This document shows, piece by piece, positions 1 to 46,380 of a stretch of DNA of 46,380 bases. The notes beneath the pieces were generated by a model that saw only the letters and a list, made by a program, of their open reading frames with translations, was not told the origin of the DNA and did no database searches. The stretch comes from a virus: positions 1 to 46,380 of the IMG/VR virus record IMGVR_UViG_3300046777_001757, one strand, 5' to 3'. Position 1 is the stretch's first letter, and each line of letters begins with the position of its first letter. Made by a program: the position numbers and the translations under genes.

Positions 1-31
1 AGTTACTACCGCTGTTACTTAGGTTGCATTA

Positions 32-379
32 ATGAAGTGTCGTCAATGCAATAGCAAGAACACACGTGTTACTTGCACTGATCATTTTGATACATTCACT
101 AAGCGTTACTGCCGATGCCTCGATTGCCATTCAAAGTTTCGAACTGTTGAATACTATGAAGAACGGAAGCCAGGCCCTCCGCTTGGCACACCAAGAACAC
201 GTAACATAACGCGTGGTGAGTCTCATGGTTCTGCTGTGTTTCAAGAGGGGGACATCCGCACGATGCGCACTCTCTATCAACAAGGCGCAACCTTGGTATT
301 CATCGCAACTAAATACGGGACAAGTTCTTCTTACGTGTCACGCATTGTCAACTACAAATCATGGAGCCACATTAAATGA
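32..379 (+). CDS. Zinc-ribbon plus helix-turn-helix DNA-binding protein
   Basis: A 115-residue protein. The N-terminus has two CxxC-type knuckles (C3/C6 and C27/C30 area) in the order seen in the zinc ribbon that opens NrdR-type regulators, but no ATP-cone follows. Residues about 65-110 form a helix-turn-helix of the kind attached to phage resolvases and HNH nucleases (TLYQQGATLVFIATKYG, then SSSYVSRIV as recognition helix). It probably binds DNA as a small regulator; the target is unknown. It overlaps the next gene by four bases (ATGA), so the two are likely co-translated. The domain reading is from visible residues; the regulatory role is inference. Confidence 0.7.
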   Translation: MKCRQCNSKNTRVTCTDHFDTFTKRYCRCLDCHSKFRTVEYYEERKPGPPLGTPRTRNITRGESHGSAVFQEGDIRTMRTLYQQGATLVFIATKYGTSSSYVSRIVNYKSWSHIK

Positions 380-672
380 CCGCTGCTAAATACGACTTCA
401 ACATTGGTGATCGTGTTGCCGAACGTCCCAAGTCACATGGGTTGTTTGCTGTAAGTAAAGAAGCTGAGGAGATTGTTAAACGTAATAGGTCTCAAAGGTA
501 TGGCACTATTGTTGGCTATGACACACAGTTAAACAAAAGTGGTAAGCGCATGAATATGTTGCTTGTGCAATGGGATCACCTTAAATCTCCAATGAAACAT
601 GCAAGGTGTAGGATCTGTCCCATTGATCAGCTTGATGCATTGACAAAACAAATCATTGTCCCAGGGGAATGA
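376..672 (+). CDS. Hypothetical protein
   Basis: A 98-residue basic protein that I do not recognise. It starts on the ATGA shared with the preceding zinc-ribbon gene and stops just before the thyX fragment, so it belongs to the same + strand operon. The middle part (YGTIVGYDTQLNKSG, then MLLVQWDHLKSPM) resembles the small beta-barrel folds (KOW/SH3-like) that are common in short phage proteins, but this is only a sequence impression. No membrane segment or signal peptide is visible. Confidence 0.65.
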   Translation: MTAAKYDFNIGDRVAERPKSHGLFAVSKEAEEIVKRNRSQRYGTIVGYDTQLNKSGKRMNMLLVQWDHLKSPMKHARCRICPIDQLDALTKQIIVPGE

Positions 673-674
673 CC

Positions 675-830
675 ATGAACGTATCACTTGTTTGGGTCAC
701 GCCTCAAGCCGAAGAGTTGATTACACGCATGGCTCGGGTGTCAGCTCCAAAGAACCAAGGGAATATGGATACAGCACCTAAGTTGTTGCGCTATTTAATT
801 ACGCACCAACATTGGAGTTTTAAAGAGTAA
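675..830 (+). pseudogene. Truncated 5' fragment of a thyX gene
   Basis: A 51-codon reading frame whose product matches the N-terminus of the complete ThyX encoded downstream, residue for residue in pattern: LVWVTPQAEELITRMARVS against LVWVTPNAENLIVEMARVS, continuing to LITHQHWS against LLKHKHYS. It stops (TAA) exactly where the complete protein continues with SPYEMANM, so all FAD- and dUMP-binding parts are missing and the product cannot be an active enzyme. The fragment and the complete gene are clearly diverged at the DNA level, so this is not a recent duplication. The endonuclease gene starts five bases after its stop. I read it as the relic of a resident thyX cut by insertion of the endonuclease. 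Confidence 0.8.
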
Positions 831-834
831 ATTC

Positions 835-1353
835 ATGTCTGAATTAAAACAGTGCACTAGGTGCAAAGAAATTAAATCAGTTGATTTGTTTCCACATATA
901 TCAAAAGAAAATAAAAAACGCAGATCACAATGTAAACGTTGTTGTGCAGAATTGCAACGTAAATATTATTCAGATAAACCAGATCAATATAAAGATTATG
1001 TTAAAAAACGTAATCATAAATACCAAGGTATTTACAAAAGAGTTGCAAATCTAAAAACTTTTGGATTAACAGTTAAAGATTATGATGAAATGTTGATTGC
1101 GCAAAACAATCAATGCGCAATTTGTGGAACATTTAAATGTGGGTCAGGCAAGCGTTTTGCTATTGACCATTGCCACCATACTGGTAAGATACGTGGACTT
1201 CTTTGCTTGAGATGCAATCAAGCAATTGGAAAGTTCCATGACAACTATTTCCTTTTACAACAAGCAGCAGATTATGTCGCAGGTCGAATTAGTGTGGGTC
1301 ACCCCCAACGCAGAAAACCTGATAGTGGAAATGGCAAGGGTATCAAATCCTAA
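835..1353 (+). CDS. Endonuclease VII-like homing endonuclease inserted in thyX
   Basis: A 172-residue protein of the recombination endonuclease VII family (His-Me finger fold). An N-terminal zinc knuckle (CTRCKEIKS, then CKRCC) precedes the catalytic region with CAICG, IDHCHHTGKIRGLLC and CNQAIG, the family signature in which the DH and the N of the second cysteine knuckle form the active site. The last 20 or so residues are read from a second frame of the thyX start and look like chance coding, so the natural domain end is near the AADYV residues. The gene is A-rich compared with its neighbours, as expected for a mobile gene. It lies between a thyX fragment and an intact thyX, suggesting a free-standing homing nuclease that targets thyX. 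Confidence 0.85.
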   Translation: MSELKQCTRCKEIKSVDLFPHISKENKKRRSQCKRCCAELQRKYYSDKPDQYKDYVKKRNHKYQGIYKRVANLKTFGLTVKDYDEMLIAQNNQCAICGTFKCGSGKRFAIDHCHHTGKIRGLLCLRCNQAIGKFHDNYFLLQQAADYVAGRISVGHPQRRKPDSGNGKGIKS

Positions 1354-1927
1354 GAATGCAAAAAACACTGAGACTGTTTCACGTTTATTGTCTTATTTGT
1401 TAAAACATAAACACTACTCTCCGTACGAAATGGCTAACATGTGTGTTGAAATCAACACGACACGTGCAATATCTGCACAGATTATTCGCCATCGTTCGTT
1501 TAGCTTTCAAGAATTCAGTCAGCGCTACGCTGATATCAATGAGCTTGGCTCAGCTGTTATCCCACACCTGCGCCGTCAAGACCACAGCAATAGACAAAAC
1601 AGTATCGACGACTTGACATCGGAAGATGTTGCCAACTTCTATCGGCGCATCAGTCAACTCTTTGAGGATACTGAGCATCTCTATCGTGAGATGGTAAGTC
1701 ATGGCATTGCCAAAGAGTGCGCCAGGAACATCTTGCCGCTGGGTACGCAGACTAAGATTTACATGAACGGTTCGCTCCGTTCGTGGATACATTACCTGCA
1801 GCTAAGAACTTCCAATGGAACCCAAGCAGAACACAAACAGATCGCAGAAAAAATCAAACGAATCTTCTGTGCACAATTCCCAGTCATCGGAGAAGCTGTG
1901 TTTTCAGGGGATCCAGGGATTGCCTGA
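1274..1927 (+). CDS. thyX: Flavin-dependent thymidylate synthase ThyX
   Basis: Converts dUMP to dTMP using methylene-tetrahydrofolate, FAD and NADPH. The 217-residue length is normal for the family and the signature RHRSFSFQEFSQRY lies at residues 72-85 (RHR-x7-S). The C-terminal half carries LPLGTQTKIYMNGSLRSWIHYLQLR, split here only by reading, which matches the conserved dUMP-binding region (NILPLGTQT and NGSLRSWIHYLQLR). I chose the ATG at 1274 because homology with the upstream thyX fragment begins there; in-frame ATGs further upstream fall inside the endonuclease gene. It overlaps that gene by 80 bases and is followed by a hairpin terminator. The first third is more AT-rich than the rest, consistent with a chimeric origin. 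Confidence 0.93.
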   Translation: MSQVELVWVTPNAENLIVEMARVSNPKNAKNTETVSRLLSYLLKHKHYSPYEMANMCVEINTTRAISAQIIRHRSFSFQEFSQRYADINELGSAVIPHLRRQDHSNRQNSIDDLTSEDVANFYRRISQLFEDTEHLYREMVSHGIAKECARNILPLGTQTKIYMNGSLRSWIHYLQLRTSNGTQAEHKQIAEKIKRIFCAQFPVIGEAVFSGDPGIA

Positions 1928-1952
1928 GGTTTCTTTTGATCAGCCTGTTGAA

Positions 1953-2072
1953 TCAGACAACAACTTCAGCCGGTTGTTTTTTTAATTCTTTGATGGCACG
2001 CTTAGACTCTACATCCTTGCGTGTTTGTTTTTTCTTTTGGTTTGCCAGGTACACAAGCAGTGCTTGATCCAT
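1953..2072 (-). CDS. Possible small lysine-rich protein, doubtful
   Basis: A 39-codon frame on the opposite strand (MDQALLVYLANQKKKQTR at the start, KKQPAEVVV at the end). It has an ATG start and a composition compatible with a small basic phage protein, but its 3' end covers the thyX terminator, no ribosome binding site is visible, and it would be the only - strand gene in this stretch. It is listed because it fills an otherwise empty gap between thyX and the gene at 2144. Confidence 0.25.
   Translation of the reverse strand: MDQALLVYLANQKKKQTRKDVESKRAIKELKKQPAEVVV
1959..1983 (+). terminator. Rho-independent terminator after thyX
   Basis: Stem AACAAC (1959-1964) pairs with GTTGTT (1973-1978) around an eight-base loop and runs directly into a string of seven or more T. 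It sits about 30 bases after the thyX stop on the same strand. Confidence 0.7.
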
Positions 2073-2143
2073 TATTCTGTATCTGTTGTTACTAAAAGTT
2101 TACTCCAATTGATGTACACCATGTCGTTCACTGTGTAACACAA

Positions 2144-2380
2144 ATGACACCAAACCAATACCAACGCAACGCACGTTTTAATTGTTTGGCAGAGTATGAT
2201 CACTTTGCTAAACCAGATGACTTCATTGAAGTAACCGAATGGTACAACGGTGAAGGCTTTGATGTACACCTCAGCACCAGCGCTGGTGAACAGCGTATGT
2301 CATTTAGCTGGGGTGAATACCAAGCATTGAAAGCAACTCTTGGTGACTGGGCTGAAGACAATTTGGAGGATGAAGAATGA
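2144..2380 (+). CDS. Hypothetical acidic protein
   Basis: A 78-residue acidic protein ending in DNLEDEE. The central part (FIEVTEWYNGEGFDVHLS, then MSFSWGEYQALKATL) looks like a small alpha/beta domain; I do not recognise the family. It begins after the thyX terminator, with GTGTAACACAA just before the ATG, and overlaps the next gene by four bases. It is therefore the first gene of the operon that runs to 3719. Confidence 0.65.
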   Translation: MTPNQYQRNARFNCLAEYDHFAKPDDFIEVTEWYNGEGFDVHLSTSAGEQRMSFSWGEYQALKATLGDWAEDNLEDEE

Positions 2381-2745
2381 CTAAACAAATCAACGGTGAC
2401 AAGTTGTTTGTCATTGATCCACACCCAGTTATTCCACCTTCTGATCAACTAAAGAAGTGGGAAGACAAATGGTTTAATGAAGAAGAACATGCTGATGTTT
2501 TATTTGTCCAGGCATTTCAAGCTGGTGCCGACCAGGAGCTGGAGGCGTGTTGTAAGTGGCTGAAAGATTTCCCGCATTTCATAGGGATTGAAGAACAACT
2601 CCGCGCTGCCCGCCGCCCCCAGCCGCCGAGCTTGAAGGAGCAGGCGCTAACTGCGCTGATGCGGTACACGACTGGTGAAACAATCCTCACCAACGAATCT
2701 GTTGACACCATCCGCCGCGCATTGGAGGCTTTGCCCAATGACTAA
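2377..2745 (+). CDS. Picocyanobacterial-type paralogue family protein, copy 1
   Basis: A 122-residue protein, first of three tandem paralogues with the layout: N-terminal VIPPSDQLKKW, central ADQELEACCKWL, then LRAARRPQPPSLKEQAL and a C-terminal TIRRALEALP. I associate this architecture with freshwater Synechococcus/Cyanobium genomes and their phages; no function is known to me. The N-terminal third has ordinary phage base composition, whereas from about 2520 the sequence becomes GC-rich, suggesting that the repeated module was acquired from a high-GC host. Overlaps with both neighbours (ATGA at 2377, eight bases at 2738) indicate a tightly coupled operon. Confidence 0.75.
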   Translation: MTKQINGDKLFVIDPHPVIPPSDQLKKWEDKWFNEEEHADVLFVQAFQAGADQELEACCKWLKDFPHFIGIEEQLRAARRPQPPSLKEQALTALMRYTTGETILTNESVDTIRRALEALPND

Positions 2746-3362
2746 TCACCCTATTATCCCACCGACAGATCTGGTGCAGGAGTGGCGCGTAGCAGCCAGC
2801 AACGTGCCCGTAACGCTAAGCACGGATCTATGTGGTCGCCGTGACTACATCGACTACATCGCCACCCGCGCCGCCCAATGGGCCGCCGATCAGGAGCTGG
2901 AGGCGTGCATCGGATGGCTTGACCGAAATGGTTACTTCGATTCTGCGCATGATCTTGGCGCCGCCAGACGCCCTAAGCTGCCGAGCTTGAAGGAGCACTT
3001 GCTACGTAAACTCAATCGCATAGGCGATGTGGCTGATAAGTATCAGGACACCCAAGACGCTATCGCTGATCTTCGCCGCGCCCTGGAGGCGCTACCTGAA
3101 TGACTGACTCTCCTTCCTACGAACTGGTGCAACGCTTCATGTACGAAGCCGGTTTTGCTGTTGCAGACCCAGACGATGAGATGGTCTTTCCTGAGGCCAA
3201 GTTCATGAAACTAGCAAGCCGCCTCATCCAGTACGGCTCCGACCAGGAGCTGGAGGCGTGCTGTGAGTGGGTTGGCTGCATGTTTCACGGGCACAAAACT
3301 TGGTCTGATGAACTCCGCGCCGCCAGGCGCCCCAAGCCGCCGAGCTTGAAGGAGCAGGCGCT
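2530..3362 (+). repeat. Two sets of three short direct repeats inside the paralogue genes
   Basis: The 20-mer GACCAGGAGCTGGAGGCGTG occurs at 2530, at 2888 (one base different) and at 3241. A second repeat containing CCGAGCTTGAAGGAGCA occurs at about 2623-2648, 2978-2996 and 3337-3362. They encode the QELEAC and PSLKE segments of the tandem paralogues. Near-identity at the DNA level, while the rest of the genes has diverged, suggests recombination between copies or strong constraint. Confidence 0.8.
2738..3103 (+). CDS. Picocyanobacterial-type paralogue family protein, copy 2
   Basis: A 121-residue paralogue of the genes on either side: PIIPPTDLVQEW at the N-terminus, AADQELEACIGWL in the middle, LGAARRPKLPSLKEHLL and DLRRALEALPE at the end. 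The ATG at 2738 was preferred to an upstream in-frame ATG at 2675 because it gives the family N-terminus (MTNHPIIPP). It overlaps the preceding stop by eight bases and shares ATGA with the next gene. The whole gene is GC-rich compared with the rest of the left arm. Its function is unknown. Confidence 0.75.
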   Translation: MTNHPIIPPTDLVQEWRVAASNVPVTLSTDLCGRRDYIDYIATRAAQWAADQELEACIGWLDRNGYFDSAHDLGAARRPKLPSLKEHLLRKLNRIGDVADKYQDTQDAIADLRRALEALPE

Positions 3363-3450
3363 TGGCATCCTTGATGTGGCTCACCACGATGTTTTAGAAG
3401 ATGATCAAATAGCAACTATCCGCCGCGCACTGGAGACGCTACCTGAATGA
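3100..3450 (+). CDS. Picocyanobacterial-type paralogue family protein, copy 3
   Basis: A 116-residue third member of the tandem family, with GSDQELEACCEWV, LRAARRPKPPSLKEQAL and TIRRALETLPE. The N-terminal 40 residues differ from the other two copies (YELVQRFMYEAGFAV in place of the IPP segment), so the variable N-terminus may carry specificity while the C-terminal module is conserved. ATGA overlaps at both ends place it in the same operon. GC-rich. No catalytic motif can be named. Confidence 0.75.
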   Translation: MTDSPSYELVQRFMYEAGFAVADPDDEMVFPEAKFMKLASRLIQYGSDQELEACCEWVGCMFHGHKTWSDELRAARRPKPPSLKEQALGILDVAHHDVLEDDQIATIRRALETLPE

Positions 3451-3719
3451 CTGAACCTCTCTCCCCCGCCGCGCAGGCGGTGCTGGATGCTGCTGCTGAC
3501 GTTTATTGGGACTGGTCCGACATGTCGCCTGCGTCTTCCTCTACGATTGCCGCCGCCGCGCTGCTAGCTGTTGCGGATCAGGTGGTGCCGGAAGAAGAGT
3601 CGTGCGAAGGAGGATTCTCAGATTCATTTGAGCATCAATGCCGAGCATCTGAACGCAGACTTGTTCGCGCCGAACTCATCGCTATAGCCGAAGAGCTGGA
3701 GGGTGTGACCTCACGGTGA
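3447..3719 (+). CDS. Picocyanobacterial-type SPAAQAVLDAA family protein
   Basis: A 90-residue protein of a second family that I associate with picocyanobacterial genomes: LSPAAQAVLDAAADVYWDW at the N-terminus, then IAAAALLAVADQVVPEE, and a C-terminal helix RAELIAIAEELEG. It is alanine-rich and probably all helical. It follows the three paralogues with an ATGA overlap and shares their high GC content, so the four genes probably arrived together from a host genome. Function unknown. The operon ends here, and a promoter for the next gene follows. Confidence 0.7.
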   Translation: MTEPLSPAAQAVLDAAADVYWDWSDMSPASSSTIAAAALLAVADQVVPEEESCEGGFSDSFEHQCRASERRLVRAELIAIAEELEGVTSR

Positions 3720-3783
3720 TCACTCCGCAAGGTCATTCTCTTACCAGCCAGGGGAAGCAGCAGAAACCCTGACTCCCTCGGGG

Positions 3784-3813
3784 TTGACGCTGCTCTACTA
3801 CACCCTATATAAT
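3784..3813 (+). promoter_or_regulatory. Sigma-70-type promoter
   Basis: TTGACG (3784-3789) and TATAAT (3808-3813) are separated by 18 bases, close to the bacterial housekeeping consensus. A start of transcription near 3820 would place the conserved hairpin element at 3820-3843 at the very 5' end of the transcript of the GP88-like gene at 3867. Confidence 0.75.
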
Positions 3814-3819
3814 CATACA

Positions 3820-3843
3820 CGTCCTAAGCATGACGTTAAACTG
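3820..3843 (+). promoter_or_regulatory. Conserved leader hairpin element, copy 1
   Basis: CGTC, an eight-base loop CTAAGCAT, then GACG, followed by TTAAACTG. The same arrangement occurs at 7239, 8331 and 11891, each time 20-35 bases before a start codon. It could be an RNA hairpin in the leader or a DNA operator. Here it directly follows a promoter. Confidence 0.65.
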
Positions 3844-3866
3844 TTAGTCAACTCAACTCAACTACC

Positions 3867-4634
3867 ATGAAACTTCTCAAGTTTTCTACCGGCAACGGCA
3901 AGCTCAAGAATCGTTTGATCTTCTCGCTGCCAGCGGGATACGCCTGTCCTAACGCAGGTGTGTGTAAGACCATGGCCGATCGTGCCACTGGTTCCATCAT
4001 TGATCTGCCACAACACAACGGCACAACAGCAGATGAGTTCCGCTGCTTTGCTGCCATGGCAGAGGTCAGACCAAACGTACGGGAAGCACGCTGGCACAAC
4101 TGGGATCTGTTGCGTGATGTTATGTATGGCAATGGAAACCAAGCGTTGTTATTGCGTGATCTAATTGACATGTCGCTCAGCATGCAACCACCAAAAGAAC
4201 TGGTACGTGTCCACGAGTCAGGAGATTTCTGGACTGAGAACTATCTCAAGGCATGGCTGATGGTTGCCACGCAACGCCCTAAGCAAAAGTTCTATGCCTA
4301 TACCAAGTCTCTTGGGATGTGGTACAACCTTAAAGATCTGATACCATCCAACTTTTATCTCACTGCATCTTACGGTGGTACGTTGGATTACATGCTGCCC
4401 AAGTATCCAGACGTTTACACACGCATTGCGTATGTGGTGTACACGGAAGAAGAAGCAGCAGAGCGTGGACTTGAAATTGATCATACAGATGAGCTATGCC
4501 TTGGTAACAAACCATTCGCACTCTTGGTTCATGGGTCCCAAAGGGCAGGTACTCCTGCATCTCAAGCGTTGTCTCAACGTAAGAAGGATGGGAAGTTTGT
4601 TGGGTACGGTAAATCAATGCAGAAGATATCCTGA
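3867..4634 (+). CDS. GP88-like conserved phage protein
   Basis: A 255-residue protein that resembles the phage gene product 88 family: KLLKFSTGNGKLKNRLIFSL at the start, a cysteine pair in CPNAGVC, and the central RVHESGDFWTENYLKAWL followed by FYAYTKSLGMW. The family is widespread in phages and has no established biochemical role; the conserved cysteines and the SGDF segment suggest a metal- or ligand-binding enzyme fold, which is inference. It is the first gene after a strong promoter and a leader hairpin, and the leader carries a repeated CAACT tract instead of a Shine-Dalgarno sequence. A weak terminator follows. Confidence 0.65.
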   Translation: MKLLKFSTGNGKLKNRLIFSLPAGYACPNAGVCKTMADRATGSIIDLPQHNGTTADEFRCFAAMAEVRPNVREARWHNWDLLRDVMYGNGNQALLLRDLIDMSLSMQPPKELVRVHESGDFWTENYLKAWLMVATQRPKQKFYAYTKSLGMWYNLKDLIPSNFYLTASYGGTLDYMLPKYPDVYTRIAYVVYTEEEAAERGLEIDHTDELCLGNKPFALLVHGSQRAGTPASQALSQRKKDGKFVGYGKSMQKIS

Positions 4635-4659
4635 ATATCTTGCATTGACAAACAAATCC

Positions 4660-4687
4660 GATAACATCTGACAGTTATCTTCTTGTT
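4660..4687 (+). terminator. Possible weak rho-independent terminator
   Basis: GATAAC (4660-4665) pairs with GTTATC (4674-4679) and is followed by TTCTTGTT. The stem is only six base pairs with an interrupted T tract, so termination may be partial. It lies between the GP88-like gene and the gene at 4691. Confidence 0.4.
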
Positions 4688-4690
4688 CAG

Positions 4691-4924
4691 ATGAGCTACG
4701 TCATTGTCTCCTGGAAATCAGGGGCACCGCATGCGGTACATGCATGCAGCAAAACTAATTCTTTCCAGTTGGTTCCATTAGACTCTGACGTAGCTCTTAC
4801 CAAGATTTTTTCGCATCCGTATCGTGCAGGTGCGCAACAAATTTTAAATTGGATTAACAAGAATGATGACCAGCTCGCCCGTCAAGAACTCGACGTTTAC
4901 GATGAAGCCCAGTTCCGCAAGTGA
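4691..4924 (+). CDS. Hypothetical protein upstream of DNA polymerase
   Basis: A 77-residue protein not recognised. It begins MSYVIVSWKSGAPHAVHAC and ends in a hydrophilic helix (ARQELDVYDEAQFRK). Its 3' end overlaps the start region of the DNA polymerase gene, which suggests translational coupling. No motif, membrane segment or signal peptide is visible. Confidence 0.6.
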   Translation: MSYVIVSWKSGAPHAVHACSKTNSFQLVPLDSDVALTKIFSHPYRAGAQQILNWINKNDDQLARQELDVYDEAQFRK

Positions 4925-6728
4925 TACTTGGCTCGTATTCGATTGTGAGACGGACGGGTTGTACGATCAGGCTACTGTTGTTCATTGCATTGTTATCTAT
5001 GACATCAATAGAAAACAAACTTTTACTTACGGGCCTGATCGTATTACTGATGCTCTTGCTCATTTGGCAACCGCTGATGTACTCCTTGGTCACAATGTAA
5101 TCTTCTATGACATTCCTGTACTAACAAAGCTTTATCCTTCTTTCACGCACAATGCCAGGGTCATCGACACACTTGTGTGCACTCGATTGATCTGGCCAAA
5201 GGAATTACTCAATGACCTTGACACAGAACAATATCCGCAGGTTCCATCGAAACTGCGGGGATCAGCTTCTCTTAAGGCCTGGGGATGGCGCCTGGCCGAT
5301 AATAAAATCAACTTCAAAGACTTCTCGCAATACTCTGAGGAAATGTTGGAGTACTGCGTCCAGGACGTTGTTATTACTACCAGGCTTTGGCAAAAAATCG
5401 CAGACGAATACTATCCGCAATCAGCGCTCAAACTTGAGCATGACTTTGCTATCGCGATTAACCGACAAATTAGATCAGGTATTCCTTTTGATGTTGATGC
5501 ATCTCTTGATCTTGTGGATGAACTACGCACAAAACAACAAGACATCGAGGCAAAGCTAAAAGAAATTTTTCCACCAATCAAACATGAAACAGTATTTATT
5601 CCAAAGGTCAACAACAAGGCTAGGGGTTATGTCAAGGGTGAACCATTTGTCAAGGTTCATTATGAAGAATTTAATCCTGGTTCTCGTCAACAAATTGTTG
5701 ATCGTCTACAAGAAAAGTACGGATGGACTCCTGAAAAAACAACTGAGAAAGGTAATCCAATTCTTGATGACGATGTACTTGAATCACTTTCATACCCAGA
5801 AGCCCAGGTACTAGCTCAATACATGTTGGTCAAAAAACGTTTGGGGCAAATTGTAGATGGCAACAACGCTTGGAACAAGTTGGTTAATAACGACACTGGT
5901 CGCATGCACGGTGATGTTGTTACTAATGGTTGTATCACTGGCCGCTGCGCTCATCGCAACCCAAACATGGGTCAAGTCCCTGCTGGTTACTCACCTTACG
6001 GTAAAGAATGCCGTTCTTTTTTCCATGCTCCTATGGGTTGGCAGCTACTTGGTATCGATGCCAAAGCGTTAGAGCTGCGTTGTCTTGCTGGATATCTAGC
6101 CATTTGGGATGGTGGTGAGTACGCCAAGCTTGTTGTTAATCCTGAATCAGATATCCATACAATCAACCAGGAACTATTTGGTGTGGCTACCAGGGATATC
6201 TCTAAGCGTTTGCTTTATGGATTGTTGTATGGAGCTGGTGCATTAAAGGCTGGTACGATTGTGGATCCGAATGAAAAAGATGAAACAGTTCTGCGTCAAC
6301 TAGGAAGGACTGCAATCAATTCATTCATGAAAGGTGTACCTGCATTGCGTCACCTCAAGGAACAAATTGAGAATACACTTGCGGAACGTACGTATTTGAT
6401 TGGGCTTGATGGTCGTCATTTGTATTGTCGCTCAGCGTTTAAAGGATTGAATGTGTTGTTGCAATCGGCAGGTGCAATCCTTATGAAGCAAGTTGTTATT
6501 ACAATTCAAAACAACATTACCAATAACTTGGGCCTGGTGTATGGAGAAGATTGGGAACAAATGCTGATGATCCATGATGAAATTGAACTTGCGTGTAAAC
6601 CTGAACACACTGCTGCGATCATGGACCAAGCTATGATAGCCTTTCCTCAGGCCCAAGAGTTCTTTGGATTCCGTTGCAAAATTGAAGGCGATGGAAAAAT
6701 TGGAACAACTTGGTATGACGTACATTAA
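4863..6728 (+). CDS. T7-type family A DNA polymerase
   Basis: Replicative DNA polymerase of about 620 residues, close to T7 gp5 in organisation. The 3'-5' exonuclease motif LVFDCETDGL lies near residue 25 and the VIDTLVCTRLIW region follows. Polymerase motif A is LLGIDAKALELRCLAGYL (catalytic D), motif B is KRLLYGLLYGAGALKAG, and motif C is MLMIHDEIELAC. Tyrosine at the motif B position matches T7 polymerase, which tolerates dideoxynucleotides. The start is uncertain: ATG at 4863, 4866 or 4902 all precede the exonuclease motif, and 4902 would reduce the overlap with the previous gene to 23 bases. It is followed after five bases by an HNH homing endonuclease gene. Together with SSB and the PrimPol-helicase it forms the replication machinery. 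Confidence 0.95.
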   Translation: MMTSSPVKNSTFTMKPSSASDTWLVFDCETDGLYDQATVVHCIVIYDINRKQTFTYGPDRITDALAHLATADVLLGHNVIFYDIPVLTKLYPSFTHNARVIDTLVCTRLIWPKELLNDLDTEQYPQVPSKLRGSASLKAWGWRLADNKINFKDFSQYSEEMLEYCVQDVVITTRLWQKIADEYYPQSALKLEHDFAIAINRQIRSGIPFDVDASLDLVDELRTKQQDIEAKLKEIFPPIKHETVFIPKVNNKARGYVKGEPFVKVHYEEFNPGSRQQIVDRLQEKYGWTPEKTTEKGNPILDDDVLESLSYPEAQVLAQYMLVKKRLGQIVDGNNAWNKLVNNDTGRMHGDVVTNGCITGRCAHRNPNMGQVPAGYSPYGKECRSFFHAPMGWQLLGIDAKALELRCLAGYLAIWDGGEYAKLVVNPESDIHTINQELFGVATRDISKRLLYGLLYGAGALKAGTIVDPNEKDETVLRQLGRTAINSFMKGVPALRHLKEQIENTLAERTYLIGLDGRHLYCRSAFKGLNVLLQSAGAILMKQVVITIQNNITNNLGLVYGEDWEQMLMIHDEIELACKPEHTAAIMDQAMIAFPQAQEFFGFRCKIEGDGKIGTTWYDVH

Positions 6729-6733
6729 TTGCT

Positions 6734-7231
6734 ATGCCTTACCACATTAAGCTAAACGCACTTCCGTCTAAAAATTATTTGAATTCTATTTTGCGGTATG
6801 AAAAAGAAACTGGATTTGTTTACTGGAAACACAGTGATTTGATTGTTAAATCTTGCGTAAGGTGTTTATCAAAATACAAACGAATAATGATTGATAAGAT
6901 TCCTTATGTTCTGCATAGGGTTATTTATCAAATGCATTATGGTAATTTAATGCCTGATGAAGTGATTGATCATATTGATCAAAATAAACAAAACAATAGA
7001 ATTGAAAACTTAAGAAAGGCGGATGTGTTTTTAAATAATCAAAACCAAGGAAATAGAAAGAACAATACTTCTGGTTATAAAGGAGTCTCTTGGAGTAAAC
7101 AAAAAAACAAATGGAGAGCAACTATAACTGTAAATAGAAAACACAAAACACTTGGATTTTTTCATTCTAAAGAGGATGCATATGCCTGTTATTTGTCTGC
7201 CAAAGAAATGTTTCATGTAGCTGGTCAGTAA
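6734..7231 (+). CDS. HNH homing endonuclease with AP2 DNA-binding domain
   Basis: A 165-residue protein. The N-terminal half has the HNH core: YVLHRVIYQMHYG, then DEVIDHIDQNKQNNRIENLR. The C-terminal half is an AP2-type DNA-binding domain: TSGYKGVSWSKQKNKWRATI, with KTLGFFHSKEDAYACY. This combination is typical of phage homing endonucleases. The gene is strongly AT-rich, starts five bases after the polymerase stop and leaves the polymerase intact, so it is a free-standing nuclease that probably recognises a site in or near the polymerase gene of related phages. Confidence 0.9.
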   Translation: MPYHIKLNALPSKNYLNSILRYEKETGFVYWKHSDLIVKSCVRCLSKYKRIMIDKIPYVLHRVIYQMHYGNLMPDEVIDHIDQNKQNNRIENLRKADVFLNNQNQGNRKNNTSGYKGVSWSKQKNKWRATITVNRKHKTLGFFHSKEDAYACYLSAKEMFHVAGQ

Positions 7232-7238
7232 CTTGTTT

Positions 7239-7262
7239 CGTCCTAGGCATGACGCTAAACTG
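7239..7262 (+). promoter_or_regulatory. Conserved leader hairpin element, copy 2
   Basis: CGTC, loop CTAGGCAT, GACG, then CTAAACTG. It lies 24 bases before the ATG of the SSB gene. No strong promoter is visible directly upstream, unlike copy 1, which argues that the element is a signal in its own right and not a promoter part. Confidence 0.65.
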
Positions 7263-7286
7263 CTGTAACACTATCCTTTTGATCCC

Positions 7287-8102
7287 ATGAACTTTTGTTG
7301 CATCTGCGCACAACTGGGTGAAAACCCACGCGAAGTTTTTACCAGCGCATCCTCAACTGCAATTCGTTGCTCCGTCATCCTTCCTCCAGTTGGAAACAAA
7401 GCACCTACCACAATTGAATACAACATTTACGGAAAACAATCCGAGCGTTTCCAGCGACTGCATAAAGGAAACCTCATCTACATTCACGGCGCCAAGCTAC
7501 GTTATGATCTCGAATCCAAAACGTATTCGCTACATGGAGGAGTTGTTGCAGAAGTTACGGATGCATTCCCAATCCTCAACTCAATTGTATTGACTGGCCG
7601 TTGTGTTAAAGACATTGATCAGTCTGATGCACGTGCATTTAAAACAACCGCTGATGGTTTGATGATTGCCAATCAAAGCATCTCGGTTAATACAGGTAAG
7701 GGTCAGGCAGATCTGTTTAACTTTTATGCAATCAACAATGCAACAGACAAGTTTAATCAAGCCGAACTTCTGGTGAACTTCACCAGGAAAGGCACGGGCA
7801 TTACGATCCACGGGCGATTGGTTACTGATCGTTTTAAAGATGCCAATACCCAGGAGATTCGTAACATCTCCAAGCTTCAACTGGTCAATATGACCTTGGC
7901 TCCCAAGGGGGCAGACGGTAGTGCGCCTAAGCCTGTAGCACCGCAAACAACTGTGGCATCGGCAGGTGAGGTAACATCCCTCTGGGGTGGCCGCACCGCT
8001 GAGGAGAACAATGATCCTTGGAACCAAGCATCAGGTGGCGGTCTGCCTGAGATTCCTGGGCAATACGGACAAGCTCCCAACCTCGACGAGATTCCTTTCT
8101 GA
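7287..8102 (+). CDS. ssb: Single-stranded DNA-binding protein
   Basis: A 271-residue protein with two OB-like segments. The second is clear: LNSIVLTGRCVKDID, then LFNFYAINNATDKFNQAELL and GTGITIHGRLVTDRF, the usual SSB strand order. The first, about residues 25-85 (TIEYNIYGKQSERF, NLIYIHGAKLRYD), looks like a divergent copy. A glycine- and proline-rich linker leads to the C-terminal tip NLDEIPF, the acidic phenylalanine-ended tip through which bacterial SSBs recruit partners. It coats single-stranded DNA during replication. A conserved hairpin element precedes the gene. Two OB folds in one chain is larger than the usual bacterial SSB. Confidence 0.8.
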   Translation: MNFCCICAQLGENPREVFTSASSTAIRCSVILPPVGNKAPTTIEYNIYGKQSERFQRLHKGNLIYIHGAKLRYDLESKTYSLHGGVVAEVTDAFPILNSIVLTGRCVKDIDQSDARAFKTTADGLMIANQSISVNTGKGQADLFNFYAINNATDKFNQAELLVNFTRKGTGITIHGRLVTDRFKDANTQEIRNISKLQLVNMTLAPKGADGSAPKPVAPQTTVASAGEVTSLWGGRTAEENNDPWNQASGGGLPEIPGQYGQAPNLDEIPF

Positions 8103-8326
8103 TGACGATTCGGTTTTCCCACTCAGATGAAGATTTAAGTATCTCATTTGAGTCCCAAGGTGTTACTACGGATGAGGTGATGTCTCACTTCATCCAGTTT
8201 CTTTTGGCAATGGGGTATGCCCGTGAAAGTATTCATGAGGCTATGCAAGAAATCGTTGATGAACACGACGATTACTTGAAGAACCTTGACAAAGAAAAAG
8301 CTCGGCTGCCTTTTGACGTAGACTGA
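8102..8326 (+). CDS. Hypothetical acidic helical protein
   Basis: A 74-residue acidic protein. Its start overlaps the SSB stop by one base (TGATG). After a short strand-rich beginning (TIRFSHSDEDLSISF) it is predicted helical, with MSHFIQFLLAMGYARESI and a charged end DYLKNLDKEKARLPFDVD. It is not recognised; the position after ssb suggests a replication-associated partner, which is inference. Confidence 0.65.
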   Translation: MTIRFSHSDEDLSISFESQGVTTDEVMSHFIQFLLAMGYARESIHEAMQEIVDEHDDYLKNLDKEKARLPFDVD

Positions 8327-8330
8327 GTCA

Positions 8331-8353
8331 CGCCTTGGGATGGCGTTAAAAGC
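8331..8353 (+). promoter_or_regulatory. Conserved leader hairpin element, copy 3, with compensatory change
   Basis: CGCC, seven-base loop TTGGGAT, GGCG, then TTAAAAGC. Compared with the other copies both stem halves have changed together (GTC to GCC, GAC to GGC), so base pairing is preserved. It lies 27 bases before the preferred start at 8381 and overlaps the first in-frame ATG (8340), which argues that translation starts downstream. Confidence 0.6.
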
Positions 8354-8380
8354 ATCCATCGTTTACTACGAACTGACCAT

Positions 8381-9422
8381 GACCCAACTTCCGTCTTTGA
8401 AGGACATCAACACAATGGCTACGAAAAAAACTTCTGCTCTTGCTACACGCGGCCTGGAATCTTTCAAGATGTTCCAGTCCAAAGAATTTGTATCGGGTTA
8501 CCAGAACCTGGTCACTATCCAACCACTGAACAAGTCCAAGACTCGTGGTTGGTTTGTGCGTAAATCTGACCTGGATACTTGCGGTTGGACCGCAACTGAA
8601 GATCAGTTTGCAAAGAGTTCAGTCATCTGGAACTACAAGCAAACCTTTGGTATGGCTCCCAACACTTCGATTGAAGAAGGGTTGAACTTCATTGAGCCTC
8701 GCCTTCAAGTGCTGTTGCGTTCTCCCCTGATGGTTGAAGAAACCTCTGGGATGCGCCAGGTGATTGGCTCGTTTGACAACCCAAATGTCAAAGAACTGTT
8801 TGAGGCTGACAAGATTGCATCCGATCTTGCCAACAGCAAAGGTGAAATGTACAAGCGCAGGTACAGCGTGCGTACCAAATATCTGGTGTATGTGCTGACC
8901 CAAGACAATAAGCGTGCCCATAAGATTCCTATGGTGCTCACGCTGAAAGGTCTGAATGGTACCGACGTTTCTGAAAAGATTCGTCTGTATGAAAAGGAAA
9001 TGTCTAAGTGCCTGAGCAAAGCGCTGGACTCTGAAGTCCCCCTGGCATTTAATGAAAAGTTTTATGCCACTACGGTGTTCTGCCCTGTGCTGGCAAATGA
9101 AATGCGCGGTGCCAACAACGTTGAGATCTGCGCCATTGAATCCTTTGACATTCCTGATTACAGCTCCCAGGAAGATGCAGTCGAATCTTTGAATCGTCTG
9201 TCAATTCCTGATGAAGATCGGGAATCAACCTGGAAGTATCAAGAGATGTTCCAGGATTACATCAACGTTCATGCCAAGCAGGACTCAGACAAACTCGGTG
9301 GTGCCTATGGCATTAAGGAAGGTGTTGAGATTCTGCCTGTGTCCCGCACCATGGATCCGGTGGATGTCAAAGCCCTGCCTTCTCGCGATGAGTTGACAGG
9401 GGAAGACGCTTCACTGCTTTGA
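8381..9422 (+). CDS. Conserved phage replication-region protein, unknown function
   Basis: A 347-residue protein I cannot assign with confidence; it may belong to the cyanobacterial DUF5895-type group. Visible features: a basic N-terminus (MATKKTSALATRG), a central GWFVRKSDLDTCGW, then YSVRTKYLVYVLTQDNKRAH followed by PMVLTLKGLNG, and an acidic C-terminus ending DELTGEDASLL. Conserved leader signals at 8331-8353 favour the ATG at 8381 over 8340; ATG 8415 is also possible. The strand-rich middle, acidic tail and position after ssb are compatible with a nucleic-acid-binding or recombination role, as inference only. A strong terminator follows. Confidence 0.7.
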
Positions 9423-9434
9423 TTAATTTAATTG

Positions 9435-9457
9435 GCCCCACTTTTGTGGGGCTTTTG
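9435..9457 (+). terminator. Strong rho-independent terminator
   Basis: GCCCCAC (9435-9441), loop TTTT, GTGGGGC (9446-9452), then TTTTGTT. A perfect seven-pair GC-rich stem ends the ssb operon. The next gene, an HNH endonuclease, starts two bases beyond the T tract, so it must be expressed by read-through or from its own signal. Confidence 0.88.
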
Positions 9458-9459
9458 TT

Positions 9460-9894
9460 ATGCCAAAACTTTCACCAAACACTTCGTTGAATTTACTTTC
9501 ACTTATTGATTGTGAAGGTGGATTAAATGCATGTTGGCCTTTTTTAGGAAATATAACCTATGCAGGTTATGGCCACATACGAAAAGGCAATAGAAAAACC
9601 GTAAGAGCACATCGTTGGGCTTACAAACACTTCTATGGGTATTTAAATGAAAACATGATGGTTCGGCATGTTTGTGACAATAGGCGTTGTTGCAATCCTT
9701 TACATTTAATTTTAGGAACCCACAAAGACAACATGCAGGACATGGTTGAACGAGAAAGGTGTGTTAAATATCCTTTGTCTTTAATGAAAAATTTACAGTT
9801 ACAAGGATACAACAAAATGGAAATAGCGCAAATAATAGGATGTAAACCTGAAACAGTGTACAGGAAATTAAAAACTAATGTGCTGGAGGATTAG
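9460..9894 (+). CDS. HNH homing endonuclease
   Basis: A 144-residue HNH_3-type nuclease. Core motifs are RAHRWAYKHFYGYLNENMMV, RHVCDNRRCCNPLHLILGTH and NMQDMVERE, in the usual order with the zinc-binding cysteines and the NPxH. The C-terminal 40 residues form a helix-turn-helix (YNKMEIAQIIGCKPETVYRKL) that would give sequence specificity. AT-rich, inserted directly behind the terminator of the previous operon, and converging with a - strand gene that it overlaps by 20 bases. Confidence 0.88.
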   Translation: MPKLSPNTSLNLLSLIDCEGGLNACWPFLGNITYAGYGHIRKGNRKTVRAHRWAYKHFYGYLNENMMVRHVCDNRRCCNPLHLILGTHKDNMQDMVERERCVKYPLSLMKNLQLQGYNKMEIAQIIGCKPETVYRKLKTNVLED

Positions 9895-10129
9895 CAATGT
9901 CATCTTGATTGATTGCAATGTTTCGAAAAATAAACATGTCTTGTACAAGACCTCTGATTACGCCTTGTCTTTGTGTTGCAATTTGCGCAAGCAAACTCGC
10001 CATTTCTTTTAATTCACTTACGGAGTTGCAATCTTGAATTGAACGTTTGATTTTTTCTAGCCAGAACTTATCGTCAAGCGATGGTTCAATCTGAAACTTG
10101 TTCAGGGGTACGTACTGAATTTCTTCCAT
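9875..10129 (-). CDS. Hypothetical protein, convergent
   Basis: An 84-residue protein encoded against the surrounding genes. The middle reads KFWLEKIKRSIQDCNSV then LKEMASLLAQIATQRQGVI and LVQDMFIF, a regular amphipathic helical pattern with no membrane segment. Such pattern quality on this strand, and the absence of any + strand gene opposite it, make it likely real. Function unknown. The 3' end overlaps the HNH gene at 9460-9894. Confidence 0.65.
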   Translation of the reverse strand: MEEIQYVPLNKFQIEPSLDDKFWLEKIKRSIQDCNSVSELKEMASLLAQIATQRQGVIRGLVQDMFIFRNIAINQDDIANPPAH

Positions 10130-10210
10130 AGGTATTCAGTTGTTACAAATCAATTGTACTTCCATAGTTAAATGCAACGTCAACCTTCACAATGTATTAA
10201 GGAGTACACA

Positions 10211-10411
10211 ATGCACAAGGCTGATGCGGCTGCTATCATTGCGGGTGGCGCCACGGCATTGGTTGGTGCTGCTATCATTGCAGTCGGCAGCACTCCCGTT
10301 GCCTGGGCTGCACTGGCATACGGGACCTACCGCATGAGTAAACAAGCTCACCGCCTAGTCCAGAGCCGCACTAACTCCAACATCCAAGAAGAAGATTCTT
10401 GGCATGTCTAA
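10211..10411 (+). CDS. Small membrane protein
   Basis: A 66-residue protein starting at the ATG preceded by AAGGAGTACACA, one of the few good Shine-Dalgarno sequences in the left arm; upstream in-frame ATG 10172 was rejected for that reason. Residues about 5-42 are hydrophobic and rich in glycine and alanine (AAIIAGGATALVGAAIIAVG, then PVAWAALAYGTY), enough for one long or two short membrane segments, followed by a basic and polar tail. It could be a holin-like or other inner-membrane protein; nothing further can be said. Confidence 0.65.
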   Translation: MHKADAAAIIAGGATALVGAAIIAVGSTPVAWAALAYGTYRMSKQAHRLVQSRTNSNIQEEDSWHV

Positions 10412-11375
10412 CTCAACCTTCAACTCAACCATGACTACTCAAACTGTTCTTGAACTCAACGCTGCACAAGCCAGCATTTACACTCGTACTAACATCCGTC
10501 GTGCTTACCAGGATTTTGATGACTCCGAGATTGCTGGCATTGGTGTGCGAGGCGACAATTGTATTGTTGTGCGTCGCGATGGTAGTGAGCAGACTTATGA
10601 CAGGCAGTTGATTAAGACTGCGTTTAGCTCCTATACTCACCGTCTAAAAGATTTCTTCTCGTACCTTGGCCCTCATTACCGTGGCCCTAGTGTATGGCGT
10701 AACAATGCTTACGTATTGTTTAAAGGATGGACCTACACTCACGCCCTTGGACACACAACATCCCATGCAAAACTCCAAGCCCACTGGGCAGACAAATTCA
10801 TACACCTATCCGACCCCGTCAAGCTCACCACGTTGCTTCAGTCTGACCAAACGGACTTGGGCCATTTGGTGGCGCCAGACGGATTTCGGTTTTCGAATCG
10901 GCCGTTTGATATGGACTCTGAGTTGGACGACGGCAAAGAACAAAAGCAGGTGCTTAATGAACCTAGTTGCTCGTGTGGGTCGTTTCAACGTCAGCTCAAC
11001 AACCTATCTGCTTTCCAAGAAGAGATCCAGGGATTTAAACCGTGGTGTATTCACCTGACTTGGTTTCAGAAATACAGGGAACTGCTTTGCAAACGTACTG
11101 AGATTCGTAATGCTGCACATAGTGGTGTGTCTGACAAGTGCGTGGCTTGGTGGTACGCACCTCCTGTTGACTCCAACTGTGACGGACGTTTCGTATTGTT
11201 TCACACCAAGTCAGGTGCGCAAGCACCGCTTAGCCACTGGCGTACCTACAAACCACAGGAAGTCCTGACACAGAACGATGCATGGGACCTGTTCTTCAAT
11301 ATGATGGAGGCGGGTTACATTCCATTCCCTGGAACCTCACTCCCACAACTTAAAGAGGCCGTCAAGAAGTCATGA
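10404..11375 (+). CDS. SWIM zinc-finger protein
   Basis: A 323-residue protein. At about residues 188-217 it carries CSCGSFQ followed about 20 residues later by PWCIH, which fits the SWIM zinc-finger pattern CxC-x(n)-CxH found in proteins that bind DNA or proteins (for example MuDR transposases and SWI2/SNF2 relatives). The N-terminal half contains strand-rich segments (AGIGVRGDNCIVVRRDGS, TYDRQLIKTAF) with no recognised catalytic motif. Start is either 10404, overlapping the previous stop, or 10431, which has the ACTCAACC leader seen before other genes here. It shares ATGA with the next gene. Function unknown. Confidence 0.65.
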   Translation: MSNSTFNSTMTTQTVLELNAAQASIYTRTNIRRAYQDFDDSEIAGIGVRGDNCIVVRRDGSEQTYDRQLIKTAFSSYTHRLKDFFSYLGPHYRGPSVWRNNAYVLFKGWTYTHALGHTTSHAKLQAHWADKFIHLSDPVKLTTLLQSDQTDLGHLVAPDGFRFSNRPFDMDSELDDGKEQKQVLNEPSCSCGSFQRQLNNLSAFQEEIQGFKPWCIHLTWFQKYRELLCKRTEIRNAAHSGVSDKCVAWWYAPPVDSNCDGRFVLFHTKSGAQAPLSHWRTYKPQEVLTQNDAWDLFFNMMEAGYIPFPGTSLPQLKEAVKKS

Positions 11376-11566
11376 GCTGGGTCAACAACCTACAGATTGA
11401 ATTCAAAGAAGAGCCTGATGGTTCCGGTACAATTGTTATTGAGTGGGATGAAAACGACTGCTCACTGGAACAATGGATGTCATGGGGTGAAGAAAAACAA
11501 AAACAATTTATTCTTGATGCGCTCACACTTGCTGTATCTGACGCACTAAACGACAATGAAACTTGA
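11372..11566 (+). CDS. Hypothetical small acidic protein
   Basis: A 64-residue acidic protein: LQIEFKEEPDGSGTIVIEWD, then a helix WGEEKQKQFILDALTLAVSD. It overlaps the SWIM gene by four bases and the next gene by eleven, so it is in the same operon. Not recognised. The beta-hairpin plus helix layout is typical of small phage accessory proteins. Confidence 0.6.
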   Translation: MSWVNNLQIEFKEEPDGSGTIVIEWDENDCSLEQWMSWGEEKQKQFILDALTLAVSDALNDNET

Positions 11567-11885
11567 TTCATGTGGGTTACCAGAAGATCAATTCATTGAG
11601 ATCTTCCAAAAGAAAGCCCAGTTTCTTGGCAGACTATTAACAACATTTCATCCAGGGACGCAGACTATTATGGATGAAAAGATTGCCTGGGAGATGTTCC
11701 AGGAATGTGTCTATGCTGCTGAAACGGAAGCACGGGACATTGTTGATCCTGAAGGCAAGGATGATCCCTATGGTCCCAAGATGTTTATCTCCCGTGAGGA
11801 TATGATGCTTGAGATCAAAACTGTTAAAGAAAAAGTGCAGGCGCTTGCTGATAACATCTCTGTGTTAATTCATACAGAGAAGTGA
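11556..11885 (+). CDS. Hypothetical protein
   Basis: A 109-residue, mostly helical protein: FIEIFQKKAQFLGRLLTTF, then AWEMFQECVYAAETEARDIV and a C-terminal coiled helix EIKTVKEKVQALADNISVL. Not recognised. It is the last gene before another copy of the leader hairpin element, so a new transcription or translation unit begins after it. Confidence 0.6.
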   Translation: MKLDSCGLPEDQFIEIFQKKAQFLGRLLTTFHPGTQTIMDEKIAWEMFQECVYAAETEARDIVDPEGKDDPYGPKMFISREDMMLEIKTVKEKVQALADNISVLIHTEK

Positions 11886-11890
11886 CGATG

Positions 11891-11914
11891 CGTCCTGGTC
11901 ATGACGTTAAACTG
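11891..11914 (+). promoter_or_regulatory. Conserved leader hairpin element, copy 4
   Basis: CGTC, loop CTGGTCAT, GACG, then TTAAACTG; followed by 27 bases and the ATG at 11942. Same arrangement as at 3820 and 7239. It heads the block that contains the small membrane peptide, the HicA-like gene and the Gp157 gene. Confidence 0.65.
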
Positions 11915-11941
11915 ACCTTAACCAAATCCACCAATCAACTC

Positions 11942-12055
11942 ATGTTTGAATCCATCCTTGACATTGTTCTTCCCATTGTTAAAGATTTGTTGTGGGCAGC
12001 GGCAGGCATGGCGCTGACCTATTTGATTAACAAGGTTCAACATAGTTGGGCATGA
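11942..12055 (+). CDS. Small single-span membrane peptide
   Basis: A 37-residue product with the amphipathic beginning MFESILDIVLPIVKDLL followed by a hydrophobic stretch WAAAGMALTYLI and a short polar end. The predicted membrane segment, the leader hairpin 27 bases upstream and the ATGA overlap with the HicA-like gene support its being translated. It may be a membrane-active peptide; there is no recognised homologue in the sequence alone. Confidence 0.5.
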   Translation: MFESILDIVLPIVKDLLWAAAGMALTYLINKVQHSWA

Positions 12056-12264
12056 CCAAACACGATGCAACAAAACAAATCATTGCACTAGCTAAAACCT
12101 ACGACTTTATTCTGATCAGGAAAAAGAAGCATCTGATTTTTAAGCATCCGTCTGGTGCCACGCTTGTAACATCGGCCACAACTGGTGATCGGCGTGCACT
12201 TAAAAATGTTGAAGCCAACATCAAACAAGTTCTTTTGAAGCATGACTCAAATCACATCAACTAA
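12052..12264 (+). CDS. HicA-like small RNA-binding protein
   Basis: A 70-residue protein with the dsRBD-like HicA pattern: a first helix KQIIALAKTYDFILI, then KKKHLIFKHPSG with the histidine at the position of the HicA catalytic histidine, and a closing helix ALKNVEANIKQVL. HicA toxins cut mRNA and are normally paired with a HicB antitoxin. No HicB-like gene is adjacent: the neighbours are a membrane peptide and a Gp157 protein. It may therefore be an orphan ribonuclease-fold regulator and not a toxin-antitoxin half. It overlaps both neighbours. Confidence 0.6.
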   Translation: MTKHDATKQIIALAKTYDFILIRKKKHLIFKHPSGATLVTSATTGDRRALKNVEANIKQVLLKHDSNHIN

Positions 12265-12943
12265 ACTCAACGAGCTTAGTGTCATCAAACTCTACGAGCA
12301 CTACAATGCTCTTGAAAAATCACTGCCTTTACTTACTCCTGAGTCCCAGGACTTGGCAAAAGCAGAGCTTGAGAGTTGCGCCAACCTACGGTCTGAAAAG
12401 GTTGATCGTATCTATTACGCCATGGCGGCGCACGACGACGCCTTGGAACGTATCAAGAAAGAAACTGAACTCATCACGCAAGCTAAGCGTCACCACGAAT
12501 CCCAACTGCGGTCCCTCAAGGGGTTGTTAAACTGGCTGAAGCGGTCATTGCCATTTGATACCAACAAAATCACTGGCCGTAACTATCAGTTCACACTTGT
12601 AAAGAAGAGGGAGTTAACGGTTGAAGTCTCGTCGGATCCAGACGTTTGGAGTCCTGAACACAGGCAACTCTATTGCATCGAAGAACAAGTCACCACAACT
12701 AAAGAAATTGTGCTACGTTCAATGTCAGGAGAAGTTCTTTCTACAAGAACAGAACCTGCCACCAAAACTAAAGTACTCCCAAACCTCGATGCCATCCGCG
12801 ACGCCTACCAAACTGGACAACTTTTACCAAGTGGGGTCAAGGTCTGTCAAGAGTACAGCATCCGTTCTAAGCGAATCTATGTCGAACCCCGTGTGGAACT
12901 ACAAGCATCCGAGTATCCAGGACAATTTCTACCTGAAGATTGA
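12242..12943 (+). CDS. Siphovirus Gp157-family protein
   Basis: A 233-residue member of the Gp157 family. Residues about 5-100 form a long coiled coil (ESQDLAKAELESCANLRSEK, RIKKETELITQAKRHHESQL) with the family's SLKGLLNWLKRSLPF turn, followed by TNKITGRNYQFTLVKKRE and a C-terminal NLDAIRDAYQTGQLLPSGVK and QEYSIRSKRIYV. Gp157-type proteins occur in early replication/recombination modules of siphoviruses and were first linked to phage resistance phenotypes in Streptococcus thermophilus; their mechanism is unsettled. The placement among early genes fits. The family assignment rests on domain order and motifs, not on a search. Confidence 0.75.
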   Translation: MTQITSTKLNELSVIKLYEHYNALEKSLPLLTPESQDLAKAELESCANLRSEKVDRIYYAMAAHDDALERIKKETELITQAKRHHESQLRSLKGLLNWLKRSLPFDTNKITGRNYQFTLVKKRELTVEVSSDPDVWSPEHRQLYCIEEQVTTTKEIVLRSMSGEVLSTRTEPATKTKVLPNLDAIRDAYQTGQLLPSGVKVCQEYSIRSKRIYVEPRVELQASEYPGQFLPED

Positions 12944-13196
12944 AGCGCCATCCAATGTGGATGATGCCAAGATCAAGATGAACTGCCATCAACACGCAGT
13001 GAAAGACTTTGATCTTCAGCTGGAAATGAATGATCTTGAGATCGATATGCTTAAAGATCAGGACCAGGTACTGCCGTACAACGAAACACGTGCGGATGAA
13101 TTGGATCAAAAAAAACTTAAGTTGCTCCTTGGTAAGAGGTTCCATCAAAATGCTATGAATGCTTATTGGTATTACTTGGCTAAGATGGGTAAATAA
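12879..13196 (+). CDS. Hypothetical coiled-coil protein
   Basis: A 105-residue protein. The start at 12879 (MSNPVWNYKHPSIQ) is preferred because the longer upstream frame only covers the Gp157 coding region. The central region, DLQLEMNDLEIDMLKDQDQV and RADELDQKKLKLLLGKRF, is strongly heptad-like. It overlaps the Gp157 gene by 65 bases, implying coupled expression. Not recognised. Confidence 0.6.
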   Translation: MSNPVWNYKHPSIQDNFYLKIEAPSNVDDAKIKMNCHQHAVKDFDLQLEMNDLEIDMLKDQDQVLPYNETRADELDQKKLKLLLGKRFHQNAMNAYWYYLAKMGK

Positions 13197-13219
13197 CTTA
13201 AGGCTATACGGGGTGTTCC

Positions 13220-13483
13220 ATGGGTGGTGATTCAGTTCTCAATAAATTGATTGCTGGTTTTACTCAGGATGGGACACCTCTTTCTGCGTTGATTGGTTCT
13301 AAGCAGGAGTTTGGAGTTGTTATCCTTACTGCCGCCATGCTTGCAAATGAAAACCTTGCAGGCCAAATGACGGCAGAAGAAATGGTAGATGGTGCTATCA
13401 ATTACTACAACGTAATCCAAGAACGTCTTGGTTACTACCAGCAACATCAAGCCCATTCGCTGGAACGACTTCTAAATAACTGA
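13220..13483 (+). CDS. Hypothetical protein
   Basis: An 87-residue protein, helical in the second half (TAEEMVDGAINYYNVIQERL, then YQQHQAHSLERLL). A GGGGTGTTCC leader precedes the ATG but no good Shine-Dalgarno is visible. Not recognised; it is part of the + strand run of small early genes. Confidence 0.6.
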   Translation: MGGDSVLNKLIAGFTQDGTPLSALIGSKQEFGVVILTAAMLANENLAGQMTAEEMVDGAINYYNVIQERLGYYQQHQAHSLERLLNN

Positions 13484-13511
13484 TATAGTGACTGGGTCCT
13501 TCCAGTTATTG

Positions 13512-13709
13512 ATGGAACCAGTTACTGTGCCAAAACTAACGGTGTCATTTGCAATTGACATTGAAGTGGAGTATGACTCCTTCGGTGGTAAAACGCCGCA
13601 GGATATTGCGATTGCGCTCCAGGATGAGATTGATGATCTCCTTTACGAAGCAAGCCCCACTGTGTCTTCTGTATTCACTTCCATTACTGCACTGGATTCC
13701 AATGACTGA
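13512..13709 (+). CDS. Hypothetical small protein
   Basis: A 65-residue protein: LTVSFAIDIEVEYDSFGG strands, then a helix PQDIAIALQDEIDDLLYEA. A GTG at 13488 would extend it by eight residues; the ATG at 13512 is preferred. Its last codons overlap the next gene by eight bases. Not recognised. Confidence 0.55.
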   Translation: MEPVTVPKLTVSFAIDIEVEYDSFGGKTPQDIAIALQDEIDDLLYEASPTVSSVFTSITALDSND

Positions 13710-14028
13710 CGACCTCGCAATCAAACTTAAAACTGCTGGGGCTTTTGATACGCCTTGGCTCAAGGAACAACTCCGCAACTGGAATGTTATTGCTGAGCAA
13801 AAGAAAGCGGACTTTACTGAGCACATGTATGAGTGCTCTGGACGCCAGCACCCACAGCATCCCTTCCACGGCCTCTACACCGGTCTGTGGGAAGCCTTCT
13901 GCTTGAATGAGGCAGGTCCTTACTGCCGGGAGAAGTACTTCCAAATGGTGGAAGCAGTGCGTCAATACGAGGCTGGTTTGCTGCCAGTGGTTGCGCTTGA
14001 TACAGAACCTGAGGTAGTTATATCTTAA
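13702..14028 (+). CDS. Hypothetical protein
   Basis: A 108-residue protein starting at the ATG that overlaps the previous stop (AATGACTGA). The sequence is rich in aromatic and histidine residues in its centre (CSGRQHPQHPFHGLYTGLWE) and ends with acidic residues. The histidine and cysteine content could mean metal binding, but no defined motif is present. It is followed by a clear terminator, so it ends the operon that begins with the leader element at 11891. Confidence 0.6.
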   Translation: MTDDLAIKLKTAGAFDTPWLKEQLRNWNVIAEQKKADFTEHMYECSGRQHPQHPFHGLYTGLWEAFCLNEAGPYCREKYFQMVEAVRQYEAGLLPVVALDTEPEVVIS

Positions 14029-14053
14029 GCTTCATATCAAACACAGCTGCTTC

Positions 14054-14088
14054 AAAGCACATCACAATGCGGGTGTGCTTTTTCTTTT
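14054..14088 (+). terminator. Rho-independent terminator
   Basis: AAAGCACA (14054-14061) pairs with TGTGCTTT (14074-14081) across a 12-base loop, then TTCTTTT. It closes the + strand operon; the next ATG (14089) follows the T tract directly. Confidence 0.8.
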
Positions 14089-14502
14089 ATGGACCATCCT
14101 CACGAACCCATTAATGCCATCAAGGAATGGCAAGAGTGGTACCGCACTCACGCCGTTGTTGCTTCCATGGATGAACCGTTAATGTCTAAAGACTCACGTG
14201 AAAATTTGCATGACACCTCCAAGGCCCTGTATGAAATGCCAGACTGGCGTTCGTTTTACAAAGAACTTGTCGAGGTTGATATTGGACCTACCGAGGTAGA
14301 TGACAACATTTATCTACAAAAAGCAATCGAACATTTCAGTGACACTCTTTGTGAATTTGCGCATGAACTAAGTGCCGAGCAGTTCTACAAAGCATTCTTA
14401 ATTGCAGCTACAAATGTAGCCAAGAGTGCACAAGATGATTACCTCAAGTGCAAAACATTAGTTGATCTTATTGAAGGCAATGAAGAAACAAAAGCGAGTT
14501 GA
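14089..14502 (+). CDS. Hypothetical protein
   Basis: A 137-residue acidic, mainly helical protein: INAIKEWQEWYRTHAVVASM, then DNIYLQKAIEHFSDTLCEFA and QFYKAFLIAATNVAKSAQDD. It begins immediately after a terminator and no separate promoter is visible, so it may depend on read-through. It overlaps the zinc-ribbon gene by 23 bases. Not recognised. Confidence 0.65.
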   Translation: MDHPHEPINAIKEWQEWYRTHAVVASMDEPLMSKDSRENLHDTSKALYEMPDWRSFYKELVEVDIGPTEVDDNIYLQKAIEHFSDTLCEFAHELSAEQFYKAFLIAATNVAKSAQDDYLKCKTLVDLIEGNEETKAS

Positions 14503-14704
14503 TTATCCAGCTTGGATATGCCACAAGTGTGGCGTAAAGTATGGCGCCTGGTATAAGAATGGGACTTATATTGGGCCTGACAATTGTTCTACAAATCACA
14601 TGGGAACTTGTGGTGTGTGTGGTGCAGCTGACGTAAGCGTTACTGAGCCACGGGACTACGGCCACTTACGTGCTGAATGGAGGCAAGAAAAACTACAATT
14701 TTAG
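14480..14704 (+). CDS. Small zinc-ribbon protein
   Basis: A 74-residue protein with two cysteine knuckles, WICHKCGVKYG and GTCGVCGAADVSVTEPRDYG, and histidine between them: a zinc ribbon of the type often seen in cyanophage and other phage accessory genes. The start at 14480 (MKKQKRVDYPAW) is preferred to the ATG at 14462, since it gives a compact domain. It probably binds zinc structurally; the target is unknown. It converges with the - strand gene at 14701-15045, overlapping by four bases. Confidence 0.7.
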   Translation: MKKQKRVDYPAWICHKCGVKYGAWYKNGTYIGPDNCSTNHMGTCGVCGAADVSVTEPRDYGHLRAEWRQEKLQF

Positions 14705-15045
14705 TTGCCAGTGCCAAGAGAAAATAATACAGTTGCTGCAGTGCCGCCCGATTCAGATACAAATACTGGTCGAACGTATTTCACCGGGTGGTTTGTTGAG
14801 TTGTAATGAGTTGTACCGTTAGCTGTAATGGTTGTATTAGCAATTATTTTAGACCAGTTGGTTCCGTCAATTGATGCTTCTAATGCAATGACAACGTTGG
14901 TATTAATTGATGCTACTGTTACAAACAACGAATAGTTTTTTGTGACAATAGTTGGAGGTAAATAAACAGAAGTGGAATCACACGAAGCAGGTGCATCAAG
15001 CAAAGGATAAGTAACAAATAAACTATCGGGGGAATGTGCTGTCAT
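14701..15045 (-). CDS. Possible virion-associated protein
   Basis: A 114-residue protein, rich in serine, threonine and valine, with a beta-sandwich look: SLFVTVASINTNVVIALEAS, then IDGTNWSKIIANTTITANGT and VKYVRPVFVSESGG. This pattern (values compared with an average, position-wise strands) is common in small phage decoration or neck proteins, but I cannot name a family. It is transcribed away from the Dps-like gene. Confidence 0.55.
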   Translation of the reverse strand: MTAHSPDSLFVTYPLLDAPASCDSTSVYLPPTIVTKNYSLFVTVASINTNVVIALEASIDGTNWSKIIANTTITANGTTHYNSTNHPVKYVRPVFVSESGGTAATVLFSLGTGN

Positions 15046-15101
15046 GAGTTTTGCCTTTATCTTTTTATTTTAATGCATAAAATTATTGTTGCACTTCCTT
15101 T

Positions 15102-15107
15102 TATAAT
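15102..15107 (+). promoter_or_regulatory. Possible -10 element for the Dps-like gene
   Basis: TATAAT 21 bases before the ATG at 15128, in an 82-base AT-rich gap between divergent genes. The -35 region is poor (AAAATT at the right distance), so the promoter call is tentative. Confidence 0.35.
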
Positions 15108-15127
15108 AGAACTACAGTTAAAAAATC

Positions 15128-15682
15128 ATGTATACTCCTGCTCCCCAACGGTACCAAGCTGCGGAAGCTCCTCAGGTACAACCTGTTCCTCAGCCCCAGG
15201 ACAAACCTAAGGCTCCTGCTAAATCCAAGGCTGGTGGTGATGTGGGTGCATTCATCCAGCAGTGCATTTCACTTTGCGCTTACCTCAAGGAACTTGAGAC
15301 CCAATCACATTTAATTCATCTCAATATTGAGTGCCCTGATTTTATTAGTGTACATAAATTTTTAGGTAAACAATACGAAGCTCACCTAGAGCAGTTTGAT
15401 GCTCTTGCTGAGTTCATCCGATCAATGGATTTTTATCTTCCAAAATGTGCCTGTGAGTTGCGGGATTTAGCTCCTCAAATGCAAGTCGTTTCTTCTTATG
15501 AATGGAAAAACATGTTAAGTGTGTACTATAAAAACCTTGAAGAGCTTGGCATGAAAGCCAAAAAACTTGAACCGGTAGCACAAAAAATTGGCGCAATTGA
15601 TATTGCAAATTTCTTGGCTGATTTAGTGGGGCAAGGATTTAAAGCCGCTTGGTTTATCAAAAGCATTTTGCGTGCTTCTTAA
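15128..15682 (+). CDS. Dps-like ferritin-fold protein
   Basis: A 184-residue protein. After a 40-residue proline- and lysine-rich tail (APAKSKAGGD), residues about 41-180 follow the Dps pattern: HLIHLNIECPDFISVHKFLG, then EQFDALAEFIRSM. H64, D91 and E95 occupy the positions of the inter-subunit ferroxidase residues of Escherichia coli Dps (H51, D78, E82). Dps proteins form 12-subunit shells that oxidise and store iron with peroxide and protect DNA. The basic disordered tail would allow DNA binding. It stands alone on + between - strand genes. A truncated or modified activity cannot be excluded. Confidence 0.7.
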   Translation: MYTPAPQRYQAAEAPQVQPVPQPQDKPKAPAKSKAGGDVGAFIQQCISLCAYLKELETQSHLIHLNIECPDFISVHKFLGKQYEAHLEQFDALAEFIRSMDFYLPKCACELRDLAPQMQVVSSYEWKNMLSVYYKNLEELGMKAKKLEPVAQKIGAIDIANFLADLVGQGFKAAWFIKSILRAS

Positions 15683-16112
15683 GGTACTCAATTGCAGAAG
15701 TAAGGTTTTGAATATTGTCATCTAACATTCCTAAAGCTGTATTACATTTGACACATAAAAGACCTCTGACTTTTCCTGTTTGATGACAATGATCTACTGA
15801 TAAAAATTGCCTAGACAAACAAGGTTTTTGACAAATTTTACAAACACCATTTTGTTCATCAAGCATCTGCTTGTAATCTTTTGCATTGATGCCATACCTT
15901 TTGATCCACCTTTCTTGTTTCTTTTTAACATCTAAAGAATGCCAATTTTTTAAACTAGCTTTCCTATAGATTTCAGGATTTTCTTTGCGATATTTTTCTG
16001 TTACTTTTCCATGGCATACTTTGCATCTTGCCTGCTTGCCATCTTTGACTCTTGGTTCATTATAAAAATCAGTTAAGGGTTTTATTTGCTTACACTGTTT
16101 GCAAGTTTTCAT
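15657..16112 (-). CDS. Endonuclease VII-like homing endonuclease
   Basis: A 151-residue recombination endonuclease VII family protein, with N-terminal zinc knuckles MKTCKQCKQI and CKVCHGK, and core CKICQKPC, SVDHCHQTGKVRGLLCVKCN. It has the same architecture as the nuclease inserted in thyX, so this phage carries two members. AT-rich, and overlapping the 3' end of the Dps-like gene by 26 bases in convergent orientation, as expected for a recent arrival. Probably a homing nuclease and not the phage's own junction resolvase, which is inference. Confidence 0.85.
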   Translation of the reverse strand: MKTCKQCKQIKPLTDFYNEPRVKDGKQARCKVCHGKVTEKYRKENPEIYRKASLKNWHSLDVKKKQERWIKRYGINAKDYKQMLDEQNGVCKICQKPCLSRQFLSVDHCHQTGKVRGLLCVKCNTALGMLDDNIQNLTSAIEYLKKHAKCF

Positions 16113-16144
16113 AATTAAAATATGAATTATGAATACTATAGCAT

Positions 16145-16393
16145 TTAATCACTCCAGTGCGCAAGCCGGTGGCAGTTGCAGCATAGCGGAATACATTTAT
16201 TGATTTCTTCTTGGATACGGCGCCAGGCGTATCCGTGATTCACCATACTTGACACATTTAAATCCTTGTCACCTACATGGTGAAACTCAAGGACTCTATA
16301 GTCTTCTAGGGCGCAGTGCTCACACTTAAGAGTCTTCTTGTATTCCAAGAATCTCTGCCGGTTTTCTTGTAACCTGCGTGTACTTGTTGGCAC
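16145..16393 (-). CDS. Small HNH endonuclease
   Basis: An 82-residue HNH protein: LKCEHCALEDYRVLEFHHVG, then EINKCIPLCCNCHRLAHW. The two CxxC knuckles, the FHH core and the final CNCHRLAH are the complete zinc-HNH signature. There is no additional DNA-binding domain, so it may be a minimal homing nuclease. It lies between the endonuclease VII-like gene and the tRNA cluster. Confidence 0.85.
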   Translation of the reverse strand: MPTSTRRLQENRQRFLEYKKTLKCEHCALEDYRVLEFHHVGDKDLNVSSMVNHGYAWRRIQEEINKCIPLCCNCHRLAHWSD

Positions 16394-16430
16394 TAAAGCC
16401 TACGCGTTCTTTTGTAACTATAGCGAGTAA

Positions 16431-16502
16431 AGCTGGATGTCAGACTTGAACTGACGACCGGCAGTTTACAAAACTGCTGCTCTACCACTGAGCTAATCCA
16501 GC
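16431..16502 (-). tRNA. tRNA-Thr (TGT)
   Basis: On the complementary strand: acceptor GCTGGAT with ATCCAGC, D-arm GCTC/GAGC, anticodon stem GCAGT/ACTGC around loop TTTGTAA (anticodon TGT), and T-arm GTCAG/CTGAC with loop TTCAAGT. All stems are complete. CCA is not encoded. Confidence 0.92.
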
Positions 16503-16505
16503 AAG

Positions 16506-16579
16506 TCCAGATGGCAGGATTTGAACCTGCGGCCTGATGTACCCAAAACACCTGCGCTACCAAGCTGCGCTACATCTGG
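16506..16579 (-). tRNA. tRNA-Pro (TGG)
   Basis: On the complementary strand: acceptor CCAGATG with CATCTGG, D-arm GCGC/GCGC, anticodon loop TTTGGGT (anticodon TGG) on a stem GGTGT/ACATC, and T-arm GCAGG/CCTGC with loop TTCAAAT. It is three bases from the tRNA-Thr gene, so the two are probably one transcript. CCA is not encoded. Confidence 0.92.
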
Positions 16580-16595
16580 AACATGTTCAGTATAA

Positions 16596-16667
16596 AGGGC
16601 CGTGCCGGAATCGAACCGACTTTCAATGTGTGTTGTCCACCTGTCCTTACCAATAGACTAACGACCT
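16596..16667 (-). tRNA. tRNA-like element with abnormal anticodon arm
   Basis: On the complementary strand, an acceptor AGGTCGT with ACGGCCC (six pairs after a mismatched first pair), D-arm GTCT/GGAC with GGTA loop, and a good T-arm GTCGG/CCGGC with loop TTCGATT. The 17-base anticodon arm GGTGGACAACACACATT pairs poorly and has no T at position 33 in any register, so an isotype cannot be assigned. It may be a decayed tRNA or one with a non-standard arm. Confidence 0.5.
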
Positions 16668-16706
16668 AGCCCGATGCAAAGCAGAGCGGGAACATAAACA
16701 TCATAC

Positions 16707-16737
16707 ACAAAAAATCCCGGCTACTCACACCGGGATT
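16707..16737 (-). terminator. Rho-independent terminator upstream of the tRNA cluster
   Basis: AATCCCGG (16730-16737 read on the complementary strand) pairs perfectly with CCGGGATT, nine-base loop between, and the stem runs into TTTTTTG. It terminates the - strand operon that ends at 16827 and separates it from the tRNAs, which therefore need their own promoter or read-through. Confidence 0.85.
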
Positions 16738-16744
16738 GCATCCT

Positions 16745-16814
16745 CCTTACCGCTGTTGCAAGCCCTAACGTAAGGTGTCAGGGTTTCGACTATTACCCTG
16801 GAGCTTTAGTGCTC
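16745..16814. other. Stem-loop-rich intergenic element
   Basis: Three adjacent stem-loops without a reading frame: CCTTAC/GTAAGG (16745-16750 and 16770-16775), CAGGGT/ACCCTG (16779-16784 and 16795-16800), GAGC/GCTC (16801-16804 and 16811-16814). It lies between the stop of the - strand gene at 16827 and the terminator. It fits no complete tRNA model. It may be a small RNA, a 3' stability structure or a relic tRNA. Confidence 0.4.
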
Positions 16815-16826
16815 TCCGATACACTA

Positions 16827-17057
16827 TCACCCCAGCCTGCCAGATGTGGCATCCAAAATTATTTTTTGAACTTCTGGTGAATAGCCACTGGTTTTTAAAT
16901 CGGCTGCTTTGAATGGGTATTGATATGTCAATAATGCATCCTTAAGTTGCAAATCATTTGTTTGATTTGCAAGAGCATGCATTAATTTTTGATTTGGAAA
17001 AATGTCGGGCACATAAGAATTCTGTTTGCCCGCAGCGTATCTTCCTGCTAATTCCAT
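16827..17057 (-). CDS. Hypothetical small protein
   Basis: A 76-residue protein: MELAGRYAAGKQNSYVPDIF, then LKDALLTYQYPFKAADLKTS and a helix SPEVQKIILDATSGRL. The start overlaps the stop of the upstream gene (TAATG), indicating translational coupling. Not recognised. Confidence 0.6.
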   Translation of the reverse strand: MELAGRYAAGKQNSYVPDIFPNQKLMHALANQTNDLQLKDALLTYQYPFKAADLKTSGYSPEVQKIILDATSGRLG

Positions 17058-17227
17058 TATTTTTTCTTTGGTTTCTTTGCGGTCTTAGCAGAATCTTTGA
17101 ATGCCTTGGCAGTTGGTGCGCCTTTCTCACCAGGTTTCCGCATCTTCTCACCGGAACCCGCAGCAATACGCTCCTTCTTGTCCTGAATGTTTTTGTACAA
17201 ACCGTCAGGTTTCTTTTTGTCTGCCAT
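17057..17227 (-). CDS. Small lysine-rich protein
   Basis: A 56-residue basic protein, MADKKKPDGLYKNIQDKKER at the start and KAFKDSAKTAKKPKKK at the end, with the segment EKMRKPGEKGAP in the middle. Short basic proteins of this appearance (KMRKPG-KGAPT-AF-SAKTAK) are frequent in tailed phages and are often virion or DNA-associated; the role is unknown. It is coupled to the next gene through TAATG. Confidence 0.65.
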   Translation of the reverse strand: MADKKKPDGLYKNIQDKKERIAAGSGEKMRKPGEKGAPTAKAFKDSAKTAKKPKKK

Positions 17228-17387
17228 TGTTTTGTTTGCGTTCTTCCAGTATTTTAGCCCACTTACATGGTTTCATACTCAACTCCCACCCAAGGGGTGG
17301 CTTGGGAATTTGATAACTCAACCATGCAAAGTAACGGTCTAACCGTTCTTCATCCGAAGGGACTGTCCTCTTTTTGTTTGTGACCAT
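17205..17387 (-). CDS. Hypothetical small basic protein
   Basis: A 60-residue protein starting at ATG 17387 (MVTNKKRTVPSDEERLDRYF; a TTG two codons upstream is possible). The body, WLSYQIPKPPLGWELSMKPC then KWAKILEERKQNN, is tryptophan- and lysine-rich. It overlaps the following basic-protein gene by 23 bases and the preceding gene by 38. Not recognised. Confidence 0.55.
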   Translation of the reverse strand: MVTNKKRTVPSDEERLDRYFAWLSYQIPKPPLGWELSMKPCKWAKILEERKQNNGRQKET

Positions 17388-17562
17388 GACCAAACTTTTC
17401 TAAGATCTGATCCATGGATTCAACTGATTCTAAACGTACGAGAAGATCGGAGATAGTTGCAATGGTCATTGGATGTTCAGATCTGGCGGCAAACGCAAGC
17501 GCATCACGAAGGTGCTCGGCGGCTTGATTGACTGCTTCTTTGACCTGACTGGATAAAGACAT
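17350..17562 (-). CDS. Hypothetical helical protein
   Basis: A 70-residue protein, MSLSSQVKEAVNQAAEHLRD then ALAFAARSEHPMTIATISDL and VESMDQILEKFGHG, an all-helical alpha-hairpin pattern that I associate with small cyanophage proteins of unknown function. The start at 17562 is preferred; an in-frame ATG at 17607 would add 15 residues. Confidence 0.6.
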   Translation of the reverse strand: MSLSSQVKEAVNQAAEHLRDALAFAARSEHPMTIATISDLLVRLESVESMDQILEKFGHGHKQKEDSPFG

Positions 17563-17636
17563 TTCAGAAGTACGGGGTCCTCTAAGTATAAACGTGTTGG
17601 TGTACATACGTCTTTTAGACTAACTCAAACAGTATG

Positions 17637-17669
17637 AAATGCCGTATCAACTTTTGCAATACGGCATTT
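17637..17669 (-). terminator. Stem-loop, possible terminator
   Basis: A perfect 11-pair inverted repeat AAATGCCGTAT/ATACGGCATTT (17637-17647 and 17659-17669) with an 11-base loop, in the gap after the methyltransferase-like gene. The T tract is only the three T closing the stem, so it may be a processing or bidirectional attenuation site instead. Confidence 0.5.
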
Positions 17670-17687
17670 ACTGCTATGAGGTAGGGG

Positions 17688-18269
17688 TTACAGCTCCTGC
17701 CACACCCAGCCAACCTGGTAGTCGTCAAGGAATGGCTCGATGCCCAGGGACTCCATCAGTTCGTAGACCAAGCGTCCTTTGCCCCAGCGTTTACCCTCGT
17801 ACTTGATGTTGTCATCAATGACAATAAGGGTGTCATGCTGAATAATATCCTTAGCTGCAAACAATTCCTTAAGATGATGTGCAGCCGGTGCCCAATCATC
17901 GTGCCAATTTTGAATGTTGTAGGAATCCAAATAGAGGAGTGCAACATTTCCTTGTAGCGTGCCAAGGAATTCAACAGAGTCGGACTCGATAACTTCGGTG
18001 AGATTACTGGTGTTTGCCGATGCCAAGGCGCAGGCTTTGGGGTCATTGTCAATAGAGATTACATTGCCACCACGATCGTTGACGTAGTTGTCAAAGAGGA
18101 GGGTCGAACAGCCATCTCCGGTGAAGTTGTTCTCCTCGCGGTATGTGCCAGTTTCAATAATGGTTGGATTGGTGGTTTCATCCAGGTAGGCAAAGATCTT
18201 TTCAAAGCCTCGTGCCCTGGCGCCAAGCTTTGGTTTTACTTCGGTAAAGTAGTCGTCCCAGCTAGTCAT
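17688..18269 (-). CDS. Class I SAM-dependent methyltransferase-like protein
   Basis: A 193-residue protein with the Rossmann-type SAM-binding layout of the Methyltransf_24/FkbM-like group: motif I region TIIETGTYREENNFTGDG, the acidic strand end VISIDNDPKACALA, VIESDSVEFLGTL, and a metal-binding-type strand ALLYLDSYNIQNWHDDW with TLIVIDDN. Such enzymes often methylate sugars or small molecules and could modify host or virion glycans together with the two glycosyltransferases in this window. Substrate unknown. It lies downstream of the hli genes on the same strand. Confidence 0.7.
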   Translation of the reverse strand: MTSWDDYFTEVKPKLGARARGFEKIFAYLDETTNPTIIETGTYREENNFTGDGCSTLLFDNYVNDRGGNVISIDNDPKACALASANTSNLTEVIESDSVEFLGTLQGNVALLYLDSYNIQNWHDDWAPAAHHLKELFAAKDIIQHDTLIVIDDNIKYEGKRWGKGRLVYELMESLGIEPFLDDYQVGWVWQEL

Positions 18270-18275
18270 GGCGTT

Positions 18276-18413
18276 TTACAAATCAACTCGAGTATAAGAG
18301 ATATCTTCGTTTTGTAAGCTTTGTTCAAATGCGTCGGCTTCAGTGGTTTCAATGTCTTCCACTACGGGCCAACCGTCAAGATCGTAGTAAAAACGGGTGA
18401 GATTACAGGACAT
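18276..18413 (-). CDS. Hypothetical small acidic protein
   Basis: A 45-residue acidic product: MSCNLTRFYYDLDGWPVVED and SLQNEDISYTRVDL. It starts ten bases inside the end of the hli gene and stops six bases before the methyltransferase-like start, filling the gap in the operon exactly. Not recognised. Confidence 0.5.
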   Translation of the reverse strand: MSCNLTRFYYDLDGWPVVEDIETTEADAFEQSLQNEDISYTRVDL

Positions 18414-18651
18414 GGATAAGATTCCAAATGGAAGATTTGGTGGTTAACTCGGTGACTAAGATGATGGTTACTGCTAGCATAGCGAGCCTTCCGTTGACAC
18501 GCTCTGCATACCAGTTGAAATCATCTGGGTGGGTGGGTGGCTTCCAGAAGACTAGGTCTGGGAGATACTCCTTGACAATTTCAATGATGATCCAGGAGGT
18601 GCAGCTGTACCATCCACGGATTGAGTACCAGAACTTATCGAGTCCTGTCAT
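18403..18651 (-). CDS. hli: High-light-inducible (Hli) protein
   Basis: An 82-residue protein. Residues 50-58, ERVNGRLAM, are the chlorophyll-binding signature of the Hlip/ELIP family (ExxNGRxAM), followed by a membrane helix LAVTIILVTELTT. The N-terminal part has a second hydrophobic, tryptophan-rich stretch (WYSCTSWIIIEIVKEYL) and the HPDDFNWYAE lead-in seen in Hlips. Such proteins bind chlorophyll and carotenoids in thylakoids and dissipate excess energy; cyanophages often carry them to protect photosynthesis during infection. It overlaps by four bases a tiny membrane-protein gene upstream. Confidence 0.85.
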   Translation of the reverse strand: MTGLDKFWYSIRGWYSCTSWIIIEIVKEYLPDLVFWKPPTHPDDFNWYAERVNGRLAMLAVTIILVTELTTKSSIWNLIHVL

Positions 18652-18752
18652 TGTCCTGGAGTAGAGGCAATAAAGATCAGATAAGCATCAATGGCCACAG
18701 CTGTCAATAGAGCCAGGAGGATGCTAGAGATTGCGTACACAAAACCGTTCAT
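18648..18752 (-). CDS. Tiny single-span membrane protein coupled to hli
   Basis: A 34-residue product, almost entirely one membrane helix (VYAISSILLALLTAVAIDAY, then IFIASTPGQ). The ATGA overlap with hli supports real, coupled translation. The size and composition resemble the small photosystem or cytochrome b6f subunits, but I could not match it to PsbN, PsbT, PsbM, PsbX, PetN or PetM from memory. It may be a thylakoid peptide working with Hli. Confidence 0.5.
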   Translation of the reverse strand: MNGFVYAISSILLALLTAVAIDAYLIFIASTPGQ

Positions 18753-18804
18753 TCGCACTTTGATAATTAGTGTGGTAACTTGAGGATAATATACAAAAGC
18801 TTCA

Positions 18805-19659
18805 ATGGTTGCTAAGATAGATCTATCGGATCCTTGGATTAAGGTCCAGGATAAGCAACCGGATCTCATGCGGAACCTAAACAGGGCCGCAACCAGAATT
18901 ACGCTTAACGGCAAAAGGCATTACACCACGCCGTTACCCACTGGCCCAGCCCCGTCTGTAACTACAATCATATCTGAGACTGCTTCCGAAGCAAACAAAC
19001 GGAAGCTTGAAATGTGGTCAAAAAATAATCCAGGTGTTAAGGAGGCCGCTGCTGAGAGGGGGACTGCCATCCACTATGGTATGGAGCAGTACTTGAAAGG
19101 GAACAAAACTCCGGAAATCGCTGATGAGTACCAAGACTTTTGGCAAGGTATGCCGTCAATTCTGGATCAGTTTGACGAAGTACTATGGGCGGAGACGCCT
19201 GTGCTTGATCGGTTTAAATTCACTATTGGCGCTGATGACGTTGCTCGCGTTTGGGGTTGCGATCCTGACGGGCGAGCTTGGGCTGGTGCTCCCGACATTA
19301 TCGGTGTGGTTAATAACAAACTTACTCTCGCTGATTTGAAGACCAGCGTCAAACCCTATAGTCGCAAGTGGCCTAAAGACCTGGAGAAAGGTTCGCCTGA
19401 ATGGCGTGATCTCTTGGGTGGTCACCTTAAGTTTAAAAAATGCCTTCTTCAGCTCGCTGCATATGACTTGGCTATTATTCAAACTTTAGGAATAACTGTC
19501 CAACAAGCCGCGATTTTAGTGTCAACTCCCCTCAGAACTCAAGTATTTAAAATATCCAGGAATTATTTAAATGTTACACACGAAAAGTGGTACAAGCTTG
19601 TCGACGAATATTACAAGCAAATTGAAGAGTACGGCGAGCACGATGCCGATTTAATCTGA
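18805..19659 (+). CDS. PD-(D/E)XK exonuclease, RecB/Cas4-like
   Basis: A 284-residue nuclease. Motifs in order: ERGTAIHYGMEQYLKG (the conserved histidine helix), WAGAPDIIGVVNNKLTLADL followed by KTS (D and DxK core, the catalytic D-x(n)-DLK), then KKCLLQLAAYDLAIIQTLG (the QxxxY helix). This arrangement is that of phage exonucleases related to RecB and MGME1, which resect or degrade DNA for recombination or host-DNA recycling. It starts a + strand block, transcribed divergently from the hli operon, with GATAAT and TATACA elements in the 50-base gap. The last nine bases overlap a GIY-YIG gene on the other strand. Confidence 0.85.
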   Translation: MVAKIDLSDPWIKVQDKQPDLMRNLNRAATRITLNGKRHYTTPLPTGPAPSVTTIISETASEANKRKLEMWSKNNPGVKEAAAERGTAIHYGMEQYLKGNKTPEIADEYQDFWQGMPSILDQFDEVLWAETPVLDRFKFTIGADDVARVWGCDPDGRAWAGAPDIIGVVNNKLTLADLKTSVKPYSRKWPKDLEKGSPEWRDLLGGHLKFKKCLLQLAAYDLAIIQTLGITVQQAAILVSTPLRTQVFKISRNYLNVTHEKWYKLVDEYYKQIEEYGEHDADLI

Positions 19660-20373
19660 GTTGGCAAGCAAAATCCAATTCTTGCAAGATTTTTGTTTCC
19701 CTAAAGCAACGCGATTTAAAGATGCCTGTTGCAAACCTAGTGTTCTAACTGCTTCTTTTTGAGAAACAAAATACCTGACCTCGTTTGTTATGGTATTTTG
19801 TAAAGTAATTGGCTTGCTTTGATCTTTTCGATTTAACCATTTTCCTTTATTGTGCTCACTAATTTTTAAACGAGCACTTTCTTTACAGGGCCTTCCTTTT
19901 GCTTTGGCACTAATTTTGTTGCGAGTTTCAATGCTTTTGGGTTTTCCTACATTACTTTGACGCAACGCTTCAATGTGTTTAGGGGTTAATTTTTTGCCAA
20001 TATGTTTTTGCCGAATTGTTTCCCTTGTTTCCGGGGGGATGTTTTTACTTGCCTGTCGAATTTTTTCAATTGTTTCTGCTGTGTGTCGCTGGCCAAGCCA
20101 TGTAAATCCATGCGTAGTAACACGTGCTTTGTTAGCAAACCGTGGATCGTTTGCTACGTCTAAAATAAAATGTAAATAAATTTCATGTTTAAAGGCCTTC
20201 TCTCTAGATTCAAAAGTTTTTAAAATTTTCTTTATAGACGGTTTAAAAGTTTTATCGGTAAAACTACCAAAATATGAAATATCTTTTTCTGGTTCACAAT
20301 TACAGCTTCGACTTCCAATGTACATCCTGTTGTCAGACAGGTCTACGCTAATATAGGTGTAGTGATGACGCAC
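19651..20373 (-). CDS. GIY-YIG homing endonuclease with NUMOD3-like repeats
   Basis: A 240-residue AT-rich gene, opposite to its neighbours. The N-terminus has a variant GIY-YIG core (HYTYISVDLSDNRMYIGSRS) with KAFKHEIYLHF as the glutamate helix region. The rest is DNA-binding modules: four NUMOD3-type repeats such as HTAETIEKIRQASKN, TPKHIEALRQSNVGKPKS and ARLKISEHNKGK, and a C-terminal helix-turn-helix (VSQKEAVRTLGLQQASLNRV). It sits at the 3' end of the exonuclease gene without damaging it. Confidence 0.85.
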   Translation of the reverse strand: MRHHYTYISVDLSDNRMYIGSRSCNCEPEKDISYFGSFTDKTFKPSIKKILKTFESREKAFKHEIYLHFILDVANDPRFANKARVTTHGFTWLGQRHTAETIEKIRQASKNIPPETRETIRQKHIGKKLTPKHIEALRQSNVGKPKSIETRNKISAKAKGRPCKESARLKISEHNKGKWLNRKDQSKPITLQNTITNEVRYFVSQKEAVRTLGLQQASLNRVALGKQKSCKNWILLANSD

Positions 20374-20552
20374 GTTTAATTCTTCTTTCTACATATGATA
20401 TTAACACTGTTCAGGGGTAGTGTCAAGGATTTGATCGCTCAGAAGATTACAAAAATATAAGTGGGTCTAATGAGTCTCAAAACTCTGGGAAGTCGTAAGG
20501 TTGTCCTTGGATTGGTGGCCCTAGGATAAGTAAACAACCAAGCAACCCTCCG

Positions 20553-20738
20553 ATGGAAATCTACGTTTCCGTTGGTGAGTGGATGAATAGTCTTCAGAAT
20601 CGCATGAATAGTGCGATGGATGGGGACTGTTTTTATCTGCCCACCACCATGCATCTTCATGCTTTTTTCTTGGTGAAGGACCAGGCATTTGCCAATAAAG
20701 ACTTTAAAGTGGAACTCATGCCATCAGTTAACGAATGA
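20553..20738 (+). CDS. Hypothetical small protein
   Basis: A 61-residue protein: MEIYVSVGEWMNSLQNRMNS, then DCFYLPTTMHLHAFFLVKDQ. Its stop overlaps the ATG of the PrimPol-helicase gene (ATGA), so it is very probably translated as the leader of that operon. Not recognised. The 179 bases before it hold no gene; a loose TTGATC/TATAAG pair near 20433-20460 is the only promoter-like signal seen. Confidence 0.6.
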   Translation: MEIYVSVGEWMNSLQNRMNSAMDGDCFYLPTTMHLHAFFLVKDQAFANKDFKVELMPSVNE

Positions 20739-23365
20739 CTAATACTTCTCAGCTTTCGCTCCGGCCCGGCGAAATTCGTTTTGATTACATCCCAGCGGAT
20801 TGGCCTCTTACTCCGCTTGGTGCCAACAAGGATCCGTATGTTGCTGGATGGCAGAACAAACCGTTTAGTGTCAAGGAAATTGAAGATGAATTGACAAGCG
20901 GGAAATGTAAAGCTATCGGCCTACTCGGTGGTCCTGTCTACAACCATCCGTACGGTTTCATCTGGATTGACATTGATGGGCCATCGGTGTACCAGCTGGT
21001 GGAGGAGTTGGCCGATGCACCTTTCATTGAGGTGATGCCGCCCACGCTGACAATCTTCAGTGGGAAGGAAGGTAGGGAGCGTAGGTTATACCGGGTTAGT
21101 CGTGAGAAACATAAGCACATCGTTCGAAATAAATACACGTGGCACGCAGCAGTAGACAAAGAGAAGCTTGAGATTCTGTGGAAGCGGCACCAGGGTGTGT
21201 TGATGGGGTTGCATCCGGAAACGGATGGGTACTACACGGCTCCAGACCTTGGGTTTGAGTGGGCAAAGTCTGTGCCTGAAATGCCGGACTTCTTGTTGAA
21301 TGCCATCATCAATAAGAATGTCAAGCAAGGGATTCCGGCGAAGGAAACAACGCGTGTTATTGGCCCAGGCTTTGCGATCAACAGTGTTGTGGACCTTGAC
21401 CGGGATATGAAGCTTGCCGCAGAGGCAATGTGGGGCATGCCTCCAGAGGCGGCGGATGACTATGACATCTGGATTACGGTCGGTCAATCACTCCATAATC
21501 TCGATGAATCACTCCTTGATCAGTGGGAAGAATGGTCCAAGCAGTCGGACAAGTATAGGGAGGGGGAGTGTCACCGGCGGTGGCTGTCATTTACTCGTGG
21601 CTCTGGTCGCAGCATTGGCTCACTGATTCACGTTGCTCGTGAGCAGGGGTGGCAGCCGTCCCAGGAGTATAGGGGGCTGAGTGTTGATGATGCGACATTA
21701 GAGCATGCTTCAAAATTATTGGCTGAAATTGATCTGGAAGAATCTCAAATGACTCCCGTAACCGCTCCATGTGCTGCATCCGATGCCACTCAGACAAATC
21801 AATGGCAGTCGCAGGAGCTGGACACAAAAAACATGAAGTCAAAAGAAGAGAAGAAAACGTCAAAGAACCCGTCATCCAGCCAAATCGTAGATCATTTGCG
21901 CTCAACATATAACGGAGATCTGCGCTTTAGTCAAGCCCACGGTCAATTCTTTATTTATGCTAAAGAAAGTGATGGGCTTTGGTCACCTCTCACGAAGATC
22001 GAAATGATGGGTGACATTCGGGAAAAGCTGCAAGTACTGCACCTTCCCGGTGGATTCACTTCTAATTTGATGAATGACATCTACCTGCAGCTCCAGGCGG
22101 TGTTGGTGTTTGATGATTGGTATGACGGTTCCAACTACCTGTTGTTTACCAATGGGGTGTTGGATATTGAGAAGAAGGAGTTGCTTCCATTCAATCGGGG
22201 GATGCACCTGACCCAGCAAATGCCTTATCGGTATGATCCAGCGGCTGGGTGTGAAGACATCATTAAGTGGCTGAAGCATGTGCAGCACGGTAGCTGGGAA
22301 CGTGTTCAGGTGTTACGTGCATGGTTGCGTGCCACGCTACTGGGGCGCTATGAGATCCAGAAGTTTGTGGAGATTGTTGGCCCCGGTAAGTCCGGTAAGT
22401 CGACCTATGCAAACCTGGCTGTGGCATTGGTTGGTAAGCAGAACACCTACTCAACAGACTTTGAGAATCTGGAGAAGAACCGGTTTGAAGCTGCAAGCTA
22501 CATGGGTAAGAAGCTTCTGCTGTTCCAGGATGCGGATAGGTGGGGTGGATCGGTATCAAAGCTGAAGGCAATTACCGGTAATGATTGGATCCGTAGTGAA
22601 CGCAAGTATCAAAGCGAAGGTCAGGATCCGTTTCAGTATCATGGAGTTGTGATGATTACAGCCAATGAAGCTATTCAATCAACTGATTACACTTCTGGCC
22701 TTGCGCGTCGCCGCCTTACTATTCCGTTCGACCGTCCGTTTGAGGGCGGTCAGGCAGAACAAAAGGAACTGATTAAGTTTGATTCCAAGGGTGTTCCTCA
22801 GGGTGTGTTCGCTCCCTTGTTGCCAGGGTTGGTAAACTGGTTGTTGGATATGACTGAGGATGACATGCGTGCTTGTCTCATGGAAACCGGTAAGAAGATT
22901 GATTTCTTCCGTAAGTATGAAAAGCAGCAAAGCCTGCGTTCTAATCCACTGTTGGATTGGATGGATCACAAGTTGGTGTTCCAGCCGAATGTGATGACGC
23001 ACGTTGGCTTCTGTCAGCAGAATCCGAATGGAACTGGCGGTTACTACAAGGACAATACGCGTTGGTTGTATGCCAGCTATGCAGAGTTCTGTCGTAACTG
23101 CAACGTGGGCATCATGTCACGCGGTAGGTTTGAGCCCTTGTTCCTGGACATTTGCAGGCACCAGCTCAAACTGAACGTCTACTCCAAGAAGGCGGCGTCT
23201 GGTATGCAGGTCTTTAACATTGCCATCAAGGAGTCGAATATTGACAGGTACTTGCAACTGCCTTCGGTTGTGGAATTTGCAGCAAACCCTGACCGTTATA
23301 AGGATCAATACCCTGAGCTTTTTGTACCTACTGGTGAGACAATAGAGAATGATGCAACAATGTAG
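20735..23365 (+). CDS. PrimPol-SF3 helicase (primase-helicase)
   Basis: An 876-residue multi-domain replication protein. Residues about 15-180 form an archaeo-eukaryotic primase (PrimPol) domain with GFIWIDIDG (D79, D81) as motif I and a SGKEGRERRLYRV motif region. Residues about 225-310 resemble the PriCT domain (AAEAMWGMPPEAADDYDIW, HRRWLSF). After a linker rich in S, T and K, a D5-type N-terminal region precedes the superfamily 3 helicase: Walker A GPGKSGKST near residue 549, Walker B KKLLLFQDAD, and sensor VVMITANE. It would prime and unwind DNA for the T7-type polymerase. Translation is coupled to the small gene before it and to speD after it. Confidence 0.92.
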   Translation: MTNTSQLSLRPGEIRFDYIPADWPLTPLGANKDPYVAGWQNKPFSVKEIEDELTSGKCKAIGLLGGPVYNHPYGFIWIDIDGPSVYQLVEELADAPFIEVMPPTLTIFSGKEGRERRLYRVSREKHKHIVRNKYTWHAAVDKEKLEILWKRHQGVLMGLHPETDGYYTAPDLGFEWAKSVPEMPDFLLNAIINKNVKQGIPAKETTRVIGPGFAINSVVDLDRDMKLAAEAMWGMPPEAADDYDIWITVGQSLHNLDESLLDQWEEWSKQSDKYREGECHRRWLSFTRGSGRSIGSLIHVAREQGWQPSQEYRGLSVDDATLEHASKLLAEIDLEESQMTPVTAPCAASDATQTNQWQSQELDTKNMKSKEEKKTSKNPSSSQIVDHLRSTYNGDLRFSQAHGQFFIYAKESDGLWSPLTKIEMMGDIREKLQVLHLPGGFTSNLMNDIYLQLQAVLVFDDWYDGSNYLLFTNGVLDIEKKELLPFNRGMHLTQQMPYRYDPAAGCEDIIKWLKHVQHGSWERVQVLRAWLRATLLGRYEIQKFVEIVGPGKSGKSTYANLAVALVGKQNTYSTDFENLEKNRFEAASYMGKKLLLFQDADRWGGSVSKLKAITGNDWIRSERKYQSEGQDPFQYHGVVMITANEAIQSTDYTSGLARRRLTIPFDRPFEGGQAEQKELIKFDSKGVPQGVFAPLLPGLVNWLLDMTEDDMRACLMETGKKIDFFRKYEKQQSLRSNPLLDWMDHKLVFQPNVMTHVGFCQQNPNGTGGYYKDNTRWLYASYAEFCRNCNVGIMSRGRFEPLFLDICRHQLKLNVYSKKAASGMQVFNIAIKESNIDRYLQLPSVVEFAANPDRYKDQYPELFVPTGETIENDATM

Positions 23366-23718
23366 TGGGAAATGGCCGGCATCTGATACTGGATCTATAC
23401 GATTGTGATCCAGAGGTTTTGGATGATTACCAGGAGCTTCAACGATTGCTTGAGGCTTCTTTGGTAATGGCCAAAGCAACTATCCTGCGCATTATTGGCG
23501 AGAAGTTTAAGCCGCAAGGTGTCACACTATTGGCACTGCTGGCTGAATCCCACGCATCTATTCATTCGTGGCCCGAGATTGGGTATTGCGCCATCGATCT
23601 TTATACTTGTGGTGATACCACGCAGACACATCGGGCGGCAGAATTCCTCAAGAAGAAGTTGAAGGCTAAAACTGTAGAGCAAAAAGAGTTGGTACGGTCG
23701 ACTACTCCGTCGAATTGA
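23365..23718 (+). CDS. speD: S-adenosylmethionine decarboxylase SpeD
   Basis: A 117-residue AdoMet decarboxylase proenzyme, which makes the aminopropyl donor for spermidine. GRHLILDLYDCDPEVLDD opens the protein; LLAESHASIHSWPEIGYCAI contains the self-cleavage site, with S62, H67 and C82 matching S63, H68 and C83 of the Thermotoga maritima enzyme. Autocleavage before S62 creates the pyruvoyl cofactor. The start is a GTG that overlaps the stop of the helicase gene (TAGTG); no in-frame ATG exists before the conserved N-terminus. speD is a known cyanophage metabolic gene; polyamines may help DNA condensation or translation. Confidence 0.92.
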   Translation: MGNGRHLILDLYDCDPEVLDDYQELQRLLEASLVMAKATILRIIGEKFKPQGVTLLALLAESHASIHSWPEIGYCAIDLYTCGDTTQTHRAAEFLKKKLKAKTVEQKELVRSTTPSN

Positions 23719-23747
23719 GTATAGTAAAACGAGATAATCCGTCTTAA

Positions 23748-25010
23748 ATGGCTAAAAAAACTAAGATTCTTTGGGTTGCTGACTTTGCAGCAATGACTGG
23801 TTTCGGCCGTGTCAGTGGTGCAGTATTGCCGCGACTGAAGGATGACTTTGAAATTGTGGTGCTCGCATGTAATTGGCATGGAGATCCAACGGATGAGCAG
23901 AAAGATTTCAAGATGTATCCTGCGTCCAACCGATTCCAGCAGGCGCCCTTTGGTGAGGATCGCATTCGGGAGATTGTTGAGAAGGAACAGCCGGATATTG
24001 TGTTCAGCTTGAACGATCCTTGGATCGTTAGTGAACAATACAGGCGTATTCAAGATCTACACCAGCAGAAGAAGTTTAAGTTCTGTGGCTACCTCACGAT
24101 GGATAGCTACAACTGGATTGGTGGCATCGATGCACACATCAATGAATGGGATGCGTTGATTGCGTTTACGGAATTTGGTGCATACGAATTCTTTAAGGCG
24201 GGTATCACCAAGCCGGTCACTGTAATTCCACATGGTTTGGATACAGATCTCTTTTATCCCATGGATAAGAAGGAGGCACGCAAGAAGCTGGGGCTGTCGG
24301 ATGACATCTTCATCTGCCTGAATGCCAACAGGAATCAGTTCCGCAAACGGATGGACATTACGATTGCAGCCTTTGCCAAGTTCGCAGTCGGTCGTCCGGA
24401 TACGCAACTTTATATGCACTGCGGTACCAAGGATCAGGGGTGGGAGATTATGCCGCTCTTCGGGCGGGAGATGAGTAAGAACGGACTTGATCCGAACGGT
24501 CGCATCATCATGACCAATAACAACCAGGGGCCGCCGAACGTTTCGGTGGAGTTCCTGAATTGCATCTATAACGCGGCTGATATTGGGATCAATACCACCA
24601 AGGGGGGTGGCTGGGAGCTAGTCAACTTTGAGAATGCTGCCTGTCGTGTGGCGCAAGTGGTGCCGGATCACACGAGCACCAAAGAGATTTTTGAGGGTTA
24701 TGCCCCACTGATTCGTTGTGACCACGTGGATGTGGACACCAACATGGCACGGGAGATGCCCTGCCCCTCCGACCAACACCTGGCGCAGATCCTTGCCAAC
24801 CTCTACGACGATCGGGAGTACCTGAACAGTGTGGCCGATGCCTGCTACAAGCGAGTGACGGATCCTCAATTTAGTTGGGACTCAGTTGCGTCTCAGTTTG
24901 GTGGGGTGTTCCAGGAGGTGATGGAGGGTGGTGAGCCGGAAGTGGAAGAGAAGCCAAAGAAGAAAAAGAAGGAGAAGAAGGAAAAACGCACGGTTGGGGC
25001 TGCGGCGTGA
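23748..25010 (+). CDS. GT-B glycosyltransferase (GT4-like)
   Basis: A 420-residue glycosyltransferase. The N-terminal Rossmann half reads KILWVADFAAMTGFGRVSGA and PDIVFSLNDPWIVSE; the linker VTVIPHGLDTDLFYP is the hallmark entry to the C-terminal donor-binding domain, with ICLNANRNQFRKRMDITIAA and GINTTKGGGWELVNFENAAC as the EX7E-type region. It transfers a sugar from a nucleotide donor, perhaps to phage DNA, capsid or host polysaccharide. The last 25 residues are a lysine-rich tail (KKKKKEKKEKR) unusual for the family. Followed by a strong terminator. Confidence 0.88.
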   Translation: MAKKTKILWVADFAAMTGFGRVSGAVLPRLKDDFEIVVLACNWHGDPTDEQKDFKMYPASNRFQQAPFGEDRIREIVEKEQPDIVFSLNDPWIVSEQYRRIQDLHQQKKFKFCGYLTMDSYNWIGGIDAHINEWDALIAFTEFGAYEFFKAGITKPVTVIPHGLDTDLFYPMDKKEARKKLGLSDDIFICLNANRNQFRKRMDITIAAFAKFAVGRPDTQLYMHCGTKDQGWEIMPLFGREMSKNGLDPNGRIIMTNNNQGPPNVSVEFLNCIYNAADIGINTTKGGGWELVNFENAACRVAQVVPDHTSTKEIFEGYAPLIRCDHVDVDTNMAREMPCPSDQHLAQILANLYDDREYLNSVADACYKRVTDPQFSWDSVASQFGGVFQEVMEGGEPEVEEKPKKKKKEKKEKRTVGAAA

Positions 25011-25061
25011 GACTGGTCTCATGTGAGATGACTGAGGCTTGATTGGTGCCAAGGTGATGGG

Positions 25062-25085
25062 TCCCCTGGAAACAGGGGATTTTTT
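25062..25085 (+). terminator. Strong rho-independent terminator
   Basis: TCCCCTG (25062-25068), tetraloop GAAA, CAGGGGA (25073-25079), then six T. A perfect seven-pair stem with a GNRA loop ends the operon of the primase-helicase, speD and glycosyltransferase genes. Confidence 0.92.
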
Positions 25086-25124
25086 GTAGCAAGGTGTACG
25101 TATTGAAGGGGTAGGGTACGGGTG

Positions 25125-25348
25125 AAACCCGAGAATGCCCCCCTTTTATCTTTACGTGACGCACATGACACTTTACTGAAAGTGTCATTATTTGAGTCAT
25201 GGCGAGACGAAAATGAGACAGTGAGACGGGTGGGTTGTGCTTAGTGTCTCAAGTACAATCTCACTTGAGATTCCTTGACAAATAATGACACTTTCGGCAA
25301 AGTGTCATTTGGATCTAATAAAGATAAACAGGGGGCATTCTCGGGTTT
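25125..25348. repeat. Nested long inverted repeat, candidate replication origin or element ends
   Basis: The outer arms at 25125-25154 and 25319-25348 are inverted copies, 28 of 30 positions identical, reading AAACCCGAGAATGCCCCC on the left. Inside each arm is a 22-base palindrome, TGACACTTT-n4-AAAGTGTCA, at 25166-25187 and 25286-25307, followed inward by a TTATTTG match in inverted orientation. The 84-base centre has three GAGAC pentamers (25204, 25215, 25223) and a stem TCTCAAGT/ACTTGAGA (25247-25270). No gene lies between 25011 and 25349. Confidence 0.85.
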
Positions 25349-25349
25349 T

Positions 25350-25685
25350 ATGGGTAGGCCACGTGTACCACTGCCACCTCTCTGGCACTTGGAATCCAAG
25401 CTTCGGTTGTCGACTCGGTACCCATCGGGCCTGGAATGGGCCTGTACCACGGGCTGGCACGCTGAAGGAGACATGGCCGGGAAATACGTCCCAGCCACCC
25501 GTTACTACGTGGTGAGACTGGGGGGAGGGCAGTACCAGGCCCACAGGCTTGTCTACTTCCTGCGCACCGGCCAGGACCCCCTGGAGAGCGATGTCATTCA
25601 CGTCGCATCTGACCGTGACAATCGCAAGGAGCTGATCCTTCGTTCCAGATCCCCTACCACCAATCTCATATTGGACTCAAATTGA
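25350..25685 (+). CDS. HNH-like protein, probably degenerate
   Basis: A 111-residue GC-rich gene that begins two bases after the right arm of the inverted repeat; the longer frame from 25275 would run through the repeat and is less likely. The C-terminal half, RYYVVRLGGGQYQAHRLVYF then LRTGQDPLESDVIHVASDRD, follows the layout of HNH_3 homing nucleases (YxxV-x-GxxxxAHRLVxxLxTG-x-VxHxDGDxxDN), but the first catalytic pair and the asparagine positions are altered. It could be a decayed nuclease or a DNA-binding derivative. Confidence 0.55.
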   Translation: MGRPRVPLPPLWHLESKLRLSTRYPSGLEWACTTGWHAEGDMAGKYVPATRYYVVRLGGGQYQAHRLVYFLRTGQDPLESDVIHVASDRDNRKELILRSRSPTTNLILDSN

Positions 25686-25686
25686 C

Positions 25687-26358
25687 ATGGCAAATTTGAT
25701 TGCTCAGGTTTCCGAACTCAACGCTCGGCTCAACATTCGCTATTTGCGAAATGCAAATCAATGTGACGACAAGACCCTCGATGAGTACGGCTACTACCGG
25801 GGCTACGTGTGTCCGCACAACCACGACATACGTGACCAGGACAACCACTGGTGTTACTACTGTGTCCAGAAAATCTGGAAGAACGTCTGTGGTTTTGACA
25901 TCAACTACCTGGATCCCAACTACAAACACAAATACGCTGCGATCTGGAACCGAATCAACGTCACAACCATGGATGAGTGCTGGCACATACGTGGCAATTC
26001 CAAACGTGCATGCCTTCCTTCTTACCGTTCTCACTACGCCAAGCAATCATCTGAATACGTCTCGCTCCATAAAGCTGTCTACCAGTGCGCATGGGGAGAT
26101 GTTGGTAAGTTTTTTGTGACTCGCGTGTGTGGCAATCCGGAATGTTTTAATCCTGTACACATGCTTTCCAGCTGGAACAGGGACTATCCCCCTGGCCGCA
26201 TTCACCCACTCGTCTTAGAATTTGAGCCAAGTAAATTAATGTGCTATGCCAGGGCACGGAAGAAAGTGCAGGCTGATGCTCTAGCTGCCACGCAGTACAA
26301 ACAAACGATTACCAATCCACGGGAAGCAGCACCGCCCCCTGAATACGATGAGGGTTGA
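25687..26358 (+). CDS. HNH endonuclease
   Basis: A 223-residue protein. A cysteine- and histidine-rich N-terminal half (YVCPHNHDIRDQDNHWCYYC) probably binds zinc; the catalytic part is SEYVSLHKAVYQCAWGDVG followed by VCGNPECFNPVHMLSSW, the zinc-finger HNH pattern with C-x4-C and NPxH. It resembles free-standing phage HNH proteins. It follows the degenerate HNH-like gene by one base, so the two may derive from one insertion. Its base composition is close to that of the surrounding phage genes. Confidence 0.8.
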   Translation: MANLIAQVSELNARLNIRYLRNANQCDDKTLDEYGYYRGYVCPHNHDIRDQDNHWCYYCVQKIWKNVCGFDINYLDPNYKHKYAAIWNRINVTTMDECWHIRGNSKRACLPSYRSHYAKQSSEYVSLHKAVYQCAWGDVGKFFVTRVCGNPECFNPVHMLSSWNRDYPPGRIHPLVLEFEPSKLMCYARARKKVQADALAATQYKQTITNPREAAPPPEYDEG

Positions 26359-26400
26359 ATTGAGCGCACTTACAATAAGGAAAAGGAATTATATCAAATA

Positions 26401-27345
26401 ATGTCGCGCAACCCGGCTATTGCCCAAGCCAATCGCAGTAAAGCAAATCCATTGGTACTTGGTACCTTTAGTACAACTTCACTGCGTTATCTAAAGGGTA
26501 AGCTGGGCCCGCAAAATAAAGTCATCGGCTATAAGGATACCAGCCAAACGTCAAACGGTGGCTTCGGCGGCGGCGCCTACAACCATTGGTTTCAAATTAA
26601 CCTTGCAATCCCTGGTTGGATTGTTGTTACCAAAGGGCCACCGCGTCCAAGCTACATTCAAGTTTCTGCGTACGACTTGGATTCAATTCCGATCCAAGGA
26701 CGTGGAGTTTTTGATGATGACTCTGTGTCCATCATTAGTGACAACGAAATCTCACATCCGTACCTTGGTACGGTTATGGGTGCACAATCAGATTTGTACA
26801 ACCGTTTCTCAAGGTTTCGCGTCGACCGTGGCGACGATCGCTACTACGCGCTGGAAGCGGGTGCATACTTGATTTGTGTTTCGACTACTCGCAATGAACC
26901 ACTTGATTACGAGCTTGGACTTGTTGTTGAGTTTCCTCCAACCGAAATGTTTATCGCCCTGGAGGATGAGGGTGATATTGCTTTACTGCTCCAGGAAACC
27001 TCAATTGATTTCAGCCGTACAATCAATGTCATTTCTCCTGTTTCTGTTAACACTGTCATTTCCAGCAGCGTAGAACAACCGAATGGATTTACCGAACTAC
27101 TCTGCGCTATTAACCCAGGCATTACCGTTACTGTGCTCGATGGTTCCACTTGGTTTATTGGTGACCAAATTCCATCTGAACAAGGTGATCAATATTGGGT
27201 AAACGTTGACACTGCAGATGATCAAGAATATTTTCTTGCCATTCACGATCACTCTCTGTCAGAATGGCAGCAAGCATGGGAGTCTGAGCACCAGGACACG
27301 GACAAGTTCCCTGATATCTTTATCCCTCTCACTAACAGACCATGA
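26401..27345 (+). CDS. Probable virion protein, unknown
   Basis: A 314-residue strand-rich protein with an AAGGAAAAGGAATT ribosome binding site before the ATG. It contains a glycine run (NGGFGGGAYNHWFQINL), repeated aromatic-aspartate segments (ISHPYLGTVMGAQSDLYNRF) and a C-terminal acidic domain (EWQQAWESEHQDTDKFPDIF). No enzymatic motif is visible. The beta-rich composition, lack of cysteine clusters and position next to genes for lysis and fibres suggest a structural or surface protein. Related proteins cannot be named. Confidence 0.6.
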   Translation: MSRNPAIAQANRSKANPLVLGTFSTTSLRYLKGKLGPQNKVIGYKDTSQTSNGGFGGGAYNHWFQINLAIPGWIVVTKGPPRPSYIQVSAYDLDSIPIQGRGVFDDDSVSIISDNEISHPYLGTVMGAQSDLYNRFSRFRVDRGDDRYYALEAGAYLICVSTTRNEPLDYELGLVVEFPPTEMFIALEDEGDIALLLQETSIDFSRTINVISPVSVNTVISSSVEQPNGFTELLCAINPGITVTVLDGSTWFIGDQIPSEQGDQYWVNVDTADDQEYFLAIHDHSLSEWQQAWESEHQDTDKFPDIFIPLTNRP

Positions 27346-27479
27346 TTTACCGATTGCTTTCGTTTTGGTCTCGTCTTACAAAACAAAGGCCAACCAAAAC
27401 AAAAACTCAGGAACATCGTTGGTATCAGTACTGCCAAGAAAATCCACACGCTAGTTGCTGCAAGATGTATGACGTATGA
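27342..27479 (+). CDS. Hypothetical small basic protein
   Basis: A 45-residue basic product with ATGA overlap with the preceding gene: MIYRLLSFWSRLTKQRPTKT, then a cysteine- and histidine-containing end (YCQENPHASCCKMYDV). It ends eleven bases inside the next gene. The coupled overlaps on both sides are the main evidence. Not recognised. Confidence 0.45.
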   Translation: MIYRLLSFWSRLTKQRPTKTKTQEHRWYQYCQENPHASCCKMYDV

Positions 27480-27915
27480 AGCTGAACGCTTTAGACGCCG
27501 CAAAAAAACAACAACGTATCAACTGAAAAACGGGTACATCTTTAAGATGCGCCTGATGCCGTGGCTAAGGACGGATGCTGGTTGCATTTGGCTGGCCAGC
27601 TTGGCAGTCGGTAAATCAAAACGTCAACTCAATGACTGGCTTAATAGACGCAACAAAAAGTCAGTGCGTTCTTTGTCGGCATCTTTGACGGGGCAAGAAG
27701 GAAACAAGATACAAGCTTTGGCTATCCGTCAAGTTCGTTATTGGGTAACTGATTTGCCACCTGGCGATTCTTTGTGTTTAAGGTGTGAGTCTGCAGTACC
27801 AGATAAACAATTCAAAGTGTGGCGTCGTTGGTTTGAAGCACATGAAGATCCAAGGTGGAGAATAAATCCAGATCTTAAATCTTTCTATATTTATAAGCCT
27901 AGCAATTTAGAATAA
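27469..27915 (+). CDS. Hypothetical basic protein
   Basis: A 148-residue basic protein: a strongly basic N-terminus (AERFRRRKKTTTYQLKNGYI), a helix-turn-helix-like AVGKSKRQLNDWLNRR, then AIRQVRYWVTDLPPGDSLCL and RCESAVPDKQFKVWRRWFEA. Positive charge and aromatic residues suggest nucleic-acid binding. I do not recognise the family, and the function is open. Confidence 0.6.
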   Translation: MTYEAERFRRRKKTTTYQLKNGYIFKMRLMPWLRTDAGCIWLASLAVGKSKRQLNDWLNRRNKKSVRSLSASLTGQEGNKIQALAIRQVRYWVTDLPPGDSLCLRCESAVPDKQFKVWRRWFEAHEDPRWRINPDLKSFYIYKPSNLE

Positions 27916-27932
27916 GGAAAAAGGTATTGATT

Positions 27933-28097
27933 ATGTCCCAATTTCAACGTTACCTGGAAATCTTGTTTGCTTTCCACGCTTTTTGTTCGTTAGTTTGTGC
28001 GCTGACTCCGACGCGCAAAGACGACACATTTATTGGTTATCTCTATCGTTTCCTTGAAGCTGGTGCTTTGTTGGTTGGTCGCGCCAAAGATCGCTGA
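27933..28097 (+). CDS. Small hydrophobic protein
   Basis: A 54-residue product, MSQFQRYLEILFAFHAFCSL then VCALTPTRKDDTFIGYLYRF and LEAGALLVGRAKDR, with AAGGAAAAAGGT as ribosome binding site. One N-terminal hydrophobic stretch and a second weaker one fit a small membrane protein. Its position next to the endolysin gene, which converges with it, makes a holin role possible but unproven. Confidence 0.55.
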   Translation: MSQFQRYLEILFAFHAFCSLVCALTPTRKDDTFIGYLYRFLEAGALLVGRAKDR

Positions 28098-28265
28098 TCA
28101 ATCGGGCAACGCTTGAAACCACCAGGTGCATCCGCCCTGTTTCTCTACCCAATCTCGTGTTGCATACGCCGCCTCTTTCGAGAGTGTGGCACATTTTTTT
28201 TCATCACCAACTTGCCAACACATATTGACACGTATGTGTGGATCTTTGTTTTTTGTTTTAGCCAT
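28098..28265 (-). CDS. Hypothetical small protein downstream of endolysin
   Basis: A 55-residue protein starting with the ATG that shares its A with the endolysin stop (TGATG): MAKTKNKDPHIRVNMCWQVG, then CATLSKEAAYATRDWVEKQG and a C-terminal CTWWFQALPD. Three cysteines and several tryptophans suggest a compact fold. The 3' end abuts the + strand gene before it. Not recognised. Confidence 0.6.
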   Translation of the reverse strand: MAKTKNKDPHIRVNMCWQVGDEKKCATLSKEAAYATRDWVEKQGGCTWWFQALPD

Positions 28266-29272
28266 CAGTAGTCCCAGCGAATTCGCGCTTTGCTTTCCCT
28301 CATCCCAAGATGGACAAATCCTTTTTTGGCACCGTAACCAACTGAGTACGGCCAATTTTTGTCACACCAGTCTTGCAGTGTGTAGACACTGACGCCATCA
28401 ATGTAAAAATCAACGGCACCTTTGGAGGGTGCGTCATAAGTATGCTCACTGTTTCTTGCGCCACCAACTTGTGAATTAATTGGTTCCGGCCGTGAACCAC
28501 TGGTAATTACCAACGGCTTGTTCCCAAATGCAGCACGTGCTTTTTCTAAGAACTTACACAGTTCCAAAGCTGTCTCACATTGATATTGCTTGGTGAAACG
28601 ACGAGCCTCTTGATTCAAAGTCAATTCACCGTAGGTGATGTGTTCCGTGACTTTGGTTGTGAATGGGCTCCAGGGTTGGAATTTAGCTGACGTTTCAGGT
28701 TTTACTGCTGGCGTTGAGGGCTTGTCTTGTTTGGATAGGATGCCAATCAGTTTTGTTGCGTAGTTGGGGTCAGTGGCATATCCTTCGGTAACCAAAAGCC
28801 TGGCGCACTCTTCAGCACTTTTGGCACGATTGACGCCTTGGTAACGACCAAAGTCTTTGTACCAGCGCTCGACTAGGTAGCAAACACAGGTGTAAAGGTC
28901 GGGGAAATCAATGAATCCGGCTTTGATCGTGACCCATTTACCGTTAAGAAATTCTTGGGTGTTGACGTTGGACCCACTTCCCTTTAATCCAAAGTAGTTG
29001 TGAGTACCTGATGTGTGTTTGCCCCAGCCTGATTCCAGTGCCCACTGAGCCGCAACAACTTCCGGGTATTTACTGCCCGCTGCTTTTGCTGCGGCAAATA
29101 CACCGTCCCACGTGTTGTCAAAACTTTGGGGCGGTGTTGGTTTTTTTCGGTACATAGACGCAAAAGTCTCCAGGACCGAGGAGGAAACCTGATCCTGGAG
29201 CCAGTTAAATGCGTCAACTTGATGTGGCAGTCCTTTGAAAAACTCGGCTGCCTCGACAATTTTTATCGACAT
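28265..29272 (-). CDS. Bifunctional endolysin, glucosaminidase plus M15 peptidase
   Basis: A 335-residue peptidoglycan hydrolase. Residues about 55-175 are a GH73-type N-acetylglucosaminidase: EVVAAQWALESGWGKHTSG with the catalytic glutamate, then NYFGLKGSG and ERWYKDFGRYQGVNRAKSAE. A proline-rich linker (KPSTPAVKPETSAKF) leads to a C-terminal M15-type peptidase: TSGSRPEPINSQVGGARNSE, HTYDAPSKGAVDFYIDG (zinc ligands H and D) and GYGAKKGFVHLGM (third ligand). It would cut both glycan and peptide bonds of the host wall at lysis. No signal peptide, so a holin is needed. Confidence 0.9.
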   Translation of the reverse strand: MSIKIVEAAEFFKGLPHQVDAFNWLQDQVSSSVLETFASMYRKKPTPPQSFDNTWDGVFAAAKAAGSKYPEVVAAQWALESGWGKHTSGTHNYFGLKGSGSNVNTQEFLNGKWVTIKAGFIDFPDLYTCVCYLVERWYKDFGRYQGVNRAKSAEECARLLVTEGYATDPNYATKLIGILSKQDKPSTPAVKPETSAKFQPWSPFTTKVTEHITYGELTLNQEARRFTKQYQCETALELCKFLEKARAAFGNKPLVITSGSRPEPINSQVGGARNSEHTYDAPSKGAVDFYIDGVSVYTLQDWCDKNWPYSVGYGAKKGFVHLGMRESKARIRWDY

Positions 29273-29313
29273 CGACCTAAAGCTTTTTACTAACTTTAGA
29301 TCAGGTGTGTCAA

Positions 29314-29505
29314 TTACTCAGCAGTTTCTTCTGCCACAACTTCGGGAGTAATGGCTTCTTCTTCGGATTCCGGTTCAAACTCCAGGGTATCAACCAGTTT
29401 GCCAATAAGTTCAGCGGCAAACGCAATAAGGTTGCCGTCACCCGTGGCACGTGCAGAACCAAAGGAGTTGATGGCAGAAACCAGTTGAGACTTTTTGCAG
29501 GCCAT
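29314..29505 (-). CDS. Hypothetical acidic protein
   Basis: A 63-residue product: MACKKSQLVSAINSFGSARA, then GNLIAFAAELIGKLVDTLEF and an acidic end EPESEEEAITPEVVAEE. One amphipathic helix and a long acidic tail. It sits between endolysin and the DUF7936-like gene, in a late - strand operon. Not recognised. Confidence 0.6.
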   Translation of the reverse strand: MACKKSQLVSAINSFGSARATGDGNLIAFAAELIGKLVDTLEFEPESEEEAITPEVVAEETAE

Positions 29506-29541
29506 GTCAGTCAGTTAGCTTACGTAAAGTATAGCAAATAA

Positions 29542-29865
29542 TCACCAGGGGATGCCAGCTGCTGATGTCGGGTTGAGCTTTTGTTGAATCTGGTTGTTCA
29601 AACTTTCTTCAATGGAAACAACTTGATCGACGCCAAGTGCTGCCAATAACCAGCCAACGACTTGCGATTTGGTCAGTTGATTGTACGGCGTAAAGGAACC
29701 GGAGGCTGGTTCACCTAACCCAATGCTGCCGTAAGCACTGGCTACTTCACCGCCTTCTTCCAAGGATGCAGTCCAGTGGATCGTGGAAACAGCACCGTCT
29801 GGGCATGTGTCTCCATCGGGAAGATGACGCTCAAGCTGTGCAATATCCCAGGTAACAGTAGACAT
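29542..29865 (-). CDS. DUF7936-like phage protein
   Basis: A 107-residue protein with the layout I associate with a conserved cyanophage family: an N-terminal strand region (TVTWDIAQLERHL, STIHWTASLEEGG), then SGSFTPYNQLTKSQVVGWLL and a C-terminal helix ALGVDQVVSIEESLNNQIQQ ending in AAGIPW. The family is linked to virion or tail genes by position; no biochemical role is known. The assignment is from memory of the pattern. Confidence 0.6.
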   Translation of the reverse strand: MSTVTWDIAQLERHLPDGDTCPDGAVSTIHWTASLEEGGEVASAYGSIGLGEPASGSFTPYNQLTKSQVVGWLLAALGVDQVVSIEESLNNQIQQKLNPTSAAGIPW

Positions 29866-29917
29866 GTTGATAAATGTTTTTCTTATTTTAACAGTTTGCT
29901 AGTTTAACCAACCTTAG

Positions 29918-30424
29918 TTAAAACCCAATCTCCAAGAATGAATGTCTTTCTGTTGACACAAACCCACTTCGTGCTTGCCTTACGGAAACCCAGTACGGCA
30001 GAATGCCAAACCTACGCCACATCCAGGCTCTCCATGTGTCGATTTTGATGTGTGTGGCGTCGGATGTTTTGTAGGCGTCACCATCTTGGTAGCTGTGGCC
30101 TTCAATGGGAACACGTCCGCCCCACACTTGCTCTGCAATAGCAAGCGCTCGTGGCATGTGGGAGGAATCAGTGACCACAAACAAACGCGTGATGCCAAGT
30201 CGACGCAACAACTTATAGGTATGAGTGAAGTTGGTGACGGTGTCCCAGGCCTGCATGTCGATTGTAATTCGACTGCGATCAATGCCGCTGGCATTGTAAT
30301 AACTGAGGCCATGGTCACCCCCTTCCGAGGAGATAACCACAGTTGCATTTGGATACTGCAGAGCAAGTTTAGCGGCCTTGGTTGCCCTGACCGGATTACC
30401 TCCCAAATGAAGAATAATATTCAT
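29918..30424 (-). CDS. DUF218/YdcF-SanA-like protein
   Basis: A 168-residue protein starting at MNIILHLGGNPVRATKAAKL; the longer frame upstream (30511) has no supporting similarity and overlaps the fibre gene. Motifs of the ElyC/SanA/YdcF family follow: ATVVISSEGGDHGLSYYNAS, DMQAWDTVTNFTHTYKLLRR (the conserved T-x-x-N) and FVVTDSSHMPRALAIAEQVW. Bacterial relatives act in envelope and undecaprenyl-linked sugar metabolism. It lies between two virion genes, so it may modify a surface polymer during adsorption or late infection; this is inference. Confidence 0.75.
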   Translation of the reverse strand: MNIILHLGGNPVRATKAAKLALQYPNATVVISSEGGDHGLSYYNASGIDRSRITIDMQAWDTVTNFTHTYKLLRRLGITRLFVVTDSSHMPRALAIAEQVWGGRVPIEGHSYQDGDAYKTSDATHIKIDTWRAWMWRRFGILPYWVSVRQARSGFVSTERHSFLEIGF

Positions 30425-30428
30425 GTGC

Positions 30429-32243
30429 TTACCAAGAAGAAAGGGCTGTACGTCGCCACGTATCTGTAGCAGTGCAGACGTAAATGTAGTTGGCATCCCA
30501 GCAGATTTCACCGGCGGTGCCAGTGGCGGTTGCTGATGCTGGAGTACGGGCAGTGCGCAGGCGAACGGTGTCAGAGTTTACATCTAATAGCGTGGAAGGA
30601 CTACTCGTCCCAATCCCCACGTTGCCGGAGTTGTCGATGCGGAGGCGTTCGGTGTTGTTTGTGGCAAAGCGCAGGTAACCATTGCGGGGATTCCATATCT
30701 CGCTATCAACGTTATTAGCGGCAGTTACATTTCCAATTGTCAGCGTTTCAGTGCCGTTATTTTGTAAACTTAATCCGCCAACAATTGATGAACCATCTCC
30801 GTTAATTGTTGTACGGTAAACAATACTTGGACTACTCGTCCCAATCCCCACGTTACCGGCTGGGCTTATACGCATTCTTTCCGTTGTTAAATCTCCCGAG
30901 GGAGCACCGGCTCCTCCAGGGGAAGTGGCAAAAGAAATAAAACTACTGTTGTTAAGAGCAAGATCAACAGTTGACATGTTGATCCGCGCCAAAACGTTAG
31001 CGGCTCCTCCCGTGGCAACTTGTAAGGCTTGCGATACTCCGTTGGCTTGCCCGCCGGTATAAGGTACGTTGTAAATTATGCCATTGGTGATACCGTTTGC
31101 TTTTGCGGCTACTATGAGTTGACCGGAGCTGTCGATGCGGAGGCGTTCGGTCGCAGGTGTACCACCAGGAGTGGTAGCAAAAGTCAAAGAAGAATCATTT
31201 GACCCGCCTGTATTTACTGCCCCGATCCAAGAATACCTGTTGTCGCTAACTAGATTTGTGTTTGGCGCAAAACCAAGGCGTACTTCTGTTCCGGCAGTAA
31301 GACTGCTGTTTTGAATAAATGCCCCAATTGTTGCAGCACCAGCTGACGTATTAACTGTATGCAAAATTGCCCCAGGACTACTAGTCCCAATCCCCACGCG
31401 CTGTGAGTTGTCTATCGTCAGTGCCCTTGTTAGTACATTACTAGTGTTAGCCGTGCTAAGAGCAAGCCATCCCCCGTTAAAGTTGATTGCTTGATCTTGT
31501 GCTTCAATGCGAGCTTTAGGTTGAGAACTCCACCCATAAAAATCAATGGTTGTAAGCTCAGGAGAAACCGCAGAGCCAGGTGTTGTGTTATTAATACGAA
31601 GTGATTGTCTACCCGCTCCTTCGATATGTAGCTTTTCTTGAGGACTCGAAGTCCCTATCCCCACGTTGCCAGCGCTGTCGATGCGGAGGCGTTCGGAGCC
31701 GTTAGTCTCCAATGCCAGCCCTGCGGTACCCCCCGCATTACCTATTGTTGTTAAATTGGAAGCAAACGTGAAGCGAAGAGTACTATTTACGCCATTGGAA
31801 GCTTGAAAAAAATTAACATTCCCCGGAGCCCCGAGGTCTAGCCTTGCTGTTGGACTACTCGTGCCAACCCCAAGTCTGCCCGTTGAATCAATAAAAATTC
31901 TTCCTGCGCCACCAGTACTAATACCTAAAAGGTCAGTACCAGCACCATATAAACCAGGTGCCACACTTGCGCCAACACCCACTTGAATACTTGGAGCACC
32001 AGCGCTTCCTGCTGGAACTTTAACAATTGCACCAGAGATTTGTGTGGTGTACACACCTGATGCAAAATTGGCAGTCGTACCTGTTACCGTTGGGGCTTGA
32101 ACAATTAAACCAAAGATGGTACCTGTTGCTGTTACGTTACCAGTGAAGGTAGGGTTTTGAACTAAGCCCGAGATTGAAACACTCTTATCTACGCCCGCAT
32201 CCGTAAACGTAATCGTATCAACCTTGATAGTACCGTACGGCAT
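30429..32243 (-). CDS. Repetitive tail fibre with GNVGIGTSSP repeats
   Basis: A 604-residue fibre. From about residue 125 on there are five copies of a motif of the type GNVGIGTSSPQEKL or GRLGVGTSSP, each commonly preceded by ERLRIDSAG or a variant; this alternation is characteristic of phage tail fibres and host-recognition proteins with triple-beta spiral folds. The N-terminal 100 residues (GTIKVDTITFTDAGVDKSVS) share the TVTG-type segments with the next fibre and may mediate attachment to it. The C-terminus ends EICWDANYIYVCTATDTWRR, a short head-like end; no chaperone domain is visible. It would contact the host cell. Confidence 0.85.
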   Translation of the reverse strand: MPYGTIKVDTITFTDAGVDKSVSISGLVQNPTFTGNVTATGTIFGLIVQAPTVTGTTANFASGVYTTQISGAIVKVPAGSAGAPSIQVGVGASVAPGLYGAGTDLLGISTGGAGRIFIDSTGRLGVGTSSPTARLDLGAPGNVNFFQASNGVNSTLRFTFASNLTTIGNAGGTAGLALETNGSERLRIDSAGNVGIGTSSPQEKLHIEGAGRQSLRINNTTPGSAVSPELTTIDFYGWSSQPKARIEAQDQAINFNGGWLALSTANTSNVLTRALTIDNSQRVGIGTSSPGAILHTVNTSAGAATIGAFIQNSSLTAGTEVRLGFAPNTNLVSDNRYSWIGAVNTGGSNDSSLTFATTPGGTPATERLRIDSSGQLIVAAKANGITNGIIYNVPYTGGQANGVSQALQVATGGAANVLARINMSTVDLALNNSSFISFATSPGGAGAPSGDLTTERMRISPAGNVGIGTSSPSIVYRTTINGDGSSIVGGLSLQNNGTETLTIGNVTAANNVDSEIWNPRNGYLRFATNNTERLRIDNSGNVGIGTSSPSTLLDVNSDTVRLRTARTPASATATGTAGEICWDANYIYVCTATDTWRRTALSSW

Positions 32244-32281
32244 TGTTGCTTACCTGTTTTTACTTATTTTAAGCCAAAAAA

Positions 32282-34558
32282 TTAAGGAAGGATGATTAAT
32301 GGTCCTTGAATTACAAAACCAGATGCACTACCAGAAACAACACCGGAGCAAACAATGGCTGGTGTTCCACCAGAAGGAGTTGTAACCCGAAGAATACTAC
32401 CGGTGATATTGGTGAATGCACCCGTAGCACCAGTCACTGTGGCACCAGAGACTTGTGTACTGAAGTTACCGTTGACAAAGTTGGCGGTAGTACCAGTGGT
32501 TGTTGTGCCGGTTAGTGATGTGAAGTTACCGCTGACAGCATTTGCAGTTGTGAAATTAGCCGTTGCTCCAGTAACGGTTGCACCTGAAACGACGGTGGTA
32601 AATACACCAGATGCAAAGTTGGCCGTAGTGCCGGTAACGGTTACGCCTGTTACAACAGTAAATGCACCGCTGATACCTGTGACAGTTGTGAACTGACCCG
32701 TATTACCGGTTACGGTTGCGCCAGAGACCCGTGTCGTGAATACGCCACTTGCAAAGTTAGCGGTTGTACCCGTGACAGTTACACCAGTAACAACAGTAAA
32801 TGCACCGCTTACGCCAGTGATTGTTGTACCTTGGATCGTTGTGCCGGTTACGGTAGCACCAGACAGTAACGTAGTGAATACGCCAGTGACACCAGTAATT
32901 GATTGGTAGTTACCAGTGGTTGCGTTAACGGTATTACCGGTAACCGTCGCACCAGAGACTACGGTTGTGAATACGCCAGATACAAAGTTGGCAGTAGTAC
33001 CGGTCGTTGTTGTCCCGGTTAATGACGTGAACGTACCGGTGACAGCAGTTGCAGTTGTGAATTGACCTGCAGTGCCGGTAACAGTGATGCCACTAATTGT
33101 TCCAGTGACACTAAGACCGGAAGCAATAAAGCCGGATCCAAGTGTTGTTGTATTACCAGAGAATGTAAGGTTGCCGCCAAACGTTTGGTTGGTTGCTGTC
33201 AAGTTCTGGAAAACACCACTTGTAAAGTTGGCGGTTGTACCAGTGACGGTCGTACCTGAAAGCTGAGTTGTGAATACGCCTGACGCAAAGTTAGCCGTTG
33301 TGCCGGTTATGGTCACACCCGTAAGAACAGTAAATGCTCCACTGACGCCAGTGACGGTCGTGAATTGAGCCGTGGTACCGGTTACGGTTGCGCCTGATAA
33401 CGATGTAGTAAAAACGCCTGTTACGCCGGTCAGTGATGTAAATGCACCACTAACACCTGTGATTGTTTGTCCTGTTAACGATGTAAATGCACCGCTGATG
33501 CCAGTGACGGTTGTAAATCGAGCCAGCGTACCTGTTGTAGTTACACCTGTAAGTGACGTAAAGTTCCCTGTGACAGCATTTGCGGTCGTAAATTGTCCCG
33601 TATTACCTGTAACGGTGGTACCAGAAACAGACGTTGTAAATACACCAGTAACACCAGTAAGCGACGTATATTGCCCCACATTTCCGGTAATCGTTGCACC
33701 CGACAACTGTGTTGTATAAACACCGGATACACCTGTTACAAATGTAAAGACGCCCGTTGCACCAGTAATTGTGTTGCCGCTGAGCGTACCAGTAACATTG
33801 ACGTTGCCCTGGAAAAGACCTGAGCTGACAAACGTACTGACGCCAGTGACCGTAAGTGTCGATTGGATGATTCCAGTGGCAGCTGTGAGTGTCTGGAAGT
33901 TACCTGTGGTGACGTTAGCGGTAATACCAGTGACAGTTGTGGCTTGAACTGTATTGCCTGTGATTGTGGCGCCGGATAACTGGGTGGTGAATACGCCAGA
34001 AACACCGGTGATGTTTGCACCAGAAATTGATTGGCCTGAGACCGTGGTAAATTGACCAACGTTGCCGGTAATTGTTGCGCCAGAGAGACTGGCCGTGAAA
34101 ACACCGGTCACACCAGTAAGGGACTGATAGTTACCCGTGGTTGCCTGGATGTTATTGCCGGTGATTGTGGCGCCAGATACTCTGTCCGTAAATCGTCCGG
34201 ACACAAAATTTGCCATGGAACCAGTGAAGGTCGTCCCACTGGTAGTACCGCTGACATTTAAATTGTTCTGGACAATAACACCGCTGAATGTTCCAAGGCC
34301 TGAACTTGTGACAGTGCTCAGGGTTGTTGTACCACTAACGGTTAAACCACCTTGAATTACAACATTGCCACTGATTGTTTCGCCAGTGACGTTTGCATAG
34401 TATTGATCTAGGTAGGTACGGAACTGACTGAAGGTAATTTTTTTGTTGCGCAGTACCGGGTCCACTTCAAAAACGTGGACCAGCGTCATGAGGTCTTCAT
34501 CAACAATCGCGGTGCCGTCAATCGACGGAAACTCGCTGATCCTTCTATTGGTGGCCAC
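32282..34558 (-). CDS. Long repetitive tail fibre with TVTG repeats
   Basis: A 758-residue fibre of extremely low complexity. After an N-terminal 55-residue non-repetitive attachment part (RRISEFPSIDGTAIVDEDL, then VLRNKKITFSQFRTYLDQYY), almost the whole chain consists of imperfect 20-25-residue repeats such as GATVTGTTANFASGVFTTQ and variants with TGVSGAFT and TVTGNTGQFTT. Glycine, threonine, serine and valine dominate. Such repeats form long trimeric beta-spiral shafts. A short C-terminal part (TPSGGTPAIVCSGVVSGSAS) lacks repeats. It pairs with the fibre encoded next to it. Variation in repeat number between strains is likely. Confidence 0.85.
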   Translation of the reverse strand: MATNRRISEFPSIDGTAIVDEDLMTLVHVFEVDPVLRNKKITFSQFRTYLDQYYANVTGETISGNVVIQGGLTVSGTTTLSTVTSSGLGTFSGVIVQNNLNVSGTTSGTTFTGSMANFVSGRFTDRVSGATITGNNIQATTGNYQSLTGVTGVFTASLSGATITGNVGQFTTVSGQSISGANITGVSGVFTTQLSGATITGNTVQATTVTGITANVTTGNFQTLTAATGIIQSTLTVTGVSTFVSSGLFQGNVNVTGTLSGNTITGATGVFTFVTGVSGVYTTQLSGATITGNVGQYTSLTGVTGVFTTSVSGTTVTGNTGQFTTANAVTGNFTSLTGVTTTGTLARFTTVTGISGAFTSLTGQTITGVSGAFTSLTGVTGVFTTSLSGATVTGTTAQFTTVTGVSGAFTVLTGVTITGTTANFASGVFTTQLSGTTVTGTTANFTSGVFQNLTATNQTFGGNLTFSGNTTTLGSGFIASGLSVTGTISGITVTGTAGQFTTATAVTGTFTSLTGTTTTGTTANFVSGVFTTVVSGATVTGNTVNATTGNYQSITGVTGVFTTLLSGATVTGTTIQGTTITGVSGAFTVVTGVTVTGTTANFASGVFTTRVSGATVTGNTGQFTTVTGISGAFTVVTGVTVTGTTANFASGVFTTVVSGATVTGATANFTTANAVSGNFTSLTGTTTTGTTANFVNGNFSTQVSGATVTGATGAFTNITGSILRVTTPSGGTPAIVCSGVVSGSASGFVIQGPLIILP
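32400..34360 (-). repeat. Tandem coding repeats of the TVTG fibre
   Basis: Imperfect units of roughly 60-75 bases, each encoding a T-V-T-G / A-N-F-x-S-G-V-F-T-T segment, repeated over nearly 2 kb. The repeats keep the reading frame and vary in sequence, so they are protein repeats and not a CRISPR array or a noncoding satellite. Confidence 0.85.
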
Positions 34559-34603
34559 CTACTTATACTGCGCAGTATTATACCTAATTATAGTTCTCTT
34601 TGC

Positions 34604-34918
34604 TCACTTAACCCTTACCTCAATCCTTGGCAGCAAGTTAGAAGCACCATGCCAAACAAATTGGATTCCTGTTACAATTCCACAAGAAATGAGGAATACA
34701 ACCAGTAATTCTGCAACGGTAAGGTTACGCCGAACATAAATCACTTGCGGTGGTTGCTGTTGAAGCTGGGCCAAAGATTCTCGCGCAGCTTGCCGTATGG
34801 CCTGTTCTTTTGCTCTTGCTTTCATTGCTGCAAGATTTTCAGGACTGATCTCATTCATGAAGTAGTCCTGACCAGTGGGTTGACCCGGAAACTGACTAGG
34901 GGGAATTTGTTCTTCCAT
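34604..34918 (-). CDS. Hypothetical membrane protein upstream of the fibres
   Basis: A 104-residue protein starting at 34918 (MEEQIPPSQFPGQPTGQDYF). The middle is helical and charged (MKARAKEQAIRQAARESLAQ), and near the C-terminus there is one membrane span, ELLVVFLISCGIVTGIQFVW, flanked by basic residues. It looks like a single-span inner-membrane protein; a role in lysis timing or virion assembly is possible. It is transcribed divergently from the helix-turn-helix gene at 34970. Confidence 0.65.
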   Translation of the reverse strand: MEEQIPPSQFPGQPTGQDYFMNEISPENLAAMKARAKEQAIRQAARESLAQLQQQPPQVIYVRRNLTVAELLVVFLISCGIVTGIQFVWHGASNLLPRIEVRVK

Positions 34919-34969
34919 GATGCAAAACCTTTTCACACACACTAGCATCTATAGAGAGGATTTGTCGCC

Positions 34970-35395
34970 ATGAACTACGGCTTACGAAAAGGCTTGGAGG
35001 ATATTGCCACCGAACTCAAGGGTATTCGCAACATCCTTTCGTCAATGTGGCACAGTCGTTACGGAGAAGATGAAACAAATATCTTGAATCCCCAGATTTA
35101 CGCAGATGAATACGTATCAACCGAGGAGTGTGCCAAGCGGTTGGGCGTATCCGATCAAACGATCAGAAATTGGATTTCTATTGGACGCAAGACTCCTGAT
35201 AAGGGTTGGGTAGAAGGTGTTCACTACGTCAATATTTCGCCAGATCCCAATCGCAAAGCGGTTATTCGCATCCCATGGAATCAGATGATCCACGCATTCT
35301 GCAAGAATCGCCAAAGTGATCTCTGGGATTTTATTGGCAACACCGGTGCACGGTCGACCAAATATAAAACAACCAACCCCGATCGTCTCGTATAA
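34970..35395 (+). CDS. Helix-turn-helix DNA-binding protein
   Basis: A 141-residue protein. Residues about 48-75 form an excisionase/MerR-type winged helix: VSTEECAKRLGVSDQTIRNW then ISIGRKTPDKGWVEGVHYV, with the wing and a basic end (RKAVIRIPWNQMIHAFCKNR). The N-terminal 45 residues form an extended helix (GLRKGLEDIATELKGIRNIL) that may mediate dimerisation. It is placed divergently from the late fibre operon, so it may regulate that promoter region. A GAGAGGA ribosome binding site lies upstream. Confidence 0.75.
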   Translation: MNYGLRKGLEDIATELKGIRNILSSMWHSRYGEDETNILNPQIYADEYVSTEECAKRLGVSDQTIRNWISIGRKTPDKGWVEGVHYVNISPDPNRKAVIRIPWNQMIHAFCKNRQSDLWDFIGNTGARSTKYKTTNPDRLV

Positions 35396-35862
35396 TGCCG
35401 CACAGATTTCACGGGATTGAAACTGAGGTTGTAACCCTGGTCAATTACAGGGAAGTATTGCCAGCATCACTGGCGGATCAAGTGGAGATGTTTTTACCAC
35501 CCGAAGGATCTTTCGATGACGGGTGCCTGCAAAGATACCTGGAAAACTTAAAAAATTATGAAGAAGAAGATGCGAACTTTGGTATGACACTTGCCAATCG
35601 TTTGCGTCTTGCGTTCCAGGACTTAACACCTGATACAATCTGCGGCAAATTCCCGCAAGCTGAATTGCCACTTAAACGACGGCTACGTTGTGTGGCAGAA
35701 TATCTGATCCGTTCAGGAGAATTTGAAAAACTAAAGGATGATACTGGACGCCTCGTAAAAAAACGCGGTATCCTGGGCAAGATGGTTGTCTTGTACAAAC
35801 CAACCAATAAACTACTGGAAGCACTAATCAAGCAGGGGTTGATCAAAAATGAGCCGTCGTGA
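35395..35862 (+). CDS. Hypothetical protein
   Basis: A 155-residue protein that starts on the last base of the previous gene's stop (TAATG). It has an N-terminal acidic, helical half (PASLADQVEMFLPPEGSFDD) and a basic C-terminal half with a winged-helix appearance (KRRLRCVAEYLIRSGEFEKL, RLVKKRGILGKMVVLYKPTN). A DNA-binding or regulatory role is possible but not shown. Confidence 0.6.
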   Translation: MPHRFHGIETEVVTLVNYREVLPASLADQVEMFLPPEGSFDDGCLQRYLENLKNYEEEDANFGMTLANRLRLAFQDLTPDTICGKFPQAELPLKRRLRCVAEYLIRSGEFEKLKDDTGRLVKKRGILGKMVVLYKPTNKLLEALIKQGLIKNEPS

Positions 35863-36235
35863 AAAGTTGATCGCATCGGTGATCGGTCCTGAGCTTGATC
35901 AAACGAAAGCCAAGATGCTTGATGCCACTATCAAGTTGATCCTTGGTGACATGGGGCAGCATTATTGCAAAATGTGGGAGCATGAAGGTCCAGGGGTAAT
36001 GGTGTTTCAACCCGACAACTCCGACCGTTCGATGTTCTTCATGACGCTAAAGGAGATGCACTCAGCGCAAGAGGAGTGTGAACGCGGTAATGATGGTGAT
36101 TTAGCTGAGACATTCAGGCGTATCCTAAATGCCGCACAAAAGATTGATCCAACGGAAAAAGCTGGTTACATCATCAATGATGCAGCGGGCATGCGTTATT
36201 TGGAAATCGACTACAACAAAGTATCGGAAGACTGA
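35849..36235 (+). CDS. Hypothetical protein
   Basis: A 128-residue protein, helical at the N-terminus (MSRREKLIASVIGPELDQTK) with a strand-rich middle (GPGVMVFQPDNSDRSMFFMT) and acidic C-terminus. It overlaps both neighbours (14 bases and one base), so it is part of the 34970-37442 operon. Not recognised. Confidence 0.6.
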   Translation: MSRREKLIASVIGPELDQTKAKMLDATIKLILGDMGQHYCKMWEHEGPGVMVFQPDNSDRSMFFMTLKEMHSAQEECERGNDGDLAETFRRILNAAQKIDPTEKAGYIINDAAGMRYLEIDYNKVSED

Positions 36236-36822
36236 TGGCAATTGAAAACATTAAAGCTCACGCAGAAGATCGTGAGTTAATCACAAGTTCTGACCTGGTT
36301 TCAGCAGCACACGCCCTGATGGAGGGCATTGACCTTGATGTTGCCAGCTCGGATTTTGCAAATGAATACGTCGATGCCAAGAAGTATTTCACTCCATCTG
36401 ACGATGGATTGAACTGCCAAACGTGGTACGGCAAGGTTTACGTCTTTCCTCCCAGTGGTGCATACTTCTGGGATAAAAAGAATGAACGTTGGAAGATGAC
36501 ACGGTCTTCTTCTCCAACTTTGACATCGTCACATGCGGTGTGGTTCCGAAAGCTGTACCGCAGCTGGTTAGCGAGAGAAGTAAGTCAGGGCTTGTACTTT
36601 ACCAACTGCCCGGACATGATTCGTTACGAGTTTAAGATCTTTGATTTTCCCATCTGCATCTTGCGGACGCCACCAACGTTAACAGTTCGCAAGAGCACAG
36701 GCGTTGGCGTGCATAAAACGTGCACCTCACTATTGGTGTACCTGCCCCCCATGGAAGATACGGGGAAAGCAATCGAACGTTTTAAGGATATTTACGAACC
36801 AAGGGGGCACATTCTCTGTTAA
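36235..36822 (+). CDS. Dam-like N6-adenine methyltransferase homologue with altered motif
   Basis: A 195-residue protein resembling phage DNA N-6-adenine methyltransferases: an N-terminal SSDLVSAAHALMEGIDLDV, then ASSDFANEYVDAKKYFTPSD and GLNCQTWYGKVYVFPPSGAY. In active family members the last segment reads N/D-P-P-Y/F followed by S or G. Here it is FPPS, which removes both the acidic or amide residue and the aromatic ring used for catalysis. The fold is therefore recognisable, but methyl transfer activity is doubtful. It may be a DNA-binding derivative. Confidence 0.6.
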   Translation: MAIENIKAHAEDRELITSSDLVSAAHALMEGIDLDVASSDFANEYVDAKKYFTPSDDGLNCQTWYGKVYVFPPSGAYFWDKKNERWKMTRSSSPTLTSSHAVWFRKLYRSWLAREVSQGLYFTNCPDMIRYEFKIFDFPICILRTPPTLTVRKSTGVGVHKTCTSLLVYLPPMEDTGKAIERFKDIYEPRGHILC

Positions 36823-36854
36823 TTTCTCTAGAGTGAAAAGGATTAAAAGGAATT

Positions 36855-37442
36855 ATGAGCATCCTTGCCGACTGGGAAATTCGTAAGCAGGCCCTTGAAC
36901 ATGGGATGATTGATCCATTTGTGGATCATTTAGTAAGCAAGGAGAATGGACGGAAGCTTCTCAGTTACGGCCTCAGTTCATACGGATATGACATTCGCCT
37001 GTCACCTAGTCAGTGCCTGATTTTTGGCCGTGTACAAGCTGGGGATTGTGACCCCAAGAATTTTGATCCCGACATTTTGAAGCCAGCGGATCTGCGGGAA
37101 GACGAACGTGGCCAATACTTCTTGCTGCCGCCGTACGGCTATTGCCTTGGCGTAGCGCATGAACGTCTGAGGCTCCCTAGCAACATTAGTGTTGTAGCTG
37201 TTGGTAAATCTACGTATGCACGGTCAGGAATCATGGTAAACATCACGCCTGCCGAAGCGGGATGGGAGGGTTACCTCACGCTTGAAATCAGTAACTGCAC
37301 TGGTTTGTTCAATCGCATTTATGCGAATGAGGGCATTACTCAGCTGTTGTTCCACACTGGCAACCGTTGTGCAGTTACTTACCAGGACCGGAAGGGCAAG
37401 TATCAAGACCAACCAAAGAACGTTGTGTTCTCCCAGGTTTAG
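36855..37442 (+). CDS. dcd: dCTP deaminase
   Basis: A 195-residue dCTP deaminase, which converts dCTP to dUTP and so feeds dUMP to ThyX. Family motifs: SYGYDIRLSPS near residue 42, VVAVGKSTYARSGIMVNIT near 113-131, and AEAGWEGYLTLEISNCTGLF, where E144 in LTLEIS corresponds to the catalytic glutamate. An AAAAGGAATT ribosome binding site precedes the ATG. Deamination to dUTP needs a dUTPase step, either from the host or from a bifunctional activity; the sequence does not decide this. It is the last gene of its operon and converges with a - strand gene. Confidence 0.93.
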   Translation: MSILADWEIRKQALEHGMIDPFVDHLVSKENGRKLLSYGLSSYGYDIRLSPSQCLIFGRVQAGDCDPKNFDPDILKPADLREDERGQYFLLPPYGYCLGVAHERLRLPSNISVVAVGKSTYARSGIMVNITPAEAGWEGYLTLEISNCTGLFNRIYANEGITQLLFHTGNRCAVTYQDRKGKYQDQPKNVVFSQV

Positions 37443-37810
37443 TATTGCTTACCAAAGCTTGATCCAGGTTTACGGGCGTAGCCGGTACTTCCGGCTCGTC
37501 CGATTGTATCCCCCATACTTGGCAGTGCAACACCGTCCATTGTTGCTTCTGTTCTTGGGGTTTTACCTCGGATTGTCGGTTCAGCAATACCTGCTCTTTG
37601 TCGGTATGCTCCAGCAGTTTTGGCTGCTCTAAAGAACTTACCAACGCGGTCTTGATTATCGTTTAACGATTCAACAGCTTGTCTTTCTTTTGACGGGAAA
37701 CGACGCAAATCTGTATCGTACGCCTGTTCAGGATTAAGGTCAGTAACCTCAGCCCCTGACGTACCAGCGTCAGCCGTTGGATCGTAATTGGGGTCAAAGA
37801 ATTTTGCCAT
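37439..37810 (-). CDS. Hypothetical, probable virion-related protein
   Basis: A 123-residue protein starting at MAKFFDPNYDPTADAGTSGA (upstream in-frame start rejected). It is polar and proline-, glycine- and arginine-rich, with low-complexity end GRAGSTGYARKPGSSFG, resembling small disordered virion or scaffold-like proteins. It converges with dcd, overlapping by four bases, and lies divergent to the + strand gene at 37852. Not recognised. Confidence 0.55.
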   Translation of the reverse strand: MAKFFDPNYDPTADAGTSGAEVTDLNPEQAYDTDLRRFPSKERQAVESLNDNQDRVGKFFRAAKTAGAYRQRAGIAEPTIRGKTPRTEATMDGVALPSMGDTIGRAGSTGYARKPGSSFGKQY

Positions 37811-37851
37811 AGTATCATTGTAGAAGCAATAAATCAACCAGGGTATTCGCC

Positions 37852-38193
37852 ATGCATGGCGCCGCAGGTTTCTTAGATAGCTTCATTCAAGACGAAGTGA
37901 AGTCCCGCTGCCTCAGCGAAGAAGATTTTGGTGCACCGCTCGACAATGAAGCAAATGATGTACCATTAATGGATATGTACAACCGAGGCTTGGTCGCATG
38001 TCAACAGGGGCGGGAAAGGAATCCACTGAATCTCGAGGGGCAACGGCCTGGAATGACGGGGTATATTCCGTCAATGGAGGAGGGCCTGCAGATGGGGGCA
38101 TCACCGAAACCCAAGGCGTTAGTGTTGGACCTGGAGGGGCCCAGCGAGGAGATGCTGGAGCAGTCACGCAAGCGTCGTGGTTTGAGCCGGTAA
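37852..38193 (+). CDS. Hypothetical acidic protein, overlapping gene
   Basis: A 113-residue protein: MHGAAGFLDSFIQDEVKSRC, then PLMDMYNRGLVACQQGRERN and a C-terminal helix EGPSEEMLEQSRKRRGLSR. The second half is encoded by the same DNA as the N-terminus of the DUF3310 protein in a different frame (196 shared bases). The ordered, helical character of this frame suggests it is the older reading. Not recognised. Confidence 0.55.
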   Translation: MHGAAGFLDSFIQDEVKSRCLSEEDFGAPLDNEANDVPLMDMYNRGLVACQQGRERNPLNLEGQRPGMTGYIPSMEEGLQMGASPKPKALVLDLEGPSEEMLEQSRKRRGLSR

Positions 38194-38489
38194 CAGACGA
38201 TTCTGGCTGCAAGGACGGCATTTGTCCTGTGCCCTGGTTAACGAAAGAAAAGGCTCCGGTGCTCCAGGAGGATGTGGTTAATCATCCTTCTCATTACACC
38301 GATGGTGGCATCGAATGCATTGAAGCCATTGAGGCAGCTTTAACCACCGAAGAATTCCGTGGTTACTGCAAGGGCAACTGCATGAAGTATATCTGGCGTG
38401 AGAAGCATAAAGGCGGGACAGAATCACTGAAGAAGGCACAGTGGTACCTCAACCGCCTTATTGATTTGGACGAAGCTCAAAACGGTTGA
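37998..38489 (+). CDS. DUF3310 phage protein
   Basis: A 163-residue protein whose C-terminal half is a DUF3310 domain: VVNHPSHYTDGGIECIEAIE, followed by EEFRGYCKGNCMKYIWREKH and SLKKAQWYLNRLIDLDE. The family (sometimes described as SaV-like nucleotide-kinase associated) is widespread in phages; function not established. The first 65 residues are low-complexity (GVYSVNGGGPADGGITETQG) and are encoded out of frame over the 113-residue gene, so the true start may be internal or a frameshift may join the two frames. The 3' end overlaps the nblA-like gene on the other strand by 13 bases. Confidence 0.8.
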   Translation: MSTGAGKESTESRGATAWNDGVYSVNGGGPADGGITETQGVSVGPGGAQRGDAGAVTQASWFEPVTDDSGCKDGICPVPWLTKEKAPVLQEDVVNHPSHYTDGGIECIEAIEAALTTEEFRGYCKGNCMKYIWREKHKGGTESLKKAQWYLNRLIDLDEAQNG

Positions 38490-38782
38490 AGCTCATCTTC
38501 GTCTTCGTCATCCTCGTCGTCGCCAATACAAGCGGCGGCGAGTTCTGCTAATTCCAGGTCGGTGGGAATGTCGAAGTCAATCGAGATGTTTTCTGCTGCG
38601 AGGATATCTTTGATGGCATACCACTCCATCAGGCGCTGGTGGTAGAGGTTCAGAAGTGCGTACAGCAATTCATCCCATGTCATCTCTTGCGCTGCAAGTT
38701 CTGCCTTGCGCATGGAGAACTGCAATTCCAACGGGAGTTCAAATTCCCTGGGCTCGACTGATCTCTCCATTCCAGCCTTCAT
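38477..38782 (-). CDS. nblA: NblA-like phycobilisome degradation protein
   Basis: A 101-residue protein whose region 14-62 matches the NblA pattern: FELPLELQFSMRKAELAAQE, followed by MTWDELLYALLNLYHQRLME and WYAIKDIL, against the cyanobacterial consensus LSLEQQFSLRSFExQVQxMS with LYRQMMxREtlYqelL. NblA is a small dimeric adaptor that binds phycobiliproteins and delivers them to Clp protease. Phage copies are known in freshwater cyanophages. This copy has an extra acidic C-terminal tail (DDEDDEDEDE), absent from the roughly 60-residue host proteins. Expression during infection would dismantle the antenna. Confidence 0.72.
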   Translation of the reverse strand: MKAGMERSVEPREFELPLELQFSMRKAELAAQEMTWDELLYALLNLYHQRLMEWYAIKDILAAENISIDFDIPTDLELAELAAACIGDDEDDEDEDELQPF

Positions 38783-38806
38783 TTGCGTGTTGCAATTATT
38801 CTAATG

Positions 38807-39466
38807 CTAGCTGGCGGACAGAAGATCTGCTTCTTGGTCGTTAAAATCAAACCAAGGGTTTTCATCAATCCGGAAATTGTTTCCAAACTCTGCCAGGATG
38901 TATGGACTCATGAGTTCTTCCAAGCGTCGCACTGCTTTCACCTGATGGGGTGCTGCGGTGTAATTGCGGAATGCTGTCAACAATACCTCGGTAGAGGCCC
39001 AGGGATTTGCATCAACTCCTTGGAGGAACAGGTTGATTTCTTCTCGGCGTCGATCCAGGAGATTACCAACGACTTGATGATCAGCGTTGAAGATCCACCG
39101 GCCCATTTCCCGCGTGGCACCGCAGTAATCTTCGTGTTCAATGCAATCGATAATGGCGCTGTAAAGGAAGGGTTCCCAGCCGATGGAGTGAATGAAAGAA
39201 ATCAAGGCTTGACGCATGCCGTCATCAAGGCCCAGGTTTTGCTTTAGCAGCTGGGTGTCAATGATATTTGTTTCGTGGAATAACAGCTCCAGTGCTTTTT
39301 GTGGACTGCAACGTTGACCACGTTTGACAGGAGAACCGTCAGGGTAAAACTGTGTGCCGTAACCAATGGTGTACGGATCTTTCCCTGTGTGAGGATCTGC
39401 GAAAGCTTGTTCGTTAAAACCTTCGTATTTCCTGATCAGATTAAGCGCAGCGGAAAGATCCGACAT
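38807..39466 (-). CDS. GH24 lysozyme (second lytic enzyme)
   Basis: A 219-residue T4-lysozyme-type GH24 enzyme. ALNLIRKYEGFNEQAFADPH contains the catalytic glutamate (E in KYEG), followed by GKDPYTIGYGTQF, which supplies the usual aspartate/threonine pair. The core ends around residue 150 and a C-terminal extension (NYTAAPHQVKAVRRLEELMS, NWFDFNDQEADL region) is longer than in plain lysozymes. The start at 39466 (MSDLSAALN) is preferred to 39490. Because a GH73-M15 endolysin exists elsewhere, this one may be a virion-associated lysozyme for entry; the adjacent virion-type genes support that. It cleaves the MurNAc-GlcNAc bond. Confidence 0.8.
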   Translation of the reverse strand: MSDLSAALNLIRKYEGFNEQAFADPHTGKDPYTIGYGTQFYPDGSPVKRGQRCSPQKALELLFHETNIIDTQLLKQNLGLDDGMRQALISFIHSIGWEPFLYSAIIDCIEHEDYCGATREMGRWIFNADHQVVGNLLDRRREEINLFLQGVDANPWASTEVLLTAFRNYTAAPHQVKAVRRLEELMSPYILAEFGNNFRIDENPWFDFNDQEADLLSAS

Positions 39467-39501
39467 AGGAGTAACATTAGTTACTCCCAATCATACACAA
39501 T

Positions 39502-39627
39502 TTACTTACCTTGGCCGCGTGTTTGTTTGCGTCCGTGATTTGGTTTTGAATTCAACCCCTGCCCCTGTTTGGTACGCTTGGGCCTGGATTCAATTTTGGA
39601 GACTGAGCTGGATTTGGGTTTAGCCAT
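39502..39627 (-). CDS. Small very basic protein
   Basis: A 41-residue protein, MAKPKSSSVSKIESRPKRTK then QGQGLNSKPNHGRKQTRGQG, of the short lysine/arginine-rich type present in many tailed phages (QGxG and GRKxxRGQGK). Possibly a DNA-associated virion protein. Located between the lysozyme gene and the next basic protein gene. Confidence 0.65.
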   Translation of the reverse strand: MAKPKSSSVSKIESRPKRTKQGQGLNSKPNHGRKQTRGQGK

Positions 39628-39653
39628 GGGAAACCAATGTGGTACTCACCATT

Positions 39654-40016
39654 TTACACGATTCCAGCGTGCAGACACGTGTGGAGTAACTCTGGAATAA
39701 GCATACCACTTAAGATCATCCACTTCGTTTTGTGGCTCCAGTAGCGTGCAGACATTTTGTCGGGACTTGAATCTTGCGCATTGTGACGTGCGTAATAAGA
39801 CTTGCGACGTGCCTTGTCCTTTTCTGAAGTTGGGTTTTTACCTGCGCCTTCAACTCCTTGCTGTCCAAATCTGATAATTTTTTCTTCGCCGTCTTTACAT
39901 GCTTTTACAACATGAGACTTTGTGGCATGACCTGGAGTGCGCTGCGGTTTGTTGCAGGCCATCTTGTCTTTTGCCAACTTGGCAGCACCAGCGGCTTTCT
40001 TGCGTTTGTCAGACAT
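39654..40016 (-). CDS. Conserved basic phage protein (DUF6321-like)
   Basis: A 120-residue basic protein with the layout NKPQRTPGHATKSHVVKACK then GEEKIIRFGQQGVEGAGKNP, followed by KARRKSYYARHNAQ and KMSARYWSHKTKW. This pattern (KACxxGxEKxIRFG, RRKSxxARHxxN, MSARYW) I associate with a conserved protein of many large and cyanobacterial phages, possibly DUF6321. It is probably an internal virion or DNA-binding protein. The C-terminal 20 residues (LSGMLIPELLHTCLHAG) are atypical and hydrophobic, perhaps an extension by a lost stop codon. It overlaps the 905-residue gene's stop by one base. Confidence 0.65.
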   Translation of the reverse strand: MSDKRKKAAGAAKLAKDKMACNKPQRTPGHATKSHVVKACKDGEEKIIRFGQQGVEGAGKNPTSEKDKARRKSYYARHNAQDSSPDKMSARYWSHKTKWMILSGMLIPELLHTCLHAGIV

Positions 40017-42733
40017 CAGAATCCTTTAAACATTGATGTAAATTCACCCAAGATTTGGCTACCTGTCTTTGATTTGTAGCTTGTTTCTTCATCATCCAAT
40101 CCTAAGTTAAAGATACTTTTTTCTTTGGTGGTTGTTTCATCTGTTGTATCGGTGTCCTCATCACCAAAGAAACCTTGGATAGTACCAAGGGATGCGAATG
40201 GATCACTTAGGTCAAGTCCTTTTAATTGAAGGGCGCTGCCTGCGCCCGCCTTGGTGAGAAGCTGCTGCTCACTTCGGTCTGTGTCAGGGAACAAGTCTGT
40301 GTAAAACTCATCTTCTGTTCCCTTGTAACCGGCCTGTTGAAAAACTCTGTACATTTCTGTTTCTGATTTGATCGAGTCTGTCTTGTAATCTTCGGGCCTT
40401 TCAATGTAATCAACACCTAAAACTTTTTGGGTAGGCTTCTCGCCTTTTTCATTCAGGTATTTGATCTGCTCTCTAATTTGTTGTGCGGAACCGGTGCGCA
40501 ATGTCTCTGCAACTAAGTCTTTAAATTCACCCAGGTCCCCTTGAAAATCCTTTAGACCAACTGCATCTAGCGCTTTTTGCCAAGTAGCTTTATCCGTTGG
40601 GTCCAGGCCCTGCAACATCTCGTCAGCAAACTCTTCTGGCGTGATAAACTGACCAAAGATTGATCCCTGTTTTAATGCTTCTTCTTTAAGAGAAGGCAAA
40701 ATTTTATTGTAAATTTCATCTTGTACTTTCCCTGCGTTTAATACGTCTTCTGCCGGGTCGTATCCCAAACCTTTCCCCTTGACCTGGAAGTGCATTCGCG
40801 CAAATTGTTCTTTGTTATTTGGATCAATACCAAAGCGATAAGCCTGGCTTGCCCAATATTCGTCACCGGCTTTTGCCTTTTCCCAATCATCTGCTACTGC
40901 CTGGGACTGTTGAGAGTAAGCATCAGTCCTGGCCTTGTCTCCAGTGGGATTGAAATAAAAGTCGGCATTAAAGTAACGGTCGGGAGTATTTTGAACTTCG
41001 GTTAAGAACTGATTGGCACGCAAGTTGGCAACCTGACTAACAGCGTTCAGCATGTCCTGCGTTTGGAACGGGTTTTGCTCTTGTTGCCGAACATCAAGGT
41101 ACTCTGTGAATTCACTGATTGAACGAGAGGTGTTAAAACGTGGGATCAAATACTTGTCCATAAAATCCCTTGCAAACTGCGCTTCAACTTTGATCGTGTC
41201 TTTTGCTGCCTCAGTGCTGTAACCAAGTTCAACTTCTTGTTCGTACTTCTTCTTTAGCTCCGTATCAAACCATTGTTGCCAGTTGTAGGTAGTGCTGTTG
41301 TTGACACCTGTTATGTTTTGAAGGCTTTTCTCCAGGGAATCCTGGGACGCTTTGCCTGATGTAAAAGAAAGAACACCACCAACCCCAGAATCGCCAAGGA
41401 TGCTGTTACTGAGTTCTTTGTTGATGTCCATGATTTCTCCAAAGCCGGAGAATCCTTGCATAAGACCAAGCATTTGTTCTTTCCCCTTGGCCTTCTTCAT
41501 TTGTTCAATGGTGTCCTTTAACACATTTTGAGTTAACGCACCAAATTTCTTTGCGTCTACTGTTGCCTTTTCACCAACGGCTTGGTTTACTGCATCTTCT
41601 AATTCCGTGACGCCATACCCAGCATTCAAGTTGTAAGCAAAACTTACTTGTTTGTCTTCTGGTCGTTGGGACAAACGGAACAGTGCAGCGAATTCATCAG
41701 GTTTCTCTGGGTTTAAGAACTTCTCTTTGCCCAGTGTTTTCCAGTATTCATCACCCGCCTTTGCTTTATCCCATTCAGCAGAAACCTGTGGCACTGCCAG
41801 GAGCCGTTCAGTTTGTGTGTCAGTATTAAGGCCTAGCTGGAGGCTACGGGCAGCCTGAATGTCGGCATCGGTTGGTTTGCGTTCCAGGTATTGGTTTGCT
41901 GCTGTTGTTTGTTCTGCGGCATTACCACGCACCCCAGCCGCCTTCCCTTGGGATGTGTAGTGTTGAAGGTAATAAGAGTTTTCAGAATATCTTTGGGTAA
42001 TGTCAATATCATCATTAGCAATTGCAGCTTTCCATTTTTGCTCTACATCTGGGTTGATTGATTTGTAATACTTTGGATCAAAGTCACCGTACTGCGGCTT
42101 TGCCCCCAGGTTTGCATCCCAGGTTTGTAATTTTTCAGTTGAATAAAAAGCTTTGAAGTAATCCTCTAATTGTGATTTAGTTACATCACTAATACCCTGG
42201 AGCTTTCTGATCTGCTCCCTTTGCGTAACGTAGTCTCCCCCTTGAGTTGAATTAGCTGTTGCAAGGACGGTGTTGTAGGCGTTGTTTTTGTTTGTGTTCT
42301 CAGTGTTTAAGGTTGTATTCTCTTGGTTTCTTTGGGTGTTTAAGTTGTTTGTTTGTTCATTATTTCTGTAAGTGGTTGCTGTACTTGCAGCTTTATCGCG
42401 CAATGCTTGAGTTGCTGGTAAATAAGTAAGACTGTCTAGTCCTCCAAACCTTGAGCTAATTGCTTGTCTAACGCTTTCATCACTAACGTTGTCCCTTGGT
42501 ACCGACCCTGCGCTAACCCAGCCAGGCCCCGGCGACGAAGACTGAGCTGCTGTGTCGGTTACGACGGTATTGTAATAATTTTGTCCTTTGATAACATACG
42601 AAGACGTTCCAGTTTTTACCCAAAGATTTACCGTGCCTGAGTTCTCTAGGTTAGTTGGAAAATTAGTTTGGTAGTCTGTTTTCTCCTGTGTCAGATTCCA
42701 CTTTTTGTTTGTTGGATCGTAAGTTAGTGCCAT
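40016..42733 (-). CDS. Large virion-internal-type protein with internal repeat
   Basis: A 905-residue polar protein, rich in Q, N, K, E and A, with extended helical segments and no recognised enzyme motif. Two related modules contain WDKAKAGDEYWKTLGKEK (about residue 320) and WEKAKAGDEYWASQAYRF (about residue 640), each followed by a segment N-x-x-EFA or EQFARM and GYG/GYD. Size, composition and position among small basic proteins resemble the long internal or ejected proteins of podo- and siphoviruses. The C-terminus is acidic (GDEDTDTTDETTTKEK). It may cross the envelope with the DNA; that is inference. It overlaps the HNH gene by one base. Confidence 0.7.
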   Translation of the reverse strand: MALTYDPTNKKWNLTQEKTDYQTNFPTNLENSGTVNLWVKTGTSSYVIKGQNYYNTVVTDTAAQSSSPGPGWVSAGSVPRDNVSDESVRQAISSRFGGLDSLTYLPATQALRDKAASTATTYRNNEQTNNLNTQRNQENTTLNTENTNKNNAYNTVLATANSTQGGDYVTQREQIRKLQGISDVTKSQLEDYFKAFYSTEKLQTWDANLGAKPQYGDFDPKYYKSINPDVEQKWKAAIANDDIDITQRYSENSYYLQHYTSQGKAAGVRGNAAEQTTAANQYLERKPTDADIQAARSLQLGLNTDTQTERLLAVPQVSAEWDKAKAGDEYWKTLGKEKFLNPEKPDEFAALFRLSQRPEDKQVSFAYNLNAGYGVTELEDAVNQAVGEKATVDAKKFGALTQNVLKDTIEQMKKAKGKEQMLGLMQGFSGFGEIMDINKELSNSILGDSGVGGVLSFTSGKASQDSLEKSLQNITGVNNSTTYNWQQWFDTELKKKYEQEVELGYSTEAAKDTIKVEAQFARDFMDKYLIPRFNTSRSISEFTEYLDVRQQEQNPFQTQDMLNAVSQVANLRANQFLTEVQNTPDRYFNADFYFNPTGDKARTDAYSQQSQAVADDWEKAKAGDEYWASQAYRFGIDPNNKEQFARMHFQVKGKGLGYDPAEDVLNAGKVQDEIYNKILPSLKEEALKQGSIFGQFITPEEFADEMLQGLDPTDKATWQKALDAVGLKDFQGDLGEFKDLVAETLRTGSAQQIREQIKYLNEKGEKPTQKVLGVDYIERPEDYKTDSIKSETEMYRVFQQAGYKGTEDEFYTDLFPDTDRSEQQLLTKAGAGSALQLKGLDLSDPFASLGTIQGFFGDEDTDTTDETTTKEKSIFNLGLDDEETSYKSKTGSQILGEFTSMFKGF

Positions 42734-43104
42734 TATCCAGCAGCAAATGTATCTGGTACCGTCTCAATATTATAAGTAAACAGGTCAATAATTTCTTGGT
42801 GTACCCAGGCCTCAATCCTGTTCATCCTTACTTCGGTGTAGTACGTCTGCTGTGGATACCATTCTTCCATTTTTGAACTAGCTTTGTTTGCATTACATCT
42901 TTTGCAGCAAGGCAGAAGGTTGTTCCGATTACTGGAACCAGAACGAAACCTTGGGATAATGTGATCCAGGGATGTAGCTTGGTCCCCGCAATAACCACAC
43001 TTGTGGTCCCACGCATCGTATATGGATTGACGGTAACGTTTCTTGGCCAATTTAGGAGTTAATTCAAGGAGAAGGGAAAGGGGTTCCTGCTCACAGTTGA
43101 ACAT
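42733..43104 (-). CDS. HNH endonuclease
   Basis: A 123-residue McrA-type HNH nuclease: RQSIYDAWDHKCGYCGDQAT, then SLDHIIPRFRSGSSNRNNLL and PCCKRCNANKASSKMEEW. The DHIIP motif, N in RNNLL and the final CxxC-N are the complete active-site signature with four zinc cysteines. Such genes often sit next to phage packaging or structural genes and may be homing nucleases or packaging cofactors. Here it lies directly upstream of the 905-residue virion protein on the same strand. Confidence 0.88.
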   Translation of the reverse strand: MFNCEQEPLSLLLELTPKLAKKRYRQSIYDAWDHKCGYCGDQATSLDHIIPRFRSGSSNRNNLLPCCKRCNANKASSKMEEWYPQQTYYTEVRMNRIEAWVHQEIIDLFTYNIETVPDTFAAG

Positions 43105-43187
43105 GCTCTTCGGTTGCCGTTACCTTATTCTAATTTCAGGACATATAGACCACTGTAAACAAAGAGATGAAATCTTACTTAAATCCA

Positions 43188-43215
43188 TTGACAACCTGCT
43201 TGAGTCCCATAACGT
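43188..43215 (+). promoter_or_regulatory. Possible promoter for the HTH gene at 43240
   Basis: TTGACA (43188-43193) with a 16-base spacer to TAACGT (43210-43215). The -35 is perfect and the -10 is weak. It lies in the 135-base gap between a - strand HNH gene and the + strand HTH gene, the only + gene in this block. Confidence 0.4.
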
Positions 43216-43239
43216 GCAGGGGCACGCACATGCCTTTTT

Positions 43240-43458
43240 ATGGCTAAGCATCCAGGTTGGGTCACGGTCCAACAAGCCGAAGAACTTCTCGGCATCGACA
43301 AAAAGACTCTCTTCAAGTACCGCGATGACGGCACACTGAGGCTTGGCCCCCACTACGCTGCCTTTCCTGATACACGTTCACGCGACACCTATCGTTGGAA
43401 CGTAGCAGCAGTACGTAAGCACCTCCACAAACTGGAGGTTGCTGCTACGGCAGCCTAA
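43240..43458 (+). CDS. Excisionase-like helix-turn-helix protein
   Basis: A 72-residue DNA-binding protein: WVTVQQAEELLGIDKKTLFK then YRDDGTLRLGPHYAAFPDTR and RWNVAAVRKHLHKLEV. This is the winged helix-turn-helix layout of small excisionase/MerR-type proteins (V-x-QAxxLLGxxxxTLxKYxxxG-x-LRxG). It is the only + strand gene among late - strand genes and may regulate them. A possible promoter precedes it. Confidence 0.8.
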   Translation: MAKHPGWVTVQQAEELLGIDKKTLFKYRDDGTLRLGPHYAAFPDTRSRDTYRWNVAAVRKHLHKLEVAATAA

Positions 43459-43462
43459 GGTA

Positions 43463-43696
43463 TCAGTCTTCGGGCAGTATGCCTTCTGCGTATGCTGCCC
43501 AAGCAAGGCCAAGTGATTCCATGGAGGATAGTTCATTTGCCTCGTAGGGCAAGTTGACTACATCTCCAGTTTTGTAAACAGTGGGAGATCCGTCGTAATA
43601 AACGGAGCTGAATCCATATTGACGGCGTGTGAGTTGTTCTTCACTTGGAGCTTTAGTGGAGTCAACAACATCGCCAAAGCCTGGTGTGTTGGTCAT
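43463..43696 (-). CDS. Hypothetical protein
   Basis: A 77-residue acidic protein: MTNTPGFGDVVDSTKAPSEE, then YGFSSVYYDGSPTVYKTGDV and a helix LSSMESLGLAWAAYAEG. It overlaps the glycosyltransferase-methyltransferase gene by four bases (ATGA). Not recognised; likely a small virion-associated protein by position. Confidence 0.6.
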   Translation of the reverse strand: MTNTPGFGDVVDSTKAPSEEQLTRRQYGFSSVYYDGSPTVYKTGDVVNLPYEANELSSMESLGLAWAAYAEGILPED

Positions 43697-45312
43697 GGCT
43701 TACGAAACACCAAAAGGTTTTGAAGGAACCAACCCATATGATAACCCTTCTCAATAAAGGAAATTAACTGGGCTTCAATTTCCTGGTCACGAATCAACCC
43801 TGTATCTTCAAGTAGTAGTTCCCAATAGTCTTTGGTTTGACAGTTAATGTGACCAACGCCACCTTGGCCTGGTTTAGCGGCGGTCCAAATTAACACGCCG
43901 CCAGGTTCCAGTGCTTGATGCATTGTGTCAACAATCCGCTGATTTTCGGACCCATCAATGTGCTCTGCCACTTCCATGCATAAGACGACAGGTGCAGAAT
44001 GCTCAAGATCAAAAAGACTCTTGCAAAGAAGGCGATCTTGATTCTCGACACGCAAATCAGTGTCGTAACCAATGCAATCAATTCCAAGGTCAGTAAAGCA
44101 ATCAACATAAGTACCTGGCCCGCAACCAAGATCTAGTACATGTGTGGGATGAAGATTCTCCCCAATCCAACTTGTGAGTCGCTTTGCAAATGGACGTTCT
44201 TCGGCATCGAGGTGATTGTAGTCAATCCTGGACGGCTCTCGTAACTGATACCAACCCGCGTGGTGAAGAGCATCGATTGTTTTAAAGATCTTGTCATATT
44301 TTGCTCCACAGGTTTCCAGGCTGTAACGAAACCTGGCAGTGGCTGCAACTACTTCACGATCGAGGTCACCTGCTGCGTGGATAGCGTCAATCCAATCTTG
44401 GAGAGTATGGCAGCGAAAACCTGTGTAACCTTCGATGATAGTTTCAGTAAAGGCTCCGTAATCAACTGCAATTAACGGAGTGCCGCACAACATTGCTTCT
44501 ACGCCACTGCCGCCGAACGGCTCAGTGAAATTAGTTGGCATCAAAGCTGCACGTGCTTTACCTAAGAAATCAGACCGCTCACGACCTACCAACGGACCGC
44601 CGTACTTAATGTTCGGATGGCTCCAGGGGGTTGGATCACCTTGACCGTGGATTACAATTGGCCATGGACTGTGGCTTGCCAACTCCTTAATGGTGTCCAT
44701 CCCTTTGACCGAACAGATGCGTCCAAGGAATGCAAGATATTCTCCTTCTTCGTAACAAGGATCCCAATCAGACAATTCAAAGTAATTAGGCACAACCCAT
44801 TCGTAGTTTTTGCCTTGCCTTTTTTCTTGTCCCTGGTGGTAATGCATCCAGGCGTACGACTCGAAGATCCGAAAACTGTTCGGCATCAAAGTCGGATACC
44901 CAATCCCCGTTTCTACATGGTGATGAGTGGGGAACTTCTCCATGAGAATTTGATGGGCGTGCCCGAAGGGATGACAAATAATGTCATGTGGCTCCAGGCG
45001 TTTACGCATCTCAACAATTAAACGTTCTTCAAATGCTTGATGCCCTTCGCTGCCAATGGTTGCATCGTTGCCATGGAAGTCGGTTTTCTTCCGATCACCG
45101 TAAAACTTCTTGAATTCTTTCTCGGTCAGGATTGGTACGTGCTCTGTTGCACCAGCTTCACTTCCCTCGTTGCTGTACTCGATCACGTCATAGCCATACG
45201 CCTGCATCATCTTAGGAAAGCGCATAGCTTTACCTGTGAATGCACAATGAGAATATTGGCTTGTTGCTTGTGTGTGAAAGATGCCAATTAGATGCAAACG
45301 AGGTTTTGCCAT
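43693..45312 (-). CDS. Glycosyltransferase-methyltransferase fusion protein
   Basis: A 539-residue two-domain enzyme. The N-terminal 350 residues are a GT4-type glycosyltransferase: EYLAFLGRICSVKGMDTIKE (donor-domain entry) and FTEPFGGSGVEAMLCGTPLI, followed by AVDYGAFTETIIEG, the EX7E region. The C-terminal 170 residues are a class I SAM methyltransferase with motif I HVLDLGCGPGTYVDCFTDLG, CIGYDTDLRVE, and VVLCMEVAEHIDG. It would add and then methylate a sugar. The start at 45312 (MAKPRLHLIGIFH) is preferred to 45333. It is next to a tail fibre gene, so the target may be a virion or surface glycan, as inference. The other glycosyltransferase (23748) lacks the methyltransferase part. Confidence 0.88.
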   Translation of the reverse strand: MAKPRLHLIGIFHTQATSQYSHCAFTGKAMRFPKMMQAYGYDVIEYSNEGSEAGATEHVPILTEKEFKKFYGDRKKTDFHGNDATIGSEGHQAFEERLIVEMRKRLEPHDIICHPFGHAHQILMEKFPTHHHVETGIGYPTLMPNSFRIFESYAWMHYHQGQEKRQGKNYEWVVPNYFELSDWDPCYEEGEYLAFLGRICSVKGMDTIKELASHSPWPIVIHGQGDPTPWSHPNIKYGGPLVGRERSDFLGKARAALMPTNFTEPFGGSGVEAMLCGTPLIAVDYGAFTETIIEGYTGFRCHTLQDWIDAIHAAGDLDREVVAATARFRYSLETCGAKYDKIFKTIDALHHAGWYQLREPSRIDYNHLDAEERPFAKRLTSWIGENLHPTHVLDLGCGPGTYVDCFTDLGIDCIGYDTDLRVENQDRLLCKSLFDLEHSAPVVLCMEVAEHIDGSENQRIVDTMHQALEPGGVLIWTAAKPGQGGVGHINCQTKDYWELLLEDTGLIRDQEIEAQLISFIEKGYHMGWFLQNLLVFRKP

Positions 45313-45342
45313 GATGAGCCGTATGACGCTCATCAGTTTACA

Positions 45343-46380
45343 TCAGTAGTCGGTCTCCAGGTAGCAGCTCATCAGGGCGATGCCGATGACGCTGCTGGTG
45401 CCGCCAACGCTCATCCAGCCACGCGGGGCCAGGAGCGTGGTGGTGGTTGGCATGTTGGTGTTGATCGTGCCAGAGGCCGTGGCTCCGGTGCCGAGATCGG
45501 TCACGGTGTAGCTCACCGACTGCGTGCTGCCGGGGGGTGAGAACATCACCAGCTCATAAGCCTTGGTGCGGTCTGTTGTTGGCACGGGGAAACTGGCGCC
45601 GAGGTTGACCTTGGTGATTGCAGCAGTGCCCCGGTGCATGATCTGGATGTTGGCGTCTGCTGCGTCCCAGCCCATGCCGACGATGTTGGTGATCGTGCTC
45701 GGCTCAACGTCGGTCGGCGCGGCAGTAGTGTTGGCCATGCCGACAAAGGCACGGTTCGTGGTTGTTGCCACGCCGGTGGCTGGTCCCCAGCGGCAGACAT
45801 AAAAGAAGCCGCCTTCATCCGCAGCAGCGCCGCCGACCGTCCAGCCGAGGTTGGGGTAGCGCCAGCCCGCAACCGCTGTAGTGGCTGCGGTGGTGACGAG
45901 ATACTCAAGGCGCTGCGTTCGCGTCTGCCTGTTGGTGGTGGCGACGTTGGCGGATGTTGCGGTGCCTGTGGCAGTGAGCGTGGCGGTGCCGATGACGACA
46001 GGAGCGTTCGATCCACAGGCGCCCTGCCAGATGCTCATGCGGTTCTGAGCAAATGTCGGCTGCAGTGCAGCAGCGGCCGATGTGGAGCTGTTCTTGAAGA
46101 GCGGTGTAGATCGCCCAGCGATGGACTGCGAGGTGATCTTTACGCCTGACGTTGGCGTCGTAATGGTGGCGTTGTCAGCGAGAACAAGATCGCCGTCGTG
46201 AATGGTTACATCGCTAGCGCCACCAAATGCACCGGCATTGTTGTACTGTACTTGACCCGTGCTGCCGCCGATCGCGGCAACACCAGTGGCTCCAGTCGCA
46301 CCAGCAACGCCAGTAGCACCAGTAGCTCCTGTAATGCCTATCACTCCTGTGGCACCTGTAACACCAGTGGGGCCGTCAAC
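45343..46380 (-). CDS. Collagen-like tail fibre, partial
   Basis: At least 345 residues, the start lies beyond the right edge. The visible N-terminal part is a collagen-like run of G-x-T/A triplets (GITGATGATGVAGATG), followed by QVQYNNAGAFGGASD and a beta-rich region typical of phage fibres and the knob-type C-terminus MSVGGTSSVIGIALMSCYLE. The collagen-like stalk followed by VQYNNAGAFGGA is a combination common in phage tail fibres. The gene is markedly richer in G and C than its neighbours, suggesting recent acquisition. It is the first virion-adhesion gene of the - strand block in this window. Confidence 0.8.
   Translation of the reverse strand, partial: VDGPTGVTGATGVIGITGATGATGVAGATGATGVAAIGGSTGQVQYNNAGAFGGASDVTIHDGDLVLADNATITTPTSGVKITSQSIAGRSTPLFKNSSTSAAAALQPTFAQNRMSIWQGACGSNAPVVIGTATLTATGTATSANVATTNRQTRTQRLEYLVTTAATTAVAGWRYPNLGWTVGGAAADEGGFFYVCRWGPATGVATTTNRAFVGMANTTAAPTDVEPSTITNIVGMGWDAADANIQIMHRGTAAITKVNLGASFPVPTTDRTKAYELVMFSPPGSTQSVSYTVTDLGTGATASGTINTNMPTTTTLLAPRGWMSVGGTSSVIGIALMSCYLETDY

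Follow-up and report, generated by a model that had tools for sequence, protein, structure and literature searches.

In fungal mitochondria, mobile open reading frames (ORFs) are known that replace the end of the gene into which they insert. Excerpts of one report place such elements in atp6, atp9, cox2, and nad3 of Glomus sp. and cite atp6 of Allomyces macrogynus as another case (PMC3630166), which is the precedent for duplicated gene ends next to mobile endonuclease genes that the initial annotation of the locus described here had named. The atp6 ends in Glomus share 63.5% DNA identity (PMC3630166). The phage insertions covered by the cited parts of the literature split genes into cooperating pieces (PMC2988022, PMC10448857), as exemplified by mobE in nrdA of Aeh1, mobA in gene 60 of T4, and seg in gene 43 of Aeromonas phage 25 (PMC2988022). 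For nucleases with the DHHRN motif of endonuclease VII (Endo VII), homing activity is proven for F-CphI of cyanophage S-PM2 (PMC6083498). Judging by titles and the opening lines of abstracts in the mainly open-access literature, we found no phage case of a carried replacement gene end. Here, we analyze a phage thyX gene that, from sequence comparisons, very probably harbors a mobile homing unit composed of an Endo VII-type nuclease gene and a changed version of the first 48 codons of its target.

RESULTS

An endonuclease gene lies between two thyX 5′ ends

The DNA analyzed here, called the window, is a virus record of 46,380 bases (IMGVR_UViG_3300046777_001757). Synechococcus phage S-EIVl, from a high-arctic lake, has a DNA polymerase 67.8% identical to that of the window and was the sole phage record at 60% or more in the polymerase search. 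The window phage is a virus of cyanobacteria related to S-EIVl. In S-EIVl itself thyX is uninterrupted, and two genes separate it from the polymerase gene.

Positions 675 to 1927 of the window contain, in this order and on the + strand, a thyX 5′ remnant (675 to 830), an Endo VII-type nuclease gene (835 to 1353), and a complete, chimeric thyX (1274 to 1927). The remnant ORF starts with the ATG at 675 and has 51 codons; an in-frame ATG at 669 would make 53. Its 48 native codons (675 to 818) run to CATTGGAGT, with the TGG at 813 to 815, and in DNA alignments homology to thyX stops after this sequence, at the SPYE codons. The inserted DNA begins at position 819 with the codons FKE, the stop codon (828 to 830), and a short leader of the nuclease gene (819 to 834), and the remnant frame ends with HQHWS-FKE-stop. 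By itself the remnant matched the PHROG thymidylate synthase family (E 3.4e-11) and Pfam Thy1 with an E value of 2.2e-4, below the Pfam cut-off; because of these two matches, its likeness to thyX is not due to chance. The complete gene encodes a protein of 217 amino acids that matches Pfam Thy1 (E 5.1e-47) and aligns with solved ThyX over residues 11 to 209. Its codons 1 to 48 (1274 to 1417) constitute the replacement 5′ end, the last codon of which is TAC (Tyr) and not the native TGG (Trp). From codon 49 to the stop (1418 to 1927), the body is of the phage's own type: like the body of the near-twin contig L085, it is 97% identical in DNA to that of L099, a relative without the nuclease gene. 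The first part of the body, from 1418 on, may include donor sequence acquired by co-conversion. The C-terminal part of the nuclease gene and thyX codons 1 to 27 overlap in different frames over 80 bases (1274 to 1353).

The initial annotation had described this succession of a 51-codon fragment ending at the SPYE position, an endonuclease VII-like gene, and an overlapping full thyX that starts with a diverged duplicate of the fragment, and each of these features was recovered; the two 5′ ends agree at 61% of 46 residues. It had also pointed to an AT-rich thyX start. In the window this holds, with GC contents of 39.6% for codons 1 to 48 of the complete gene, 46.9% for codons 49 to 217, 46.5% for the remnant, 32.3% for the nuclease gene before the overlap, and 46.4% for the window as a whole, but the feature is not general, as the corresponding 5′ ends of L093, L096, and L097 have 44 to 48% GC.

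Two other observations concern the surroundings. A small upstream ORF (32 to 379) has weak PHROG matches to HNH endonuclease (phrog_20467, E 2.4e-10) and is perhaps a relic or a DNA-binding part of another mobile nuclease. At 2377 to 3450, three adjacent ORFs with a common pattern (DQELEA..., ARRPK.PSLKE..., RRALE.LP) form a tandem family, and DNA similar to it is present in many related loci.

The nuclease retains the residues of the DHHRN motif

The 172-residue nuclease matched Pfam Endonuclease_7 (E 2e-22) as well as PHROG families. It shows the motif as set out in the cited part of PMC6083498, two CxxC-type pairs around D-H-x-H followed by R and N, with all residues kept (C94, C97, D111, H112, H114, R120, C124, C127, and N128). 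Profile matches to Hpy99I (E 2.4e-5) and T4 endonuclease VII (E 1.2e-4) were also obtained. Going by these residues, the enzyme is predicted to be catalytically competent. A structure prediction had a mean pLDDT of 54 and was set aside. No thyX was found beside more distant nucleases in 69 loci (L139 to L207) with flanks of at most 3 kb. Two internal virion protein genes flank Endo VII-type genes in T7-like phages of Klebsiella and Yersinia (e.g., OK149215.1, 29801 to 30223, where the match touches the annotation of both neighbors).

The upstream fragment is the native thyX 5′ end

We compared both 5′ ends with the uninterrupted thyX genes of L001 to L005 and L063. The remnant is 73.9 to 87.5% identical to them in amino acids, with 87.5% over 48 codons for the empty-site alleles L002 and L003. 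In contrast, the first 50 codons of the complete gene are only 58 to 68% identical to the same set (58 to 64% for L002 and L003), while the whole complete thyX reaches 71 to 74% with L002 and L003. Since the native genes match the remnant and not the start of the complete gene, the original 5′ end is that of the remnant, and codons 1 to 48 of the complete gene are foreign. These native alleles are a sample, the best 80 of at least 600 stretches. Thus, empty-site relatives that resemble the fragment exist, and the locus looks as the initial annotation had proposed, with a native remnant, a native body, and a foreign 5′ end that would restore the frame.

Searches of viral contigs and phages did not reveal a donor for the replacement 5′ end (best phage match, 67.4%), and the search for relatives in bacterial and archaeal species genomes gave 1 of 203 pattern matches, at 34% identity. 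The new 5′ end is under purifying selection, with 14 synonymous and 0 nonsynonymous codon differences between L093 and L095. A separate case is L208 (phage S-RIP1, HQ317388.1, 22103 to 22733), in which the thyX match is in two pieces with no gene annotated there, perhaps because of a frameshift.

Nuclease and replacement 5′ end occur together

The nuclease used as a query returned L085 (97%) and L083, L084, and L086 (77%). Scanning with the new 5′ end added L092 to L097, each of which has the nuclease gene upstream, truncated in L095. Profile scans with 8 nucleases and with 9 5′ ends yielded the identical set of 10 other contigs as close relatives; in the nuclease profile scan, taken from the best 80 of 96 relatives, these 10 came out on top and the next best reached no more than 53% over part of the protein. 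Including the window, the element is thus present in 11 records, or 9 distinct loci once near copies are collapsed (L083 stands for L083, L084, and L086, with 1 to 4 differences in 6456 bases). The nuclease frame overlaps the thyX start by 80 to 110 bases in all eight loci with a full-length nuclease gene. L085 (IMGVR_UViG_3300032287_002932) has the layout of the window and 96% DNA identity to it over window positions 1 to 2388, and L094 has the same layout with another nuclease allele and another remnant. The layout is therefore not an artifact of a single record or assembly.

Several allele states were found among the relatives. The remnant is kept in the window, L085, and L094, and in L095 (2755 to 3077) it is joined to a nuclease gene without about its first 89 residues, a decayed element. 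The left junctions or the remnant types differ among these four contigs. No 5′ remnant is present in 5 of the 9 loci (L083, L092, L093, L096, and L097), so there remnants are no proof of insertion. In L092 and L097 the nuclease ATG stands in the native thyX start context (TCATGAA, as in L001), and the L094 remnant is flanked by two copies of ATGAAC; a deletion between copies of this type would give the L092/L097 state. L099 (2986 to 3639), a near-identical phage found only by the scan with the new 5′ end, has no nuclease gene, and its DNA is 94% identical to window positions 1 to 797 and 93% to 1292 to 2388. Its thyX resembles the remnant as far as about codon 41 and the element thereafter. 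Because of the element sequence from about codon 42 on, it is not a clean preinsertion allele; it is a recombinant of the remnant and element types, and perhaps a resistant allele. Independently of these states, the chimeric thyX of L094 (3001 to 3641) is disrupted in frame after 95 codons, with homology continuing in another frame; this is a broken gene or a sequencing error.

These data bear on the possibility that the nuclease is an ordinary free-standing homing endonuclease located upstream of thyX, the 5′ end being co-conversion by-catch and the remnant the product of illegitimate joining on the left. The loci in which the nuclease gene directly precedes a complete thyX with no remnant would fit this view, and so would the fact that donor-type sequence seems to run slightly past the junction. 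However, remnants with differing left junctions or types in four contigs, the overlap of nuclease and 5′ end at every full-length locus together with their constant association in the scans, and the native start context of the nuclease gene in L092 and L097, as expected after loss of a remnant, all argue against it. We consider this explanation unlikely for the present unit, although the unit may well have first arisen through a free-standing nuclease gene beside an intact thyX.

5′ ends and bodies have conflicting ancestries

The separate placement of codons 1 to 48 and 49 to 217, proposed in the initial annotation as the way to tell insertion from duplication, revealed strong conflict. In the 5′ tree (codons 4 to 48, 19 rows), the 9 element ends are separated from 10 native ends, including the 4 remnants, with support of 100/99. 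In the body tree (codons 49 to the end, 15 rows), the 8 element bearers require 7 label changes, 5 of which are forced by starred branches, and a single clade of element-bearing bodies is rejected (AU test, p 9.4e-7). L094 was left out of the latter tree because of its disrupted frame, the partial body of L097 (28% of columns) was kept, and L099 was placed in the body tree only; S-EIVl, L210, and the majority of native loci are outside both.

Bodies of element bearers pair with those of uninterrupted relatives, L095 with L003 (94% DNA identity), L093 with L063 (85%; support 86/89, unstarred), and L096 with L004 (82%). The 5′ ends of the same pairs are only 60 to 65% alike, and the three pairings are rejected for 5′ ends (p 4e-4, 6e-6, and 3e-3, respectively), the pairs for these tests having been picked after the identity matrices were known. 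Across the 9 loci, the thyX bodies to which the element is joined fall into at least four kinds. Its right edge is diffuse, with element bearers becoming more similar to their empty-site partners between codon 41 and codon 72. The L092 and L093 nuclease genes are 91% alike in DNA, whereas their thyX bodies are 67% alike, which indicates that the unit is younger than the bodies to which it is joined. A unit present from early on and lost repeatedly thus does not account for this pattern.

Nuclease and 5′-end trees are concordant for the window, L085, and L083, and for L092 with L093 and L094. L097 is discordant, its 5′ end being placed otherwise than its nuclease; a nuclease tree constrained to unite L093 and L097 was not rejected (p 0.061). 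The body of L083 groups with that of the window (support 94/99). The window and L083 may thus share one acquisition, as may L092 and L095, and L093 and L097.

Ordinary homologous recombination among mosaic phage genomes might also have shuffled thyX ends, with the nuclease gene as a passenger. These phages do recombine, as L099 illustrates, but shuffling would not be expected to place the junction at the same codons every time with the nuclease gene always on its upstream side, to preserve every DHHRN residue in the window, or to produce the same layout with a different nuclease at the other end of thyX (see below). We regard such shuffling as very improbable. A tandem duplication of thyX, followed by insertion of a nuclease gene between the copies and divergence in one lineage, would account for two 5′ ends in tandem, but is rejected and can practically be dismissed given the conflicting trees, as the copies fall in different clades and the bodies carrying element 5′ ends do not form one. 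The trees and the recurrence of one site in several thyX backgrounds thus argue for a homing unit that brings its own 5′ end.

In one near-twin pair, the element is younger than the DNA around it

Between the window and L085, the element (819 to 1417) shows 8 changes in 599 positions, versus 81 in 1750 for the flanks (32 to 818 plus 1418 to 2380; Fisher p 9.8e-5). On the left, the two upstream ORFs differ by 5.2% and 6.7% (the latter the adjoining ORF, 376 to 672, with 20 changes in 297 positions), and the remnant differs by 5.6%. Within the element, the inserted leader shows 0 changes in 16 positions, the nuclease gene before the overlap 1.1%, and the new 5′ end 2.1%. On the right, the thyX body differs by 2.5% and DNA farther on by 4.6 to 5.3%. 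An abrupt left edge and a gradual right edge are as co-conversion would give, and the gradual right edge recurs in the pairs L095/L003, L093/L063, and L096/L004.

The remnants of the window and L085 differ by 7 synonymous changes and 1 nonsynonymous change (p 1.2e-4 against neutrality), and the nucleases differ by 1 synonymous and 4 nonsynonymous changes. The former ratio, together with the younger age of the element, indicates that the remnants diverged inside working genes and that the element entered at least one of the two lineages later. By this comparison, transfer took place after the window and L085 lineages had split.

The low ratio could in principle point to a split gene in which the 51-codon piece functions as a peptide of its own, and excerpts of PMC2988022 describe phage homing nucleases in introns or between two working gene pieces. 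There is next to no chance that either applies here: the ratio fits divergence before insertion because the neighboring element is younger, the downstream ORF is a complete ThyX that aligns with solved ThyX, the remnant is fused to nuclease sequence in L095 and absent from five loci, and a mobile group I intron is rejected, as Rfam gave no match up to an E value of 1 in window positions 1 to 5000 on both strands. The sequence evidence for a moving unit that carries a thyX 5′ end is strong.

The replacement changes a conserved Trp

Residue 48, directly before SP(F/Y)E, is Trp in 109 of 114 nonelement loci and in none of the 9 elements, which have Tyr (5) or Phe (4). Native loci without Trp48 are L004 (His), L064 and L071 (Tyr), L078 (Phe), and the recombinant L099 (Tyr). 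The count is based on 123 loci, 8 of them element bearing, with 114 of the 115 others giving a residue and near relatives and L099 included. Trp is encoded by a single codon, TGG. A unit that loses TGG from its target must therefore change the amino acid, here to another aromatic residue. The replacement of Trp48 would thus represent loss of the nuclease target site, and the chimeric thyX is probably no longer cut. The change may also have been inherited from one ancestor of all 9 elements, in which case the same count is expected.

A mirror-image unit is present at the thyX 3′ end

In sister phages, the layout is mirrored at the 3′ end of thyX. L092 contains an HNH-type ORF (3633 to 4364) whose ATG overlaps the thyX stop. 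An AT-rich thyX 3′ end precedes it, and a native thyX 3′-end piece (4219 to 4296), 93.6% identical to L003, follows. L092 thus bears both units, and its thyX is chimeric at both ends. The same HNH-type ORF (90%) is present in L210 and L211 (3001 to 3732; L210 stands for L211), where it is preceded by a changed thyX 3′ end and followed by a second, native 3′ piece; the 5′ end of thyX there is of the native type. A relative (47 to 48%) directly follows thyX in L212 to L214, where a second 3′ piece was not found. The HNH-type ORF had no match in Pfam and matched endonuclease VII and HNH endonuclease families in PHROGs, so a remote common root of the two thyX nucleases is possible.

In the comparison of L092 with L210, identity is 93.4% for the thyX 3′ end, 87.1% for the ORF, 81.3% for the thyX middle, and 86 to 94% for the downstream DNA. 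The evidence for mobility in these comparisons is weaker for the 3′ unit than for the 5′ unit. The mirror-image arrangement points to two origins of the same trick on one gene. In L022 (4004 to 5038), a second copy of the last 62 thyX codons (95% alike) lies 230 bases downstream, with no nuclease gene between.

DISCUSSION

We propose that in a co-infected cell the nuclease would cut the conserved HWSP(F/Y)E codons of an uninterrupted thyX. When the break is repaired against the element-bearing genome, the unit would be copied in, and the old 5′ end would stay behind upstream of it as a short, nonfunctional frame. The new 5′ end would be joined in frame to the recipient's thyX body, and ThyX, presumably with its enzyme activity, would be kept. 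As the new junction is without the TGG-containing site, recutting would be prevented. Later, the remnant may be deleted, the nuclease gene may decay, or recombination between both 5′ ends may remove it and leave a modified thyX that is presumably resistant. Relatives include alleles without the remnant, alleles with a decayed nuclease gene, and recombinant alleles free of the nuclease gene, and the sequence of stages given here is our likely ordering of them. With uninterrupted, occupied, decayed, and recombinant alleles available from near relatives, this cycle is testable in vitro with existing sequences.

A selfish nuclease can thus occupy a protein gene without an intron or an intein by carrying a spare, altered end of its target. 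On balance, we lean toward the view that phages hold natural home-and-rescue drives, in the form of Endo VII-type 5′ and HNH-type 3′ thyX units, each bringing a changed gene end, which can be stacked, as in L092, and can leave resistant alleles, as in L099. Such a strategy may be a general one that has escaped notice in phages, since annotation shows only an intact gene beside a nuclease gene. As thyX is a patchwork gene, whole-ThyX trees from these phages would mislead.

The logic of the spare end is already known from fungal mitochondria and engineered drives. HomeR, as the cited part of its report describes it, is likewise a homing element placed in a needed gene and carrying a rescue of that gene, but it is man-made, Cas9-based, and used in Drosophila, and its likeness to the window unit is in logic only (PMC7968924). 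With the split phage genes, the window shares an endonuclease gene inside the coding region of a replication or nucleotide gene. In those genes, however, the two pieces are two working polypeptides, whereas in the window there is one restored ORF with a new end (excerpts of PMC2988022). F-CphI has the same catalytic motif as the window nuclease, a C-terminal Endo VII domain behind an N-terminal part, and a cyanophage origin. It is free-standing and acts on psbA, and the cited part of its report describes no carried gene end; the comparison made here is one of motif and layout (PMC6083498, in part).

The fungal elements offer the closest parallel. In both cases, an endonuclease gene is inserted together with a foreign, diverged end of the host gene (PMC3630166, in part), the foreign end continues in frame into the native body, the original end persists as an unused remnant, and the inserted and native ends are of different ancestry, as in the 100/99 split of the window. 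The Glomus hybrid transcripts were tested (PMC3630166, in part); the window chimera is predicted from its sequence. The fungal elements, as far as these excerpts go, replace the C-terminal (3′) end, encode LAGLIDADG or GIY-YIG nucleases, and reside in mitochondria; the window unit replaces the 5′ end, encodes an Endo VII-type nuclease, and resides in a phage. The unit thus appears to work like the fungal elements but is not classed as one of them, because gene end, nuclease, and host differ.
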